From Yoonia sp. BS5-3 (GTDB lineage Bacteria; Pseudomonadota; Alphaproteobacteria; Rhodobacterales; Rhodobacteraceae), in the NCBI RefSeq assembly GCF_038069655.2, contig NZ_CP150951.2, positions 3,560,001 to 3,624,000 on the forward strand: 64,000 nucleotides of DNA. Reading direction: 5' to 3'. Both the position numbers and the translations under genes were made by a program. The notes under the pieces are model-generated. The model was not told the origin of the DNA and did no database searches. It was given only the letters and a program-made list of their open reading frames with translations. Position 1 is the stretch's first letter. Each line of letters begins with the position of its first letter. This document shows positions 1 through 64,000 of this stretch, in pieces.

Positions 1-861
1 TGCGGTAATCAGCAAAACACTTAAGATGATCAGATTGAAAAAACTGCGGGCCTGGGCGTCCTTCCATAGCGGTTTGACGGCCCCGGCAATCAATTGGACA
101 TAACGAACAAACGGGAGAGCGGCCATGAACATAAAAAAGACAGCCACATAGTGGATCGGGCCACTATATTGGCTGAAAGACGCATCAGAATTGGCCATAC
201 CGCCAGTTGAAACCGTCGTCATAGCATGCACAAACGCATCAAAAGCAGGCATGCCCAGGGCGGCATAGATCATGCCGCAACAGACCGTCAGAACCAGATA
301 AACCTGCGATATGCGGCTTGCGATCGTGCCGGCCCGGGGCAAAATCTTGCCCATTGTGTCAAAGGCCTCAGAGCGAAACATCTGCATACCACCAACTCGC
401 AACTCGGGCAGGAACACCATCGCGACAACAATAATCCCAATGCCGCCAAGCCATTGCAAAATGCCGCGCCAAAGTTTGATCCCGTCAGGAAGCATTTCGA
501 TCCCTGTAAATACCGTGGCGCCGGTGGTGGTTAGGCCTGACATCGCCTCGAAAAACGCATCGGTAAAGCTGGCTTGCGGCGCGCCGAAAATAAAGGGCAG
601 CGCACCAAAAATAGGCAGTGTCAGCCACACCAGTGAGGTCAGCAAAAAGGTCTGGCGCAATGTCAGCCCAGCGGTCACACCATTTGCGCAGGCAAGCGCC
701 GTCAGACCGCCGATCAACACCGTAATAACCGCGCTTTCAAAGAACACAGGCCAATGCCCATTGCCCGCCAGAACATCCGCGACAAGCGGGCCCAACATCG
801 TCAACCCGAGCGCGGCGACAAGCAGACCAATCACATATCCAACGGGGCGCAAATCAAGCAT
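1..861 (-). CDS. trkH: TrkH-type potassium uptake protein, partial (C-terminus beyond window)
   Basis: Integral-membrane subunit of a Trk/Ktr-type potassium uptake system. Read on the minus strand from the ATG at 861, the frame stays open for 287 codons to the window edge, so only the N-terminal half or so is present. The translation is strongly hydrophobic. It shows the repeated P-loop filter segments of the TrkH/TrkG/KtrB family: SGLTTTGATVFTG at residues 108-120 and TTVSTGGMA at 215-223, followed by further membrane segments. Family knowledge: the channel works with a cytoplasmic TrkA-type NAD-binding regulator, which is not in this window. The identification is firm at family level; TrkH versus TrkG/KtrB is not separable here. 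Confidence 0.93.
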   Translation of the reverse strand, partial: MLDLRPVGYVIGLLVAALGLTMLGPLVADVLAGNGHWPVFFESAVITVLIGGLTALACANGVTAGLTLRQTFLLTSLVWLTLPIFGALPFIFGAPQASFTDAFFEAMSGLTTTGATVFTGIEMLPDGIKLWRGILQWLGGIGIIVVAMVFLPELRVGGMQMFRSEAFDTMGKILPRAGTIASRISQVYLVLTVCCGMIYAALGMPAFDAFVHAMTTVSTGGMANSDASFSQYSGPIHYVAVFFMFMAALPFVRYVQLIAGAVKPLWKDAQARSFFNLIILSVLLITA

Positions 862-958
862 GGTGCAGCGTTGGCCTCTGGGATGCTAAGTGTCAAGAAC
901 AGGCGACGGAATTCGCGCGTAGATGCGTATAAGCGTTGCAACACCGCAGGAGGCATCC

Positions 959-1774
959 ATGTTAAAGCGTATCTTTTTTCTACCCTTGATCCTCGCACTT
1001 ATCGGGGCAGCTGCTGGCGCGCAAGAACGTCAGGAATTCGCCTACGGGGGCGATCCTTTGCAACGCCTTGACCTTTACCGCGCAGCCCAGAGCACCAACG
1101 CCCCGATCATCGTGATGCTGCATGGGGGCGCTTGGCGCGACGGTGACAAACGCGCGCGCGGCGTCTGGCAGAACAAGGCGGCATATTGGACTGCGCGCGG
1201 CTATTTGTTTGTGTCCGTGAATACCCGGCTGCTGCCAGATGCACATCCCACCCAGCAGGCCCAGGATTTGGCAGCAGCCATGGCCTTTATCCAGCAAAAT
1301 GCAGCACGTGTTGGCGGGAACCCCGATCAGATCATCTTGATGGGCCATTCGGCCGGGGCGCATGTTGCCGCGCTTTTGGCGACGCGCAATGACCTGCGCC
1401 GGGCTGCGGGGGTGCAGCCCTGGGCCGGGACGATTGTTTTGGATACAGCCGCACTTGATCTTGAGACCGTGATGAACGACGACCCGGCCCGGCTTTACCT
1501 GCAAGCCTTTGGGCGCGGGGCCGACTACTGGCGTGCGGCCTCTCCCTTGCGTCACATCAGCCGACAGGAAGGCCCCTTTTTGGTCGTTTGTTCGGCGCTG
1601 CGGGACGACGCGTGCCCGGCCGCTGAAAGCTTTGCACAGGCGGCCGCAGCCCAAAGGGTGGATGTGACCATCGCGCCGCAACCCCTGTCACATGCGCAAA
1701 TTAACCGCAGGCTAGGTCAATCCAGCAGCTACACCGCAACGGTGGACAATTGGATCACATCCGCGCTGCAATAG
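959..1774 (+). CDS. Secreted alpha/beta hydrolase (BD-FAE/esterase-lipase type)
   Basis: Predicted esterase of the alpha/beta-hydrolase fold, 271 residues. I start it at ATG 959 rather than further upstream, because AGGAGG at 948-953 is a strong ribosome-binding site and this start gives a clean signal peptide (residues 1-21, MLKRIFFLPLILALIGAAAG). HGGAW at 55-59 supplies the oxyanion hole. The nucleophile is S131 in GHSAGAH, and H245 near the C-terminus is the likely catalytic histidine. The pattern resembles kynurenine-formamidase-like and feruloyl-esterase-like hydrolases, but the substrate is unknown. The next gene starts 36 bases downstream on the same strand, so co-transcription is possible. 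Confidence 0.88.
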   Translation: MLKRIFFLPLILALIGAAAGAQERQEFAYGGDPLQRLDLYRAAQSTNAPIIVMLHGGAWRDGDKRARGVWQNKAAYWTARGYLFVSVNTRLLPDAHPTQQAQDLAAAMAFIQQNAARVGGNPDQIILMGHSAGAHVAALLATRNDLRRAAGVQPWAGTIVLDTAALDLETVMNDDPARLYLQAFGRGADYWRAASPLRHISRQEGPFLVVCSALRDDACPAAESFAQAAAAQRVDVTIAPQPLSHAQINRRLGQSSSYTATVDNWITSALQ

Positions 1775-1810
1775 CTTGAAACTGGACCGAGGCGGGATAA
1801 CTGGCCTCTC

Positions 1811-2974
1811 ATGTTTGAACCAAGTTACACCGCCGCCCTGCAACGACTGCAAAATTTCCTGCCCCACGCAGGACGTGATTATGCGGCAAGACGCAATTAT
1901 GATGACATCCGCGGGGTGTCGGGCCTGTCACCCTATCTGCGGCACCGGATCATCACAGAGGCTGATGTGCTCAAGGCCGTTTTAGGGCGTCATTCACCGC
2001 ATGCGGCAGAAAAGTTCATTCAAGAGGTCTATTGGCGGACCTATTGGAAGGGCTGGCTGGAAATGCGTCCTGGCATTTGGACAGCCTACAAGACCGAACG
2101 CGACGCCGCCCTAAACCGGATCCAAACCGAAGCCGGGCTGCGCCAACAATGGGAGGCCGCCTGCACCGGCACCACCGGGATCGCCTGTTTTGATCATTGG
2201 GCGCAAGAGCTGGCGGCGACAGGCTATCTGCATAATCACGCGCGGATGTGGTTCGCCTCGATCTGGATATTTACACTGCGACTGCCCTGGACGCTGGGGG
2301 CCGATTTCTTTCTGCGGCACCTTTTGGATGGGGATGCGGCCAGCAATACGCTTTCTTGGCGCTGGGTTGGCGGGCTACAGACCGTCGGCAAAACCTATCT
2401 CGCGCGCCCGGACAATATCGCGAAATACACCAATGGGCGGTTTCAACCGACAGGGCTGGCCAGTTTTGCCGCCCCGCTCGCTGGTATGCCCCATCCCAAA
2501 AAGGGCCCCCTGCCCGTCAGCGACGCGATTGACCCACGTGAACGCATCGGACTTTTGATAACCGAGGACGATCTGAGCCCAGGCTGGCTGCTTGATCAGT
2601 TCACGCCTGTTACAACCGCCTTTGTCCAAACCACGGATCGACGTAGCCCATTGCAGGTCGCACCGCAGGTCACCGATTTCGTGGCAAACGCCATGAAAAA
2701 CACCGGGCGACGCTATGCCAGCAGACTGGGACCAGTCAGCTATATCGCCGCCAATGGCATCGACCAATGGGTGGCCGAAAATGAGATAACGCAGATCGTC
2801 TCTGCTTATAGTCCGGTTGGTCCGACCCAAGACGCGCTAGAAAACATCTCGCAAAAACAGCTGATCCGCCCCTATGACAGCCAGGCATGGCCCTATGCAA
2901 CGCACGGATTTTTCAAGTTCAGAGAACGTATTCCAAAGCTGATCAGCCCGTTTGCCCCCCAAACGACCGCTTGA
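1811..2974 (+). CDS. Photolyase/cryptochrome FAD-binding-domain protein, apparently permuted
   Basis: 387 residues. Residues 5-225 match the all-helical FAD-binding half of photolyases and cryptochromes: SGLSPYLRHR, EVYWRTYW, GYLHNHARMWFAS, and LLDGDAASNTLSWRWVGG, which carries the conserved N-D/N-W flavin and nucleotide contacts. The usual N-terminal alpha/beta domain is missing. Instead, residues 240-380 follow the FAD domain and look alpha/beta: RIGLLITEDDL, then a helix, and WVAENEITQIVSAYSPVGP ending in GFFKFRERIP. That order resembles the photolyase N-terminal domain moved to the C-terminus. The shadow of a Shine-Dalgarno site is weak, so coupling to the upstream hydrolase is possible. 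Function (DNA repair or light sensing) is inferred only from the family. Confidence 0.82.
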   Translation: MFEPSYTAALQRLQNFLPHAGRDYAARRNYDDIRGVSGLSPYLRHRIITEADVLKAVLGRHSPHAAEKFIQEVYWRTYWKGWLEMRPGIWTAYKTERDAALNRIQTEAGLRQQWEAACTGTTGIACFDHWAQELAATGYLHNHARMWFASIWIFTLRLPWTLGADFFLRHLLDGDAASNTLSWRWVGGLQTVGKTYLARPDNIAKYTNGRFQPTGLASFAAPLAGMPHPKKGPLPVSDAIDPRERIGLLITEDDLSPGWLLDQFTPVTTAFVQTTDRRSPLQVAPQVTDFVANAMKNTGRRYASRLGPVSYIAANGIDQWVAENEITQIVSAYSPVGPTQDALENISQKQLIRPYDSQAWPYATHGFFKFRERIPKLISPFAPQTTA

Positions 2975-3045
2975 TGCAGATTGCAAAACAGCTGATGACA
3001 GCTTAATCTAAACCAATCAGTTCACCTGAACCGGAGAGGTCCGAT

Positions 3046-3510
3046 ATGCCCACAACACTCACCATCAACGGCACCGCCCAAACCGTCGATCTGCCCGATG
3101 ACGTACCCCTGCTTTGGGTTCTACGGGACGCGGTCGGGCTGACAGGCACCAAATTCGGTTGCGGCGTCGCCGCATGTGGGGCCTGCACCGTACATATTGA
3201 TGGCGAAGCGGTGCGGTCGTGCCAAGTCGCTTTGGCCGATGTCTGGGGCGAGGTGACAACAATTGAAGGCCTCGGTACACCCGACAACATGGCCACGATC
3301 CAACAGGCATGGGTGGATCATCAGGTCGCGCAATGCGGCTATTGCCAATCCGGTCAGATCATGAATGCGGCGGCCTTGCTGGCGCAAACGCCGCAGCCCA
3401 CGGATCAAGACATCGATGACGCGATGCAGGGGAACCTGTGCCGCTGTGGGACTTATCCGCGTATCCGGGCCGCGATCAAAGACGCCGCCCAACGCATTCA
3501 GGAGGCGTGA
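3046..3510 (+). CDS. [2Fe-2S] subunit of a xanthine-dehydrogenase-family molybdenum hydroxylase
   Basis: Small iron-sulfur subunit, 154 residues, that carries electrons from the molybdenum subunit encoded next. The N-terminal ferredoxin domain has C39, C44, C47 and C59 ([12 protein letters not shown]), and the C-terminal helical domain has C97, C100, C132 and C134 (CGYCQSGQ and CRCGTY), giving the expected two clusters. The size and the pairing with a two-domain large subunit that lacks a separate FAD subunit match the isoquinoline 1-oxidoreductase (IorA) type. GGAGAGG at 3032-3038 lies seven bases before the start. The stop is three bases before the next gene. Confidence 0.93.
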
Positions 3511-3513
3511 TCA

Positions 3514-5748
3514 ATGGCCAGCATCGGTAAAATCGCCCGCCGCACCTTCCTGATCGGGACCGCCGCCATCGCGGGCGGGGTCGCCTTTGGGGTCTATCAA
3601 GTGCGCAAAGACCCGCCCAACCCGCTGGTGGCGGGCGACGGCGAGGCGACTTTGAACCCCTATATCCTGGTCAACGCTGATGGGATCACGATCATCGCAC
3701 CGCGGGCCGAAATGGGCCAAGGGGTGCATACGACACTCGCCGCGCTAGCGGCCGAAGAAATGGATGTAGCCTGGGATGACATCACCGTCCTGCACGGCCC
3801 CCCGGCGCAAGCCTACTACAACCAAGCGCTCTTGGGCCTCGCCCTGCCTTTCCACCACTACGCCGACAGCGATTTCCAGCATAACCTGCGCAAAAACGTA
3901 GGGATGGTCGGCAAACTTCTGAACCTGCAAGTGACCGGCGGATCCACCTCCACCAAAGACGCATACGATCGAATGCGGCACGCCGGGGCCTCCGCCCGCG
4001 AGGCGCTGAAACTGGCCGCCGCCGACCAGCTTGGGCTCGATGCCAGCACGCTGACGACCGCAGATAGCAAAGTCATCGCCCCAGACGGCACCGAAATCGC
4101 CTACACGGCGCTGGCAGAGGCCGTCCGCGACATCAGCCCGCCCGATGTGGCACTACGCGCCAAATCCGAATGGAAATACCTCGGTAAATCCATGCCGCGC
4201 ACCGATATGGTTGGCAAATCCACAGGCACCGCCACCTACGCCACCGACACAAAACTGGACGGCATGAAATTCGCCACCGTGCGGATGAACCCACGGCGCA
4301 GCGGGATGGTGTCCTATGACGACAGCACCGCCAAAACCATGGCCGGGGTTGAGGCCATCATCGATCTGGGCGACGGGATTGGGGTCGTGGCCAGCAACAC
4401 ATGGCTCGCGATCCAAGCGGCAAATGCAGTGGACATCGAATGGGAACAGGCAAGTTACCCCGCCGACACCGATGGTTTACTAGCAGCAACAAAAGCCGCT
4501 TTCGATCTGGACCCAAACTCCACCGCACGCGACGAAGGCGACGTGAACGACGCGGTCGAAGGTACTGAAGTCACAGCGGAATACGTGGTGCCTTACCTCG
4601 CGCACAGCACGATGGAGCCAATGACCGCCACCGCCATCTATCGCGGTGACAGCCTTGAGGTCTGGTCCGGCAACCAAGCCCCCGTCATCGTCCGCGAAAA
4701 ATGCGCCGAGGCCTGCGGGCTGGACCCCGAACAGGTCACCGTGCACACAACCCTCATGGGCGGCGGCTTCGGGCGACGCTCGGAATCCGATTTCTCTGTC
4801 CACGCCGCCAAAATCGCTGCGGCCATGCCAAACACGCCCATCCGCATGACGTGGAGCCGGGAAGAAGACATGCAGCACGACTTCTACCGCCCCGCAGCCA
4901 TCGGGCAGTTCCGGGGCGTTGTGGCCGACGGCAAAGCCGTGCTGCTTGACGGGAAGATCGCAGCACAGTCGGTCTCACATAGCGCCATGGCGCGCATGAC
5001 AGGACAAGTGCCCCCCGGCCCCGATCGGGGCCATGTGGAAGGGGCCGCCGACCAACCTTACGGCATCCCGAACTTCCGGATTAGCGGACATCTGGCAGAG
5101 CTGACCGTCCCGCTCGGCTTCTGGCGCTCGGTCGGGAATTCGCACAACGGGTTCTTCTTTGACACCTTCATCGATGAAATGGCCCATGCCGCAGGCGCAG
5201 ACCCGCTGCAATTCCGGCTGGATATGACCAAAGACGAACACGCGCCCTCTGCCGGGGTGATCGCGGCTGTTGGCGAGATGTCGAACTGGGGCAGTGACAA
5301 GCCCGCCAACATCGGACGCGGGATCGGGTTCACCTATTCCTTCGGCACACCTGTGGCCGAGGTTGTGGAAGTCGAAGACACCGGCAACGGGATCAAGATT
5401 AACAAATGCTGGATCGCCTGTGACATGGGGACGGCGCTGGACCCCAGCATCGTCGAGGCGCAGATGACATCGGGGGCGATCTACGGGTTCTCAGCGGCAA
5501 TGCAGGGCGAAATCACGTTCTATGACGGGGAAGCCGAACAATATAATTTCTATGATTACGACGCGATGCGGATGCATAACGTGCCGGCATTCGAGGTGCA
5601 GATCCTTGAGAACAATAATCACATGGGCGGTGCGGGCGAACCAGGCACACCGCCTTCGATGCCCGCGCTGGGGAATGCGCTGTTCGATCTGACGGGGGTC
5701 AGGGCGCGTGAACTGCCACTCATCAACACGTTTGATCTGATCCTTTAG
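3514..5748 (+). CDS. Molybdopterin-binding large subunit, isoquinoline 1-oxidoreductase (IorB)-like
   Basis: 744-residue catalytic subunit of a xanthine-dehydrogenase-family aldehyde/N-heterocycle hydroxylase. It starts with a twin-arginine signal (IARRTFLIG, arginines 9-10, then a hydrophobic stretch), so the holoenzyme is probably exported folded to the periplasm, with the small subunit carried along. Family motifs include the GGGFGRR segment near residue 412 and ATYATDTKLDGMKFA at the start of the binding domain. GAGEPGTPPSMPALGNAL near the C-terminus contains the active-site glutamate typical of the family. GGAGG at 3501-3505 precedes the start. No maturation factor (XdhC/CoxI) is adjacent in the window. 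The real substrate is unknown; it need not be isoquinoline. Confidence 0.9.
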   Translation: MASIGKIARRTFLIGTAAIAGGVAFGVYQVRKDPPNPLVAGDGEATLNPYILVNADGITIIAPRAEMGQGVHTTLAALAAEEMDVAWDDITVLHGPPAQAYYNQALLGLALPFHHYADSDFQHNLRKNVGMVGKLLNLQVTGGSTSTKDAYDRMRHAGASAREALKLAAADQLGLDASTLTTADSKVIAPDGTEIAYTALAEAVRDISPPDVALRAKSEWKYLGKSMPRTDMVGKSTGTATYATDTKLDGMKFATVRMNPRRSGMVSYDDSTAKTMAGVEAIIDLGDGIGVVASNTWLAIQAANAVDIEWEQASYPADTDGLLAATKAAFDLDPNSTARDEGDVNDAVEGTEVTAEYVVPYLAHSTMEPMTATAIYRGDSLEVWSGNQAPVIVREKCAEACGLDPEQVTVHTTLMGGGFGRRSESDFSVHAAKIAAAMPNTPIRMTWSREEDMQHDFYRPAAIGQFRGVVADGKAVLLDGKIAAQSVSHSAMARMTGQVPPGPDRGHVEGAADQPYGIPNFRISGHLAELTVPLGFWRSVGNSHNGFFFDTFIDEMAHAAGADPLQFRLDMTKDEHAPSAGVIAAVGEMSNWGSDKPANIGRGIGFTYSFGTPVAEVVEVEDTGNGIKINKCWIACDMGTALDPSIVEAQMTSGAIYGFSAAMQGEITFYDGEAEQYNFYDYDAMRMHNVPAFEVQILENNNHMGGAGEPGTPPSMPALGNALFDLTGVRARELPLINTFDLIL

Positions 5749-5803
5749 ACACGATAGGCGGGGCGCGCACCGGTTCGCCGGGCGCACCTCAAGCGGAGCC
5801 CCC

Positions 5804-6067
5804 ATGCCAAAGACCCCAAGCCCCTGTATCGATGTATGCAAGTTCAAACGCGAAGGGCATTGCATCGGCTGCTCGATGACAAAAACGCAGAAATCCTTGT
5901 TCAAAACACTGAAAAAAGACAGTCACCGGCAGGCTTTTGTGCAGATGCTGATCGCGCAGCAAGAAGTGATGGGGAAATACAAAGGCTGGCGGCTTGCCTA
6001 TAGTAAGAAATGCACAAAAAAAGGCGCCGAAGCGCCCTTTTCCTTACTCGATAAAACAAAACCTTAG
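5804..6067 (+). CDS. DUF1289 family small cysteine protein
   Basis: 87 residues with the DUF1289 signature SPCIDVCKFKREGHCIGC (C8, C12, C20, C23), a likely small metal or cluster site of unknown role. The family is usually about 60-70 residues. The last 15 or so residues here (after AYSKKC) are encoded by the intergenic hairpin described at 6014-6043, so the C-terminal tail is probably a by-product of reading through a terminator region. The stop codon overlaps the stop of dps on the other strand by three bases. It could be co-transcribed with the molybdenum hydroxylase genes, whose last stop is 55 bases upstream. Confidence 0.85.
   Translation: MPKTPSPCIDVCKFKREGHCIGCSMTKTQKSLFKTLKKDSHRQAFVQMLIAQQEVMGKYKGWRLAYSKKCTKKGAEAPFSLLDKTKP
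6014..6043. terminator. Bidirectional terminator inside the DUF1289 reading frame
   Basis: GGCGC (6023-6027), loop CGAA, GCGCC (6032-6036), flanked by A7 on the left and TTTT on the right, so each strand ends in a run of T after the stem. It lies between the convergent DUF1289 and dps genes. It sits within the last 18 codons of the former and about 20 bases beyond the stop of the latter. Confidence 0.75.
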
Positions 6068-6534
6068 GCCAAATGCGACCGCAGGAACCAAGCAAACTTT
6101 TCATGAGTTTGACCCCGTGCGATACACAAATCTTCGGTCAATGTGTCGCCATGTGATGCGGCCAGCGCGCCGGCACCCGCAAGGGTTTCAGCAAGCGTTT
6201 CCTGGGCATCAAGCATCATCTTGATCATCTCTTTATCAGAGGCGTGACCGTCATGTTCTGACACTTTCGAGCGCTTCAGCATCCCGGCCAACTGGCCTTC
6301 AGCATGCATGTCGATGGCGCGGATACGCTCGGCCAGATCGTCTTGGGCGACAAAGTGATCTTCATAGATTTTCTGGAACAGGTCATGCAAAGGGCCAAAG
6401 GCCATGCCTTTGACATTCCAGTGAAAATTCTGCGCAAGCATCGTCGTAACAGCCGTCTCAGCGACAGACTGATTGAGCGCCTCTGCGATTGCGGTCTTAG
6501 CGTCGGTATTTAGGGCTACTGCAGTCTGAGTCAT
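6064..6534 (-). CDS. dps: Dps-family DNA-binding ferritin-like protein
   Basis: Dodecameric mini-ferritin that oxidises and stores iron using hydrogen peroxide, and protects DNA in starved cells. 156 residues from the ATG at 6534; I prefer this to an upstream in-frame start because a GGAGA site precedes it and the extra 21 residues look non-conserved. NFHWNVKG and the following HDLFQKIYEDHFVAQDDLAERIR hold the shared inter-subunit ferroxidase ligands (H, D, E). A perfect Irr-type iron control element lies 93-109 bases upstream (6627-6643), pointing to iron-dependent expression. The C-terminus lacks an obvious lysine-rich DNA-binding tail. Confidence 0.93.
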   Translation of the reverse strand: MTQTAVALNTDAKTAIAEALNQSVAETAVTTMLAQNFHWNVKGMAFGPLHDLFQKIYEDHFVAQDDLAERIRAIDMHAEGQLAGMLKRSKVSEHDGHASDKEMIKMMLDAQETLAETLAGAGALAASHGDTLTEDLCIARGQTHEKFAWFLRSHLA

Positions 6535-6626
6535 CTCTCGTCTCCACTTGAATTGCGTAGGCTGGCTGGCTTCTCGCTGGCTTGCAAGAAGATACATAAC
6601 CCAGCTTTCGCAGGTTTCAAGAAGTT

Positions 6627-6643
6627 TTTAGAATTATTCTAAA
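6627..6643. promoter_or_regulatory. Irr box / iron control element (perfect 17-bp palindrome)
   Basis: TTTAGAA-TTA-TTCTAAA, matching exactly the iron control element TTTAGAANNNTTCTAAA known for Irr in alphaproteobacteria. It lies about 95 bases upstream of the dps start. It also spans the stop codon (6639-6641) of the gene upstream of dps. Irr binds such sites under low iron and usually represses storage genes, so repression of dps in iron shortage is the expected effect. This is inferred from the motif alone. Confidence 0.85.
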
Positions 6644-7067
6644 CTTGAGAGAATTGCTCGGAAATGCCCCTGATTAAGAAGGCGACAAGCCGTTGATGTT
6701 GCTTGGGCACGCGGGACCTTAAAAGGAAGGTAAAACTGTCGTCATCACCGGCATTTGCGGCTGTCAAAGCCCGCATCAGCCATGCTTCGTCAAATGAAAC
6801 TTCACGACTGCCGGGGCGGTAGAAAACAGGTTTATTGCTGATCGCCTCGCGCAGGCATTTGAGCAAAGCACGGGCATGGGCATCTTGCGCAACCTGTTGG
6901 CGATTCGACAAAAGCGCGCAAGCCTCGAACAAATCGGTCTGCGCAGCCACACGGCATTCAAGCGCGATCATGCGCAAAGCATTCAGGACATTTGACCAAT
7001 CATGGTCAAAATCCTCAACCTCTGGCGAGGCAGGTGCAATTGGCTCAAGCAGTGGAAGTGGCGTCAT
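6639..7067 (-). CDS. Conserved hypothetical protein, 142 residues
   Basis: Not recognised. The protein is predicted to be mainly helical and cytoplasmic, with no signal peptide or membrane segment. It is acidic near the N-terminus and holds a middle segment RPGSREVSFDEAWLMRALTA followed by LLRSRVPKQHQRLVAFLIRG. The last codons form half of the Irr palindrome that faces dps, so the end of this gene is constrained by that site. It lies upstream of dps on the same strand (gap about 105 bases) and could be part of the same transcript, but the Irr box suggests dps also has its own promoter. The 160 bases before its start hold a CTATA-AC-TATAG palindrome at 7125-7136 and nothing else I could recognise. 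Confidence 0.7.
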   Translation of the reverse strand: MTPLPLLEPIAPASPEVEDFDHDWSNVLNALRMIALECRVAAQTDLFEACALLSNRQQVAQDAHARALLKCLREAISNKPVFYRPGSREVSFDEAWLMRALTAANAGDDDSFTFLLRSRVPKQHQRLVAFLIRGISEQFSQV

Positions 7068-7228
7068 ACCGCGACCTTATCTTTCCCAAACAGCACGAGA
7101 ATCCCCCGCGCGCGTTATCCTGACTATAACTATAGGGATTGAATGGGGCGATTGAAAGGCGTCTTCGTCATGACCTCACGGGAAAGTTGGGGGCCGGTTG
7201 GGCACAAAACAACGTCACACTGCAAACC

Positions 7229-8224
7229 CTAGGTAAGCGGCTCAAGCAAGCATTTACCGTTTTTCTTTATTCTATCTGCCAGTTTGCGAACCATTCTGCC
7301 CTGTTTCGGAATTGGGCGCGCCGGATTGGCAGCATATCGTTCCCGGCAAATCTCGGGGAAGAGGCGTTGGATTTCTCTTCGCGCAGACGCGCTAACCGAC
7401 TTGAGCGCTTCCGGCCCCGTAAACAGGCTTTCGGTCGGAGCCCCATTTGAAAATACGATTTGATGATTTTCGAAAAGGAAATGCGTGTAGATGACAGCGC
7501 TGACATGACGCTCAACCCCGATACCATCGAGATCGAGCAATTTTTTCGCAGGCACCAATATCTCGGCTGTTCCAAACATCCTTTCGGCCACAATCGAACG
7601 AAGCAACATGCGATGTTGTGGAGAAACCCGCAGGTCACTTTCTGCTAGCCCCGGCCCCAACGCACCTGCCCTAATCCTGATTGGGCGTAACTGGGGATGG
7701 TTTGCGAGGTCTGCACCCCCCAAAATGCGTGACCCAATCCACCTGATAGGTTGAAAACCATGGTCCATCGTACGGACCAAATCACCCACGCGAAGTTCTT
7801 GAACCGCGACAGCCCTGCCATCCGTCAGAATGAGTGTGTCTTCGGCAAAGCAAACAAAGCTGGGAAGTTCATCATAATCACTTGGCGCAGCTGTAAACGA
7901 ACCAAGCGTTGGTCCAACAATAGTATCACCAGCAACAACAGTTCCAGACGTCACGAACATGTATTGTGTTCCTGAAAATTGGATCAGCGTAAATGTGACG
8001 CTGCTGCCGTTGACGGTTCCGTCATATGTTTCAAACACTTGGAAATTGTCTGAGTTCGCAAGCCCTGGAACACCGCTCACATCAAATTGCGACGTTCCAT
8101 TGCCATCGGGGTCCTCAAGTAATCCATCATCATCGGTGATCTCAACCGTAAAGCCAGCAACAACGCCGATGTCATTGCCGTTCAGAGGATCGTTATCCAA
8201 TTCAAAGATGACGATGGTAGCCAT
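7229..8224 (-). CDS. Hint-domain (Hedgehog/intein-like) protein
   Basis: 331 residues from the ATG at 8224, chosen because GGAGGTG precedes it and an upstream in-frame start adds an unlikely sequence. Residues 1-115 form an Asp/Gly-rich, beta-strand-type segment with no cysteine and no classical signal peptide. The Hint domain starts at C125 (CFAEDTLI, then VAVQELRVGDLVRTMDHG and PIRWIGSR) and ends near the C-terminus. Proteins of this layout are common and often multi-copy in Rhodobacteraceae, and are thought to be surface or secreted proteins, perhaps exported by type I secretion. Whether this one cleaves itself cannot be told; the canonical intein C-terminal His-Asn is not evident. The gene stands alone. 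Confidence 0.85.
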   Translation of the reverse strand: MATIVIFELDNDPLNGNDIGVVAGFTVEITDDDGLLEDPDGNGTSQFDVSGVPGLANSDNFQVFETYDGTVNGSSVTFTLIQFSGTQYMFVTSGTVVAGDTIVGPTLGSFTAAPSDYDELPSFVCFAEDTLILTDGRAVAVQELRVGDLVRTMDHGFQPIRWIGSRILGGADLANHPQLRPIRIRAGALGPGLAESDLRVSPQHRMLLRSIVAERMFGTAEILVPAKKLLDLDGIGVERHVSAVIYTHFLFENHQIVFSNGAPTESLFTGPEALKSVSASARREIQRLFPEICRERYAANPARPIPKQGRMVRKLADRIKKNGKCLLEPLT

Positions 8225-8354
8225 GATACGCGCCCACCTCCAATGCGATGCACAAAAGCATCGCAACACAGATGGACCTCTCCCAACATTTACGTGTGGA
8301 AAAGTATCGCATAGCAATTATAGATTGTAACCATGTCCCAATTAAGGTGATGGT

Positions 8355-9044
8355 CTATCGCGTTAGCCATGCCGCGTAATCGCTGACCAGCAAATGTGTC
8401 GGCCCGACATCTTCTTCGATGTCAGCAAAGCGGCCAATCGGGTCGCGAAAGATATTGTCCGTCTCATCATCATTGACGGTCGACACCTCGCCGATCAGCA
8501 CATCGCCCCCCTCGCCCCAGAACGCATGCCAATCGCCCGGCATCAAAGTCACGCTTTCACCGGGCGCCAGCCTTAGCTTATCACCTGGCCCGAAATCGCG
8601 CCGAATCCCGTCGCACATGACAGACCCGCCTGCGTCAGGGTCAAATGTGCCATCTGCTGCCGCGCCATAAAGCTCAATCACCAATGTCGCGCCGCCCCGA
8701 TTGATGATGTCCTCGGCTTTGATCACATGGGTATGCATGGGCGAAAGCTGATCTTGCTTTGAGATCAGCAGCTTTTCGGCATAGCACATGCCCCCACCGC
8801 GTTGGAGGTCAGCCAGCCGCCCGTTGCGCAAAGTGAACAGGAACAGCCCCATCTGATCATAACGCCCGGCCCCGTAATCGGTGATATCCCAGCCGCACCG
8901 GGCGTCGATGACCGCCTGCGCATCAACGACCCGCGCTTTGAATTCCGCCGGGCTCCAATAGGCCCATGGCGGCAAGGCAAAACCAAAATGGCGGATCATG
9001 GCATCCGCCTCGGCCATAATGTCGTTGATCTCTGAGCGTCTCAT
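8355..9044 (-). CDS. D-lyxose/D-mannose ketol-isomerase family protein
   Basis: 229-residue cupin-type sugar isomerase that interconverts D-lyxose and D-xylulose, or D-mannose and D-fructose. The metal site is visible as H104, H106 and E111 (PMHTHVIKAEDI) plus H173 (MPGDWHAFWGEGGD). EVSTVNDDETDNIF is a further strong family match. The next gene upstream on the strand (a class I amidotransferase-like hydrolase) is 139 bases away, with a palindromic repeat between them, so they need not share a transcript. No sugar transporter or kinase is next to it, so the physiological sugar is unknown. Confidence 0.9.
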   Translation of the reverse strand: MRRSEINDIMAEADAMIRHFGFALPPWAYWSPAEFKARVVDAQAVIDARCGWDITDYGAGRYDQMGLFLFTLRNGRLADLQRGGGMCYAEKLLISKQDQLSPMHTHVIKAEDIINRGGATLVIELYGAAADGTFDPDAGGSVMCDGIRRDFGPGDKLRLAPGESVTLMPGDWHAFWGEGGDVLIGEVSTVNDDETDNIFRDPIGRFADIEEDVGPTHLLVSDYAAWLTR

Positions 9045-9126
9045 CTGCCGTGCCTTCCTGCCGCGTCGCTACAGCATCAAAGATCACGCCGAGTTTGCCA
9101 AGCCCGTTTCGCGGCAGACCAGCAAA

Positions 9127-9171
9127 GGCGTACATACGCCTTATGTACAAGTTCTGTACGCAGTATTGCAG
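9127..9171. repeat. Palindromic intergenic repeat, copy 1
   Basis: Contains the perfect inverted repeat GGCGTA-CA-TACGCC (9127-9140), then TATGTACAAGTTCTGTACGC (9142-9161), then GTATTGCAG (9163-9171). The 20-base core recurs, inverted, at 49171-49190 with one mismatch, and GTATTGCAG recurs at 49151-49159. Both copies sit about 100 bases upstream of a minus-strand start codon. Confidence 0.6.
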
Positions 9172-9183
9172 GGGAAAACGGCG

Positions 9184-9951
9184 TTAACCAGCCTTGCTCA
9201 GCGCAGCGCCGGACCAGGCGTGGCACGCGGCGCCAAAGGCCTCAAACAGCGGACGGGACACCGGATCTTGGCCCGCCTTCCACTCAGGGTGCCACTGTAC
9301 CGAAAGGGTAAAGCCCGGGGCATCGGCGATATAAATCGCCTCAGGTGTGCCATCAGGCGCATGGCCGTCGATCACAACACGTGGACCCGGATCTTTGATG
9401 CCTTGCCCGTGCAGGGTATTGGTCAGAACCTCTTGTTCGCCAAGCAGCTTGGTGAAGGGCCCGTCTTTTGAAAACGTCACTTTGTGGCGGAGGGCGAATT
9501 TTTCTTCCAGCGTGCCATCAGGGGGCATCCGGTGGTTCTCGCGGCCCGGCAAATCGCGGATTTCGGGGTAAAGCGTGCCGCCCATAGCGACGTTAACCTC
9601 TTGAAACCCACGGCAAATCCCAAAGATCGGCTGGCCACGCGCCACGCAGGCCCGGATCAAGGGCAATGTGACGCGATCACGTGCGCGGTCAAAGGCACCA
9701 TGCGCTTCGGTCGGGGGCTCGCCATATTCTTCGGGATGCACATTAGGCCGCCCTCCCGTGAACAAAAAGCCATCGCAGGTGTTCATCAAGGTCTCAATAC
9801 AGACCATTTCAGGGTCAGCAGGCACAATCAGCGGCAGCGCCTGTGCGACGTCAGCCACAGCCTGCGCGTTCATCTCCCCGGCCCCTTGGGCGGGGTATTC
9901 ATCATTAATCAAGAAACTGTTGCCAATGATACCTATAACCGCGCGGCGCAT
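9184..9951 (-). CDS. Gamma-glutamyl-gamma-aminobutyrate hydrolase (PuuD)-like class I amidotransferase
   Basis: 255-residue hydrolase of the PuuD/peptidase C26 family, which cleaves gamma-glutamyl bonds in polyamine breakdown. The nucleophile is C113 in FGICRGFQEVNVAMGG, with H221 and E223 in VQWHPEW completing the triad. FTGGRPNVHPEEYGEPP is the family's substrate-side segment. No other putrescine pathway gene is nearby, so the natural substrate is open. It is the most distal gene on this strand before a 178-base gap with a terminator at 10082-10110. Confidence 0.88.
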   Translation of the reverse strand: MRRAVIGIIGNSFLINDEYPAQGAGEMNAQAVADVAQALPLIVPADPEMVCIETLMNTCDGFLFTGGRPNVHPEEYGEPPTEAHGAFDRARDRVTLPLIRACVARGQPIFGICRGFQEVNVAMGGTLYPEIRDLPGRENHRMPPDGTLEEKFALRHKVTFSKDGPFTKLLGEQEVLTNTLHGQGIKDPGPRVVIDGHAPDGTPEAIYIADAPGFTLSVQWHPEWKAGQDPVSRPLFEAFGAACHAWSGAALSKAG

Positions 9952-10081
9952 GCGTATTCCCTTTCAGCTTGCGCCTTTCTAGCGGTTTCGGCCGTGCTGG
10001 AAAAGCATCTACAGGCGCACAAACGGCTGGGCACGAATGCACAGCCCGCAATTAGGCAAAAAGGATTACGATTTAGGCAAC

Positions 10082-10110
10082 AAAAAACCCCCGCACAGCA
10101 GCGCAGGGGT
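10082..10110 (-). terminator. Rho-independent terminator after the GlcG-like gene
   Basis: On the minus strand: CCCCTGC, an 8-base loop, GCGGGGG, then TTTTTTG. It lies 20 bases beyond the stop of the GlcG/HbpS-like gene and should end the malate synthase transcript. Confidence 0.8.
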
Positions 10111-10129
10111 CGGTTTCACGTGGGTCAGC

Positions 10130-10558
10130 TTAGCTTTCGCCGGTCAGCCCTACGGCCTCGATCCCGGCCATACCCGCAATGACATCATTGTCCGACGTAT
10201 CACCGGTGACACCAACCGCCCCAATGACATTGCCGCGCTTGTCGCGCACCAGAATGCCGCCAGGCACCGGAACAACCTGCCCGCCATAGACGCCATTCAC
10301 AGCGGCCATGAAATAGGCCTGCTGTTCAGCGCGCGCCATTTGGGCGGTGCCTGCCATACCAAGCATGATCGCGCCATAGGCCTTACCATGAGCGATGCCA
10401 AATCGGCCCGGCGCTGCGCCATCGGCCCGTTCAAAGGCTTTCACATGGCCGCCCGCATCCAGCACCACAACCGAGAGGGGCTTGAACCCCATTTCGTCGC
10501 CTTTTGCCATTGCCTTGCGGATGATGCTGCGCGCTTTACTTGCGGAAATCTCTGCCAT
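10130..10558 (-). CDS. GlcG/HbpS (DUF336) family heme-binding-like protein
   Basis: 142 residues from the ATG at 10558, which is preceded by GAGGAGAG; an upstream in-frame start is less likely. The protein matches the GlcG/HbpS family throughout, for example PLSVVVLDAGGHVKAF, GKAYGAI, PVPGGILV and IGAVGVTGDTSDND. In E. coli glcG lies in the glycolate operon next to glcB. Here the gene follows malate synthase G by 38 bases on the same strand, keeping that link with glyoxylate use. Members bind heme or small ligands; the exact role is unknown. The terminator at 10082-10110 follows. Confidence 0.9.
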   Translation of the reverse strand: MAEISASKARSIIRKAMAKGDEMGFKPLSVVVLDAGGHVKAFERADGAAPGRFGIAHGKAYGAIMLGMAGTAQMARAEQQAYFMAAVNGVYGGQVVPVPGGILVRDKRGNVIGAVGVTGDTSDNDVIAGMAGIEAVGLTGES

Positions 10559-10596
10559 TTTTCTCTCCTCGTATGAGGGGTTTTCCCCCATCTTTG

Positions 10597-12738
10597 TTAA
10601 TGGTTACGTTGTGCTTTCAGCTCGAGCCGGCGCTTGTGCAAAACAGGTTCGGTATAACCAGATGGCTGGATACGGCCCTTGAACACCAGATCACACGCAG
10701 CCTGGAAAGCGATACCGTCAAAATTCGGGGCCATCGGCAGATAAGACGGATCATCCGCATTCTGCCCATCCACAACCGCCGCCATTTTGCGCATCGCATC
10801 CATGACCTGCGCCTCGCCGACAACGTCATGATGCAACCAATTGGCCAAAGCCTGGCTGGAAATCCGGCACGTCGCGCGGTCCTCCATCAGGCCCACATCG
10901 TTGATATCAGGCACTTTTGAACACCCAACCCCCTGATCAACCCAGCGGACGACATAGCCCAGGATACCTTGGGCATTGTTTTCAATCTCGCGGGTGATTT
11001 GGTCTGCGGGCCAATCGGTTGTGCCCGCAACCGGGATCGTCAACAGATCCTCCAAAGTGCCGCGCGCACCGCCCGCTTTCAACTCATCCTGCCGCGCGAT
11101 CACATCGATTTTGTGATAATGGGTCGCATGCAAGGTCGCCGCTGTCGGCGATGGCACCCAGGCACAATTGGCCCCGGCCATCGGATGGCCCGTCTTTGCT
11201 TCCAGCATATCGGCCATCCGGTCAGGCATGGCCCACATCCCCTTGCCGATCTGCGCTTTGCCCTGCAATCCACAAGCCAGACCAATATCCACATTGCGAT
11301 CCTCATAGGATGCAATCCAGGCCGCATTCTTCATCTCGCCCTTGGGGATCATCGCACCAGCTTCCATGCTGGTATGAATCTCGTCCCCCGTCCGATCAAG
11401 GAAGCCTGTGTTGATAAAGGCCACCCGCGATTTCGCGGCGCGGATACATTCCTTAAGGTTTGCCGAAGTCCGGCGTTCTTCATCCATGATGCCCAGCTTG
11501 ACCGTATTGGCAGGCAGGCCAAGGATCGCCTCGACCATGTCGAAAATCTCAACCGCAAAGGCGACCTCTTCAGGCCCGTGCATCTTGGGCTTGACCACAT
11601 AGACCGAGCCATGGAGCGAATTGCCCCCGTCCCGTTGCAGATCATGCATCGCGATCAATGTGGTGCAGATTGCATCCATCAACCCTTCGCCGACCTCATC
11701 GCCATCGGCATCCAGGATCGCGGGATTTGTCATCAGGTGCCCGACATTGCGCACCAGCATCAGCGAGCGGCCCTTATGCGTAACGCTCTGCCCGTCGGGA
11801 GCCTGATAGATCACATCCGGGTTCAGTTCGCGGGTGAAGGTCTTGCCGCCTTTGGTGACCTCTTCGGTCAGATCGCCCTTCATCAGGCCCAGCCAATTGC
11901 GATAGGCGACAACCTTGTCTTCGGCATCAACGGCGGCGACGGAGTCTTCGCAATCCATGATCGTGGATAGTGCCGATTCCAGACGGATATCGCTGATGCC
12001 AGCCTTGTCTGTAGCGCCAATTGTGCTGCCCGGGTCGACCACGAGGCTGATCAGCAACCCATTGGCGCGCAACAACATCTCGGCCGGGGCATCACCTGAC
12101 GCAGCGATATGGCCGGCAAATTGCGCGGGGTCCTTGAGTGCCGGTGAGAACAGACCGTCAGTGACGGACAAATCGGTCACATCCGCCCAAGACCCTGCGG
12201 CCAAAGGCACAGCCGCATCCAAATGCGCCCGGCCCCAAGCGATGGCCCGCGCGCCGCGCGCCGCGTCATAGCCTTTGCCTTCGGGCAGATCGCCCAGCGC
12301 ATCGGTGCCATAGAGTGCATCATAAAGGCTGCCCCAACGTGCATTCGCCGCGTTCAGCGCAAAGCGCGCATTCATGATCGGCACCACCAGCTGCGGCCCC
12401 GGAAGGGTCGCAATTTCAGGGTCAACGTTCTGGGTCTCGATCTGAAAATCGGGACCTTCTTCAACCAGATAGCCGCTACCCCGCAGAAAATCCGTGTAGG
12501 CGGCCGCATCAAAGGGCTTACCGCGTTGGGCCACATGCCAGCCGTCAATATTGGCCTGAATATCGGCCCGCTTTTGCAGCAGCGCCTTATTGCGCGGGCC
12601 CATTTCGGCCACAAGCTTGGCAAATCCGGTCCAGAAAGCGTCAACATCAACGCCGGTTCCGGGCAAGGCCTGATCTTCCAGAAAGCTTGCAAGCGTCTTG
12701 GCGACTTGTAGCCCTTGCCTGTTGATCCGGTCTGTCAT
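10597..12738 (-). CDS. glcB: Malate synthase G
   Basis: 713 residues, the usual length for the monomeric G isoform. It condenses glyoxylate with acetyl-CoA to make malate in glyoxylate or glycolate assimilation. Recognisable segments include [39 protein letters not shown] with the conserved region around the substrate, [20 protein letters not shown] carrying the magnesium-binding acids, and [20 protein letters not shown]. No isocitrate lyase is nearby. The first gene of a two-gene unit with the GlcG-like gene. The start at 12738 is preceded by GGGGGAGACA, a good ribosome-binding site. Confidence 0.97.
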
Positions 12739-12845
12739 GATGTCTCCCCCTCTTTTGTTTGGATGTAATGTTGACCCTACGGCCTGCGTTTCGTTCCGAT
12801 TTAGAACAGAAGTTTCCGATAGGCAACAAACCCTCAGCTATTCTT

Positions 12846-12986
12846 TTACCGCGTCCTCCGGCACCGCTCTGAGCAGTAGCGCACCTCGTCCCAGACCTTG
12901 GCCCATTTCTTGCGCCAAGTGAAAGGCTTTCCACATTCCGCGCAGCGTTTTTGTGGCAGATCAGTTTTGCGGCGCATTTTTGGCAT
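12846..12986 (-). CDS. DUF2256 zinc-ribbon-like small protein, 46 residues
   Basis: A very short gene that automatic callers can miss. Translated from ATG 12986, it has the DUF2256 pattern: [19 protein letters not shown], then [14 protein letters not shown]. The four cysteines (C15, C18, C38, C42) form a CxxC...CxxxC set suited to zinc. The function of the family is unknown; in other bacteria it is often encoded near photolyase/cryptochrome genes, and a photolyase-like gene is 10 kb away here. It lies in the 373-base gap between the divergent malate synthase and pepN genes and reads toward malate synthase. Confidence 0.85.
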
Positions 12987-13111
12987 AAGGTGCAAGCTAT
13001 GGCGCAGCGCTGCGAATTCAAAAATTTTTGTCCGGCGGCCCCACGATCATGGTGGAACATCCCATCCGCTGCCCCTAGATTTCATGCAAGATCCAGCCAA
13101 AGGACCGTCCC

Positions 13112-15661
13112 ATGAAAGATGCCGCCCCGCAGACCATTTACCTGAAGGACTACACGCCCCCGGCCTATCTGGTTGATGAGGTGCATCTGACCTTCAAGCT
13201 GCATCCGACGAAAACGCTGGTCCAATCGCGCATCGCCTTTCGCCCCAACCCCGAAAACCCCGACGGCAAGTTTGAGCTGCATGGGGAAGACCTGACTTTA
13301 CACTGGGCCCGGATCAATGGGCAGGATTGGAAACCGGCAACCCGCAGCGGCATCCTGACCGCTAGCGCGCCAAACGCACCCTTCATTTGGGAGGCTCTGG
13401 TTGAGATCAACCCGTCCGCCAACACCGCGCTAGAGGGGCTTTATATGTCAAACGGCGTGTATTGCACCCAATGCGAGGCCGAGGGTTTTCGTAAGATCAC
13501 TTATTACCCCGACCGCCCCGATGTGATGGCCCCGTTCACAGTGCGCATTGAAAGCGACCTGCCTGTGCTGCTGTCCAACGGCAACCCCACGGCCCAAGGC
13601 GAGGGCTGGGCGGAATGGCACGATCCATGGCCCAAGCCCGCGTATCTCTTTGCGCTTGTTGCGGGTGATCTGGTCAATGATGCGGACAGTTTCACCACCA
13701 AAAGCGGCAACGATATCGCGCTGAATATCTGGGTTCGCCCCGACGATATCGGCAAATGCGCCTTTGGGATGGAGGCGTTGAAAAAGTCCATGAAATGGGA
13801 TGAGGATGTTTATGGCCGCGAATATGACTTGGATATTTTCAACATCGTGGCCGTCGATGATTTCAATATGGGGGCGATGGAAAACAAAGGGTTGAACATT
13901 TTCAACTCTTCTGCGGTTCTGGCGTCGCCCGAGACCTCAACGGATGCGAACTTTGAACGGATCGAAGCGATCATCGCCCATGAGTATTTCCACAATTGGA
14001 CTGGCAATCGGATCACCTGCCGCGATTGGTTTCAGCTTTGCCTGAAAGAAGGGCTGACCGTCTTTCGCGACCAACAGTTTACCGGGGATATGCGCAGCCA
14101 TGCGGTCAAACGTATTGACGATGCAATCGTCCTGCGCGCCTATCAATTCCGCGAAGACAACGGCCCCCTGGCCCACCCCGTGCGGCCTGCCAGCTTTGTC
14201 GAAATCAACAATTTCTATACTGTCACGGTTTATGAAAAAGGCGCCGAGATTATCGGCATGCTGAAACGCCTTGTTGGCGATGATGCCTATGCCCGGGCAC
14301 TTGATTTGTATTTTGAACGGCATGACGGCGACGCCGCCACGATAGAGGATTGGCTGAAAGTCTTCGAAGACGCCACAGGCCGTGATCTGAGCCAATTTGC
14401 CCTATGGTATCATCAGGCGGGCACACCGCGCGTCACTGTGACCGAAGAATATGCAGACGGTGTGTACACCCTGCACCTAGGCCAACATATACCGGATACG
14501 CCCGGCCAAACCGATAAATCCTCTATGGTCATTCCGGTTGCCATCGGTCTACTGGATGAGAAGGGCCACGAGGTGCTGCCCACCACCATGCTTGAACTGA
14601 CCGAAGCAACGCAGCGCTTTACCTTCCCCGATCTTGCCAGCAAACCTGTTCTGTCGGTACTGCGCGATTTTTCAGCCCCCGTCATCCTTGAGCATGAACA
14701 AAACAAAGCGCAGCGTGCTTTCCTGTTGGCCCATGATACGGATCCCTTCAACAAGTGGGACGCCGCCCGAAGCCTGGCGCAGGATGTGCTGACAGATATG
14801 GTACTGCATGATGCAGCCCCCGATGCGGCCTATCTGGATGGTCTTACCGCAGTACTGCGTGATGATAGCCTTGAACCTGCCTTCCGCGCCCGGGTTCTCA
14901 GCCCGCCGAGCCAGGATGATATCGCGCAGGCCCTTGTCGATGCGGGGCATGTTCCTGATCCGACAGCGATTTACCGGGCGCATGAGGCCCTGACACTGAC
15001 AATCGCGCAGCATTTGCAGGATATCGCCCCCCGTATCTTTGCCGAAATGGCGGTGCCCGGCCCGTACAGCCCGGCGGCGGATGCGGCAGGCAAGCGGGCG
15101 CTTAGCAATACGATGTTATCGCTGATGTCCAAGACAGATGGCGGGCGGTTGGCAGCCCAGCAATACGACGCTGCCGACAATATGACACAGCAGCTTGCCG
15201 CGCTGACCGCCCTGCTGAAGATTGGCAAAGGGGCTGCCCAGACCCAGCAATTTGAACAGCAATGGCAGCATGACCGGCTCGTGATGGATAAATGGTTCGG
15301 CCTTCAGGTTGGCTGCGCCGCCCCTGAAACGGCCGCAGCTATTGCCGGGGCGCTGACCGATCATCCAGCCTTTACGATGAAAAATCCCAACCGTTTCCGC
15401 GCGGTCTTTGGGTCGCTCAAGGCCAATACGGCCGGGTTCCATGATCCTTCTGGCGCGGCCTATGATCTAATGGCCGATTGGCTGATCAAACTGGATGCAC
15501 TGAACCCGCAAACAACCGCGCGTATGGTCACATCTTTTGATACCTGGCGGAGATACGATGCGGATCGGCAAGCTAAGATGCGCACAGCGCTTGAGCGCAT
15601 CGCCAACGCCCCAGATCTATCGCGGGACACGACGGAAATGGTCACCCGAATGCTAGGCTAA
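13112..15661 (+). CDS. pepN: Aminopeptidase N
   Basis: 849-residue M1-family zinc aminopeptidase that removes N-terminal residues from peptides in the cytoplasm. The zinc site is HEYFHNWTGNRITCRDW from H290 (H290, E291, H294), with the third ligand E313 in KEGL. The exopeptidase motif GAMEN lies near residue 254 (MGAMENKGLNIFN). Length and the C-terminal helical domain fit the bacterial PepN (E. coli type) subgroup. No signal peptide. The divergent DUF2256 gene lies upstream, and an acyltransferase gene follows on the same strand after about 100 bases. Confidence 0.97.
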   Translation: MKDAAPQTIYLKDYTPPAYLVDEVHLTFKLHPTKTLVQSRIAFRPNPENPDGKFELHGEDLTLHWARINGQDWKPATRSGILTASAPNAPFIWEALVEINPSANTALEGLYMSNGVYCTQCEAEGFRKITYYPDRPDVMAPFTVRIESDLPVLLSNGNPTAQGEGWAEWHDPWPKPAYLFALVAGDLVNDADSFTTKSGNDIALNIWVRPDDIGKCAFGMEALKKSMKWDEDVYGREYDLDIFNIVAVDDFNMGAMENKGLNIFNSSAVLASPETSTDANFERIEAIIAHEYFHNWTGNRITCRDWFQLCLKEGLTVFRDQQFTGDMRSHAVKRIDDAIVLRAYQFREDNGPLAHPVRPASFVEINNFYTVTVYEKGAEIIGMLKRLVGDDAYARALDLYFERHDGDAATIEDWLKVFEDATGRDLSQFALWYHQAGTPRVTVTEEYADGVYTLHLGQHIPDTPGQTDKSSMVIPVAIGLLDEKGHEVLPTTMLELTEATQRFTFPDLASKPVLSVLRDFSAPVILEHEQNKAQRAFLLAHDTDPFNKWDAARSLAQDVLTDMVLHDAAPDAAYLDGLTAVLRDDSLEPAFRARVLSPPSQDDIAQALVDAGHVPDPTAIYRAHEALTLTIAQHLQDIAPRIFAEMAVPGPYSPAADAAGKRALSNTMLSLMSKTDGGRLAAQQYDAADNMTQQLAALTALLKIGKGAAQTQQFEQQWQHDRLVMDKWFGLQVGCAAPETAAAIAGALTDHPAFTMKNPNRFRAVFGSLKANTAGFHDPSGAAYDLMADWLIKLDALNPQTTARMVTSFDTWRRYDADRQAKMRTALERIANAPDLSRDTTEMVTRMLG

Positions 15662-15762
15662 TCCTTGCCGATCTGCGCGCGCGCGGCCGCAATCCTTTGC
15701 CATCGAGCGCCGGATCGCATTTTGTCGTGGTATCGTTACAACCTCATGCCCATGTAAGTGTT

Positions 15763-16638
15763 ATGGAACATCGTATCGAACCTTTGATTGCCGAACGTGC
15801 GCCTTGGCTTTATCGCAAGCGCCCCGGCACACGTATCGTCAAACGTGGCCTGCATAAAATGCTGGGCTATGATCAAACAGTAACGATCGCCAAATCGCTG
15901 GAACATGCGACCTCGGCGCAGATTATGGATGAGATGGCCGCCAAGCTGGCCCAGAGCGTGACAGCCAAAGGCTTGGGCAATATTCCGGCCCATGGCCCTG
16001 CCCTGATCGTGGCAAACCATCCAACGGGCATTGCCGATGGGATCATCCTCAACCACCTGATCACCAAAGCCCGGCCAGATGCCTATTTCTTTGCCAACCG
16101 CGATATTCTGCGCGTCTTGCCGCAAATGGAAAGCATGATCGCCCCGGTCGAATGGCGCGAAGAGCAGCGCAGCCATGCCAAGACCCGCGAGACGATGGCC
16201 TATGTTCGCAGCGCCACAAAAGAAGAGCGTCTTGGCGTGATCTTTCCATCAGGCCGCTTGGCGCAGCGGCGCGGGCTGCGGCTTTTTGAGCGGCCCTGGA
16301 TGGCGTCGGCGGCGATGCTGGCACGTAGATTCGATCTGCCTGTCATTCCGGTGAATATTCAGGCCCGCAATTCGGCCCTGTTTTATCTGTTTGATCTGAT
16401 CCATCCGACATTGCGGGATATCACCTTGTTTCATGAGACGTTGAACAAGGCCAAACAGCCCTTCCGCGTCACCGTGGGCGAGCCGATTTCCGCGGCGGCC
16501 ATTCCCAAAAACTCGGAAGACGGGATCGCAATGCTGCGCAAGGCCACACTGGCCCTTGGCGGTAAGGACGCGCCGGCCGTCAATCTTGTGGCAGCGTCAC
16601 GGTCGTGGCTGGGGCGTCGGCGAATAAACGAGGCCTGA
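15763..16638 (+). CDS. 1-acylglycerol-3-phosphate acyltransferase-like (LPLAT superfamily) protein
   Basis: Membrane-associated acyltransferase of the PlsC-like superfamily, 291 residues from the ATG at 15763. A longer reading from a TTG at 15697 exists, but its extra 22 residues look unrelated to the family; the start is therefore uncertain. The active-site segment is NHPTGIADG (N85, H86). A later block, GVIFPSGRLAQRRG, resembles the acceptor-binding motif (FPSGRLS type) of this superfamily. The likely role is acyl transfer to a lysophospholipid or related lipid; which one is unknown. The last 59 bases overlap the 3' end of the convergent lytic transglycosylase. Confidence 0.85.
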   Translation: MEHRIEPLIAERAPWLYRKRPGTRIVKRGLHKMLGYDQTVTIAKSLEHATSAQIMDEMAAKLAQSVTAKGLGNIPAHGPALIVANHPTGIADGIILNHLITKARPDAYFFANRDILRVLPQMESMIAPVEWREEQRSHAKTRETMAYVRSATKEERLGVIFPSGRLAQRRGLRLFERPWMASAAMLARRFDLPVIPVNIQARNSALFYLFDLIHPTLRDITLFHETLNKAKQPFRVTVGEPISAAAIPKNSEDGIAMLRKATLALGGKDAPAVNLVAASRSWLGRRRINEA

Positions 16639-17281
16639 TGATCGGTCTGATACTACCCGGCACGCGGCAATAGCTTTGTGCCCGGGTCCAGGCGGCCATT
16701 TCGTTGCGCTTGGCCCGGCTGGTCATCGGCCCCCAATCCGCCGCAACGCCGCGCCAGCGCCCATCATGCAGCGCAACGGCCTGATCACGCGCGACCGTCA
16801 CCGCCATAATACGGGCCGCACAATTCAGGTTGTTGGCCGCATTCTGCAATGCCGACCCGGTACCGGCGTAACAGCCATAACGCCGCGCTGTATCGGGATA
16901 AATTTGCAGCAGCCCATACCATCGATTACCGCCACCAATGGCGCGCGGATTATAGGTGCTTTCATGCTTGGACAGGGCTGACATCATCCCCACCCAAAAC
17001 GCCTGCCGGTCCCGCGTCGATGCGGTTTCATAGCCTGGGCACCATGTTTCAATATCGCGCGGCACAATGCCGGTCAGCGCCTGCGCATGGGTCGCCACAG
17101 CCGACATGGCAGCGCGGGTCCATAAATGGCTGCCCTGTTGGAAATCCCAACGCGCACGTGGCAAAAACGGATCACGGGCAACGGGGCGGATATCGGGCGC
17201 TATGTCCGGCGTCACGGATGATTGCGCGAAGGCCGCGCTGGCGGCCAGCAGGCAGGCTGCAATGACGGGCAGAATTTTCAT
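16580..17281 (-). CDS. Secreted lytic transglycosylase (SLT-domain) protein
   Basis: Exported peptidoglycan lytic transglycosylase, 233 residues from ATG 17281 (ATG 17287 is also possible). The signal peptide is [20 protein letters not shown]. The lysozyme-like SLT domain carries the catalytic glutamate E107 in [13 protein letters not shown] and the [10 protein letters not shown] motif at 123-132, a variant of the usual G-L-x-Q. Two cysteines (NLNCAARI and SYCRVPG) may form a disulfide. The gene is divergent from gatB and convergent with the acyltransferase, overlapping its end by 59 bases, so the C-terminal residues of both proteins are coded by the same DNA. Confidence 0.87.
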
Positions 17282-17424
17282 GCCCATCAGCCTGCACATG
17301 CGGCGCCAAACACGCAAGCGCTGCAAAAGAAACATGGCAGCTTTCAGCCGGGGTCCAAGTTCACTTGATGCCAGCCGCTCGTTCTTTTAAACCCCCATCA
17401 AACGCTGACCAAAGGATGTGCCAG

Positions 17425-18936
17425 ATGCTTGATCTGACCTATGAGACCCCTGCCCCCAAAGTGATCGCCGGTGCAACAAGTGACTGGGAACTGGTCATCG
17501 GGCTTGAGGTGCACGCGCAGGTCGCCACAAATGCCAAGCTGTTCTCGGGCGCATCGACCCTTTTCGGGGCGGAACCAAACAGCAATGTGGCCTTTGTGGA
17601 TGCGGGCATGCCAGGCATGCTGCCGGTGATCAACGAAGGTTGCGTTGCGCAGGCCGTTAAAACCGGTCTGGGGTTGAACGCCCAAATCAACCTGAAATCC
17701 GCCTTTGACCGCAAGAACTATTTCTACCCTGACTTGCCGCAGGGCTATCAGATTTCGCAGCTTTATCATCCCATCGTCGGCGAGGGTGAAGTGCTTGTTG
17801 AAATGGGTGATGGCAAGGCGCGTAATGTGCGGATTGAACGTATTCACTTGGAACAAGATGCGGGTAAATCGATCCATGACATGGATCCAGCGATGTCTTT
17901 CGTGGACCTTAACCGGACCGGTGTCGCCCTGATGGAGATCGTCAGTCGCCCCGATATTCGCGGCCCAGAAGAGGCCGCCGCCTATGTGCTGAAACTGCGC
18001 CAGATTCTGCGTTATCTGGGCACTTGTGACGGCAATATGCAAAACGGGAACCTGCGGGCGGATGTCAACGTTTCGGTTTGTCGCCCTGGGGACTATGAAA
18101 AATATCAGGAAACGCAGGATTTTTCCCATTTGGGCACGCGTTGCGAGATCAAGAACATGAACTCAACCCGCTTTATCCAGCAGGCGATTATGGTCGAGGC
18201 GGATCGCCAAATTGGCATCATCGAAGCTGGCGGATCGGTGGATCAGGAAACGCGTCTCTATGATCCGGACAAAAATGAAACGCGGTCCATGCGCTCAAAA
18301 GAAGAAGCGCATGATTACCGCTATTTCCCCGATCCTGACCTGCTGCCGCTTGAAATCGAACAGGCTTGGGTTGACGACATCAAGGCGGCATTGCCCGAGC
18401 TTCCCGACCAGAAAAAAGCCCGGTTTATCGGTGATTTCGGCCTGTCGGACTATGATGCCTCGGTTCTGACCGCCGAAGCCGAAAACGCCGCCTTTTTCGA
18501 ACAAGTGGCCGAGGGCCACGATGGGAAACTCGCCGCGAACTGGGTCATTAACGAACTGTTCGGCCGCCTCAAAAAGGACGACAAGGATATTGAAAGCAGC
18601 CCAATCTCGGCCGCGCGTCTGGGACAGATCGTCGGGTTGATCAAGGCCGGTGATATCTCGGGCAAGATCGCCAAGGATGTTTTCGAAATCGCCTATACCC
18701 AAGACCGCGACCCGGCTGAGATTGTCGAGACCGAAGGCATGAAGCAAGTCACAGATACCGGCGCCATTGAAACGGCTGTGAATGAGATCATCGCCGCCAA
18801 TCCAGCGCAGGTCGAAAAGGCCAAGGACAATCCCAAACTCGCGGGCTGGTTTGTTGGTCAGGTGATGAAGGCCACAAGCGGCAAGGCAAACCCTGCTGCG
18901 GTCAACCAGATCGTTAAAGAAAAGCTGGGACTTTGA
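17425..18936 (+). CDS. gatB: Aspartyl/glutamyl-tRNA(Asn/Gln) amidotransferase subunit B
   Basis: 503-residue B subunit of GatCAB, which converts Glu-tRNA(Gln) and Asp-tRNA(Asn) to the amides. The start at 17425 follows AAAGGA at a workable distance and gives the expected N-terminus before the hallmark [11 protein letters not shown]. Other signatures are [33 protein letters not shown], the zinc/tRNA region with [10 protein letters not shown], and the C-terminal YqeY-like domain ending in [10 protein letters not shown]. gatA and gatC are not in the window, as is common in this lineage where gatB stands apart. Confidence 0.98.
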
Positions 18937-19045
18937 CAGCCCGCTGCACTGGCCCAATTTGGCCCATTAACGACGCAGCTTGGCAAATCCTTGGAATCAT
19001 TCCCCGGGTTTGCTAAAAGCGCTGGGTGCGAATAGGGGTGATGTG

Positions 19046-19453
19046 ATGTCATATGAATATAAAGTTGTGCCAGCGCCGACCCGCGGGTTGAAAGCCAAAG
19101 GCATCAAAACGGCCGAAGAACGCTTTGCAAATGCGCTGCAAACCGAAATGAACACACTGGCCGCCGATGGCTGGGACTATCTGCGCACAGACACATTGCC
19201 ATCCGAACAGCGCGAAGGTCTGATGGGCAAGACAACCGTGTATCAGAACATGTTGGTGTTCCGCCGTCCTCTGAAAGCCAAGCAGGAATCAGCGCCCAAA
19301 CAGGCCGAAGCCTTGAAACCAATCGCCAGGCCAACCCCGCCCGTTGTGACCGAAAAGACAGGCGACGAGCGTCTTGCCGAAAAGAAAAAGGTCACGCCAC
19401 CTACCCCAGTGGTCGCACCTAAGCCCCCGTCATCAGACGTGGCTGCTGAATAA
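19046..19453 (+). CDS. DUF4177 domain protein with a Pro/Ala-rich tail
   Basis: 135 residues from the ATG at 19046, which is preceded by AGGGGTGA. Residues 1-75 match DUF4177 (MSYEYKVVPAPTRG, MNTLAADGWDYLRTDTLPSEQ), a small alpha/beta domain of unknown role. Residues 80-135 are low-complexity, rich in proline, lysine and alanine, and probably disordered. The stop codon at 19451-19453 directly abuts the stop of the convergent bolA gene, leaving no spacer. Confidence 0.82.
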   Translation: MSYEYKVVPAPTRGLKAKGIKTAEERFANALQTEMNTLAADGWDYLRTDTLPSEQREGLMGKTTVYQNMLVFRRPLKAKQESAPKQAEALKPIARPTPPVVTEKTGDERLAEKKKVTPPTPVVAPKPPSSDVAAE

Positions 19454-19705
19454 CTAACGAATATCGATTGCCAGGGCGTGAATACGCCCGATAATCTCAG
19501 CCCCCAAGGCGGCATGTATGGCACGATGCCGCGCGAGCCGTGACAGATTATCCAGTTCTGGGGCGCGGATCACGACCCGCCAATGACTTTCACCTGATCC
19601 GTCATCGCCCGCGTGACCGGCATGTTGCGCGCTTTCGTTCAGCACTTCTAAATGGGTTGGCGAAAGTTTTTGCAGTGACGTGATAATTTCTGTCTCTAGC
19701 GTCAT
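19454..19705 (-). CDS. bolA: BolA/IbaG family protein
   Basis: 83-residue BolA-fold protein. Family members work with monothiol glutaredoxins in iron-sulfur trafficking. The N-terminal helix (LETEIITSLQKLSPTHLEVLNES), then the segment HWRVVIRAPELDNLSRLARHRAIHAAL and the final IHALAIDI match the family; the invariant histidine is in IHAL. A His/Gly-rich loop (QHAGHAGDDGSGESHW) is typical of BolA. Divergent from the J-domain gene over 66 bases. Confidence 0.93.
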   Translation of the reverse strand: MTLETEIITSLQKLSPTHLEVLNESAQHAGHAGDDGSGESHWRVVIRAPELDNLSRLARHRAIHAALGAEIIGRIHALAIDIR

Positions 19706-19771
19706 TATTCTGATCCTACCCTCTTCAATCTCTCGGTCAGTGGTTTAAAGTCTAACGTCCGCAACGAAAAG

Positions 19772-20419
19772 ATGAGTCGCGTCATGAAGAAAGATGATCC
19801 CTTTGGTTTTGACATGTCCGTGTCGAGTTCAAAGAAGAAAAACCCGCGCGGGCGGCGTGGCATGTCCGGTGCATCCGAGACATCGACCCGGGTCTGCGAC
19901 CATGAGGGTTGCCAAGAGGCGGGCAAATACCGTGCGCCAAAATCGCCGGACATTCTGGATGACTATTATTGGTTCTGCCAGCAACATGTGCGCGAATATA
20001 ACCTGAAATGGAATTTCTTTGACACCACATCCGAGGCTGAGTTGGCCGCACAAATGGATCAAGATCGCGTCTGGGAGCGTCCGACAAAACCATTTAAGCG
20101 AACCGTCGAAGAACGTGCCTGGGCAAGGCTTGGTGTCGATGATCCCCATCAGGTGTTGGGCGCAAATGCGACGCAAAACCCTGGGCGCGGTACGACGGCT
20201 GGCCGCAAGCTCCCGCCGACCGAACGGCGCGCCATTGAGATCCTTGAAGCCAAGGATAGCTGGTCAAAGCCTGAAATTCGCAAGGCCTATAAGGCCCTGA
20301 TCAAAGTCCTGCACCCAGACATGAATGGTGGTGATCGCAGCCAAGAAGAACAGCTGGCTGAAGTCGTCTGGGCCTGGGATCAGGTAAAGGTCAGCCGCAA
20401 CTTCCGTGAAAAGGATTGA
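19772..20419 (+). CDS. J-domain (DnaJ-like) protein with an N-terminal Cys/His segment
   Basis: 215 residues with the J domain at the C-terminus instead of the usual N-terminus: ERRAIEILEAKDSW through HPDMNGGD, with HPD at 181-183. The insertion after HPD is unusually short. Residues 40-75 hold C42, C47, C69 and H72 (CDHEGCQEAGKY and FCQQHVREYNL), a possible metal site seen in this alphaproteobacterial family. It should stimulate a Hsp70 ATPase, but the client is unknown. A second methionine at 19784 is an alternative start. Followed by a strong terminator. Confidence 0.87.
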   Translation: MSRVMKKDDPFGFDMSVSSSKKKNPRGRRGMSGASETSTRVCDHEGCQEAGKYRAPKSPDILDDYYWFCQQHVREYNLKWNFFDTTSEAELAAQMDQDRVWERPTKPFKRTVEERAWARLGVDDPHQVLGANATQNPGRGTTAGRKLPPTERRAIEILEAKDSWSKPEIRKAYKALIKVLHPDMNGGDRSQEEQLAEVVWAWDQVKVSRNFREKD

Positions 20420-20451
20420 TCCCGCCCGGAGCCGCCGGTTGAAGAAAATAA

Positions 20452-20480
20452 AATGGCGCGCCGTGATGGCGCGCCTTTTG
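20452..20480. terminator. Strong bidirectional terminator
   Basis: GGCGCGCC (20455-20462), loop GTGAT, GGCGCGCC (20468-20475), then TTTT; the other strand has ATTTTATTTTC after the stem. It separates the convergent J-domain and membrane-protein genes. Confidence 0.88.
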
Positions 20481-20507
20481 ACTCAAGAACTTATTACCAA
20501 CAGAAAC

Positions 20508-21062
20508 TTAGCGCCAGGTTTGCCGTCTGGATCGGTAGAGGTTTTCCTGCGACAGGCGGCTCAGCGCCCCCACAGCGCGGCCAGAACCTGACCGAATAAA
20601 ATCGTCCATCCGCTCGCGGGCTGCGAAAACCAGAAGTACATGTGCGCCTGCGGCCCCGATCATCCAAGCAGCAGCGAGCCATGGCTGATTGATGAACTCT
20701 GTCATCAAAAGGATCGGGCCATAAACGCCGCCCAAGAGCGGATCAATCATCAGACCTGCGGCCACCGAGGCGATCAGCGCGATTGCGACACCGCCGACAA
20801 TGGCCCGCAAGCTGCCAAGGATACCTTCGCCGCCCATCCAGCCCCGCGCCAGAGACATTCCGATGATGCCGCTGATTGCGCCCGCTGAGATGATCCAATA
20901 GCTAAACCAGCTTTTGTCACCCCACAACAAGCTATCGCCTTCGATACCGGACATGATCAGGATGGTCATTCCCGCCGTCATTGCCACGATGGCGGCATAT
21001 GCGGCGATGGTCGCTTTTTCTGGGCGATCCAATGTGAATTTTTCGATCAAACGCGCTGACAT
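20508..21062 (-). CDS. Conserved membrane protein of unknown function, 184 residues
   Basis: Not recognised. The protein has four predicted transmembrane helices (roughly residues 18-40, 55-75, 88-108 and 125-150), then a basic C-terminal tail (ERMDDFIRSGSGRAVGALSRL and RSRRQTWR) that should be cytoplasmic. A Gly-rich link (GWMGGEGILGSLRAIVGG) joins helices 2 and 3. No enzyme motif was seen. It is divergent from cobS across a 501-base spacer that carries a CtrA-type site 226 bases upstream of this gene. Confidence 0.72.
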   Translation of the reverse strand: MSARLIEKFTLDRPEKATIAAYAAIVAMTAGMTILIMSGIEGDSLLWGDKSWFSYWIISAGAISGIIGMSLARGWMGGEGILGSLRAIVGGVAIALIASVAAGLMIDPLLGGVYGPILLMTEFINQPWLAAAWMIGAAGAHVLLVFAARERMDDFIRSGSGRAVGALSRLSQENLYRSRRQTWR

Positions 21063-21563
21063 TGCGCCTACTCCTATAACAACAATCTAATTTCCAGGAC
21101 CGTCGCATGAAAGAGGGGACGAAATATGTGTCCAAACTCACATCGCGGTTAAATCTAGGCAATTTTGTGCCACATTTTACGGGTCTCAACAATAAAAAAT
21201 GGCGGATTTTCGCCTAAATTTGGTTAACGCACGGAATTTCTTGTCAAATTTTCCCGCAACCAAAAGGCGATCCGCACCCCTGATTGTTAAAAATGCGTTA
21301 ACAATGCTGCTTCGAATCAAAGAACCGTCCCGTGATGGGGTGTGTTTCGGACGGTTTCGGGTCATATTTTGCCAACTTACTTGCGCCCCTCCCCGCCCAG
21401 CCAGCGAATTTCAGGGAATCACCTACCCGCCACATGCATCCCGAACCAATTCCATCCGCATTTGCCGCAACAATGTGCGCTGCCACCCCTTCCACTTGCA
21501 GCGCAGCCCGTTATGTTGCATCTGCGCAAGAACGCACCTGAGATCCAACAGAAAGCAAGACGC
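21063..21563. other. Gene-free, A/T-rich divergent intergenic region
   Basis: 501 bases between the divergent membrane-protein gene and cobS. Positions 21090-21310 are clearly richer in A and T than the surroundings and hold the TTAA-N7-TTAA site at 21287-21301. No ORF with a plausible start and codon use, no tRNA and no cobalamin riboswitch was recognised. Confidence 0.6.
21287..21301. promoter_or_regulatory. CtrA-type binding site TTAA-N7-TTAA
   Basis: TTAA-AAATGCG-TTAA is an exact match to the full CtrA consensus of alphaproteobacteria. It lies in the A/T-rich spacer, 226 bases from the membrane-protein start and 263 bases from cobS. The motif is short and could occur by chance in A/T-rich DNA. 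Confidence 0.5.
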
Positions 21564-22550
21564 ATGGCCGACGGAAGCACCGATATGCAGGCGAAACCCA
21601 CCGAAGAGATTTCTGTCAGAGATGTCTTTGGCATTGACAGCGATATGAAGATCAAAGGGTTTGCAGATCGGACGGACCGCGTCCCCGAGATCGACAGCAC
21701 GTATAAATTCGACCCCGACACGACGCTCGCGATCCTGGCTGGTTTTGGCTATAACCGCCGCGTTATGGTCCAAGGCTATCACGGCACGGGGAAGTCGACC
21801 CATATCGAACAGGTCGCTGCCCGTCTGAACTGGCCTGCTGTCCGCGTTAATCTTGATAGCCATATCAGCCGGATCGATTTGATCGGGAAAGATGCCATCA
21901 AACTGCGCGATGGCGTGCAGGTTACTGAATTTCACGAAGGCATCCTGCCTTGGGCCCTGCGCAACCCTGTGGCAATCGTTTTTGACGAATATGATGCCGG
22001 CCGCGCGGATGTGATGTTTGTGATCCAGCGTGTGCTTGAAGCCGACGGCAAGTTGACCTTGATGGATCAGAACGAAATCATCACGCCGAACCCGTATTTC
22101 CGGCTATTTGCAACAGCAAACACCGTTGGGCTGGGCGACACGACGGGGCTATATCACGGCACGCAGCAGATTAACCAAGCCCAGATGGACCGTTGGTCAC
22201 TGGTGGCGACCTTGAACTATCTCAGCCACGATGCAGAGGCCGCGATCATTCTGTCCAAGTCGCCGCATTTCAATACTGAACATGGCCGCAAATCGATCAG
22301 CCAGATGGTAACTGTGGCCGACCTTACACGGACCGCGTTCATGAATGGCGATCTGTCCACCGTGATGTCCCCCCGGACCGTCCTGGCCTGGGCCGAGAAC
22401 GCACGGATTTTCAACGATATTGGCTACGCCTTCCGGCTTTCATTCCTGAATAAATGTGATGAGCTTGAGCGTCAGACAGTTGCTGAATTCTATCAGCGCT
22501 GCTTTGATGAAGAACTGCCAGAAAGCGCTGCAAGCCAAAGCCTCGCCTAG
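21564..22550 (+). CDS. cobS: Cobaltochelatase subunit CobS
   Basis: 328-residue AAA+ ATPase subunit of aerobic cobaltochelatase, which with CobT and CobN puts cobalt into hydrogenobyrinic acid a,c-diamide. I start it at ATG 21564, since the upstream in-frame sequence is not protein-like. Walker A is GYHGTGKS at 71-78, Walker B is [10 protein letters not shown], and the sensor segment [14 protein letters not shown] follows. CobT is encoded 1.3 kb downstream after two small secreted-protein genes. CobN is not in the window. A terminator follows directly (22577-22611). Confidence 0.97.
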
Positions 22551-22576
22551 CAATCGACTGCGCCATTGATCGCACA

Positions 22577-22611
22577 AACGCCTCGGCATCGCTGCCGGGG
22601 CGTTCTGTTTT
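22577..22611 (+). terminator. Rho-independent terminator after cobS
   Basis: AACGCC-T-CGGC, 6-base loop, GCCG-G-GGCGTT, then CTGTTTTG. It should end or reduce transcription before the downstream hypothetical genes and cobT, so cobT probably has its own promoter. Confidence 0.78.
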
Positions 22612-22684
22612 GCGCGATCTATAATCGCTAAAGTTTTCATTATGCACACTTGATTGGCGATAAATTTGCATACATGATTACTTT

Positions 22685-23077
22685 ATGGGCGCAATAAGGA
22701 TTTCCATTCTATCATTCATCCTACTGGCTTTGGTCCAAGCCACTACCGCGCGCGCGGCCCCGTCCCACGAAAATCAGCTTCACTATTTTGCCACCTGTAC
22801 AGGGCGCTTGTCTGCGCTGATGGAACATCAATGGATGTTCGATGGTGCCGCATCTGAGCAAACCAAGCGGCAGCGGGCGTCAATGATTGATTTGGTCACC
22901 GCAATTGCGAAACCGGATGAAGGGCGGCAGGTGCTGCATTGGCGCCTCATGGCCAAGCATGCGCAGTCGGTTTTGTTGACCCGTGCAACCTTCAATGACG
23001 ATCCTGCCGATGCAGCCTGGGCTGAGGCACGCGCGGTTAGCCTGACCCAAGAATGCGCAGGGTTACTTACGAGCTAA
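22685..23077 (+). CDS. Secreted hypothetical protein between cobS and cobT, 130 residues
   Basis: Not recognised. A signal peptide spans residues 1-24 (MGAIRISILSFILLALVQAT to ARAAPS). The mature part is helical, with one cysteine in ATCTGRL and another in QECAGLL that could pair in the periplasm. WMFDGAASEQTKRQRA and GRQVLHWRLMAKHAQSVLL are the most distinctive segments. No strong Shine-Dalgarno site precedes the ATG. It follows the cobS terminator and precedes another secreted unknown by 63 bases. A role linked to cobalt is only a guess from position. Confidence 0.72.
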   Translation: MGAIRISILSFILLALVQATTARAAPSHENQLHYFATCTGRLSALMEHQWMFDGAASEQTKRQRASMIDLVTAIAKPDEGRQVLHWRLMAKHAQSVLLTRATFNDDPADAAWAEARAVSLTQECAGLLTS

Positions 23078-23140
23078 CCTCTCGCTATTTCGGGACGCAG
23101 AACGTAGCCTGACCCCATCGCCATATTGATGGAGCTGTTT

Positions 23141-23800
23141 ATGCAAAAGCCATTCTTCCTTATTGTTATCCTTGCCACCTACGTGATGGCCCATCCCGCC
23201 AAAGCGCAACAGGAGGCGGCTACTCTTGCCCGCTTGATCGACACAATCTGCATTGACCTGACCGAGGATATCGGCTGCGAACAAGTCACGCTTTTGAAAA
23301 GCGCCGATGAGCGAGGCAGCGCAGATATTTTTGTGATGCCAAATGTGCAGGACAATTTAGCTGAGCCAATCCTGGTTGTCCGCAATGCGGTTTGGAGCGG
23401 CGGGATGTTTGGCGATACGCCCTATCTAGAACGTTCTGAGCAGGGTTCACTGATGATCCATTCAGAACAATCTGGCTCAGGCCGAAATCCGTGGCGTCTT
23501 ACCCATACGGTCGCGATGCGCGATGGCATCCTGATGCTGGTGGGTTATACGTTCACAACATATGACCGGCTGGATAACAGCATATTCGCTTGCGATATCA
23601 ACCTTCTGACAGGCGCTTACGAAGTTTCGGGCACGCCGCCGCAAGTAGATCCCGAAACCGGCGATCTGACGGATGATGATCGCCTTTTTGAGCAATCCGG
23701 GCGTGATGCCCCCTCGGCCACCCCGTTGGCCGATCTGACATATGACTACCATCTGCCAGCGCGTTGTGCGCAGCTGCGCGATACATGGGAGCTCGACTGA
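23141..23800 (+). CDS. Secreted hypothetical protein, 219 residues
   Basis: Not recognised. ATG 23141 is chosen over 23129 because GGAG at 23131-23134 is then correctly spaced and the signal peptide MQKPFFLIVILATYVMAHPA ending in KAQ is clean. The mature protein is acidic, with three cysteines (DTICIDLTEDIGCEQV and SIFACDIN) plus one near the end (ARCAQLRDTW), consistent with disulfides. It is predicted to be beta-rich in the middle. It ends 55 bases before cobT on the same strand. Confidence 0.72.
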   Translation: MQKPFFLIVILATYVMAHPAKAQQEAATLARLIDTICIDLTEDIGCEQVTLLKSADERGSADIFVMPNVQDNLAEPILVVRNAVWSGGMFGDTPYLERSEQGSLMIHSEQSGSGRNPWRLTHTVAMRDGILMLVGYTFTTYDRLDNSIFACDINLLTGAYEVSGTPPQVDPETGDLTDDDRLFEQSGRDAPSATPLADLTYDYHLPARCAQLRDTWELD

Positions 23801-23855
23801 CGAACTTGGCTGACTTGGCCTTGCCCCGGTGCCCGACCAATGATCTAACGGCCCT

Positions 23856-25736
23856 ATGAGTAAGCCATCCGACAACCCAGCCGACCCGTTCAAAAAAGCG
23901 CTTGCCGAAGCGACCAAGGTCTTGGCCGATGATGCCGAACTTTCGGTCACCTATTCGGTCGATCCTGCGGGTCAAACAGCCGATACGATCCGCCTGCCCC
24001 AGGTCAGCCGCCGGATGAACCGTGATGAGGTGCTTTTGGCACGCGGAACCGCTGATGCCTATGCGCTGCGCCATAAGTTTCACGACCCGGGTGTCGCCGC
24101 GCGGTATATGCCCCAAGGGCAAATGGCACGTGATCTATATGATGCTATGGAAACGGCCCGCATCGAAGCCGTGGGCGCGCAGCACATGCCCGGCACTGCG
24201 GGAAACATCGATGCGAAGATCGAAAATGAGGCGCTGCGCAAAGGGTATGAACAAATCGGCCAAGCCTCTGATGCCCCTCTGGCCGTGGCCGCGGGCTATC
24301 TGATCCGGCATCTTGCCACGGGCCGCGATCTGCCCAAGGGGGCGGCCAATGTCATGGAGCTGTGGCGCGGCTTTATCGAAGATCATTGCGGCACTGCGCT
24401 GGAAAACCTGTCCGAGACACTGAATGACCAACAGGCCTTTGCCAGATTGGCCCGCCAGCTGATCAGCAACATGGGATATGGCGACCAATTGGGGGATGAC
24501 CCCGATAGTCTTGATGAGGATCAAGAGGACAACGCCGAAGAAGCCCAAGACGATCAGGAAGACGAAGCTGACACCACTGGCGATGATGAGAGTGATGGCG
24601 AAGACGCTGAAGGCAGCCCCGAGCAAAGCCAGGAAGAGCAACAGGATGCCAGCCAAGCCCAGATCAGCATGGATGATCAGGCTGATGCAGAAATGGGCGA
24701 AGAAACAGAAATGCCCGAAGGTGAGGCACCACTGGATCCGCCCATGCCGCAGCCTGTCTCGGACGCGGACCCTGATTATAGTGTATCGACCACAGATTTT
24801 GACGAAGAAATCGCGGCAGAAGATCTTGCCGAACCGGTCGAGCTGGAACGGCTGCGCGCCTATCTTGACCAGCAACTTGAGCCATTGAAAGGTGCCGTGT
24901 CCCGTCTGGCCAATAAGTTGCAGCGCCGGTTGCAGGCCCAGCAGAACAGATCATGGGAATTCGACCGCGAAGAAGGCATTCTGGACGCCGGTAGGCTGGC
25001 GCGGATCGTGGCCTCGCCCACGACGCCGCTGTCCTTCAAGGTCGAAAAGGATATGGAATTCCGCGATACGGTTGTGACGCTGCTGCTGGATAACTCGGGC
25101 TCTATGCGCGGGCGTCCGATTTCGATTGCCGCCATTTGCGCCGACGTTATGGCGCGTACGCTCGAGCGTTGCGATGTGAAGGTCGAGATTTTGGGTTTCA
25201 CCACAAAGGCTTGGAAAGGCGGGCAATCGCGCGAGAAATGGCTGGCTGATGGGCGCGGCGCCACCCCTGGCCGGCTGAATGACCTGCGCCATATCATCTA
25301 TAAGTCGGCTGATGCCCCCTGGCGGCGGACACGTCCCAATTTGGGGCTGATGATGAAAGAAGGACTGCTGAAGGAAAACATCGACGGCGAGGCGCTGGAA
25401 TGGGCGCATCGGCGTCTGGCGCTGCGCGGCGAGCAGCGCAAGATCCTTATGGTGATTTCGGATGGAGCGCCGGTCGACGATTCAACTTTGTCCGTTAACC
25501 CAGCGAATTATCTGGAAAAACACCTGCGTGATGTGATCGAGATGGTCGAAAAACGCAAGGCGGTCGAGCTTGTCGCAATCGGGATCGGTCATGATGTCAC
25601 CCGTTACTATGAACGTGCGGTGACCATCACGGATGTCGAACAATTGGCTGGTGCGATGACCGAACAATTGGCTAGCTTGTTTGACAGCGACCCACGCAAG
25701 CGGGCGCGGGTCATGGGCATGCGAAAAGCGAGCTGA
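23856..25736 (+). CDS. cobT: Cobaltochelatase subunit CobT
   Basis: 626-residue partner of CobS in the cobaltochelatase chaperone-like complex. The layout is as expected: an N-terminal helical domain, a long acidic low-complexity stretch (about residues 214-300, rich in Asp, Glu and Gln), and a C-terminal von Willebrand A domain with the MIDAS motif D412-N-S-G-S ([11 protein letters not shown]). [18 protein letters not shown] is a family match near the end. The two small secreted-protein genes separate it from cobS. A 24-base palindrome follows the stop at 25741-25764. Confidence 0.97.
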
Positions 25737-25740
25737 GCGA

Positions 25741-25764
25741 TATCAAATTTCTAGAAATTTGATA
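25741..25764. promoter_or_regulatory. Perfect 24-bp palindrome before the M24 peptidase gene (copy 1)
   Basis: Half-site ATCAAATTTC, centre TA, inverted half-site GAAATTTGAT, with one further matching base at each end. It ends 27 bases before the ATG of the M24 peptidase. The same half-sites with centre CG occur at 46435-46458, 30 bases before the BaiN-like gene. The A/T-rich stem, two-base centre and lack of a T-run argue against a terminator; an operator is the simplest reading. Confidence 0.65.
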
Positions 25765-25791
25765 CGGCACAAATGATTAAGGTTTCACTAT

Positions 25792-27576
25792 ATGTTTCAA
25801 ACATTTGAAAGCCAGTCCTCACCTGATCAAGGACCGCCAAGACTGGTCCGATTGCGCGATCGGATGGCCCAAAACAAAGTTGATTGTTTCCTGGTTCCCC
25901 GCGCTGATGCACATCAAGGCGAATATGTCGCTGACAGGGATGCGCGCCTTGAATGGTTGACCGGATTTAGCGGTTCAGCGGGGTTTTGCGCTGTTCTAAA
26001 TCACATCGCTGGCATCTTTGTAGACGGGCGTTACCGCGTACAAGTCCGCGCCGAAGTTGCGGATGTATTTACACCCATTCCCTGGCCGGAAGAGCAGCTT
26101 GCCGATTGGCTCAAAGCAAATCTTCCCGCTGGGCGCACCATCGCCTTTGATCCGTGGCTGCACACTGTACGCGAAGTGAACCAACTGCAAACCGCGCTGA
26201 CCGACTATACACTTACCCCGATAGAAAATCTCGTGGATGCCATCTGGGATGATCAACCTGCCCCGCCAAGCGCCCCATTCTTTGCGCAACCCTTGGCACA
26301 GGCGGGCGAGCCGCATGCCGAAAAGCGCAACCGGCTGGCAACCGACCTTGACGCGCAATCCGCAATTATCACCCTGCCCGACAGTATCGCCTGGCTTTTG
26401 AACATCCGGGGCAATGACATTCCACGCAACCCCGTTCCGCAGGCCTTTGCGATCCTGGACCAATCAGGCAAGGTCGCCCTTTTTGCAGGCGACGGCAAAG
26501 CACGCGATGTTTTAGACCACCTTGGGGCCGAAGTCGAAATTCGCCCAGTGGCCGCATTTCTTGATGCCGTTGCCGCCCTGCCCGGTCCTGTCAGGATTGA
26601 TCCACAATCCTGCCCGCAGATCATCCAGACCACCTTGCAGGATGCCGATGTCGCCGTACTCGAAAAACGCGACCCGTGCATTCTGCCAAAGGCGCGCAAG
26701 AACCAGACCGAGATTGATGGCGCGCGCGCCGCGCATGAACGCGACGGGATTGCGATGGTGCAATTTCTGGCCTGGCTTGACGTCGAAGCCCCCAAAGGCA
26801 CCTTGTCCGAAATCGATGTTGTCCGCGCCCTGGAAGGCTTCCGCGCGCAGACAAACGCTTTGCGCGATATCAGTTTTGACACGATCTGCGGCGCGGGCCC
26901 GCATGGGGCGATTGTGCATTACCGCGTTAATGAAAAAACCAACCGGACGATTGGCCTGAATGAGCTGCTTTTGGTGGATAGCGGTGGTCAGTATGTCGAC
27001 GGCACGACCGATATCACCCGCACAGTTGTCATTGGAACGCCCGATGCCGAACAGCGCGCCTGCTACACGCGTGTCCTGCAGGGTATGATTGCAGTCAGCC
27101 GCGCACGTTTTCCCAAAGGGGTTGGCGGGCAGCATTTGGATGCGCTGGCCCGCGCCCCGCTCTGGATGGCGGGACTGGATTATGATCACGGCACGGGGCA
27201 CGGCGTCGGCAGCTATCTGTGCGTGCATGAAGGCCCGCAAGGGATCTCGCGCCGCTCTACTGTAGCTCTCGAACCCGGCATGATCCTATCCAATGAGCCA
27301 GGCTATTACCGCGAGGGCGCGTTTGGCATTCGTATTGAAAACCTGATTGTTGTCCGCGACGCCGCCCCAATCGCGGGCGGAGACGATCGCGCGATGCTGG
27401 ATTTTGAAACGCTTACCTATGTGCCCTTTGACCGACAACTGATCGATACCCAATTGCTCAGCACGCAAGAACGGGACTGGATCGATCGCTACCATGCTGA
27501 TACATTGCAGCAGCTGGCGCCCCGACTGGATGATGCCCCACTTGCGTGGCTGCGTCGCGCCTGCGCGCCGCTTTGA
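25792..27576 (+). CDS. M24-family aminopeptidase P (Xaa-Pro aminopeptidase)
   Basis: 594 residues. This is the large three-domain form of aminopeptidase P, with two creatinase-like N-terminal domains and a C-terminal pita-bread domain, which removes N-terminal residues before proline. The dinuclear metal ligands are visible: D396 and D407 (LLLVDSGGQYVDGTTDITR), H470 (HGTGHGVGSYL), E502 (SNEPGYY) and E516 (GIRIENL). It is probably cytoplasmic, since no signal peptide is seen. A perfect palindrome ends 27 bases before its start, so it may have its own regulated promoter. The preceding cobT stop is 55 bases away. Confidence 0.95.
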   Translation: MFQTFESQSSPDQGPPRLVRLRDRMAQNKVDCFLVPRADAHQGEYVADRDARLEWLTGFSGSAGFCAVLNHIAGIFVDGRYRVQVRAEVADVFTPIPWPEEQLADWLKANLPAGRTIAFDPWLHTVREVNQLQTALTDYTLTPIENLVDAIWDDQPAPPSAPFFAQPLAQAGEPHAEKRNRLATDLDAQSAIITLPDSIAWLLNIRGNDIPRNPVPQAFAILDQSGKVALFAGDGKARDVLDHLGAEVEIRPVAAFLDAVAALPGPVRIDPQSCPQIIQTTLQDADVAVLEKRDPCILPKARKNQTEIDGARAAHERDGIAMVQFLAWLDVEAPKGTLSEIDVVRALEGFRAQTNALRDISFDTICGAGPHGAIVHYRVNEKTNRTIGLNELLLVDSGGQYVDGTTDITRTVVIGTPDAEQRACYTRVLQGMIAVSRARFPKGVGGQHLDALARAPLWMAGLDYDHGTGHGVGSYLCVHEGPQGISRRSTVALEPGMILSNEPGYYREGAFGIRIENLIVVRDAAPIAGGDDRAMLDFETLTYVPFDRQLIDTQLLSTQERDWIDRYHADTLQQLAPRLDDAPLAWLRRACAPL

Positions 27577-27656
27577 CATCAAAGCGTTACAGCGAACGCC
27601 TAGACGACCAAGACCCTAACTGGCGCTTTCAATCGCGCCCATGAAAGGACACGCCT

Positions 27657-27998
27657 ATGGCTGATCATATCAAAATTCGGCCCGCTTCGGGCACTTGGGT
27701 TGTCCGGGCCGCAGGCGCCGTTTTAGGCGAAAGCAGTAATGCGCTGGAATTGATCGAAGGGGATTTTCCTCCGGTCACCTATTTTCCCCGCAGCGGCATC
27801 GCAATGACCTTTCTGGAACCGAGCGAGACAAGCTCGCATTGCCCGCATAAGGGCGAAGCCAGCTATTTCACAATCGTCGCCAAAAGCGGCCCGATTGCCG
27901 ATGCCGCTTGGTCTTATGAGGCCCCCAAAACAGAGGTCGCGGCGATCAAGGATCATATCGCCTTTTATACTGCGAAGGTCACCGTAGAAGAGGTTTAG
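27657..27998 (+). CDS. DUF427 family protein, 113 residues
   Basis: Small beta-barrel-type domain of unknown function that is widespread in bacteria and fungi. The family pattern is clear: GTWVVRAAGAVLGESSNALEL, YFPRSGIAM, SHCPHKGEASYFTI and AAWSYEAPKTEVAAIKDHIAFY. The Cys/His pair in SHCPHKG is conserved in the family, but no catalytic role is established. GAAAGGA lies shortly before the ATG. The gene follows the M24 peptidase by 80 bases and meets the convergent ClC gene 26 bases after its stop. Confidence 0.9.
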   Translation: MADHIKIRPASGTWVVRAAGAVLGESSNALELIEGDFPPVTYFPRSGIAMTFLEPSETSSHCPHKGEASYFTIVAKSGPIADAAWSYEAPKTEVAAIKDHIAFYTAKVTVEEV

Positions 27999-28024
27999 TT
28001 TAGTCTGGTCTTGGCGTCAGGGCT

Positions 28025-29713
28025 TTAGGAATGCTCTTCGGCTGCGGTGTCTGACAGCGCTTTATTCATCGCCCTTAACGCATCGACTTGGAATAATGCG
28101 CCCCAAAGCTCGGGCGGGCTATCTTCGCCGCCCAGCGTCACCACCGGGATGTACCGGTAGCCGCCCTGATCAAAAAGTGGCATGGCCTGCTCAAGCGTCG
28201 CATTGCCATCAATGTAGACGCCGTCGCGTACCAAATCCCAGCAGGCCTCTTCCTCGGCCCCATTGGCGGCACCTTGCGCGCGCATGACGCTGACGACTTT
28301 GAACGTCGCCAGCAGATAGGCTTGTGGCCCGGCTGCAAGATGCACATTGCGCCGCTCAAGCTGGGTCAAAAAGAATGATCGGTCCACCATCCGCGAGGAC
28401 AGCGCCGAAGACAGCGACACAGCGACCATCACCGCAAGGCCGGTTTGCCAGTCGCCCGTCAGTTCGAACACAATCAAGGTTGTGGAAATCGGCGCGCCCA
28501 GCACCCCAGCGGCCACGGCCCCCATTCCGGCCAACGCATAAAGCGTTCCCTCACCCGACACGGTGGGAAAGATCGATGTCGCGATGATGCCAAAGGCCAA
28601 TCCGGTCAGCGCGCCGACCATCAATGAAGGCGAGAAAACGCCGCCGCCCATCCGCCCCCCCATGGTGATCGCAACCGCGATGATCTTGAGGATCACAAAG
28701 ATGATTGCTTCGTGCAGCAACAGCTCTCCGGTGAGTGCGGCCGATGTGGTTTCATACCCGACCCCAATGATATGCGGCCACCAAATCGCCAAACCGCCTA
28801 GCAAAGCGCCAGCAACGGCCGGGCGTAAGAAACGCGGCAAACCCGTAAGCTCTTGCAGCCGGTTGCCCACGTCATCAACAAAAAAGATCGCTTTCATCAA
28901 GACAACGGCGACCAGACCGCAGACCAGCCCCAGGATCAAAAACGCCGGCAATTCGACATAGAAGGCCAACGCGTTTTGCACAGGCAGCACAAATTCCGTC
29001 ACGTCGCCAAAAACCAGCCTGTTGATGACGGTTCCCACCGCCGATGCGATCACAATTGGCGCAAAGGCATGGACGGCGAAATGCCGTAAGACAACTTCCA
29101 ATGCGAATAGCGCCCCCGCAATCGGCGCATTGAAACTGGCCGATACTGCGGCAGCGACGGCGCAGCCCAGCAAATCACGCCCCGTGATCCCATTTGCCCT
29201 GATCCAACGGCAAACACCGGTGGATACGACCGCCGCTAAATGCACCACCGGTCCCTCGCGCCCGCTTGATCCGCCTGTCGATAAGGTAATCATCGACGCC
29301 GCCGCCGAGGCAAGGCCGCGCCGTATTTCCACGCGCCCCTCTGCCAAAGCCGCCCCTTCGATCACGTCAGCAACCGAACGGACCCGTCCGTCATCAGTAA
29401 ACCGATCCAGAATGAGACCGACGATCAATCCGCCACATATCGGGATCAGCAGGATCTGATACCATGCCAGCCCTGCCACGAAGGAATGCAGAAATCGGAC
29501 GTCCTGCGTGCCATAGACGGTTGCCTGAATAAACTCGATCCCGAGACGAAAAAGGACAGCAACCACGCCCGCACTGATACCAATGGCCAACGCGATAAAC
29601 CAAAACTGGATTTGGCTGGGCCCACGGGTTTTCATGACATGGGCAGCGCGCCAACATGCATCAGACAGTTCTGTAATGCCCTTTTGCATCACTGATTTGT
29701 CTGGATTACCCAT
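28025..29713 (-). CDS. ClC-family chloride channel or transporter
   Basis: 562 residues from ATG 29713 (ATG 29743 and 29689 are alternatives). About ten or more membrane helices follow a cytoplasmic N-terminus. GSSGREGPVV at 148-157 is the first selectivity motif, with the gating glutamate E153. GGRMGGGVFSPSLMVGAL and GAPISTTLIVFELTGD are the second and third conserved blocks. The C-terminal 100 residues (CWDLVRDGVYIDGNATLEQA to MNKAL) resemble one CBS domain. Channel versus proton-coupled exchanger cannot be settled here. Upstream lies the 785-base gene-free region. Confidence 0.93.
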   Translation of the reverse strand: MGNPDKSVMQKGITELSDACWRAAHVMKTRGPSQIQFWFIALAIGISAGVVAVLFRLGIEFIQATVYGTQDVRFLHSFVAGLAWYQILLIPICGGLIVGLILDRFTDDGRVRSVADVIEGAALAEGRVEIRRGLASAAASMITLSTGGSSGREGPVVHLAAVVSTGVCRWIRANGITGRDLLGCAVAAAVSASFNAPIAGALFALEVVLRHFAVHAFAPIVIASAVGTVINRLVFGDVTEFVLPVQNALAFYVELPAFLILGLVCGLVAVVLMKAIFFVDDVGNRLQELTGLPRFLRPAVAGALLGGLAIWWPHIIGVGYETTSAALTGELLLHEAIIFVILKIIAVAITMGGRMGGGVFSPSLMVGALTGLAFGIIATSIFPTVSGEGTLYALAGMGAVAAGVLGAPISTTLIVFELTGDWQTGLAVMVAVSLSSALSSRMVDRSFFLTQLERRNVHLAAGPQAYLLATFKVVSVMRAQGAANGAEEEACWDLVRDGVYIDGNATLEQAMPLFDQGGYRYIPVVTLGGEDSPPELWGALFQVDALRAMNKALSDTAAEEHS

Positions 29714-30498
29714 AGCGCCTGCTTTCCAATCGGCTTGCCTCATCAGAAAGCTGGCCGATCATACTCTTCACAACCGTTCTAGAGCGAATTTGGTTTGCTC
29801 TGCAACATCAGGACCCGGTTGAGATTTTCAATTTTTCTGGACATGTTGCACAGGGCGCATTTTCCGCCGCCCCGTCTTTGCTTCGCCCACGCGTCCGAAG
29901 ATGAGAGCCGGGCAAATACCAGCTGTCTGTTGCGCCATCAGATCACGGGAACGTGAGGTCATCACACCCGATTTTCGGCAGACCGATTAACCATTTAAGG
30001 TTGCATTTTAGACATTGGGTATAAGGGAATCACTGCGAATCTCATCGCACAACTTCGCGGTAGCGTCGGTGAAATTACGACCGGTCAACCGCACCCAAAG
30101 TCAATAAAAAAAGCCATATCATTACGCTTCTTTCCAAAAAATGAGACCGAAACTCACCGAAACCGGGAGCCACCTCATGCAACCTCCAATCGTAGGTCAG
30201 CACTACTGACATACTTTGGTACAGGTTGATTGACTTATAGACGAGCCGGTATATTTGTTTTGCAGGTCAGTATGACCTGGTGTCGTTAACAAGTGTCTTT
30301 GCTTGTTCCATAGTTGGACCCTCAAGCAAAGTGTTACGGGGAAAAGACGTTTGCGGCTTTTTCTAAGTGTGATTGCTGGACGTGTCGGAGGTGAGTGGCC
30401 GATCGTACAGAATTAAAGAGTGGGTTGGGTAACCCGTATGTTAAAAGGGGTGGTGGGGAATTTGCGTCAGCAAGGTGCCTGCCGCCCCTATTTCATTC
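29714..30498. other. 785-bp gene-free region between ClC and recN
   Basis: No convincing protein gene. It holds several short perfect hairpins, for example TCACG-GGAA-CGTGA at 29943-29956, GTCAG-CACTA-CTGAC at 30195-30209 and CAGGTCA-GTA-TGACCTG at 30263-30279. A promoter-like pair lies upstream of the last hairpin. No tRNA, 4.5S, 6S or tmRNA pattern was recognised. Part of the region may encode a small RNA (next entry). Confidence 0.55.
30262..30365 (+). ncRNA. Candidate small RNA
   Basis: TTGATT (30226-30231) and TATATT (30250-30255) are 18 bases apart and look like a sigma-70 promoter, which would start transcription near 30262. The predicted transcript opens with CAGGTCA-GTA-TGACCTG (30263-30279), then AACAAG-N8-CTTGTT (30288-30307), and reaches a T-run (GGCTTTTTC, near 30357-30365) after a weak GCAAA/TTTGC pairing. 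No open reading frame of note is inside. The evidence is structural only; no known RNA family was recognised. Confidence 0.3.
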
Positions 30499-32148
30499 TC
30501 AGCTTCTGATCAGTTCCAACGCTGCCGCTTTTGCCGCATCGGTCACCACGTCGCCTGACAACATCCGTGCGATTTCATCCACCCGTGCATCATCGTCCAA
30601 AGGCACGACTGTCGAGGTCGTTTCCGCTGTCGTCTGACGTTTCTCAACCCGCCAATGATGCTGCCCTAGGGCTGCGACCTGCGGTGAGTGGGTCACCACC
30701 AGCACCTGGCCATCGCTTGCCAATGCCACCAAACGGCGCCCAACCGCGTCGGCCGTTGCGCCGCCAACGCCCCTGTCAATCTCATCAAAGATCATGGTCA
30801 ACCCGCCCTTGGTTCCGGTCAGGCAAACCTTAAGCGCAAGTAAAAAGCGGCTCAGCTCCCCACCCGAAGCGATTTTGTTCAGTGGCCCGGCGGGCGCACC
30901 AGGGTTGGTGGCAACCTGAAATGCAACCTCATCTACCCCTTCTGGGCCGGGCGTAGATGCTGCGATATCAGTTGCGAACACGGCACGTTCCATCTTGAGC
31001 GGGGCAAGCTCTGCGGCCATGGCCGCATCAAGCGCTTTGGCCGCCTTCGCCCGCCCTTTTGACAGGCGCGCGGCCTTATGGTCGTAAGCTTCTTCGGCGG
31101 CCACCAAAGCCGCTTTCAGTTTCTGAAGCCCATCTGTGCTGTCATCCAACACGGAAAGCCGGGTGCGCAGGTCATCGGCAAAGGCGCTAAGCTCATCGGC
31201 CAGCACATTATGCTTGCGCGCCAATCCGCGAATGGCAAAAAGCCGTTCCTCGACATCTTCCAGCTCGGCCGGGTTAAACGACAACGCATCAAGACAGGCT
31301 TCAATGCCCTGCTGAGCCTCATCCAGCGGTGTCATCACCCGCTCAATCGCGTTAAGCGGCGCATCAAGCTGCCCCTCGGCCTGGGCCGCGGCCCCTTGCA
31401 GCCAGCGCGAAGCATCACTGATCAGCCCCTCTGCGCCCTGCAACCCCAGCGCCTCACCCGCCTTGGCGATATCGGTGCGGATCTTTTCGGCAGCCTGCAT
31501 CATGCGGCGTTTGGTGTCCAAAGCCGCCTCTTCGCCCGGTTCAGGTGCAAGCGCGTCCAGCTCGGCCACCGCATGGCGCAAATATTCCTCTTCGGTACGG
31601 ATTTCGGCGATACGGGTCTCGGCCGCATCAAGGGCCTGGCGGGCAGCGCCCAAAGCCTGCCAAGCCTTGGCCAACTGGGCAACATCGCCCTCTAAGCCGC
31701 CATAGGCATCCAGCATCTGACGGTGACCACGCGCATTCAACAGCCCGCGATCATCATGTTGGCCATGCAGCTCAATCAAGCGGTCAGACAAGGCGCGCAG
31801 CACCTCGCCGCTGACGCGCCGATCATTGACCCATGCGGTTTTGCGGCCATCGCGGGTATTGACGCGGCGCAAGATCAGCTCATCCTCGGCGGGGATCCCT
31901 GCCTCTTCCAAGACAGCCATGACAGGATGGCCAATGGGAATATCAAAACAGGCGGTCACCTCGCCCTGCGCGGCACCTTGGCGAACCAGTTCGGCCCGGC
32001 CGCGCCAGCCAAGGACAAAGCCCAACGAATCGAGCAGGATCGATTTCCCGGCACCCGTCTCACCGGTCAACACGTTCAAACCCGGCTGAAACGCCAGTTC
32101 CAGCTGGTCGATAATCAACATATCCCGGATATTCAGACTACGGAGCAT
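30499..32148 (-). CDS. recN: DNA repair protein RecN
   Basis: 549-residue SMC-like ATPase that acts early in double-strand-break repair. Walker A is GETGAGKS at 29-36. Coiled-coil arms occupy about residues 160-360 (rich in Glu, Lys and Ala). The ABC signature is in ASGGELSRFLLALK, and Walker B is LTMIFDEIDRGVGG. The last gene of the dcw-linked run: bamD ends 35 bases upstream of its start, and the order lpxC-bamD-recN is common in alphaproteobacteria. No typical alphaproteobacterial SOS box (GTTC-N7-GTTC) was noticed in the short spacer. Confidence 0.97.
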   Translation of the reverse strand: MLRSLNIRDMLIIDQLELAFQPGLNVLTGETGAGKSILLDSLGFVLGWRGRAELVRQGAAQGEVTACFDIPIGHPVMAVLEEAGIPAEDELILRRVNTRDGRKTAWVNDRRVSGEVLRALSDRLIELHGQHDDRGLLNARGHRQMLDAYGGLEGDVAQLAKAWQALGAARQALDAAETRIAEIRTEEEYLRHAVAELDALAPEPGEEAALDTKRRMMQAAEKIRTDIAKAGEALGLQGAEGLISDASRWLQGAAAQAEGQLDAPLNAIERVMTPLDEAQQGIEACLDALSFNPAELEDVEERLFAIRGLARKHNVLADELSAFADDLRTRLSVLDDSTDGLQKLKAALVAAEEAYDHKAARLSKGRAKAAKALDAAMAAELAPLKMERAVFATDIAASTPGPEGVDEVAFQVATNPGAPAGPLNKIASGGELSRFLLALKVCLTGTKGGLTMIFDEIDRGVGGATADAVGRRLVALASDGQVLVVTHSPQVAALGQHHWRVEKRQTTAETTSTVVPLDDDARVDEIARMLSGDVVTDAAKAAALELIRS

Positions 32149-32183
32149 GTCAGGGCCTGGCTGTCATCCGACGCGCATCATGG

Positions 32184-33026
32184 TCAGAGCCATTCACCGC
32201 GCAGCACCTGACGGTAAATTGACGCAAGCCAATTGTCGCCAGTGGCATTCGGGTTCAGCCCTTCACCGGTCAGCAGGACAAAGCTGGCCTCATACCATTC
32301 GGTTGATCGGTAATTATGCCCCAGAATAGCGCCCGCTGTCTGCGCCTCTTCGACCAGGCCCAGTGACAGGTAGGATTCGACCAAACGATGCAAAGCTTCA
32401 GGCGTATGGGTTGTGGTCTGGAAATCCTCGACCACAGTACGGAACCGGTTGACCGCAGCCGCATATTGTCCACGTTTAAGATAGTAGCGGCCGATTTCCA
32501 TTTCCTTGGCGGCCAGGTGATCAAATGCCAGATCAAACTTTAGCACCGATGTACGTGCATATTCGCTATCAGGATAGGTTTCGATCACTCGGCGCAGGGC
32601 CTGCAATGCCTGAAAGGTCAGCCCTTGATCACGGCCCACTTCATCAATCTGGTCGTAATAGGACAGTGCAAGAAGATAGGCTGCATAAGCAGCATCTTGT
32701 TCGGCTGGATAGAAATCCAGATACCGCTGCGCGGCGGCGCGGCTATTTGGGTAATCCTCGTCCAGGTGATACGCATAAGCCTGCATAATCAAGGCGCGCT
32801 GCGCATATTCTGAATAGGGATAAAGGCGCTCAATCTCACCAAAGGTGAAAGCGGCATCATCTGCATTGCCCTGACTGACTTGCCGCTCACCCCGTTCAAA
32901 GATTTGTTGGGCCGTCAGCGCATCCAGCGGTTCGCCTGCCCGGTCGCCGCCACCACAAGCGGCCAAAAGCGCCAATGCCAAGAGCGCGCCAAATCTTCGG
33001 CGTTTGTGATCACTGCTGCCTGACAC
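32184..33026 (-). CDS. bamD: Outer membrane assembly lipoprotein BamD
   Basis: 280-residue lipoprotein of the BAM complex, which inserts beta-barrel proteins in the outer membrane. I place the start at GTG 33026, because AAGGA precedes it and the lipoprotein signal then begins close to the N-terminus. The lipobox is LLAAC with C24. The mature part has TPR-like helical repeats, such as IFERGERQVSQGNADDAAF, AAQRYLDFYPAEQDAAYA and RRVIETYPDSEYA. It lies between lpxC and recN. Confidence 0.94.
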   Translation of the reverse strand: MSGSSDHKRRRFGALLALALLAACGGGDRAGEPLDALTAQQIFERGERQVSQGNADDAAFTFGEIERLYPYSEYAQRALIMQAYAYHLDEDYPNSRAAAQRYLDFYPAEQDAAYAAYLLALSYYDQIDEVGRDQGLTFQALQALRRVIETYPDSEYARTSVLKFDLAFDHLAAKEMEIGRYYLKRGQYAAAVNRFRTVVEDFQTTTHTPEALHRLVESYLSLGLVEEAQTAGAILGHNYRSTEWYEASFVLLTGEGLNPNATGDNWLASIYRQVLRGEWL

Positions 33027-33152
33027 GGTTGTCGTCCTTATTGCTCGCTGTACCCAAGAGTGGGCCCACACTGAATTGAGACGGGTCTAGCATAGAAAAA
33101 TGGGGGGCAAAATGCCTTTTGATCACCCTGTGATCAACTGTTTGCAGAAGGC

Positions 33153-34070
33153 TTACGCAACAGCGGCAAGATCAGCCGCGCTGACGCCGACACCGGGCAA
33201 GCGGGCTGCGATTTTCGCATCGCAATTCACCCAGCGCCAAGCAGAATCATCAGCAAAAAGCGCCTGCAACAATTTGTTGGTCATCGCATGCCCGGCGCGT
33301 GTGCCCTGATAGCGGCCCAAGATCGGCGCGCCAGCCGTATAAAGATCACCCAAAGCATCCAGCATCTTATGGCGCACGGCCTCATCTGGGTGCCGTAAGC
33401 CGCCCGGGGTCAGGACCTTATCCCCATCAACCACAACCGCATTTTCAACACTGCCGCCAAGCGCCAAGCCATTGGCACGCATCGCATCGACATCGGCAGA
33501 GCGACAGAATGTCCGGCTATCGCACAGCTCGCGCACAAAGGACCCATTGGCCATATTCAGCGTCTTATGCTGCTTGCCGATCGCGGCATCTTCGAAATCA
33601 ATGGCAAAATCGATTTGTAAAGTGGTCGCCGGGGACAGCTGCGCAAAGGCCGGGCCGTCGCTGACGGATACGTCCTTCAAAATTTCAATCGCCCGAAGCG
33701 GTGCAGACAGCCGGGTCAAACCGGTCTTCACAATCCCGCGGACAAAGACAGCCGCACTGCCATCAAGGATCGGGACTTCTGGCCCGTCCAGCTCAATCAA
33801 TGCGTTATGCACGCCGCAGCCAGCCAAAGCCGCCATCAGATGTTCAATGGTCGACACCGTCACACCATCCGCATTGGTCAACCGTGTATTCAAAGGGGAA
33901 ACGATCACCTGATCCCAGCGGGCAGGAAGTTCTGGCTGACCAGTCACATCCATGCGCCGAAACACAATTCCCGTCCCCGCAGCTGCCGGGTTCAAAACAA
34001 CACGGACAGGCATACCAGAATGCAATCCAGTGCCTTCAAAGATAACCTGTGATTTAAGTGTTGTTTGCAA
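33153..34070 (-). CDS. lpxC: UDP-3-O-acyl-N-acetylglucosamine deacetylase LpxC
   Basis: 305-residue zinc deacetylase, the committed step of lipid A synthesis. Zinc ligands are H77 (STIEHLMAAL), H234 and D238 (HKMLDALGDL). H261 (RAGHAMTNKLL) is the catalytic histidine. GLHSG at 15-19 is the usual N-terminal motif. It lies just downstream of ftsZ in the dcw run, the normal place for lpxC in proteobacteria. A terminator after ftsZ (34222-34245) suggests that it also has its own promoter in the 209-base gap. Confidence 0.97.
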   Translation of the reverse strand: MQTTLKSQVIFEGTGLHSGMPVRVVLNPAAAGTGIVFRRMDVTGQPELPARWDQVIVSPLNTRLTNADGVTVSTIEHLMAALAGCGVHNALIELDGPEVPILDGSAAVFVRGIVKTGLTRLSAPLRAIEILKDVSVSDGPAFAQLSPATTLQIDFAIDFEDAAIGKQHKTLNMANGSFVRELCDSRTFCRSADVDAMRANGLALGGSVENAVVVDGDKVLTPGGLRHPDEAVRHKMLDALGDLYTAGAPILGRYQGTRAGHAMTNKLLQALFADDSAWRWVNCDAKIAARLPGVGVSAADLAAVA

Positions 34071-34221
34071 GAGCGTCAGGACCTTGAGTGGTTTTGCGTC
34101 CTTAAAGGAGTAGCGCCCCGCCCCTGCGGTCTCAACTCACTCTTTACAACCGACTGAAACATGGGCTGTCAGGTTTGCGGCAGCAATGTGACCGATTGTA
34201 CATACCGTTGTTTTCAAAAGA

Positions 34222-34245
34222 AAAAGGCCGCATGATTGCGGCCTT
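34222..34245 (-). terminator. Rho-independent terminator after ftsZ
   Basis: On the minus strand AAGGCCGCA, loop ATCA, TGCGGCCTT, then TTTC(T)4. It lies 35 bases past the ftsZ stop and before lpxC. Confidence 0.85.
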
Positions 34246-34279
34246 CATCATCACTGTGACCTGACGTTATGTGTCAGAA

Positions 34280-35878
34280 TTAATTCGCCTGACGTCGCAG
34301 AAACGCGGGAATCTCGATCTTTTCCTGATCTTCCTGCACTGCGGGCTCTTGATGCAACGCGGTCACTTGCGGCTGCGCGCGGGCTGGTTGCTGCGGTGCG
34401 CTTCCTTCGGCCTGCGCCCCGGTCATGCGGTTGATCAGCGAGTTGATTCCAAAGCGCGGCTTTTCGGCCTCTGCAGCCTCGTGCGCGGCGTGCTGCTGTG
34501 GTTGCTCTACCGGTTTTGGCGCGCGGTTTACAGCGGCTTGCAAGCGCGCAAGTGCCTCAGGCGAAGGTGTGCCGGGGGCTGCTGCACGCGGGGCGACGAA
34601 TGTCTCCGCCTCAGTCAATGCAGGCTCAGCGCGCGGTGTATAGGCAGGTGCAGGCACTTCATCAGCAGCGGCAACGACCGGCGCGGGCTCCTGTGCATCA
34701 CGCTGTGGTTGGAACGCTGCAGGCTGCTGCGGCTGCGCGGCTGGCACGTCAAGCTCTTCAAACAAGCTGCGGTTATCGGCTGGTGCTGGCGCCGCCTCTT
34801 GCATCACTGGGGCCGCTTCCTGAACAGGCGCAGCAGGCGCTTCGACGGAAACGGTCTGCGTCAAAGGGGCCGCCATGGAACGGCGCGGCAATGGGGTTTC
34901 GGCATTGCTGGAAATCGCATCTATCCCGGTTGCAACAACAGAAACGCGCATCTTGCCGCCCATATCAGTGTCGAGCGTCGAACCCACGATGATATTGGCC
35001 TCGCCATCGACCTTTTCACGGATCTTGTTGGCGGCTTCATCAAGCTCAAACAATGTCAGATCGTAGCCGCCGGTGATGTTGATCAGAACGCCTTTGGCAC
35101 CCTCAAGCGAAATCTCATCCAAAAGCGGGTTCGCGATGGCTTTTTCAGCAGCCTGAATAGCGCGATCTTCGCCTTCAGCCTCGCCCGTACCCATCATCGC
35201 TTTGCCCATTTCGTCCATCACGGCGCGCACATCGGCAAAATCAAGGTTGATCAGGCCAGGACGCACCATCAGATCAGTCACGCCCTTCACACCTTGGTAA
35301 AGCACGTCATCGGCCAGCGCGAAAGCTTCGGTAAAGGTTGTGTTTTCATTGGCCAGACGGAACAGGTTCTGGTTCGGAATGATGATCAGCGTATCCACGA
35401 CCTTCTGCAGGGCTTCGACACCCTCTTCGGCCTGTTTCATCCGCTTGGCACCTTCAAACTGGAAGGGCTTGGTGACAACACCAACGGTCAGAACACCCAA
35501 TTCACGGGCGGCCTGCGCAATGATCGGGGCTGCACCAGTGCCGGTGCCGCCGCCCATACCGGCAGTGATAAAGCACATATGCGCCCCTGCCAGATGGTCC
35601 ACGATCTGTTCAATGCTTTCTTCGGCCGCGGCTGCGCCAACGGTTGCCCGGGCACCAGCGCCCAAGCCTTCGGTGACCTTCAGACCCATTTGGATCTTTG
35701 CGCCTGCATGCGATTGCTGGAGCGCCTGCGCGTCCGTGTTCGCCACCACAAATTCGGTCCCATCAAGCTGCTGCTCGATCATGTTGTTGACCGCGTTGCC
35801 GCCAGCGCCACCCACACCAAATACGGTGATCCGTGGTTTCAGTTCTTCATGCCCGGGAAGGGATAGGTTCAAAGTCAT
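34280..35878 (-). CDS. ftsZ: Cell division GTPase FtsZ
   Basis: 532-residue tubulin homologue that forms the Z-ring. The GTP loop [10 protein letters not shown] is at 109-118, the T7 region [20 protein letters not shown] is intact, and the C-terminal peptide [13 protein letters not shown], which binds FtsA, is at the end. Between them lies a long linker (about residues 325-515) rich in Ala, Pro and Gln; this extended linker is typical of alphaproteobacteria. A long antisense frame exists over the whole gene but is only its shadow. The 174-base gap to ftsA upstream may hold a promoter. Confidence 0.99.
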
Positions 35879-36052
35879 AACTCGATCCGCCTGTTATTTT
35901 AGCCCGTGCCTGCGGGCGCCTGCTGTTTATTGATATCGACAATAACGAAGTGATGCCGAAAGGTCACGGGAAAAACACAAAAATGCCACCAAATATGGAC
36001 AAAAACCTTGCCCAAACGCGCTGATATCGGCGGCTGGGCAAGATGTTGCGCA

Positions 36053-37387
36053 TTACCAATTGTCCTTAAACCATTTCACTGCGCGTTTGAGCGACCGCGC
36101 CGGGTAATTATCGGCCGGAATTTCGAAATCCCACCATTCATCCTGCGGATTCGCGGCAAATAATGTCAGGCCCACGGCGCTTGAAAACGCGGGGCCAATC
36201 GCAGCCTGCGGCAGGCCTTGTACCCGCAACGGGCGACCAAGCCGTACCTGCTGACCCAAAATTTTACTGGCGAGCCCATCAAGACCGGGGATCTGGCTAC
36301 CACCGCCAGTCAGAACAATCTGCTGGCTTGGCAAATGCTCAAACCCGGCTGCATCCAGACGGGATCGAACCTCTTCGAGGATCTCTTCAACGCGGGGGCG
36401 CATGATGCCAATCAGCTCGGCCCGGCTAACGGTGCGCCGGTCATGTTCCCAATCACCGGTGTCGCCGCCAACCTCGATCATTTCGCGGTCGTCCATCCCG
36501 GTTGCAACAACGCCGCCATAGAATGTCTTGATCCGCTCTGCGACCGATGTGGACACCTGCAAGCCCATCGAAATGTCAGAGGTCACATGCTCACCGCCCA
36601 TGCGCACGCTATCAGCGTAGATCATGTGTTTTTTCATAAAGACCGAAATGCCTGTCGAACCGCCGCCCAGATCGATGCAGGCCGCACCCAGCTCTTGCTC
36701 ATCCTCAACAAGTGAAGACATGCCAGACACATAGGCAGACGACGCCAGCCCGGCCAGTTCCAGGTCACAGCGTTTGATGCAGTAAAACAGGTTCTGAATA
36801 GCCGTCGCATCAACCGTCAACATATGCATATCTGTCGTCAGTCTATGGCCAATCTGCCCGCGCGGATCGGCCAGACCGGACCGATGATCAAGCGCAAAGT
36901 TCACAGGCTGCGCATGCAACACCTCGCGGTCAGCGCCGTAGTCGGGCACATCGCAATTGGCCATAACCTGGCTGATATCCTGCTCGGTGACCATGCCGCC
37001 GGCCACATCAAGCACGCCATCAAGTCCGTAAGAGCGCGGGCGCGCGCCGGACAGGCAAGCAATAACGTGATCGACGCGAACATTGGCCATTTTCTGGGCC
37101 GCTTGCACAACGGTACGGATCGCCCGCTCGGTTTCTTGCATCGCGTCGACTTCGCCAAAACGCACACCGCGCGACCGTGTCGTGGCGGCGCCGATGACGC
37201 GGAATTGCGATTGGCCCGCCATGGACCCGACACCGTCAACGCTACGGAACTGTTCGGGCCCATCAAAACGCAACACAAGGCAGGCTATTTTCGATGTGCC
37301 AACATCCAAAATTGCCACAACACCCCGCTGCATGGCCGCTTTGCGCATCTGCCGCATCGCCCGCTGGCTGTCATAAAGATCGCCCAT
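36053..37387 (-). CDS. ftsA: Cell division protein FtsA
   Basis: 444-residue actin-like protein that ties FtsZ to the membrane. The phosphate-binding segment is AILDVGTSKIACLVL, the second is GAACIDLGGGSTGISVF, and the adenosine segment is IVLTGGGSQIPGLDGLA. SLKRAVKWFKDNW at the extreme C-terminus is a basic amphipathic membrane-targeting helix. The start at 37387 shares a base with the ftsQ stop (TAATG), so the two are probably translationally coupled. Internal methionines at residues 11, 14 and 19 are alternative starts. Confidence 0.98.
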   Translation of the reverse strand: MGDLYDSQRAMRQMRKAAMQRGVVAILDVGTSKIACLVLRFDGPEQFRSVDGVGSMAGQSQFRVIGAATTRSRGVRFGEVDAMQETERAIRTVVQAAQKMANVRVDHVIACLSGARPRSYGLDGVLDVAGGMVTEQDISQVMANCDVPDYGADREVLHAQPVNFALDHRSGLADPRGQIGHRLTTDMHMLTVDATAIQNLFYCIKRCDLELAGLASSAYVSGMSSLVEDEQELGAACIDLGGGSTGISVFMKKHMIYADSVRMGGEHVTSDISMGLQVSTSVAERIKTFYGGVVATGMDDREMIEVGGDTGDWEHDRRTVSRAELIGIMRPRVEEILEEVRSRLDAAGFEHLPSQQIVLTGGGSQIPGLDGLASKILGQQVRLGRPLRVQGLPQAAIGPAFSSAVGLTLFAANPQDEWWDFEIPADNYPARSLKRAVKWFKDNW

Positions 37388-38289
37388 TAGTTGCTCGCCC
37401 CATTATTATTATCATTTGTTGTGCTTGCGCGGCGCAACGCCGCCGCGGCCTCTTCGTTCATCCGCAGCGTTGGCCGTTCAGCATTGCGCATATCCACGAT
37501 GGCGACATCCCGGCTCAGCATGTCTTGCGCGTCGTTTAGGGCGATCACCCGATCAAGCGCTGCAACCGCGCCGTCACCCGGCAGCAAAATGCGTTGCTCA
37601 CGATCCAGGATAATATCCCAGCGGCGCTCACCCATGCGCACCAGGCCGCGCACCCGCTCGCGCAACGGACCCGCACCGGCATAAAGGGCTAACGCTTCTT
37701 GAATATTCTGCTCAGCCCCGTCCCCCGCAATAAGCGGCAAATCAAGCCGGTCGGCACGCGATGATACAGTGCCAGAGCGGACGCCCTCAGCATCGATCAG
37801 CCGCAAAACCGGTCCGTCCCGCCAAAGGGCCACAGGCAAACGCGGGGTCAGCACAACCTCAAGCAGGCCTGCCTGCCCCACCCGGACGCTGGCGGTTTGC
37901 ACAGGTTCAAGCGCTTCAACATCACGGCGGATCGCCTCCAGATCCAGATCGAAAGAGGACATCGGATATTCAGAAGGGACCAAACCGGCGACAGTGGCCA
38001 TGGTTTGTTCATCCGCGCCAGTGATATTCAGCGCCTGCACCATGAATTGAGGGCGCTCTTGAAAGCTGCGTTTGGTTTCGGCAATCGTGGCCGCAAGCGC
38101 GCTGCGGTTTTCCGGCTTGGAGTACCACGAGCCAGCAATTGCTGCGATTAGCAGAATTGGCACGCCAATCCGCACAGTCGCGCGAAAACCAGGTGTCAGC
38201 ATAAGACGCTGGAACCGATAGCCCAGCTTTGACGGGGCCGGATCACGCGGCGCGGTGGCCGGGGCGCGGCGTTGCATCAACGATCGCAT
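37387..38289 (-). CDS. ftsQ: Cell division protein FtsQ
   Basis: Bitopic divisome protein, 300 residues from ATG 38289. GGAGG seven bases before this codon fixes the start, which lies 11 bases inside the end of ddl. The cytoplasmic tail is basic, and the membrane helix is around residues 40-58 (RIGVPILLIAAIAGSWYS). The POTRA domain follows (FMVQALNITGADEQTMATVA), and then the FtsQ beta domain (LEVVLTPRLPVALWRDG, RLIDAEGVRSG). It joins the FtsL-FtsB-type sub-complex; no ftsB gene is seen here. Confidence 0.96.
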   Translation of the reverse strand: MRSLMQRRAPATAPRDPAPSKLGYRFQRLMLTPGFRATVRIGVPILLIAAIAGSWYSKPENRSALAATIAETKRSFQERPQFMVQALNITGADEQTMATVAGLVPSEYPMSSFDLDLEAIRRDVEALEPVQTASVRVGQAGLLEVVLTPRLPVALWRDGPVLRLIDAEGVRSGTVSSRADRLDLPLIAGDGAEQNIQEALALYAGAGPLRERVRGLVRMGERRWDIILDREQRILLPGDGAVAALDRVIALNDAQDMLSRDVAIVDMRNAERPTLRMNEEAAAALRRASTTNDNNNGASN

Positions 38290-39191
38290 GACGCATCCTC
38301 CACCAGCCAACCGCAAAGCGCAGGGAAATCATAGCCCGCAAAGGCGGCCTGTTCGGGCGCCAATGAGGTGGGGGTCATACCGGGCTGCGTATTGGTTTCC
38401 AGCAGGATCAAACCCGCAACGCCCTGGGTATCATCCCAGCGGAAATCCGTGCGCGACAAACCACGGCAGCCAATCACCTGATGGGCGCGCAAAGCGTAGT
38501 CCATACAGGCCGCAAAGACATCCGCAGGAATATCCGCTGGCACAACATGGGCCGATCCGCCAGGCTTGTATTTCGCATCGTAGTCATACCAGCCATCGGT
38601 CACGATATCCGTGACGGTCAAGGCGCGATCACCCATGACAGCAACTGTCAATTCACGGCCGGGCACAAAGGCCTCGGCCATAACCTGTTCGGGCATTTGC
38701 GGGGACAGCTGCGGCGGGGAATTCGCACCCTCTTGCACAATGTATATGCCGACGCTGGACCCTTCATTGTAAGGCTTCACCACGTAAGGTGGCCTCATAA
38801 CATGATTGGCGCGCACATCCTCGGCGCTGGCCAGAACGCTTTGGGCAACAGGCAGTCCATGGGCGCGGTAAATTTCCTTGGTGCGCAATTTGTCCATGGC
38901 AAGGGCAGAGGCCAAAACGCCGGAATGCGTGTACGGAATACGAAGCCATTCCAGAATGCCCTGAACGGAACCATCCTCGCCCCAACGGCCATGCAAAGCG
39001 TTAAAGACAACGTCAGGGGAAATCTCTTGAAGGCGCGACGCGACATTCAGGTCGGCATCGACCTCAATCGCCTCATATCCTGCTTCCCGTAAAGCCGATG
39101 CACATTCGCGGCCCGTACTCAGCGAAACGTCACGTTCCGCTGATGGGCCGCCCATGAGGACAACAACTTTCGGGTTTGCCCTGCTCGACAT
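38277..39191 (-). CDS. ddl: D-alanine--D-alanine ligase
   Basis: 304-residue ATP-grasp ligase that makes the D-Ala-D-Ala dipeptide for MurF. The ATG at 39191 follows AAGGCGG; an earlier TTG is less likely. Signatures: VVVLMGGPSAERDVSL, NALHGRWGEDGSVQG, PYTHSGVLASALAMDK, VVKPYNEGSSVGI (ATP-grasp) and LLETNTQPGMTPTSL with the magnesium ligands. The stop overlaps the ftsQ start region by 13 bases. Confidence 0.97.
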   Translation of the reverse strand: MSSRANPKVVVLMGGPSAERDVSLSTGRECASALREAGYEAIEVDADLNVASRLQEISPDVVFNALHGRWGEDGSVQGILEWLRIPYTHSGVLASALAMDKLRTKEIYRAHGLPVAQSVLASAEDVRANHVMRPPYVVKPYNEGSSVGIYIVQEGANSPPQLSPQMPEQVMAEAFVPGRELTVAVMGDRALTVTDIVTDGWYDYDAKYKPGGSAHVVPADIPADVFAACMDYALRAHQVIGCRGLSRTDFRWDDTQGVAGLILLETNTQPGMTPTSLAPEQAAFAGYDFPALCGWLVEDASCDR

Positions 39192-39283
39192 ACCCAACCG
39201 CCTTCTTAGCGGGTCTTTTGCGACCCGTCATTTGTAACGATCCAGGACCTATCCCGCCCTTTGGATCACGGCCTTTTGGCCGG

Positions 39284-40222
39284 TTATTTCGCTGGATTTT
39301 CGCCCGTCCGGCGACCAACCCGCATAATTTCCCATTCTAGCGCGATCTGCTGGGAATCGTAAACCTTTTTCCGCACCTCTTCACCCAAATCCTCAAGATC
39401 GGCAGCGGTCGCACCGCCCGCATTGGTCAGAAAGTTGGAATGCTTGGTGTTCATTACGGCGCCGCCCAAGGTGGCACCGCGCATCCCGGCATTATCAATG
39501 ACCTTCCAGGCCTTCAGATCATGCACATCATCCGCCCGTCCGGTTGAGGAAAACCCAGCCGGGTTCCGAAAGGTCGATCCGGCGGTCCGATCCTTTGTGG
39601 GCTGGGTCTCATCGCGCTTGGTAAGCTGATCAACCATACGCTGGGCCAGTTGCTCGGGCGCGCCTTTGGGCGGGGCAAAGCAGGCATCCACAATGACAGC
39701 GCCATCGGGCAGAACGCTTTGACGATAGGACAACTGCAGGGCCTCCGCCGGAAGCTGGGTGACGGTGCCATCACGCAGCACCACAGTGGCTGATGTCAAA
39801 ACATCGGCGACATAATGACCATAACATCCTGCATTCATGCGCACGGCACCGCCAATCGATCCAGGAATGGTACGCAAAAAGGTCAGATCAAACCCTGCAT
39901 CGGCGGCCTTGCGGGCCACATGCGCGTCCAAAGCAGCCGCGCCAGCAGTCACCACATCATCGCCGATATCAATCGCGTTAAAGCCACGCCCCAGCCGGAT
40001 CACAACACCTGCAATCCCGCCATCGCGGACGATCAAATTGCTACCGACACCCATCGGAAAGACCGGCACCGCAGGATCAAGGCCCGCCAGAAAATCGGAT
40101 AAATCATCAATATCTGCGGGCTGAAAAAGCATTTCTGCGGGGCCACCAACGCGCATCCATGTCAGCTCGGACAGCGCGCGCTGCGGGGTCAATGTGCCAC
40201 GCACCTGCGGGAGTTTAAGCAT
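39284..40222 (-). CDS. murB: UDP-N-acetylmuramate dehydrogenase MurB
   Basis: 312-residue FAD enzyme that reduces UDP-GlcNAc-enolpyruvate to UDP-MurNAc. The FAD-binding segment is [20 protein letters not shown], then [19 protein letters not shown], and the catalytic serine block is GSTFRNPAG. The shape is the type II (shorter) MurB. The start overlaps the small membrane protein upstream by eight bases. It belongs to the dcw series and follows DUF2484 and two small genes, an order seen in Rhodobacteraceae. Confidence 0.97.
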
Positions 40223-40442
40223 CGATCCTGTCTTCCTTCTTGCGCAGCCCCAAAAGGCCGCCGACCACGGCCCCTACAGCAATCGGCGCGCTGATACCAC
40301 ATAGAGCGGCCAAATCGGCCGGCGTGTCCAGCCACCGCCCGCCCAAAAAACTGACAAACACGAACAATGTAAGGAAAAGCCATGCTGTAAGAGCCACGCC
40401 TGCGGTCGGTATCAACAGCAACAACAGAATATCGGCGTCCAT
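40215..40442 (-). CDS. Small membrane protein, 75 residues
   Basis: Not recognised as a named family. Two hydrophobic helices ([20 protein letters not shown] and about residues 46-66, [15 protein letters not shown]) joined by a short loop, with a charged C-terminus (RKKEDRIDA). The stop lies eight bases inside murB, so the two are probably translated in tandem. The ORF is kept between DUF2484 and murB, where small membrane proteins often sit in this family. Confidence 0.6.
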
Positions 40443-40487
40443 AGGTCATCCTTTCACACAGCTAGATAATCAAAAAATGAACATAGT

Positions 40488-40778
40488 TCAATACACTTTA
40501 TGATCATCCCTTTTCCGCAGCAACCAGCCCAACAAGGCCCCTGCTGCGGCACCGGAAAAAGCAGGCAAAACCAGCAGTAGCGCCAAAGACATGGCCAGAA
40601 CCGGATCAATCCCAAATGGACGGCCTGCCGCGTAAAGCAACACCGCAAAACCGGCGCCGAGCAGTGATAAGATCGTCAACGCCAATCCGCCCCGACCTTT
40701 GCGCATGATGCGGGCCAGCAAGGCAAATGGCACCAAAGCCGCCGCGCACATGCCCGCAACGATGCCCAACCCGCTCAT
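40488..40778 (-). CDS. Small membrane protein, 96 residues
   Basis: Not recognised. Start at ATG 40778, which overlaps the DUF2484 stop as ATGA, so it is probably translated by coupling. Three hydrophobic stretches (GIVAGMCAAALVPFALLARI, GGLALTILSLLGAGFAVLLY, MSLALLLVLPAFSGAAAGAL) and a basic end (RKRDDHKVY). A longer upstream reading of the frame is not supported, because the extra part lies inside DUF2484. Confidence 0.6.
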   Translation of the reverse strand: MSGLGIVAGMCAAALVPFALLARIMRKGRGGLALTILSLLGAGFAVLLYAAGRPFGIDPVLAMSLALLLVLPAFSGAAAGALLGWLLRKRDDHKVY

Positions 40779-41029
40779 TCCTTTGCCCCGATCAGCCGAC
40801 GCAATCGGCGCAGCAGATAATAGACCGGCCAGCGGAACACGGAACAGGCGACGGCGACACCCACAAGGCCCATCCAAACACCGCCCTCCCAAATCAAAAA
40901 CACCAGCAAAGGCGCACCAAGGGCCATCAGCACGTAGGCGCGGCGCCAATGATTGTCATTTGAAGGGATCGCGGCCATCACAAAGGCCAAAAGCACCCAA
41001 AGGCAAAGCAAAAGCACAGAAAGGGTCAT
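40775..41029 (-). CDS. DUF2484 family membrane protein
   Basis: 84 residues from ATG 41029, with three hydrophobic helices: SVLLLCLWVLLAFVMAAIP, LMALGAPLLVFLIWEGGVW and GLVGVAVACSVFRWPVYYLL. It ends in a basic tail (LRRLRRLIGAKE). DUF2484 is a Rhodobacteraceae family found close to murB and murC, consistent with a role near the cell-wall machinery, but no function is known. The next small gene overlaps its stop. Confidence 0.85.
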   Translation of the reverse strand: MTLSVLLLCLWVLLAFVMAAIPSNDNHWRRAYVLMALGAPLLVFLIWEGGVWMGLVGVAVACSVFRWPVYYLLRRLRRLIGAKE

Positions 41030-41355
41030 CGCAGTCCCCGGGGAAAGCGGCGTAGCCTGCAAGGCGCAGATAATATGATTGTACGGACAAAGCCGATGAT
41101 CCGAGACGTGTTCATAAAAGGGATGCTACCGCAGGATCATGGCAGGTTTAACGCCAAAAATCGGCAACGCAGCGGCAAGCGCCGGTCTGAGCGACGGCCC
41201 GAGGGGTGGCGAGCCACCTGCCCTGCGACTTGATTTATGGTGGCCAAGTGCATCTTCCGCATCATTGGTGTGCAAGGCAGCCAAATCGCCGCCCCGCTGG
41301 GTCGGACCGCCGATCTGACCGGCGCCTTCGGCTTGTTCCGGTCTGTGTTTGTGCA
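41030..41355. other. 326-bp gene-free stretch beside the 427-residue gene
   Basis: No gene recognised on either strand. It contains one short perfect inverted repeat, GGTGGC-GA-GCCACC at 41205-41218, with no T-run. The short frames crossing it have no plausible start signals or family match. It separates DUF2484 from the unknown gene inserted after murC and may be leftover flanking DNA of that insertion. Confidence 0.5.
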
Positions 41356-42639
41356 TCAGTGTATAGCGTCTTTGGCGGACTTGATATTCTTTAAGATGCG
41401 TTCACCGCCGAAAAACACGGCTCCCGCAGTCGCTGCAACCGTAGCGCTCACACCAAGGAGGGGCAGAGTAACAGCAGTTGCACCCACCAAGCCAAGGCGG
41501 CAGGTATTGTCGACGAGTTCATCCACATTTGCGCGGGGCCATTCCTTGAACTTGCCCAAATAAAGTCTGACCAAACCAACAGCCTGCTCAGCATCTCCCT
41601 GCGGCATATGATCTGTTTCAGGTACGAGATCGGCAAGGCCCAGCACAGCTTCGTGCATTGAGGTCAAAACGCCAATCTGTCGCTTTGCCTCGTCCCGCTC
41701 ATCATCGCTTTGGTAGTTTTTACGTTGAAGGCGTTCGATCTCTAGCGTGATCAATCCAATCACGGCGTCGAAGCTTGCCGGCAACTGTCTACGGTTTTCG
41801 ATCATTGCGGATCGTGTCGCCAATATCTGCTGTGAAGCAATCGGCTGGCTTGATTTGGGCGCCCCCGTCCTTTTTTGATCTTCTTCCAAATAAAGCGCCA
41901 ATACTTCATCAAACATCGGGTTGATGTGTTCGGGGCCTTTTTTCCAGTCTTCAGGTGTCATGTTTTGCAGCACGTTCCACATTGCCCGTGGGTGCCAGTC
42001 TCGCGCCCCCAAAATGCGATTGTACCAGTTAATCCAAACAGACCAATCAACGGGCCGCTCTCGCATGACCTCTGTCGCATTTTGCCAGGTTTGCTCGAAA
42101 CCGACCGGCATGCCGTCTGGCCAGATCAGTTCGTTACCGACCAAATCAGCCCTAATCAATTCCCATAAGTCCAAGTGCTCGCTAGCCGCTGTCGCGCAAA
42201 CAACCGCCGCAATCGCCGATCCCATTCGATCAGTAGTCTTATGAGAGCGCCAAAATGTAGCGGCATTTATTGCTGCAAACATAGCATTGGGCAGCGCGTT
42301 GCTTGCAGAGGCCGCATTGCCGTCACGTTGAGGCTTTACCGCCACCTCTGTTTCAAGTTGATTAGCCGCACAAGTCACGCCTCGAATAGCTGCCGAAAAG
42401 GAAGCCGAAGCACGTAAACCTCCCGCCTCCGCAGTTGCCAAACAGCCAAAGAAGGGAAGTGGCGACAGATTCAATTGCTGCGCCCATTCCTCTTCGGATA
42501 AGTCGAGCGCCAAAATTGGAAAAACCCTAAATGCCGAATTAAATGAAACACGACGCGCAACTTCCATGCGTTCATATTGAGGTAAGTGATCTAAATACCG
42601 CCTTAGAGAATCCCTATCCCGAACCTCGTCAACATCCAT
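41356..42639 (-). CDS. Unknown 427-residue protein inserted between murC and DUF2484
   Basis: Not a named family. The N-terminus (VRDRDSLRRYLDHLP, then RMEVARRVSFNSAFRVFPI) resembles a short module, D-R-x-S-L...P...A-x-R...R-V-x-P-I, that I know from alphaproteobacterial hypothetical proteins. Residues 75-155 are Ala-rich and helical. Residues 295-335 look like a coiled coil. Residues 382-412 form a long hydrophobic segment (GLVGATAVTLPLLGVSATVA plus more), likely one membrane hairpin or helix, close to the C-terminus. The ATG is four bases after the murC stop with AAAGGGA before it, so it is expressed with the dcw operon. Codon and base use look more A/T-rich than the neighbours. Confidence 0.75.
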   Translation of the reverse strand: MDVDEVRDRDSLRRYLDHLPQYERMEVARRVSFNSAFRVFPILALDLSEEEWAQQLNLSPLPFFGCLATAEAGGLRASASFSAAIRGVTCAANQLETEVAVKPQRDGNAASASNALPNAMFAAINAATFWRSHKTTDRMGSAIAAVVCATAASEHLDLWELIRADLVGNELIWPDGMPVGFEQTWQNATEVMRERPVDWSVWINWYNRILGARDWHPRAMWNVLQNMTPEDWKKGPEHINPMFDEVLALYLEEDQKRTGAPKSSQPIASQQILATRSAMIENRRQLPASFDAVIGLITLEIERLQRKNYQSDDERDEAKRQIGVLTSMHEAVLGLADLVPETDHMPQGDAEQAVGLVRLYLGKFKEWPRANVDELVDNTCRLGLVGATAVTLPLLGVSATVAATAGAVFFGGERILKNIKSAKDAIH

Positions 42640-42643
42640 CCAC

Positions 42644-44041
42644 TCATCCCTTTAACCGCCCAGGCAATGCATTGGCCCAGGCGCTGATCGTCCCGGCCCC
42701 AAGGCAGACGACGATGTCGCCCTCTCCGGCTTGTTCGCGCACAATGCGTAGCAGATCATCTTCGCTTTCCACAACCCGCGCGTGCCGGTGGCCGCTGCGG
42801 ATCAGCCCGGCGACCAGGTCGGTGTGGCTGGCCCCCTCGATGGGCGCCTCTCCGGCGGCGAAAACCTCGGCTATGCCCACCACATCGGCATCGTTAAAGC
42901 AGGCGCAAAACTCGTCGAAGTGATGCGACAGACGTGTAAACCGGTGCGGCTGGTGCACGGCGATCACCCGCCCGTTGGTGGATTGCCGGGCGGCTTTCAG
43001 GACTGCCGCGATCTCAACCGGGTGGTGCCCGTAGTCGTCGATGATGGTGACCCCATCCACCTCGCCCACTTTGGTAAAGCGCCGGTTGACCCCGCCAAAG
43101 CCCTTCAGGGCTGCACGGATTTCATCCTTTTTCATACCCAAATGCCGGGCGACGGCCACGGCCGACAACGCGTTTGAGACGTTGTGATCACCCGGCATCG
43201 GCAATTCGCAACCTTCGATCACCGCATCCTCGCCTTGCAGCGCGACATCAAAAAACGCGCTGCCCCCGCTATAGCGCAGGTTCACTGCCCGCACATCGGC
43301 CTGCGCGTTAAAGCCAAAGGTGACAACGCGCCGGTCAGTGATTTTGCCCACCAGCGATTGCACATCCGGATCATCGGTGCAGCAAACCGCCAGCCCATAG
43401 AACGGGATGTTGGACACGAAGTCATAAAACCCTTTGTGCAAGGCCTCTTCCGTGCCCCAGTGTTCCATATGCTCGGGGTCGATATTGGTGACAATGGCAA
43501 TGGTCGCGGGCAGCCGGTTAAAGGTGCCGTCGCTTTCATCGGCCTCTACCACCATCCATTCGCCCTGCCCCATTCGGGCGTTTGACCCGTAGGCATGAAT
43601 AATGCCGCCATTGATGACGGTCGGGTCGATCCCACCTTCATCCAGCAGCGCAGCCACCATAGTGGTGGTCGTCGTTTTCCCGTGAGTACCCGCAACAGCA
43701 ACATTGGATTTCAGACGCATCAGTTCGGCCAACATCTCGGCACGGCGCACAACGGGCAGGCCCTTGGCCCGGGCCTGATCCAATTCGGGATTGCCCGTTT
43801 TGATAGCAGATGAGATCACCACAACCTCGGCCCCTTCCAGGTTCTCAGCCCGCTGGCCCTCATAGATCACAGCCCCCAGCGATTTCAGACGATCGGTAAT
43901 TTTCGACGCCTTCAGGTCAGAGCCCTGCACCGTATAGCCATGATTCAAAAGCACCTCGGCAATGCCGGACATGCCAATACCGCCAATCCCGACAAAGTGG
44001 ATCGGACCAATATCAAGCGGAAGTTTTGTTGCTGCGTTCAT
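42644..44041 (-). CDS. murC: UDP-N-acetylmuramate--L-alanine ligase MurC
   Basis: 465-residue ATP-dependent ligase that adds L-Ala to UDP-MurNAc. The N-terminal Rossmann segment is [21 protein letters not shown], the P-loop is [16 protein letters not shown], and [10 protein letters not shown] and [10 protein letters not shown] are conserved C-terminal blocks. I start at ATG 44041 ([13 protein letters not shown]); the ATGs at 44062 and 44059 overlapping the murG stop are alternatives. The unknown 427-residue gene begins four bases after its stop. Confidence 0.97.
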
Positions 44042-44058
44042 CACCGGGTTCCCATCCA

Positions 44059-45156
44059 TCATTTCTTGCCCGCCTCTGCCAAACTCTCAACCATTTCGAC
44101 CAAACGCGCGGTCGCATCAGGCACGCCACAGGCGGTTGCGGCCAGCGACATCTTCAACATGCCCGCCTCATCCGACAGCAGCTCGGTCAGTTTTTCGGTC
44201 AGCGGGCCAACCTCAAATGCGTCCTCGGTCATCAGAACAGCCCCCCCGGCCTCAACCAATTGGTGGGCATTTGCGGTCTGCTCATCGCGGATAGCGCTGG
44301 CCAGCGGCACCCAGATTGCAGGGCGGCCAATCACGCTGACATCCGCAACGGTCGACGCGCCCGAGCGTGACATGACAAGCTGCGCATCCACCATGCGGCG
44401 GGGGACATCGTGAAAGAATGTTTGCACATCCGCAGTGATTAGCTCAGCCGCATAAAATTCCTGCACGCGTTCAAGATCCTCAGGCCGGGCCTGATGGCTG
44501 ACGCGGATATTGCGGCGGATATGTTCAGGCAAGGCCGCGATCGCGGGCGGGGCGATATCAGACATGATCCGCGCGCCCTGCGATCCACCCAACACCAAAA
44601 GCGACATTGGATAATCACCGGGCGGAATATAAGGGGCACTTGCATGTTCCAAAACAGCGGCACGGACCGGATTGCCAGTATGGGTCCCCTCAAGATGGCC
44701 CGGCAATTCGGTTGGCCAGGTACCGCAGGCAATCCGGTTTACACGTTTGGCAAATAGCTGATTGACGCGGCCCAGCACGCCATTTTGCTCATGGATCATG
44801 CGCGGGACACGCAAGGCCCAGGCAGCGGCCATGGCCGGGATGGCCGGATAGCCGCCAAAGCCGACGACGACAGTTGGCCGCTCACGCAGTATGCGCCATT
44901 TGGCCGCCGCAATCCCGCCTAAGATGCGAAACGGCACCAGCAGCTTGTGCAGCACGCCGCCACGGGCAAAGGTCGCGCTGCCGACGATATTGATGTCCAC
45001 CGCATCGGGAAAGCCGCCCGCATAGCGCGCACCACGCGCATCGGTCGACAGACGCACGCGCCAGCCCTTTTCCAGCATCGCCTCAGCCAGTGCCTGGGCC
45101 GGAAACATATGCCCGCCTGTCCCCCCAGCGGCGATAATCAACAGCGGTTTTGTCAT
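44059..45156 (-). CDS. murG: Lipid II synthase MurG (undecaprenyl-PP-MurNAc-pentapeptide GlcNAc transferase)
   Basis: 365-residue GT-B glycosyltransferase that adds GlcNAc to lipid I at the inner face of the membrane. [17 protein letters not shown] is the N-terminal glycine loop, and the C-terminal domain carries [14 protein letters not shown] and [18 protein letters not shown] with the donor-binding residues. It starts within the last four bases of ftsW, and its stop lies beside the murC start, so the three are probably coupled. Confidence 0.98.
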
Positions 45157-46322
45157 CGATTGGCCCTACGCAAAAGAATGTCTTCCATCTCGCCCTGCGG
45201 ACGGGCGCGGGTAAACGCCAAAAGCATGCCGACCGCAATGCCCCCTGCGATCAATGACGATCCGCCATAGGACACAAATGGCAGTGTCATGCCCTTGGCG
45301 GGCAACAAGCGGACCGCCACACCCATATTGATCATGGCCTGCACACCAAAGGCACAGACAAGGCCGGTGCCGGCAAGCCGGATGAACACGTCACGTTCCT
45401 TCATCAGGCGCAGCAGCGACCGGACAACGATCACCGCGTAAAGCGCGATGATGACAAGCACACAGATCAGGCCGTATTCCTCGGCCGCAACAGCGATAAT
45501 GAAATCGGTATGGGCGTCGGGCAGCGACCACTTCACTTGGCCTTCACCGACGCCGACACCAAAGAAACCGCCCTCGCGGATCGCGTTTGTCGCATATCCA
45601 AGCTGGGTATTGGGGTCGATATCAGGCGACAGGAAGCCGTCAATGCGGCGGGCGAAGTGCTCCGAATTAGCATAGGCAAAACTGCCCGCAACAACCACCA
45701 GCCCAGCCAGCACGATCAGAATAAGCATCGGCGCCCCGGCCACAAAATACATGACCCCCCAGGAAAACAGGATCAGGGCAGCCTGACCAAAATCAGGCTG
45801 CAAGGCAAGGATCAGCACGATCATCACGGTCAGCACAAAGGAATAGGTTTTGCCGGGCGGGCCGCCCAATTGCTGCCCCGCGGCCAACAACCACGCGGCC
45901 ATGACAACAAAACCCGGCTTCAGAAACTCTGACGGCTGGACCGAGGCAAAACCAAGCGAATACCAACGCGTCGCCCCTTTTCCGAAATCCGTACCAAAGA
46001 CCGGCAGGAACGCCAGCGCCGTAAAGGCGCATAGAAACCCAAGCACGGCCAATCTACGTACCAGTGTTGGTGACATCATCGACACGATCAGCATAACCGT
46101 CATAGCCGTGCCGCCGAAAATCGCTTGCCGAATAACATAGTGGAAAGGCTCAAGCCCGTTTTTGGCGGCCAAAGGCGGCGAGGACGCCAAACCCAATAGC
46201 AGCCCGATCCCAAAAAGCATCAAGATGCAGGACATTGTCCATTTATCGATTGTCCGCCACCAACGTGGAAGAACCGGGTCACCGGATTGCACCGGGACCG
46301 TTCCATAGACCATTTCCGTCAT
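45153..46322 (-). CDS. ftsW: Peptidoglycan glycosyltransferase FtsW
   Basis: 389-residue SEDS-family polymerase of the septal cell wall, with about ten membrane helices. Family blocks: [40 protein letters not shown] with the conserved Asp after the Pro, and [19 protein letters not shown]. Partner of FtsI encoded 9 kb upstream in the cluster. Divergent from the BaiN-like gene over 166 bases that include the palindrome at 46435-46458. Confidence 0.98.
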
Positions 46323-46434
46323 GGATCACCGCCTAACTGCCTCTATTGCCCGTTTTCCGGGTCTGTTGTCAGCATAGCGGGCAATTGCCCGCGATTCTAC
46401 AGAAAAAACCGCGCTCTACGCATCTTCCGGCAGC

Positions 46435-46458
46435 GATCAAATTTCGCGAAATTTGATC
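46435..46458. promoter_or_regulatory. Perfect 24-bp palindrome before the BaiN-like gene (copy 2)
   Basis: Half-site ATCAAATTTC, centre CG, inverted half-site GAAATTTGAT, with one further matching base at each end. It ends 30 bases before the BaiN-like start and 112 bases before the divergent ftsW start. It matches the palindrome at 25741-25764 in both half-sites. A shared regulator is the simplest explanation; a dispersed repeat is the alternative. Confidence 0.65.
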
Positions 46459-46488
46459 TCTCCCCAGCACTGCGTCATATGCCGCATT

Positions 46489-47667
46489 ATGAAATACGAA
46501 ACGCTCATTATTGGCGCCGGAGCTGCGGGTATGATGTGCGCCGCACATGCCGGACCCGGCGTGCTTGTGGTCGATCATGCCAAAACACCGGGCGAGAAAA
46601 TCCGTATTTCGGGTGGCGGGCGTTGTAACTTTACAAACCTTTATGCCGAACCAAACAATTTCATCAGCCAAAACAAGCATTTCTGCAAATCCGCGCTTGC
46701 AGGTTACAGCCAGTGGGACTTCATTGATCTGGTCGGCAAACACCGAATTGAATGGCATGAAAAAACCCTGGGACAACTGTTTTGCGACAATTCCGCTAAA
46801 GACATCATCACGATGCTCAGGGCCGAAATGGATCGGGCAGGCGCGCAACTTTGGCTGCGCACGAGCCTCAATAGCCTACACTATGACGGCACGCATTTCA
46901 CAGCCGAACTGATCAAAGACAGCGAAAACATCGCCATCACCGCCCGCCAGGTGGTGATGGCCGCCGGCGGCAAGTCTATTCCCAAAATGGGCGCCACCGG
47001 GCTGGGCTATCAGATTGCAGCGCAGTTTGATCTGCCGGTCATTACACCGCGCCCCGGGCTGGTCCCGCTGACCTTTGCCGATGACAGGTTCAAATCGCTC
47101 GCCGGAACAGCAGCGCCCGCCCGTGTCCATGCCGATGGCCCTGATTTTGATGAGGCGATCCTCTTCACCCATCGCGGCCTATCGGGCCCCGCGATCTTGC
47201 AAGCCTCATCCTATTGGGATTTGGGCGCACCGATACATGTTAATCTGAATCCGGCGGGCGATCTGTTCGATCAGCTGAAATCTCAGCGCAGCGACAACGG
47301 ACGTAAGGATCTGACAACAATTCTGGGTCAGTATCTGCCCGCACGATTGGTCGCCCATCTTGGACAGGAATTGGCCTTTTCTGGCAATATCGCTGATCAG
47401 AGCGATGATCAGCTACGCCGTATCTGTGCGGCGCTGTCGGACTGGCAACTCACGCCCACCGGCTCGGAAGGGTACCGTACCGCCGAAGTGACATTGGGCG
47501 GGGTTGATACGGATACCTTGTCCTCAAAGACCATGGGCGCAAAATCAGTCCCCGGGCTATATTTCATTGGGGAATGCGTTGACGTAACCGGCTGGTTGGG
47601 CGGGTATAATTTTCAATGGGCCTGGTCATCGGGCTATGCTGCGGGCCAAGCGATCAAAGCTTCATAG
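46489..47667 (+). CDS. BaiN/HI0933-family flavoprotein oxidoreductase
   Basis: 392-residue FAD-binding protein of the HI0933/YhiN/BaiN family. The Rossmann start is YETLIIGAGAAGMMCAAHAG, then KIRISGGGRCNFTN, VMAAGGKSIPKMGATGLGY, and the C-terminal FIGECVDVTGWLGGYNFQWA that closes the flavin site. The chemistry in most bacteria is unknown; related gut proteins reduce bile-acid double bonds. It lies on the strand opposite to the dcw genes, between murD and ftsW, and meets murD tail to tail with a seven-base gap. ATG 46489 is chosen over an upstream start at 46453. Confidence 0.92.
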   Translation: MKYETLIIGAGAAGMMCAAHAGPGVLVVDHAKTPGEKIRISGGGRCNFTNLYAEPNNFISQNKHFCKSALAGYSQWDFIDLVGKHRIEWHEKTLGQLFCDNSAKDIITMLRAEMDRAGAQLWLRTSLNSLHYDGTHFTAELIKDSENIAITARQVVMAAGGKSIPKMGATGLGYQIAAQFDLPVITPRPGLVPLTFADDRFKSLAGTAAPARVHADGPDFDEAILFTHRGLSGPAILQASSYWDLGAPIHVNLNPAGDLFDQLKSQRSDNGRKDLTTILGQYLPARLVAHLGQELAFSGNIADQSDDQLRRICAALSDWQLTPTGSEGYRTAEVTLGGVDTDTLSSKTMGAKSVPGLYFIGECVDVTGWLGGYNFQWAWSSGYAAGQAIKAS

Positions 47668-47674
47668 CACCCAT

Positions 47675-49072
47675 TCATGCAATATGGCGCGTGACCTGCG
47701 CCATAAAATCCTCGCCCCGTTTTTCAAAGCTATCATACTGATCAAAAGAGGCCGACGCCGGGGCCAAGAGCACTACATCGCCTGGCACGGCATCGGCAAT
47801 GGCGCATTTCACTGCCTCCTCCATCGTGCCGCAGACCGCGCAATCAGCCCCGGTCAGCTGGCGCGCAAAATCCTCGGCCTCACGTCCGATCACATAGGTT
47901 TTTTGCACGCGGTCCAGATGCGGCAACAGCGCCTCAAGACCGCCTTCTTTTTGCAGCCCCCCGCAAATCCAGCGAATATTGTCAAATGCTGTCAATGCCT
48001 TAGCCGCGCTGTCAACATTCGTCGCCTTACTGTCGTTTACAAACCGCACCCCATCTTTTTCACCCACCAATTGCGAACGATGCGGCAGGCCGGGATAGCT
48101 GCGCATCGCCGCCTCAATCCCCTTTGGCCCCAAACCCAGCGTCCGGCAGGCCGCATAGGCCGCGCAACCATTTTGATGATTATGCGCCCCGGGCAGCCCG
48201 TCGATATCGCGCATATCAATAGACCCCACCTGCCGCCCTTTGCGGTATTCAGACAAAAAACCCTTGCGCGCAAAGACAGCCCAACCTGCAGTGATCTTTT
48301 GGCCCGATGAGATCCGGATCACCCGGTCATCCTCGGCCCCTTCGCTAAGTTGGTTGCTGATATACCGCCCCTCGGGCTCATCAACACCGATCACGGCGCG
48401 ATCCGGACCGCCTTCGGCAAAGAGCCTACGCTTGGCCGCAAAATAGCCACCCAGCCCGGCATGCCGGTCCAGGTGATCTGCAGAAAAGTTTGTAAAAACA
48501 GCGACATCCGGCGTCAGGCTGCGGGCCAGGTCGGTCTGATAAGATGACAGCTCAAGCACCACAACCTCGCCATCATGGGCGGGGTCGATGTCTAGGACGC
48601 CGCGGCCGATATTGCCGGCCAACTGCGCGGGGCGGCCATTTTCGACAAGGATATGGTGGATCAGCGCCGCCGTAGTCGATTTGCCGTTTGATCCGGTGAC
48701 CGCAATTACCCGTGGGGGCGTGTCAAAGCTGTGCCAATCAGGCGTTGCAAAACTGCGAAAAAACAGACCGATATCATTGTCAACGGGCACGCCTTCATCC
48801 CAGGCCGCAGCTATTGCGGGATGGGGGGCTGGATAAAGATGCGGGATACCGGGGCTGACGATAAGGGCCGTAACCCCTTCAAATGACGTGGGTTTTGTTA
48901 AATCAAGCAGATCATAGCCATCATTCTCAGCCGCTTCGCGCCCGCCGGGGCCATCATCCCAGACCACGACCTGGGCGCCGCCTGCAGCCAAGGCTTTGGC
49001 GGCGGCCCGTCCGGTGCGGCCCATCCCAAGAACGGCCACTTTTTGCCCCGCATATCCCTGCACTGGAATCAT
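47675..49072 (-). CDS. murD: UDP-N-acetylmuramoyl-L-alanine--D-glutamate ligase MurD
   Basis: 465-residue Mur ligase that adds D-Glu. The N-terminal domain opens with [19 protein letters not shown], the P-loop is [16 protein letters not shown], and the C-terminal domain carries [16 protein letters not shown] and [12 protein letters not shown]. The last base is seven bases from the convergent BaiN-like gene. The 157-base spacer upstream carries copy 2 of the palindromic repeat, whose core starts 99 bases before this start. Confidence 0.98.
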
Positions 49073-49150
49073 AATCTGCCTCTTATCTTATCTGCGGGCA
49101 GAGTGCCGATGACGCGACCGGCTTGCAAGAGAGGCAGGCACCATTAGGGC

Positions 49151-49206
49151 GTATTGCAGCCGTATGTATCGCGTACAGAACCTGTACATACAGCCGCCCG
49201 CAATAC
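49151..49206. repeat. Palindromic intergenic repeat, copy 2
   Basis: Nested inverted repeats: GTATTGC (49151) with GCAATAC (49200-49206), GTATGTA (49162) with TACATAC (49185-49191), and GTACAG-AAC-CTGTAC (49173-49187). The core GCGTACAGAACCTGTACATA (49171-49190) equals the inverse of 9142-9161 except one base. Confidence 0.6.
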
Positions 49207-49229
49207 CTGTAGCAGGCGCCCTGCCCCGA

Positions 49230-49745
49230 TCACATATGAAAGGCGCGTTTCATATCGCTGATCGCATTCACCTGAGACGTGTTCAGCGTGCCGCCCACCA
49301 GATCGGTCAGGATATCCTGCAGCACATCCCATGAGGCATCGCCGTCAATTTTATGAAGCCTGCGCGCAAGCCGGGTCACCGCCGCATCAGGTGACTGACA
49401 CTGCGCCATCAACCAGCGCCCGAGAACTTCCATCTCTTCGGCCTCTTCCGCCGAGCAGCGCAGTTTGGTCCGCAGCAGCGTATTCAAATGGGTGCGCTGT
49501 TCCGCCGTGGGCAAATCGTCAAGTTCGAGAAAGGCCTGCGCGAGGCCGCAAACGGCGATCCGCGGATCATCGATCCCTTCAACTGGATGGGCATTGGTCT
49601 GTTTGCGAAAAGCAAGTTTGCGCGGGGCGTTACGCACCGTGGTGACCGCATCTTGCGCTGCATAGATCGCTTTGTCCGGGTTCTGCCGGACCCACCACCA
49701 AAGTGCGCCGCCAAGTGTCGTCAGGATAAGAATAATGAATGGCAT
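49230..49745 (-). CDS. TerB-like helical membrane-anchored protein, 171 residues
   Basis: Start at ATG 49745, giving an N-terminal membrane helix (MPFIILILTTLGGALWWWVR). The rest is a helical bundle with the look of a TerB-like domain: IAVCGLAQAFLELDDLPTAEQ, then CSAEEAEEMEVLGRWLMAQC and WDVLQDILTDLVGGTLN. The match to tellurite-resistance TerB is by pattern only and is not secure. The frame stays open for 104 further codons upstream, but that extension looks random. It is one of two extra genes between murD and mraY. Confidence 0.65.
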   Translation of the reverse strand: MPFIILILTTLGGALWWWVRQNPDKAIYAAQDAVTTVRNAPRKLAFRKQTNAHPVEGIDDPRIAVCGLAQAFLELDDLPTAEQRTHLNTLLRTKLRCSAEEAEEMEVLGRWLMAQCQSPDAAVTRLARRLHKIDGDASWDVLQDILTDLVGGTLNTSQVNAISDMKRAFHM

Positions 49746-50146
49746 GGAAATATCTCTTGCTGATCTATCTTCTTGATGTGGAACGCCGCGCGCCTTTGAC
49801 TCGATGTGGCTATTTTTCTGAGTCTCATTGAGAGCCACGTCAAGCAATTCTGACCCAAACGTCAAACATTTCTGATCCAGACCGGCCATGTAGCGCGCCA
49901 GCTCGAATGGCTCACAAGCGGGACAAAGTGTGAATTCTCTGCGGATGCACGAAAGTCTGCTTCTGGAATTGGCTACGGCGGCTGACTCTTTAACCAAATG
50001 GAGCGCGCACGCCTCAGAGGCCGATCCTCCTTTGCCCAACAACTGGACAAACGGCAAACGCCTCTGTTGGACTTATGCAATGGCATACCTCGGTCCACAC
50101 AGAGAAGACATTCTGCATCAGGCACAACCGCGGCGCTATTGCAAAT
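49746..50146. other. 401-bp stretch without a recognised gene
   Basis: The frames crossing this stretch have no family match and no good start signal. Its base composition is mixed, and the sequence may be the decayed flank of an insertion in the dcw cluster. Confidence 0.45.
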
Positions 50147-50698
50147 CTATCTTGTCGTGCTCAACAACTCACTCGTGAAGCTTCCAGTCGGGGCCTGTGT
50201 ACGCAAAAACGCGATAAGTTCTGCTTGAGACGGACCTCGTCGAGTCGCCTGAAAATCAAAGGAACCTCTGGCCAAGAGACCTCCGCCTGATACTTCAGAA
50301 AGAGTGTATTTTCCCATGAAATATGCCTGTGGGGCAACTACGTTGATCCTTGTAGGTGCTCCGCCCTCAATCCCGAGCCGATACTCGTTGATGGGTCCGC
50401 AAACCACAAGACATGTCTGCGTCTGGAAGTTGCTAATTGCGTATTCACCCATACCAACGTCGAAATGCCAAAATACATAACCACCTTGAAACTTTGCGAC
50501 CTGCATCCCGTCGGCTAAGCCTGTCCCAGTTTCGACGAAATCATCGTATTTGAAAAAGAGGACATCTTGTAACTTTGCGCCTGGTACTTCGGAGACATCA
50601 ACCCACCCGTAAGCTATTGCACGAGTACCATCAGAGATCGAGGCACAACCGGACAATAGAACCACAAGACAAAACAAATAGACACGTTTTAGTAACAT
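50147..50698 (-). CDS. Hypothetical lipoprotein, 183 residues
   Basis: Not recognised. The signal peptide ends in the lipobox LLSGC (C18), so the protein should be lipid-anchored. The mature part is predicted to be beta-rich, with two cysteines (QTCLVVCGPINE) that could form a disulfide. The gene is visibly richer in A and T than the cell-wall genes around it, suggesting transfer. The ATG at 50698 has AGGAGGCTC shortly before it. It lies in the 2.3-kb interruption between mraY and murD and may be expressed by read-through from mraY. Confidence 0.72.
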   Translation of the reverse strand: MLLKRVYLFCLVVLLSGCASISDGTRAIAYGWVDVSEVPGAKLQDVLFFKYDDFVETGTGLADGMQVAKFQGGYVFWHFDVGMGEYAISNFQTQTCLVVCGPINEYRLGIEGGAPTRINVVAPQAYFMGKYTLSEVSGGGLLARGSFDFQATRRGPSQAELIAFLRTQAPTGSFTSELLSTTR

Positions 50699-51340
50699 TC
50701 AGGTAGAGCCTCCTGCTCCTGCTAGTTCATCGTAAAAAATGCAAGCGTGGAACGTTGATAGTAAATATCCTCCCACAACGCACAATTTGCACTTTCTGCT
50801 GTCTTTTCTCGGTCGCATTCGTGCAAAACCCTCCGCTTTTTAAACTAAATTTCGTGGCGGAATAATGGCCCCTTTTTGACCAAAATACGTGTGTCGCGAG
50901 TGAACCGTTTCTTTTTCTTTCGGTAAGTATCTTGTCGGTAGTGGGTGAAGATGCCCAAAAAAGATTTGCTTTCTCGTGTATGGGGTTTCCGCTCTTTTGG
51001 CAGCTCTGAAAGACAATGCCATTCGCCATCCCGCGGCAATATGGACGGTATGGGCTCTCCGCTAGCTTTCGCCGCGATCTGCTCGAAGGTCCGCTACCGC
51101 CGGTTTTTCTGATTTTGGGTCAATGTTCTGACGGAAAAGCCAAAGTCATCTGACGTTCTACACTTGACACAAAACTCCGAAGCGAAATTAGGCGTTTGGT
51201 CGAGAAATACCACCGTCATGCGGATTGGCTCGGCAATGAAATCAATCTTGAGGCGTTTTGCGCTTTACCTAAGCTAAAGTATCGCCAATCACGCTGAGCG
51301 CTTTTTATCTGCCAAGCCTTCCCCCGGGATGCGCTGCTAA
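50699..51340. other. 642-bp A/T-rich region without a recognised gene
   Basis: Short frames occur on both strands, including one of 100 codons at 50727-51029, but none has family resemblance or a convincing ribosome-binding site. The stretch is richer in A and T than the flanking cell-wall genes. I see no terminal inverted repeats or transposase remnant. Confidence 0.5.
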
Positions 51341-52423
51341 TCAGCGCACCTTCAATGTCGCCAATCCGATCATCGCGAGGATCAAGGAGATAATCCAGAA
51401 CCGGATCACGATTTGCGGCTCGGCCCAGCCCTTTTTCTCATAATGGTGGTGGATCGGCGCCATCAGGAAGACCCGTTTGCCCGTCCGTTTGAAATAGAGC
51501 ACCTGGATGATCACCGACAGTGCCTCGACCACGAAAAGCCCGCCGACAATGGCCAGCACGATTTCATGCTTTGTGGCCACCGCAATGGCCCCCAATGCCC
51601 CGCCAAGCGCCAGTGATCCGGTATCGCCCATAAAGACGGCTGCGGGGGGGGCATTATACCACAAGAAGCCCAAACCGCCGCCGATCAGCCCGGCTGAAAA
51701 GACCAAAATCTCGCCAGTTTGCGGCACGTAATGCACGTCCAGATATTCGGTAAAGTCGGTCCGGCCCACCGCATAGGCGATGATCCCAAAGGTCGCCGCA
51801 GCAATCATCACTGGCATAATTGCCAGCCCATCCAGGCCATCGGTCAGGTTCACTGCATTGGCCGCCCCCACGATCACGATGATCGCGAAGGGGATGAACA
51901 TCACGCCCAGATTGATCAACGTGTCCTTGAAAATAGGCAATGCCAGTTGGTTGGTCAGATCCTCGGGGTGATATTGCGCGGCCCAGTAGCCCGCGACCCC
52001 TGCAATGATAATACCCAGCAAAATCCGTATCTTACCTGACACGCCCGCGGTGTTCTGTTTAGACACTTTGGCATAGTCATCGGCAAATCCAATTGCCGCA
52101 AATGACAGGGTCACAAAAAGAACCATCCACACAAAGGGGTTATCAAGCCGCGCCCAGAGCAGCGTCGATGTGGTCAGCGCCCCGACAATCAAAAGCCCGC
52201 CCATGGTTGGCGTGCCGACCTTGCTAAAATGCCCCTCAGGCCCATCATCACGGATCGGTTGCCCTTTGCCTTGTTTGCGCCGCAGCACGTTGATCAGCGG
52301 CGGTCCAAAAATAAACCCAAACAGCAGCGCCGTCATAAACGCGCCACCTGCCCGAAAAGTGATGTACCGAAAGAGGTTATAAAAATCGCCGCCATCCGAG
52401 AGCGCCGTCAGCCAGTATAACAT
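51341..52423 (-). CDS. mraY: Phospho-N-acetylmuramoyl-pentapeptide-transferase MraY
   Basis: 360-residue, ten-helix membrane enzyme that transfers phospho-MurNAc-pentapeptide to undecaprenyl phosphate, giving lipid I. Active-site segments are [20 protein letters not shown] with the paired aspartates, [16 protein letters not shown] with the third aspartate, and [20 protein letters not shown] with the His cluster. The gene is nine bases after murF. Transcription into the downstream lipoprotein gene crosses a 642-base A/T-rich spacer. Confidence 0.98.
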
Positions 52424-52432
52424 GTCGTTCCT

Positions 52433-53860
52433 TTAGTTTTCTTGGGAGCGCCGATGCCCCAGTTTGCGGATGGCGTCAACGACAAGGCTGACATTACTGC
52501 CCTTTGAGCCCTTCACCAGCACAACATCGCCTGCATCCACCAGGCGCGGCGTTTGTCCGACCAGCTCTTGCGCGGTTTCGGCCCATTGCCCGCGTTTTTC
52601 ATCAGGCAGCGCCAGCCACAGGTGATGCATCAGCGGCCCGGCGCAATGCACCAAATCGATATCGTTCAAATAAGGGCTCCCAGCGATGGCCCTGTGCATG
52701 CCCACCTCATCATCGCCCAGTTCCAGCATATCGCCCAGGATCGCAATCCGCCGCCCCTTGACCAACCGTCCGACATGGTCTTGCGGGGCAGACGCCGCCA
52801 GCACCTCAAGCGATGCGGCCAGTGATGTCGGGTTGGCGTTGAACGCGTCATCCAGCAGCTCAATGCTTTCTTCATTGGCCGGGTCCGTCACGATCATTTC
52901 GCGCGTTCCCCGCCCCGCAGGTGGCACCCAGCCTGCAATATCAAGCGACGCCGCCACCGGGTCCGCCCCCAGCGCGTCAGTCACGGCCAGTACCCCAACC
53001 GCGTTCATTGCAAAATGCCGCCCCGGCACTGAAAGCTTGAACAGATAGTGTTGATCGGCATGGCGGGCATTGATGATTGTCACATCCCCCGTCAGCCGCA
53101 CATCCTGCACCATCCAGTCCCCGCCCTGTTCCCCGAACAGGGTCTTTTTGATCCCCATCTCAGCGGCATGATCCTGCAAAATCTGGCTGGTTTCGATATC
53201 CCCGTTCAGTACCGCAATCCCCCGCGGCAGCAGCCCATCCATAATGCACGCCTTTTCCACGGCGATCCCCGCAAGGCTGTCAAATGCTGCCAGATGCGCC
53301 GCTGCGACGGTTGTCACCATCGCCACATGCGGTTGGGCCATTTGCGACAGCGGTGTGATCTCGCCCGGGTTGCTCATCCCGATTTCGATCACCGCGTAAT
53401 CGCAATCGGCGGGCATCCGCGCCAAGGTCAGCGGCACCCCCCAATGGTTGTTATATGAGGCCTCCGCCGCGTGGCAGTTGCCTTGCCGCGACAAGACCGT
53501 CCGCAGCATTTCCTTTACAGAGGTTTTCCCGACAGAGCCGGTAATGGCCGCAATCCGCGCCCGTGTCCGCGCCCGTGCGGCCCGGCCCAGATCCTCAAGC
53601 CCTTTCAGCACGTCTGGCACGATCAAAAGCGGCGCATTGCTGTCCACATTCTCGGGCCGGTGGCTGACCAATGCGGCAGCTGCCCCTTTCTCAAGCGCTT
53701 GCGCCACAAAATCATGCCCGTCCCGGATGTCTTTCAGCGCGACAAACAGATCGCCCGGCCGGATCGTTCGCGTGTCAATCGACACCCCTTGCGCGTTCCA
53801 CACCGTGGTGCTGTGCCCGCCGGTGGCGGCGGCTGCATCCGATGAGGTCCAAAGGCTCAT
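52433..53860 (-). CDS. murF: UDP-N-acetylmuramoyl-tripeptide--D-alanyl-D-alanine ligase MurF
   Basis: 475-residue Mur ligase that adds D-Ala-D-Ala to the tripeptide. The P-loop is GSVGKTSVKEMLRTVL, followed by SYNNHWGVPLTLARMPADCD and EIGMSNPGEI. DDAFNANPTSLAASLEVL is the conserved C-terminal block. Its start overlaps the murE stop by four bases (ATGA), so the two are coupled. Confidence 0.98.
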   Translation of the reverse strand: MSLWTSSDAAAATGGHSTTVWNAQGVSIDTRTIRPGDLFVALKDIRDGHDFVAQALEKGAAAALVSHRPENVDSNAPLLIVPDVLKGLEDLGRAARARTRARIAAITGSVGKTSVKEMLRTVLSRQGNCHAAEASYNNHWGVPLTLARMPADCDYAVIEIGMSNPGEITPLSQMAQPHVAMVTTVAAAHLAAFDSLAGIAVEKACIMDGLLPRGIAVLNGDIETSQILQDHAAEMGIKKTLFGEQGGDWMVQDVRLTGDVTIINARHADQHYLFKLSVPGRHFAMNAVGVLAVTDALGADPVAASLDIAGWVPPAGRGTREMIVTDPANEESIELLDDAFNANPTSLAASLEVLAASAPQDHVGRLVKGRRIAILGDMLELGDDEVGMHRAIAGSPYLNDIDLVHCAGPLMHHLWLALPDEKRGQWAETAQELVGQTPRLVDAGDVVLVKGSKGSNVSLVVDAIRKLGHRRSQEN

Positions 53861-55359
53861 ATCCGCCCTTCCAACGCCGCCACGGCCACGCTGGCCTGTT
53901 CCACATCATCAAAGGGCAGAACCGTGTCGCCGACGATCTGCCCGGTTTCATGCCCCTTGCCTGCGATCAGCAGCGCGTCACCGGGGGCAAGCATGTCGAT
54001 GCCCCGCAAGATCGCCTCGGCCCGGTCGCCGACCTCGGTAATGCTGTCTGTGCCCCCCGCGCCTACCGCACCGGCCATAACGGCCGCGCGGATGCTGGCG
54101 GGGTCTTCCGAGCGGGGGTTGTCATCGGTGACGATCACGATGTCTGCATTCTGCGCCGCTGCCGCCCCCATCAAAGGCCGCTTGCCCGGGTCCCGATCAC
54201 CGCCCGCGCCAACAAGCGCGATGGTCCGCCCCATCACATGCGGTTTCATCGCCTGAAGCGCCGATTTCACTGCATCAGGTGTATGCGCATAATCAACAAA
54301 CACCGCCGCCCCGTTTTCGCGGGTGGCTGCCAGTTGCATCCGGCCACGGACGGTATGCAGATGCGGCAGCGTGTCAAACACGTCTTCCGGCGGCGCGCCC
54401 GCTGCGATCACGAGCCCTGCAGCCAGCAGCACGTTTTCGCCCTGGAACCCGCCAATCAGGTTCAGCCGCGCCTGATGCGATTTGCCCTGCCAGGTGAACA
54501 GGATGTCTTGCCCCGTGCCATCAAACCGCTGCGCCGTGAGCCGCAAACGCGCATCAGAGTAGTGGCCAACGCTGATCACCTCTTGGCCGCGCGCAGTGCA
54601 AATCTCTGCAACCTGCGCCCCATGCGGGTCATCAAGATTGATTACAGCAACCCCATCTTCGGACAAGACCCGGCGAAAAAGGCCCATCTTAGCTTCAAAA
54701 TAAGCCTCTGAGGTTTCGTGATAGTCGAGATGATCCTGGGTAAAATTCGAAAAGCCAGCAGCCGCCAGAACGACCCCATCCAGACGCCTTTGATCCAGCC
54801 CGTGTGATGATGCCTCCATCGCCACATGGGTGACACCGTGATCGCGCGCCTCGGCCAGAACCCGGTGCAGCGTGATCGGCTGCGGCGTTGTCGGTTCCAG
54901 CTTTGTATGTTGCAGAGGATCGGTCCACGCCCCTTCAACCCCGGTGGTGCCCAGGTTGATCGCGGCCAGTTCCATTTCTTCCCAGATTTGCCGGCAGAAG
55001 GTGGCGACCGAGGTCTTCCCATTGGTCCCGGTGACCGCCACAACAGAAGCCGGGTGCGGTCCGAACCAGAGCGAAGCGGTTTGCGCAAGCGTTTGGCGCG
55101 GGTCTTCGGCGATGATCAGGGCGGCATCAGATGCAGCCAGTTCCTGCGCTGCAATCTCGGCGCCCTTGGCGTCGGTCAGAATGGCAGCGGCCTGCATCCG
55201 CAAGGCATATTGGATAAATTCACCGCCATGTACCTGCGCACCGGGCAGCGCGGCAAACAGGAAACCTGGCTTGACCTGACGGCTGTCAACGGCCAGGCCG
55301 TTGATCTGAGCCTCGGCCCCGCCTTGTGCGCGCAATCCCAATTCCGCCAGCGATTTCAT
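53857..55359 (-). CDS. murE: UDP-N-acetylmuramoyl-tripeptide synthetase MurE (meso-diaminopimelate type)
   Basis: 500-residue Mur ligase that adds the third residue of the stem peptide. The P-loop is GTNGKTSVATFCRQIW, and the specificity motif DNPRSEDP shows that the amino acid is meso-diaminopimelate, as expected for a Gram-negative wall. YAHTPDAVKSAL and SHGLDQRRLDGV are further family blocks. It starts 12 bases after ftsI and overlaps murF by four bases. Confidence 0.98.
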   Translation of the reverse strand: MKSLAELGLRAQGGAEAQINGLAVDSRQVKPGFLFAALPGAQVHGGEFIQYALRMQAAAILTDAKGAEIAAQELAASDAALIIAEDPRQTLAQTASLWFGPHPASVVAVTGTNGKTSVATFCRQIWEEMELAAINLGTTGVEGAWTDPLQHTKLEPTTPQPITLHRVLAEARDHGVTHVAMEASSHGLDQRRLDGVVLAAAGFSNFTQDHLDYHETSEAYFEAKMGLFRRVLSEDGVAVINLDDPHGAQVAEICTARGQEVISVGHYSDARLRLTAQRFDGTGQDILFTWQGKSHQARLNLIGGFQGENVLLAAGLVIAAGAPPEDVFDTLPHLHTVRGRMQLAATRENGAAVFVDYAHTPDAVKSALQAMKPHVMGRTIALVGAGGDRDPGKRPLMGAAAAQNADIVIVTDDNPRSEDPASIRAAVMAGAVGAGGTDSITEVGDRAEAILRGIDMLAPGDALLIAGKGHETGQIVGDTVLPFDDVEQASVAVAALEGRI

Positions 55360-55371
55360 CTGCGCCCCCGC

Positions 55372-57156
55372 TCAGTTTGACGTGAGTGTTACACCGACTG
55401 ATTGCGCGCTGTCCATCTGTGGCCGCAACCCAAGCAGCGGCGCAACGCGCCTGATCATCTCGGCGGCGACAGGCACAGCCGTCCAACCGGCAGTGCGGCG
55501 ATCTTCGCCCAGCGTGTGGATCTCCGGCTCGTCCAGCGTCACGATCAGCACATATTCAGGATCATTGGCAGGGAACACGCTTGCGAATGTCGCGATCACC
55601 TTGTCATCATAATAGCCGCCGCCATTTTCGCGCGGCTTATCGGCGGTCCCCGTCTTACCGCCTACCAGATAGCCCTGCACATCCCCAAAAGAGGCGGTCC
55701 CGCGCGAGACCACTTGCCGCAACATCTGCACCGAGCGCCGCGCCACGGCTTCGGACATCACCCGCGGTCCAGGCGCGGGGTTTGGGGTGCGCAGCAAAGT
55801 CGGTGTCACCTGCGTACCGCCATTGGCGATGGTCGCATAGGCCGCAGCCAAATGCAGCGGCGAGGCCGACAGCCCGTGCCCGTAAGAAATTGTCATTGCC
55901 GAGATTTCAGACCAGTTTGGCGGCAAAAGCGGTTTACCCGTAGGCGCTTCGATCATCTCAACCGGGGTTGGCTGGAAAAACCCAAGCGCGCCCAGAAAAT
56001 CGCGCTGCCGTTCGGCCCCGATTTGCATGGCGATGCGCGCCGTCCCGATATTTGAGGATTCCACGATCACATCAGTGGCCGACAATTCAGGCCCGTAATC
56101 ATGGAAATCCCGGATGCGGAAACGGCCCCAGGTCAAAGGCCCTTGCGTGTCGATCATGGTGTTGGGGTTGATCAAACCCAGTTCCATCGCTTGGGCGACC
56201 GCAAAGATTTTGAAGGTCGAACCCAGCTCATAGACCCCCTGCACCGCGCGGTTAAACAGCGGGCTGTCCGATTGATCACCCTCAAGCAGCACCCGCGGGC
56301 GGTTATTGGGGTCAAAATCCGGCAAGGACACCATTGAGATAATCTCGCCAGTATGCGCATCCATCAGGATCGAGGTGGCGCCTTTGGCGTTCATGATGGT
56401 CATGCCGCCTGCCAGCACCTGTTCGGCGGCGGCCTGCACGGTCAGATCGATGGACAGCTCAAGCGGCGCGCCCTCATTGGCGGGATCGCGTAAGTAAGCG
56501 TCAAACTGGCGTTCGACCCCCGCCACGCCGATCACCTCGGCGCTGGCCACCCCTTCGCGACCGTAAGAGGCCCCGCCCAGGATATGCGCCGCAATCGGAC
56601 CGTTTGGATAAAGCCGCATCTCACGCGGGCCGAACAGCAAGCCGGGGCTGCCGATATCATGCACGGCCTGCATCTGTTCGGGGCTGATTTGCCGGCGAAT
56701 CCACAAAAATTTGCGCGAGCCGGTGAAATCGGTCAGCAGCTCATCGGCATCAAGTTCGGGAAAGATCTTGACCAATTCGGTCGCAGCATGGACCGGGTTG
56801 ATCATGTCCTGGGGATGCGCATAAAGCGAATGCGTCGCCAGGTTCGTCGCCAGAATACGTCCATTTCTGTCAACAATATCAGACCGCTGCCCGATAATCG
56901 GATTGCCAACTGCGCTTGCGCGCGGCTCTTCCGGCACGGAGGAGGCCAGCGTGCCCATCCGCATCCCAATGGCCCCGAAGGCCAGGAAAAACGCAAGCCC
57001 CAACACCAACAGCCGTCCTTCGGCGCGCTGACGCTGCTTGTCGGCCATTTCCTCATGCCGCTTGCGCCGGTTTTCCGCTTCGATCGCGTCCGGGTTTTCG
57101 CCCTTTTCGCGGGCTTTCAGGATGCGGGCCAAAGGCCGCAGCGGCGTGCGCGTCAT
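55372..57156 (-). CDS. ftsI: Septal transpeptidase FtsI (PBP3)
   Basis: 594-residue class B penicillin-binding protein of the divisome. One membrane helix at about 48-66 (LLVLGLAFFLAFGAIGMRMG) anchors it. The catalytic motifs are S313-T-F-K316 (LGSTFKIFA), S367-S-N369 (VESSNIGTA) and K501-T-G503 (GGKTGTADKP). The ATG overlaps the ftsL stop by four bases (ATGA). FtsW, its glycosyltransferase partner, is encoded further along the cluster. Confidence 0.98.
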   Translation of the reverse strand: MTRTPLRPLARILKAREKGENPDAIEAENRRKRHEEMADKQRQRAEGRLLVLGLAFFLAFGAIGMRMGTLASSVPEEPRASAVGNPIIGQRSDIVDRNGRILATNLATHSLYAHPQDMINPVHAATELVKIFPELDADELLTDFTGSRKFLWIRRQISPEQMQAVHDIGSPGLLFGPREMRLYPNGPIAAHILGGASYGREGVASAEVIGVAGVERQFDAYLRDPANEGAPLELSIDLTVQAAAEQVLAGGMTIMNAKGATSILMDAHTGEIISMVSLPDFDPNNRPRVLLEGDQSDSPLFNRAVQGVYELGSTFKIFAVAQAMELGLINPNTMIDTQGPLTWGRFRIRDFHDYGPELSATDVIVESSNIGTARIAMQIGAERQRDFLGALGFFQPTPVEMIEAPTGKPLLPPNWSEISAMTISYGHGLSASPLHLAAAYATIANGGTQVTPTLLRTPNPAPGPRVMSEAVARRSVQMLRQVVSRGTASFGDVQGYLVGGKTGTADKPRENGGGYYDDKVIATFASVFPANDPEYVLIVTLDEPEIHTLGEDRRTAGWTAVPVAAEMIRRVAPLLGLRPQMDSAQSVGVTLTSN

Positions 57157-57512
57157 AGGTCATTCTCCAACGCGGCAAGATCATCGGCGGACAGCTCAAT
57201 CGGGTTCGTGATCGGCGCAATGGGCGGCAGCGGATAGATTACCTGATCAACGGCGCCAAAGGCCTCGGGCATCAGTGGCAACAGGCCCAGTCGGTCGAAA
57301 TTCAGGTCCGCCAGATCGGTCAGCCGGTCGGGCCGGTTCAGATAGGCCCATTCTGCCCGCAGCATGCCCAAACGCTCATGCGCGCCGCCGATTTGCACAT
57401 GCAAATTGCGCACATCCTTGATCGCCGCCTGCGTTTTGTAATTTTCCTGATAGGCCCAAAAGGCCAGCCCGATCACCGCCAAGGCGGCCATCACATAAAA
57501 CAAACCACGCAT
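57153..57512 (-). CDS. ftsL: Cell division protein FtsL
   Basis: 119 residues. The short cytoplasmic tail and membrane helix (FYVMAALAVIGLAFWAYQE) are followed by a heptad-type helix (IKDVRNLHVQIGGAHERLG) and a conserved WAYLNRPDRL segment, the usual alphaproteobacterial FtsL pattern. It bridges FtsQ and FtsI in the divisome. It starts within the rsmH stop (TAATG) and its own stop overlaps ftsI. Confidence 0.93.
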   Translation of the reverse strand: MRGLFYVMAALAVIGLAFWAYQENYKTQAAIKDVRNLHVQIGGAHERLGMLRAEWAYLNRPDRLTDLADLNFDRLGLLPLMPEAFGAVDQVIYPLPPIAPITNPIELSADDLAALENDL

Positions 57513-58492
57513 TACCTGCCCCCCTTTCGTTTCTTCATTGGCATGCCCAGCGCACCTGGGTCGATATCCTCGGCCGGTGCGTCCGTGCGGATCGCCACCC
57601 GCAATTTGGACGAGCGCGCACGCGGATTTTCTGCCAGCTCTTGGTCATCCGGCCCAATCGCCTTGCGCTTTTCAATCCGCCAGGCCGGAGTGATCTGCGC
57701 CGTTTCGGGCGCGTAACGATTGGCATTGGCCGTATTGCCGGACCGAGCCTGCAAGAACCTTTTGACCATCCGGTCCTCGACCGAATGAAAGGTCACGACT
57801 GCCAATTGCCCGCCCGGCTTTAAGGCCCGCTCAGCAGCCATTAGCCCCTGCGCCAATTCTTCATATTCGTTGTTCACCGCGATCCGCAGCGCCTGAAAGG
57901 TCCGCGTGGCCGGGTGCGATTGCCCCGGTTTGGCGCGCGGCAGGCAGCCTTCGACAACCTTTGCCAATTGCAAAGTTGTGGTCAGCGGGCGCGCAGCTAC
58001 AATTGCCTTGGCGATCCGGCGCGAGGCGCGCTCTTCCCCGAAAAGATAAATGATATCAGCCAGTTCAGCTTCGCTGGCTTCATTGCACAGATCAGCCGCT
58101 GAGACCCCCGATTGCGACATCCGCATATCCAGCGGCCCGTCGCGCATGAAGGAAAAGCCGCGTGCGGCGATATCCAGCTGCATCGAACTGACCCCAAGAT
58201 CCAGCACGACCCCATCCAGATCCGACGCGTATTCATCGAGTTTGGAAAACACACCCGCCACCGTTTCGATCCGGTCGCCGAAGTCACCGATCCATGCCGC
58301 CGCCATCTCAAAGGCCAGGGGGTCACGGTCAACGCCGATCACCTTATCCGCGCCAGCGGCCAGCAGTGCGCGCGTATAGCCCCCATTGCCAAAGGTGCCA
58401 TCAAGCCAGACCCCAGAAACGGGCGAAACCGCTGCGATGAGCGGTCTGATCAGGACGGGAATGTGAGGTGAAGTGGACGCGGCAGCAGTCAT
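57512..58492 (-). CDS. rsmH: 16S rRNA m4C1402 methyltransferase RsmH (MraW)
   Basis: 326-residue S-adenosylmethionine-dependent methyltransferase that methylates N4 of C1402 in 16S rRNA. The cofactor loop is [20 protein letters not shown], followed by [15 protein letters not shown], and [12 protein letters not shown] and [14 protein letters not shown] are diagnostic. [17 protein letters not shown] is the C-terminal family block. It follows mraZ by five bases and its stop shares one base with the ftsL start. Confidence 0.98.
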
Positions 58493-58497
58493 TGTCC

Positions 58498-58992
58498 CTA
58501 CTCATCCAGCAGGATGAGCGGATCAAAGCCATCCTCCTGCTCTTCAAGCCAATCACTCAGATCTTCGGCTACTTCGGCGGCGAATGTCTCGGCTTTCCAG
58601 ATTTCAAAGTGGTCGCCCAAACCGCTGAATGTCAGCTCGCCATCTGTCAGCCCCAGCTTTTGGCGCTGCTTGATAGGCATGACGGTGCGCCCATCCTTAT
58701 CCACCTCAAGCCGGATGGATTGACCAATGATCAAACGGGACAGTTTTTTCTTATTGGCCGAGCCGCGGGGCAATGCGTTGATCTGATCAACGACCTTGTT
58801 GAATTCTTCAACTGTATAACCATGCAGCTGGTTTTTCAGGTGATCACCATAAAGAAGATACATGCGCGGGGACAGGCCGGAGGTCCACTCAGGGTCACCA
58901 GATTCGAGCACGCGACGAAAATCGGCAGGGATCGACATGCGCCCCTTACCGTCCACCTTTTGGGTGTGTTCGCCTGTAAAACTCAGAACCAC
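58498..58992 (-). CDS. mraZ: Transcriptional regulator MraZ
   Basis: 164 residues, the usual first gene of the dcw operon and a repressor of it in E. coli. I place the start at GTG 58992 (GAGGGACA precedes), which begins the protein with [20 protein letters not shown]. The two AbrB-like half-domains show as [17 protein letters not shown] and [17 protein letters not shown]. An upstream extension of the frame to 59091 looks non-coding. No clear triple GTGGG-type MraZ box was recognised upstream. Confidence 0.96.
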
Positions 58993-59289
58993 TGTCCCTC
59001 GGTCCTCGCCCTTCCCCCCGCAACTTTGCTTCAGATGTGAAAACGGCGGATTGATCTGCTGCCACTGATCAACCCGCCGCCTTCGTCCCATTTTCTGGGA
59101 AGTCCGACTGCGCGTGCCACCTGGGGGGATGTCTGCTCGCTCACGCGCCGGATCTTTGTTGGGTAAGAGCGAAGCCTGTATGAAACCTGGCTTTGCCGGT
59201 TGGGGTTCTTAGCGCCCCGATTTGAAGTCTTGTTCGCCTTACCGTGCAACTGTTGTGACACCACTTCCCTCACCGATCAACAACTTTTT

Positions 59290-59558
59290 GGGAATTCATG
59301 GAACCACATGGTGTTTTGAGGACCCTCAGAGAACAAGATATGGGGTCAAAGATGCCGAATTTGAAATAATTGTGGCGCAACTATGAAATAAGAACACAAT
59401 ATATGGTGTCCAATTGCCGCGAAAAAATAATTCCAGGAAATCCCGCTTTTTTGCAGATAAGGCAGCGGGCAGCATCTAAGCAGCACCGCCAAGACCCGTT
59501 CATAACCACAAATTCCCGGGAAAGTGATTCGAAAATGGTTTTGATTCCATGAATTCCC
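59290..59558. repeat. 14-bp inverted repeat flanking a 241-bp spacer
   Basis: GGGAATTCATGGAA at 59290-59303 and its exact reverse complement TTCCATGAATTCCC at 59545-59558. Outside and inside, the arms quickly stop matching. A loop of 241 bases is too long for a terminator; a paired operator or the edges of a small mobile element are possible. No target-site duplication was found. Confidence 0.6.
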
Positions 59559-59563
59559 GGAAG
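59429..59563. repeat. Three AATTCC-type elements with regular spacing
   Basis: AATTCCAGGAAA (59429-59440), AATTCCCGGGAAA (59511-59523) and AATTCCCGGAAG (59552-59563). Each contains TTCC and GGAA facing each other. Start-to-start distances are 82 and 41 bases, i.e. a 2:1 ratio near four helical turns. This may be a set of operators for an unknown regulator. Confidence 0.45.
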
Positions 59564-59643
59564 CGTGTGCTTCTTGCATCATTTCAGGCGACGTACAGCC
59601 AGGGTTGACCGGCCATATGTTCCAAACACCGCCAATTTGATTT

Positions 59644-59687
59644 CTGAGTAAAAAAGTCAGATTGACTTATCCGATTAAATTACTCAG
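59644..59687 (+). promoter_or_regulatory. Iron-box (TGA-N9-TCA) with nested inverted repeats before hemP
   Basis: CTGA-N9-TCAG (59644-59660) fits the TGA-N9-TCA iron-responsive box described for RirA-type control in alphaproteobacteria. Overlapping it are two perfect inverted pairs: CTGAGTAA (59644-59651) with TTACTCAG (59680-59687), and AAGTCA-GAT-TGACTT (59654-59668). The site lies about 200 bases before hemP, which is where iron repression of a hemP operon would be expected. Confidence 0.6.
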
Positions 59688-59760
59688 ACTTAGATCAATA
59701 TCCAGCCACCCCGGTTCGCCCGGGCCAGCCCGACAATCGTCAGATGAAAGAACGCACCCA

Positions 59761-59871
59761 ATGCAAACCCCACAGGACCGACAGAAGGACCGCACTGATA
59801 TGTGCTGCGCCGGACGGCCGGGCCGATCCGCGATTGCAGATGGTGCGACAACACAGCGGCAGGTACAGTAA
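59761..59871 (+). CDS. Possible 36-residue upstream ORF before hemP
   Basis: ATG 59761 opens a 36-codon frame that ends in TAATG, sharing one base with the hemP start. The translation has a CC pair (DMCCAGRPG) in an otherwise polar, Arg/Gln-rich sequence. The overlap suggests translational coupling to hemP, perhaps a leader peptide. No strong ribosome-binding site precedes it, and no family is known, so it may be only a chance frame. Confidence 0.3.
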   Translation: MQTPQDRQKDRTDMCCAGRPGRSAIADGATTQRQVQ

Positions 59872-60038
59872 TGTCATTTCAATCAGCCCCCCAAGCCATG
59901 AAGCCCATCGCAGACACGCTGCCGACCTATTTGGCAAACGACCTGACCAAAGAGGGTGATCAGGCCCATATCGTGCTTGGCGATCAGACCTACACATTGC
60001 GCATCACCCGCGCGGGCAAACTGATCCTGACCAAATGA
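59871..60038 (+). CDS. hemP: Hemin uptake protein HemP
   Basis: 55 residues with the HemP family pattern: HIVLGDQTYTLRITRAGKLILTK. Such small proteins are encoded at the head of heme and iron uptake operons and are iron-regulated; in some bacteria HemP acts as an activator of heme-uptake genes. Preceded by an iron-box and the small upstream ORF. The stop overlaps the next gene by four bases. No heme receptor (HmuR) gene follows here; instead the operon continues with imelysin-type genes. Confidence 0.9.
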   Translation: MSFQSAPQAMKPIADTLPTYLANDLTKEGDQAHIVLGDQTYTLRITRAGKLILTK

Positions 60039-60526
60039 ACGCACCGCAGATGAAACGTGGCGGCGCCCCGGTCGGGCATGTGGCCGAGCTGGACGGTATC
60101 GAAGCCGCATCAGTCATCTATCTGCGCCTGTGGTGCGATGGCCCTGACGGACAGGACAGCGTGTCAGAGGATTTCGCCATGGGGCTTGGGCCGGAAAACG
60201 GCGCCAAGGCCCGCGACGCCTTTGCCGAGCTTTGCCGCCTTTGCGCCCATCACGGTCGTCGGCCAATGATGCGGCACGGTGTCAGCTGCAAATGCCTGGG
60301 TGCGGATGAGGCGTGTTTTGCCAATTTCATTGGTGCCGCAGCACAAGGCGCATCCGAAGACGCTATGCTGATCGCCACTTTGATGGTCCGTGCTGACTTT
60401 GCACCGCTTGTCACTGCGCTTGCGGCAGATGTCGGACAGGCCTTTCGTATGATGAACCTTCGCGCCCCAGAATGCATGGCAGGCAAAGACGCACCGTTTT
60501 ACCCACCCTCGACCACTCTTCACTAA
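60035..60526 (+). CDS. Hypothetical Cys-rich protein in the iron operon, 163 residues
   Basis: Not recognised. It overlaps hemP by four bases (ATGA), so it is translated with it. The middle has a run of cysteines and histidines, FAELCRLCAHHGRRPMMRHG and VSCKCLGADEACF, suited to metal or cluster binding. The rest is helical and Ala-rich, with no signal peptide, and ends with another cysteine (APECMAGKDAP). Position between hemP and the imelysin gene points to a cytosolic part of iron handling, which is inference only. Confidence 0.75.
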   Translation: MNAPQMKRGGAPVGHVAELDGIEAASVIYLRLWCDGPDGQDSVSEDFAMGLGPENGAKARDAFAELCRLCAHHGRRPMMRHGVSCKCLGADEACFANFIGAAAQGASEDAMLIATLMVRADFAPLVTALAADVGQAFRMMNLRAPECMAGKDAPFYPPSTTLH

Positions 60527-60559
60527 CTAAAACCAAACTCCACAAACAGGAAAAGACAA

Positions 60560-61822
60560 ATGAAACCCACCTATCTTGCGTCAACGGCACTCTGCTTGGC
60601 ACTCGCGACGCCTGCTCTGGCGGTCGAAACGACTGATGTTCTCGGCACATATGCAGATATCGCCGCAGCAAACTATGCTGACAGCGTGACAACAGCGAAA
60701 ACGCTGCAAGCCGCCGTCAACGCGCTGGTCGCTGATCCATCTGCCGCCAATCTGCAGGCCGCAAAAGACGCATGGTTGGCCGCGCGTGTCCCCTACCAGC
60801 AAACCGAAGTGTTCCGCTTTGGCAATGCCATCGTTGATGATTGGGAAGGCAAAGTGAACGCATGGCCGTTGGACGAAGGTCTGATTGACTATGTCGATGC
60901 ATCTTACGGTGGGCCAACCGACGAAAACGCCGCGGCTGCGCTGAACGTGATCGCAAACGCGTCGTTTGAGCTGTCCGGCGAAACCATCGACGCCTCTGAA
61001 ATCACACCTGCCCTGCTGGAAGACACCCTGCAAGAGGCCGACGGTGTCGAGGCCAATGTTGCAACCGGCTATCACGCGGTTGAGTTCCTGCTTTGGGGTC
61101 AAGATCTGAACGGTCACGGCACAGGCGCAGGTAACCGCCCTTGGACTGATTACGCCGCAGGTGACGCCTGCACAAACGGCAATTGTGACCGCCGCGGTGA
61201 ATACCTGGTGGCTGCGACTGATCTGCTGGTCTCTGATCTGGAATGGATGGCCGCACAATGGGTCGAAGGCGGCGATGCGCGCGCTGAGCTGACCGCCGAT
61301 GCCGATGCCGGTATCGCGGCAATCCTGACCGGTATGGGCTCTCTGTCATACGGTGAAACAGCTGGTGAGCGGATGCGCCTTGGCGTGATGCTGAACGATC
61401 CAGAAGAAGAGCATTCCTGCTTTGCCGACAACACCCATAACGACCATTTCTACAATGGCGTTGGCATCCAGTCTGTCTATCTGGGCAGCTATACCGGCAT
61501 CGATGGCACCGTTGTCAGCGGCCCATCTTTGTCCGAGCTGGTTGCAGAAACGGATGCAGCCCTCGATCTGGAAATGCGCACCAAACTGTCGGACGCTGTT
61601 CTGGCCCTGGGCCGGATCAAAACAGCTGCAGAATCCGGCTTTACCTATGACATGATGCTGGAACGCGGCAATGAAGCTGGCGAAGCGCTGATCATGGGCG
61701 GTGTGAACGGTCTGATCGACCAAACACGATCAATTGAACGTGTGATCGCTGCTTTGGGTGCGGATGGTATCGAAATCGAAGGCTCTGACAGCCTTGACGA
61801 TCCAGAAGCCGTCTTCCAGTAA
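60560..61822 (+). CDS. Imelysin-family periplasmic iron-uptake protein
   Basis: 420 residues with an N-terminal signal peptide (MKPTYLASTALCLALATPAL). It belongs to the imelysin (IrpA/ICMP-like) family, which supports iron uptake and is related to EfeO M75 domains. The GxHxxE motif is present: G170, H172, E175 in TGYHAVEFLLWG. Two helical halves follow: VPYQQTEVFRFGN, CFADNTHNDHFYNGVGIQSV and SGPSLSELVAETDAA match the family. AGGAAAAG lies before the start. The 26-base hairpin after the stop may stabilise this message against the genes downstream. Confidence 0.94.
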   Translation: MKPTYLASTALCLALATPALAVETTDVLGTYADIAAANYADSVTTAKTLQAAVNALVADPSAANLQAAKDAWLAARVPYQQTEVFRFGNAIVDDWEGKVNAWPLDEGLIDYVDASYGGPTDENAAAALNVIANASFELSGETIDASEITPALLEDTLQEADGVEANVATGYHAVEFLLWGQDLNGHGTGAGNRPWTDYAAGDACTNGNCDRRGEYLVAATDLLVSDLEWMAAQWVEGGDARAELTADADAGIAAILTGMGSLSYGETAGERMRLGVMLNDPEEEHSCFADNTHNDHFYNGVGIQSVYLGSYTGIDGTVVSGPSLSELVAETDAALDLEMRTKLSDAVLALGRIKTAAESGFTYDMMLERGNEAGEALIMGGVNGLIDQTRSIERVIAALGADGIEIEGSDSLDDPEAVFQ

Positions 61823-61832
61823 GCATGTATCT

Positions 61833-61858
61833 GGTCTTGCCGGGCAACCGGCAAGACC
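61833..61858 (+). promoter_or_regulatory. Intercistronic hairpin without a T-run
   Basis: GGTCTTGCCGG, loop GCAA, CCGGCAAGACC: a perfect 11-bp stem with a GNRA tetraloop. It sits between the first imelysin and the di-heme gene. With no T-run it is more likely to block 3' exonucleases or tune downstream expression than to end transcription. Confidence 0.7.
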
Positions 61859-61892
61859 TACCTGACATGCGAACGAAGATGGGCGGGGATTG

Positions 61893-63443
61893 ATGCGTCT
61901 TAAAAAGGTCAAATCAGCCTATATACTGCCCTTCGCAATTGCGGCGGGCAGTCTTGCTTTGGCGGATAGTCTTGGCGTTCAATGGGATCATCTGGACGAT
62001 CCGCACCTGAACACCGTTTCCCGCACTGCGGCCGAGGCCACGCGTATTGCAGCAGCCACCGCGATCGCCACTGATTTCACCGCCCCCCAACGGTTTGAGG
62101 ACAAACCCGCAGGTGCCGCCACCGTCCGCGCAATGCAGACCGCCAACGCCTTTTCCGAAGCCTCTGGCAATATAAGCTTTGAGGATCAGCTGAACTTTAA
62201 GGTCGGCAATGGTCTGTTCCGTAAGCTGTGGGTGTCCTCCCCTTCATCCACCTTGGCATCCGATGGGTTGGGCCCGCTTTACAATGCCCGCTCTTGCCAG
62301 CGCTGCCATATTAAAGACGGGCGCGGGCACCCGCCTGCCAATGCCGATGACAACGCGATCTCAATCTTTCTGCGCGTCTCCATCCCTGCCCCGCCTGAGG
62401 CCGCGCAGGTGGATATTCACGACTATATCGCGACCCTGCCCGATCCGACCTATGGCAGCCAGCTGCAGGACTTTGCCGTGCAGGGGCATCCCTCTGAATA
62501 CCGGTTTGATGTCACTTACACCGAAGAGCTGATTACCTTGGCAGATGGGGTGCAGGTCCCGCTGCGCCATCCAACCTACCGGGCCGCTGATCTGGGCTAT
62601 GGGCCATTGCACCCCGACGCGATGCTCAGCCCCCGCGTCGCCCCCCAGATGATCGGGCTTGGCCTGCTTGAGGCGATCCCTGCGGCCGATATTCTGGCGG
62701 GCGCTGAGCCGGATGATCTGGATGGGGATGGCATTTCCGGGCGTCCGAATGTCGTCTGGTCTGCCGAATATGATCAGCCCATGCTGGGCCGGTTCGGGCT
62801 GAAGGCCGGATCGCCCACGATACGCGAACAATCCGCCAGTGCTTTTGCGGGTGATATCGGCATCTCAACCCCGCTGTTTCCGGCAGGTGCAGGTGAATGC
62901 ACTGCGGCACAGACCACATGCCTGAACGCTATCCATGGCGATGGCGACGATCGCGGGACAGAGTTGGATGCCGAGGGCCTTGATCTGGTTACCTTCTATA
63001 GCCGGAACCTGGGCGTTCCGGCCCGGCGCAATCTGGATGATCCGCAGGTGCTGCTGGGCAAGCAGGTCTTTTATGAAACCGGCTGCATCGCCTGCCACAC
63101 CCCCAGCTTTGTCACCCACAGGCTGGAGGACCAACCTGCGCAGAGCTTTCAGCTGATCTGGCCCTACACAGATATGCTGCTGCATGATATGGGGCCCGGA
63201 CTGGCCGATAACCGGCCCGAGGCCCGGGCAACCGGCACCGAATGGCGCACGCCGCCGCTTTGGGGGATCGGCCTGACCGAACAAGTTAGCGGGCACACGT
63301 ATTTCCTGCATGATGGCCGGGCCCGGTCGCTGCTTGAGGCCGTGCTGTGGCATGGCGGTGAAGCCCAGGCCCAGCGTGATGCCGTGATCGACATGACAAC
63401 CGAAAACCGCGACGCGTTGATCGCATTCCTGGAGAGCCTATGA
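61893..63443 (+). CDS. Di-heme oxidoreductase (DUF1111) of the imelysin cluster
   Basis: 516 residues from ATG 61893 (a TTG at 61890 is in frame). An N-terminal export signal (residues 9-25) leads to a periplasmic cytochrome-c-type enzyme with two heme-binding sites: CQRCH at 135-139 and CIACH at 398-402. SDGLGPLYNARSCQRCH and the segment with PMLGRFGLKAGSPTIREQSA are DUF1111 marks. Such di-heme proteins are related to bacterial MauG-like enzymes and occur between imelysin genes in iron-regulated operons, probably acting in iron redox. ATGA at its end overlaps the next gene. Confidence 0.92.
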   Translation: MRLKKVKSAYILPFAIAAGSLALADSLGVQWDHLDDPHLNTVSRTAAEATRIAAATAIATDFTAPQRFEDKPAGAATVRAMQTANAFSEASGNISFEDQLNFKVGNGLFRKLWVSSPSSTLASDGLGPLYNARSCQRCHIKDGRGHPPANADDNAISIFLRVSIPAPPEAAQVDIHDYIATLPDPTYGSQLQDFAVQGHPSEYRFDVTYTEELITLADGVQVPLRHPTYRAADLGYGPLHPDAMLSPRVAPQMIGLGLLEAIPAADILAGAEPDDLDGDGISGRPNVVWSAEYDQPMLGRFGLKAGSPTIREQSASAFAGDIGISTPLFPAGAGECTAAQTTCLNAIHGDGDDRGTELDAEGLDLVTFYSRNLGVPARRNLDDPQVLLGKQVFYETGCIACHTPSFVTHRLEDQPAQSFQLIWPYTDMLLHDMGPGLADNRPEARATGTEWRTPPLWGIGLTEQVSGHTYFLHDGRARSLLEAVLWHGGEAQAQRDAVIDMTTENRDALIAFLESL

Positions 63444-64000
63444 AACCTATTGCCCTCGCACTCGCACTGATATGCCCGACGGTTCTAACCGCCCAAAGCG
63501 CAAACCCGGTCGTGACGGATATCGTAGAGGGACATATCCTGCCTGGATTTGAAAGCTTGGCAGCAAATGCCCAAACTCTTGCAGATACCGCAGCCGCAGA
63601 TTGCGCGCCCACATCACCGGATTTGCGCGGTGCCTATGGGGCGGCCTTTGACGCCTGGGTATCGGTCAGCCATCTGCGCTTTGGTCCGACCGAAGTGGAC
63701 GACCGCGCCTTTGCGCTGGCTTTTTGGCCCGATAGCCGGGGAACGACCCCGCGCAGTTTGGGCAGCCTGATTGCCCAGCAAGACCCGATCGCCAACGACC
63801 CGGCCGCCTATGCCGAGGTGTCCATCGCCGCGCGCGGGTTTTACGCGCTGGAATTTCTGCTGTTTGATGAGGCGTTGATGAATGCAGGCGATGCCGCTTA
63901 TCGCTGCACGCTGATCCAGACCGTCACCGCCGACATTGCGCTGACAACGCAAGATATCGTCGATGCCTGGCAGACCGATTATGCAGAAACGTTGCTGAAC
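63440..64000 (+). CDS. Second imelysin-family protein, partial (C-terminus beyond window)
   Basis: 187 codons are present before the window ends. It starts within the di-heme gene stop (ATGA overlap) and has a signal peptide (MKPIALALALICPTVLTAQS). The family resemblance is clear in AYGAAFDAWVSVSHLRFGPTE and FALAFWPDSRG. The motif equivalent to GxHxxE reads GFYALE (133-138): the histidine of the first imelysin is replaced by tyrosine at 135. This half may therefore bind metal differently or act as a structural partner. Confidence 0.88.
   Translation, partial: MKPIALALALICPTVLTAQSANPVVTDIVEGHILPGFESLAANAQTLADTAAADCAPTSPDLRGAYGAAFDAWVSVSHLRFGPTEVDDRAFALAFWPDSRGTTPRSLGSLIAQQDPIANDPAAYAEVSIAARGFYALEFLLFDEALMNAGDAAYRCTLIQTVTADIALTTQDIVDAWQTDYAETLLN

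Follow-up and report, generated by a model that had tools for sequence, protein, structure and literature searches.

An inverted-topology photolyase of Yoonia sp. BS5-3, very probably a further member of the NewPHL class

The window analysed here, a stretch of 64,000 nucleotides from Yoonia sp. BS5-3, encodes a protein of 387 residues with reversed domain order, a photolyase-like fold, conserved catalytic residues and orthology to a Dinoroseobacter shibae protein. We assign it, with a probability of roughly 0.93, to the NewPHL class of photolyases. The assignment is based on 59% identity to the D. shibae homologue, residues that are mostly invariant, a single clade, and the photolyase-like fold of both halves. 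The sequence-only reading of this DNA had called the layout unusual, and the layout is indeed real and unusual; it is not new, however, since NewPHL has already been published with the inverted order. The gene thus adds one more member to an enzyme class known since 2020.

Domain layout and class membership

The gene occupies positions 1811–2974 of the plus strand as an intact open reading frame with an ATG start, and every motif quoted in the sequence-only reading was found at its place. Residues 1–222 (1811–2476, plus strand) form the FAD-binding catalytic domain. In a Pfam search, the protein matched PF03441 (FAD_binding_7) alone, at residues 69–196 with an E-value of 3.1e-20. Structural alignment of this half of the model (residues 1 to ~222) using VIA-align superposed it on residues ~174–460 of solved photolyases with Z-scores of up to 16.5, the highest being that to the T. 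thermophilus photolyase. The best phmmer match among PDB sequences was the FAD half of the A. nidulans photolyase (residues 206–393), and no full-length homologue of the inverted protein was found among those sequences. The linker that follows (residues 223–245; 2477–2545, plus strand) has no secondary structure in the AlphaFold2 model, and leads to a C-terminal alpha/beta domain of the HUP type, the 'Z' domain (residues 246–382; 2546–2956, plus strand). The proposal that the FAD domain comes first and the alpha/beta domain last is therefore borne out.

The Pfam search of the 387-residue protein gave no match to PF00875, and the class I arrangement, in which PF00875 is N-terminal to PF03441, was found neither by Pfam nor by the N-domain profile search. 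Pfam likewise gave no match to PF04244, the N-terminal domain of the iron-sulphur (6-4) photolyases (FeS-BCP), and the Cryptochrome-DASH model TIGR02765 scored the protein at 57.6 bits, below its cut-off of 317.05.

Over query residues 2–379, the window protein and the homologue of D. shibae DFL 12 have 59% identity, and the two belong to the same clade (99/97). The genome encoding this homologue was recognised as that of DFL 12 because 4,001 bases of a 190,506-bp contig are found unchanged, and at the same positions, in plasmid NC_009955.1. Because the homologue is the only full-length match in this genome, that is, its single inverted photolyase gene, it is presumably A8LJA9, the D. shibae protein that has been assayed. 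Passages of PMC13274461, citing Emmerich et al. (2020, NAR 48:12845-12857), describe NewPHLs/SPLs as proteins of inverted domain topology that repair cyclobutane pyrimidine dimers (CPDs) in single-stranded DNA, and name A8LJA9 and a Methylobacterium mesophilicum protein as members; a passage of PMC9426592 also describes the NewPHLs of these two organisms as inverted CPD photolyases for single-stranded DNA. The window protein has this topology, with an N-terminal FAD domain followed by the C-terminal domain.

As far as the passages on NewPHL (Emmerich et al. 2020) go, the class shares with the window protein the FAD-first order, the short alpha/beta ('Z') domain at the end and the catalytic residues, and differs by ordinary sequence divergence only and in the genomic neighbours. 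The short photolyase-like proteins (SPL; Xu et al. 2021) are treated as one group with NewPHL in PMC13274461. They have been described by an absence, a description that omits the C-terminal alpha/beta domain seen in our model. The FAD domain also precedes the photolyase domain in Phr4/Phr5 and Phr6 of marine Synechococcus and Cyanobium, which differ from the window protein in having the cysteines of an Fe-S cluster and in being predicted (6-4) photolyases (PMC9426592). Phr7 of Prochlorococcus, with the same architecture but without the Fe-S cysteines, is a nearer analogue than these (PMC9426592). The class I CPD photolyases (E. coli PhrB and those of A. nidulans and T. thermophilus) share the fold of the FAD domain and the CPD-pocket residues, whereas they have PF00875 first, in the normal order, and a longer FAD domain.

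The 2020 abstract of Emmerich and colleagues reportedly describes the C-terminal domain as a seal over the FAD site and NewPHL as able to take the place of DASH enzymes. None of the 149 genomes of the family has a DASH enzyme that passes the cut-off, as would suit a protein doing the single-strand repair that DASH does elsewhere. This argument from substitution is weak, however, because DASH above the cut-off is equally missing from those family genomes that have no inverted gene.

Fold and possible origin of the C-terminal domain

The AlphaFold2 model of the whole protein, built with 29 sequences, has a pLDDT of 94.8 and a pTM of 0.92, and the C-terminal domain folded alone (57 sequences) has a pLDDT of 94.4. 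The predicted elements of the domain are, in order, a strand (246–251), a short helix (258–261), a strand (268–272), a helix (285–301), a strand (309–312), a helix (314–323), a strand (328–332), a helix (338–343), a strand (349–351) and the terminal helices. When the domain alone was compared with the PDB using Foldseek, N-terminal domains of photolyases and cryptochromes headed the list: the first 14 matches were photolyases or cryptochromes, and photolyase N-domains made up most of the top 30. In VIA-align, the six highest Z-scores all belonged to photolyase or cryptochrome N-terminal domains, among them 8ijy (Z 9.0, 107 aligned residues, 2.7 Å), CryB of Rhodobacter sphaeroides (3zxs; Z 8.8, 108 aligned residues, 2.5 Å), and the PhrB and Caulobacter structures (Z 8.0–8.6). 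The universal stress protein 3olq came next (Z 7.9), the UspA structures scoring 7.9 and 7.7. As modelled, the domain is of the HUP-type alpha/beta fold, and its nearest solved structures, by about one Z unit, are photolyase N-domains. The likeness to the photolyase N-terminal domain that had been suspected for residues ~240–380 therefore holds at the level of the fold: residues ~246–382 have the same fold and strand order as the N-terminal alpha/beta domain of photolyases (PF00875 superfamily).

The sequence-only reading had proposed either a circular permutation or a fusion. The inverted order which both were meant to explain is confirmed, while the Z-scores and the sequence profiles do not discriminate between the two. 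We give an even chance to a domain permutation, in which the antenna domain of a photolyase was transferred from the N-terminal to the C-terminal end of the protein. A separate two-domain invention, in which a FAD domain was fused to an unrelated, UspA-like nucleotide-binding domain of the HUP type, is possible but rather doubtful. This alternative bears only on where the C-terminal domain came from and does not conflict with membership of NewPHL. Against it, photolyase N-domains take the first six places by Z-score and most of the first 30 in Foldseek, yet the UspA structures follow closely (7.9 and 7.7 versus 9.0). Sequence comparison is similarly two-sided. The only PF00875 match among the C-terminal domain sequences was a weak one (E 0.11, in 1 of 57), which would suit a fusion; a search of PDB sequences with the profile of the domain gave nothing below E 0.13, and profile-profile comparison with the N-domains of class I (A5) and DPRP-type (A4) photolyases gave no significant match, with hhalign probabilities of 1.5–5.7%. 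The control comparison of A4 with A5 was likewise weak, however, and since these accepted N-domains barely recognise each other by sequence, the missing signal is uninformative and argues little for a fusion. In low-stringency hhalign runs against column shuffles, the class I N-domains beat 397 of 400 shuffles, and the Usp profile, for which only two Usp sequences had passed the filter, beat 200 of 200. The shuffle test is therefore not specific for class I N-domains, a result that favours a fusion as much as a permutation. Against a fusion, the weak alignment with the class I N-domains runs collinearly along the entire domain (residues 14–159 to 2–163), with THGFFKF opposite TGGFYKV.

The origin of the domain matters for the history of short photolyases. 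These were regarded by Xu et al. (2021), as cited in a passage of PMC9649867, as ancestors lacking the domain. This view would need revision if a photolyase domain has been displaced to the C-terminus here: the 'short' photolyases would then be derived rather than primitive, and their descent would not be from a form that lacked the domain. Our contribution is a high-confidence model of the complete inverted enzyme, in which the part that has been called missing, or sealing, is predicted to have the fold of a photolyase N-terminal domain, which is relevant to the choice between an ancestral and a rearranged state of the short photolyases.

Catalytic residues and predicted function

Residues of the window protein were mapped through a phmmer alignment to the A. 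nidulans photolyase (1tez), and their conservation was scored in 107 homologue rows. In the A. nidulans enzyme, we take E283, W286, M353 and W392 to form the CPD pocket, N386 to be the asparagine at flavin N5, and W367 and W390, with the distal W314, to be the electron-transfer tryptophans. The corresponding pocket residues E72 (2024–2026, plus strand), W75, M146 and W185 are invariant in the 107 rows, as are N179 (the counterpart of N386; 2345–2347, plus strand) and both W160 and W183 (those of W367 and W390), which delimit the stretch 2288–2359 of the plus strand. The position of the distal tryptophan, W114 (W314), is variable, with tryptophan in 71 of the 107 rows, tyrosine in 16 and phenylalanine in five. 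The FAD-contact positions, listed according to PMC9426592, are invariant or nearly so in the same rows, the exception being V36 in place of T240. In the D. shibae NewPHL (DsNewPHL), FAD is reported to be photoreduced through a Trp dyad only (PMC8948257). W114 is present in both the window protein and the D. shibae homologue, though variable across the family, and the dyad is therefore not derivable from sequence alone.

The protein is most likely a CPD photolyase that depends on FADH(-) and works on single-stranded DNA; this prediction takes the CPD specificity, the preference for single-stranded DNA and the sealing role from the published NewPHL class. It would be a blue-light-driven flavoenzyme, with its FAD domain N-terminal and the Rossmann-like HUP domain C-terminal, most likely binding in the FAD pocket a CPD flipped out of single-stranded or unpaired DNA. 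Photo-excited FADH(-) would give an electron to the dimer, which would split and return the electron, and the FAD would be photoreduced through the W183–W160 pair. The probable role of the C-terminal domain is to close the FAD pocket, and the domain may be a photolyase antenna domain that has been displaced.

The sequence-only reading had spoken of a cryptochrome; photolyase is the more apt label, the CPD-repair residues being invariant. Some photolyase-family proteins of Rhodobacterales, such as CryB of Rhodobacter sphaeroides, regulate genes, and the window gene is not surrounded by a repair operon, both of which would suit a cryptochrome-like photoreceptor or regulator instead of a repair enzyme. 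The invariance of E72, W75, M146 and W185, together with the description of the D. shibae and Methylobacterium NewPHLs as CPD photolyases in the passages cited above, makes a photoreceptor highly improbable.

Distribution, gene integrity and genomic neighbourhood

Near-full-length matches were found at 50 places in 49 of the 149 family genomes, including the protein's own genome (100% identity); outside it, identity to the window protein ranges from 44 to 63%. Among 121 genomes of the order, 57 contain a match to the profile of the C-terminal domain, each time within an open frame of at least 387 codons, as expected if the domain is always fused; in a phylum-wide sample of 299 genomes, 12 do. 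The named relatives come from Roseobacteraceae, Sphingomonadaceae, Caulobacteraceae, Stappiaceae, Acidocellaceae and Ectothiorhodospiraceae, as well as from Actinomycetota (for example Curtobacterium, Frigoribacterium and Cryobacterium). The tree of the FAD domain groups the inverted proteins in a single clade (99/97), separate from the class I photolyases. No relative of the inverted protein was found on viral contigs, and phage records gave matches to the FAD domain only, covering at most 64% of the query.

Several individual copies are worth recording. One genome (G006) carries two full-length inverted photolyases, 57% (C38) and 48% (C42) identical to the window protein. In G126 (L185; C59, 35907–36447), the gene matches only as two separate pieces (query 2–62 and 271–381), which suggests a decayed inverted gene. 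The copies in G011, G086 and G135 have one internal stop each. A distant protein of inverted type is encoded on a plasmid of Persicobacter (Bacteroidota; L174, 2486–5051), where its frame overlaps a complete photolyase directly downstream.

The sequence-only reading had noted the lack of the usual N-terminal domain and named an upstream split or frameshifted gene as what would overturn it. Searching six-frame translations with N-domain profiles revealed no lone photolyase N-domain in any frame of positions 1–6000 of the window, upstream of the gene included. In 80 homologous loci, with flanks of up to 3 kb, the strong matches of the same search were separate photolyase genes, some of them cut by the end of the locus, and the in-frame sequence upstream of the homologues was only non-conserved. 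Both halves are conserved as one protein, so that the layout is due neither to chance nor to a frameshift. That the gene is a broken or split normal photolyase with its N-terminal domain encoded elsewhere nearby, as photolyase genes adjoining it in some genomes might suggest, is refuted for practical purposes, because the inverted frame is full length and kept across genera, the window has no N-domain in its vicinity, and the adjoining genes either encode photolyases that have a FAD domain themselves or DPRP-type proteins, or are truncated by the end of the locus.

Another photolyase lies within about 3 kb of the inverted gene in seven of the 80 loci (L070, L074, L083, L085, L091, L104 and L105), and other photolyase genes are also near it in genomes G045 and G007. 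Such neighbours fit a repair role; being separate photolyases, they supply no missing N-domain. At L074, both a PF00875+PF03441 photolyase and a DPRP-type photolyase are within 3 kb. The genome of the window itself also encodes a class I-type photolyase (PF00875 and PF03441; L002) and a protein with PF04244, the DPRP domain of (6-4) photolyases (L172).

In the window, the inverted gene sits between an alpha/beta hydrolase gene and an oxidoreductase pair; there is no repair operon around it, and the neighbouring genes are not repair genes. In this pair (3046–5748), a 2Fe-2S protein precedes the large subunit of a molybdopterin oxidoreductase; the pair resembles aldehyde or isoquinoline oxidoreductases, and also adjoins the two closest homologues (L032 and L033). 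A ClpP/ClpX-like gene pair, named by reading alone, is near many of the Rhodobacteraceae homologues. Further along the window, a minus-strand open reading frame (7229–8317) resembles, again by reading, a Hint-type domain (CFAEDTLILTDGRAVAVQELRVGD).
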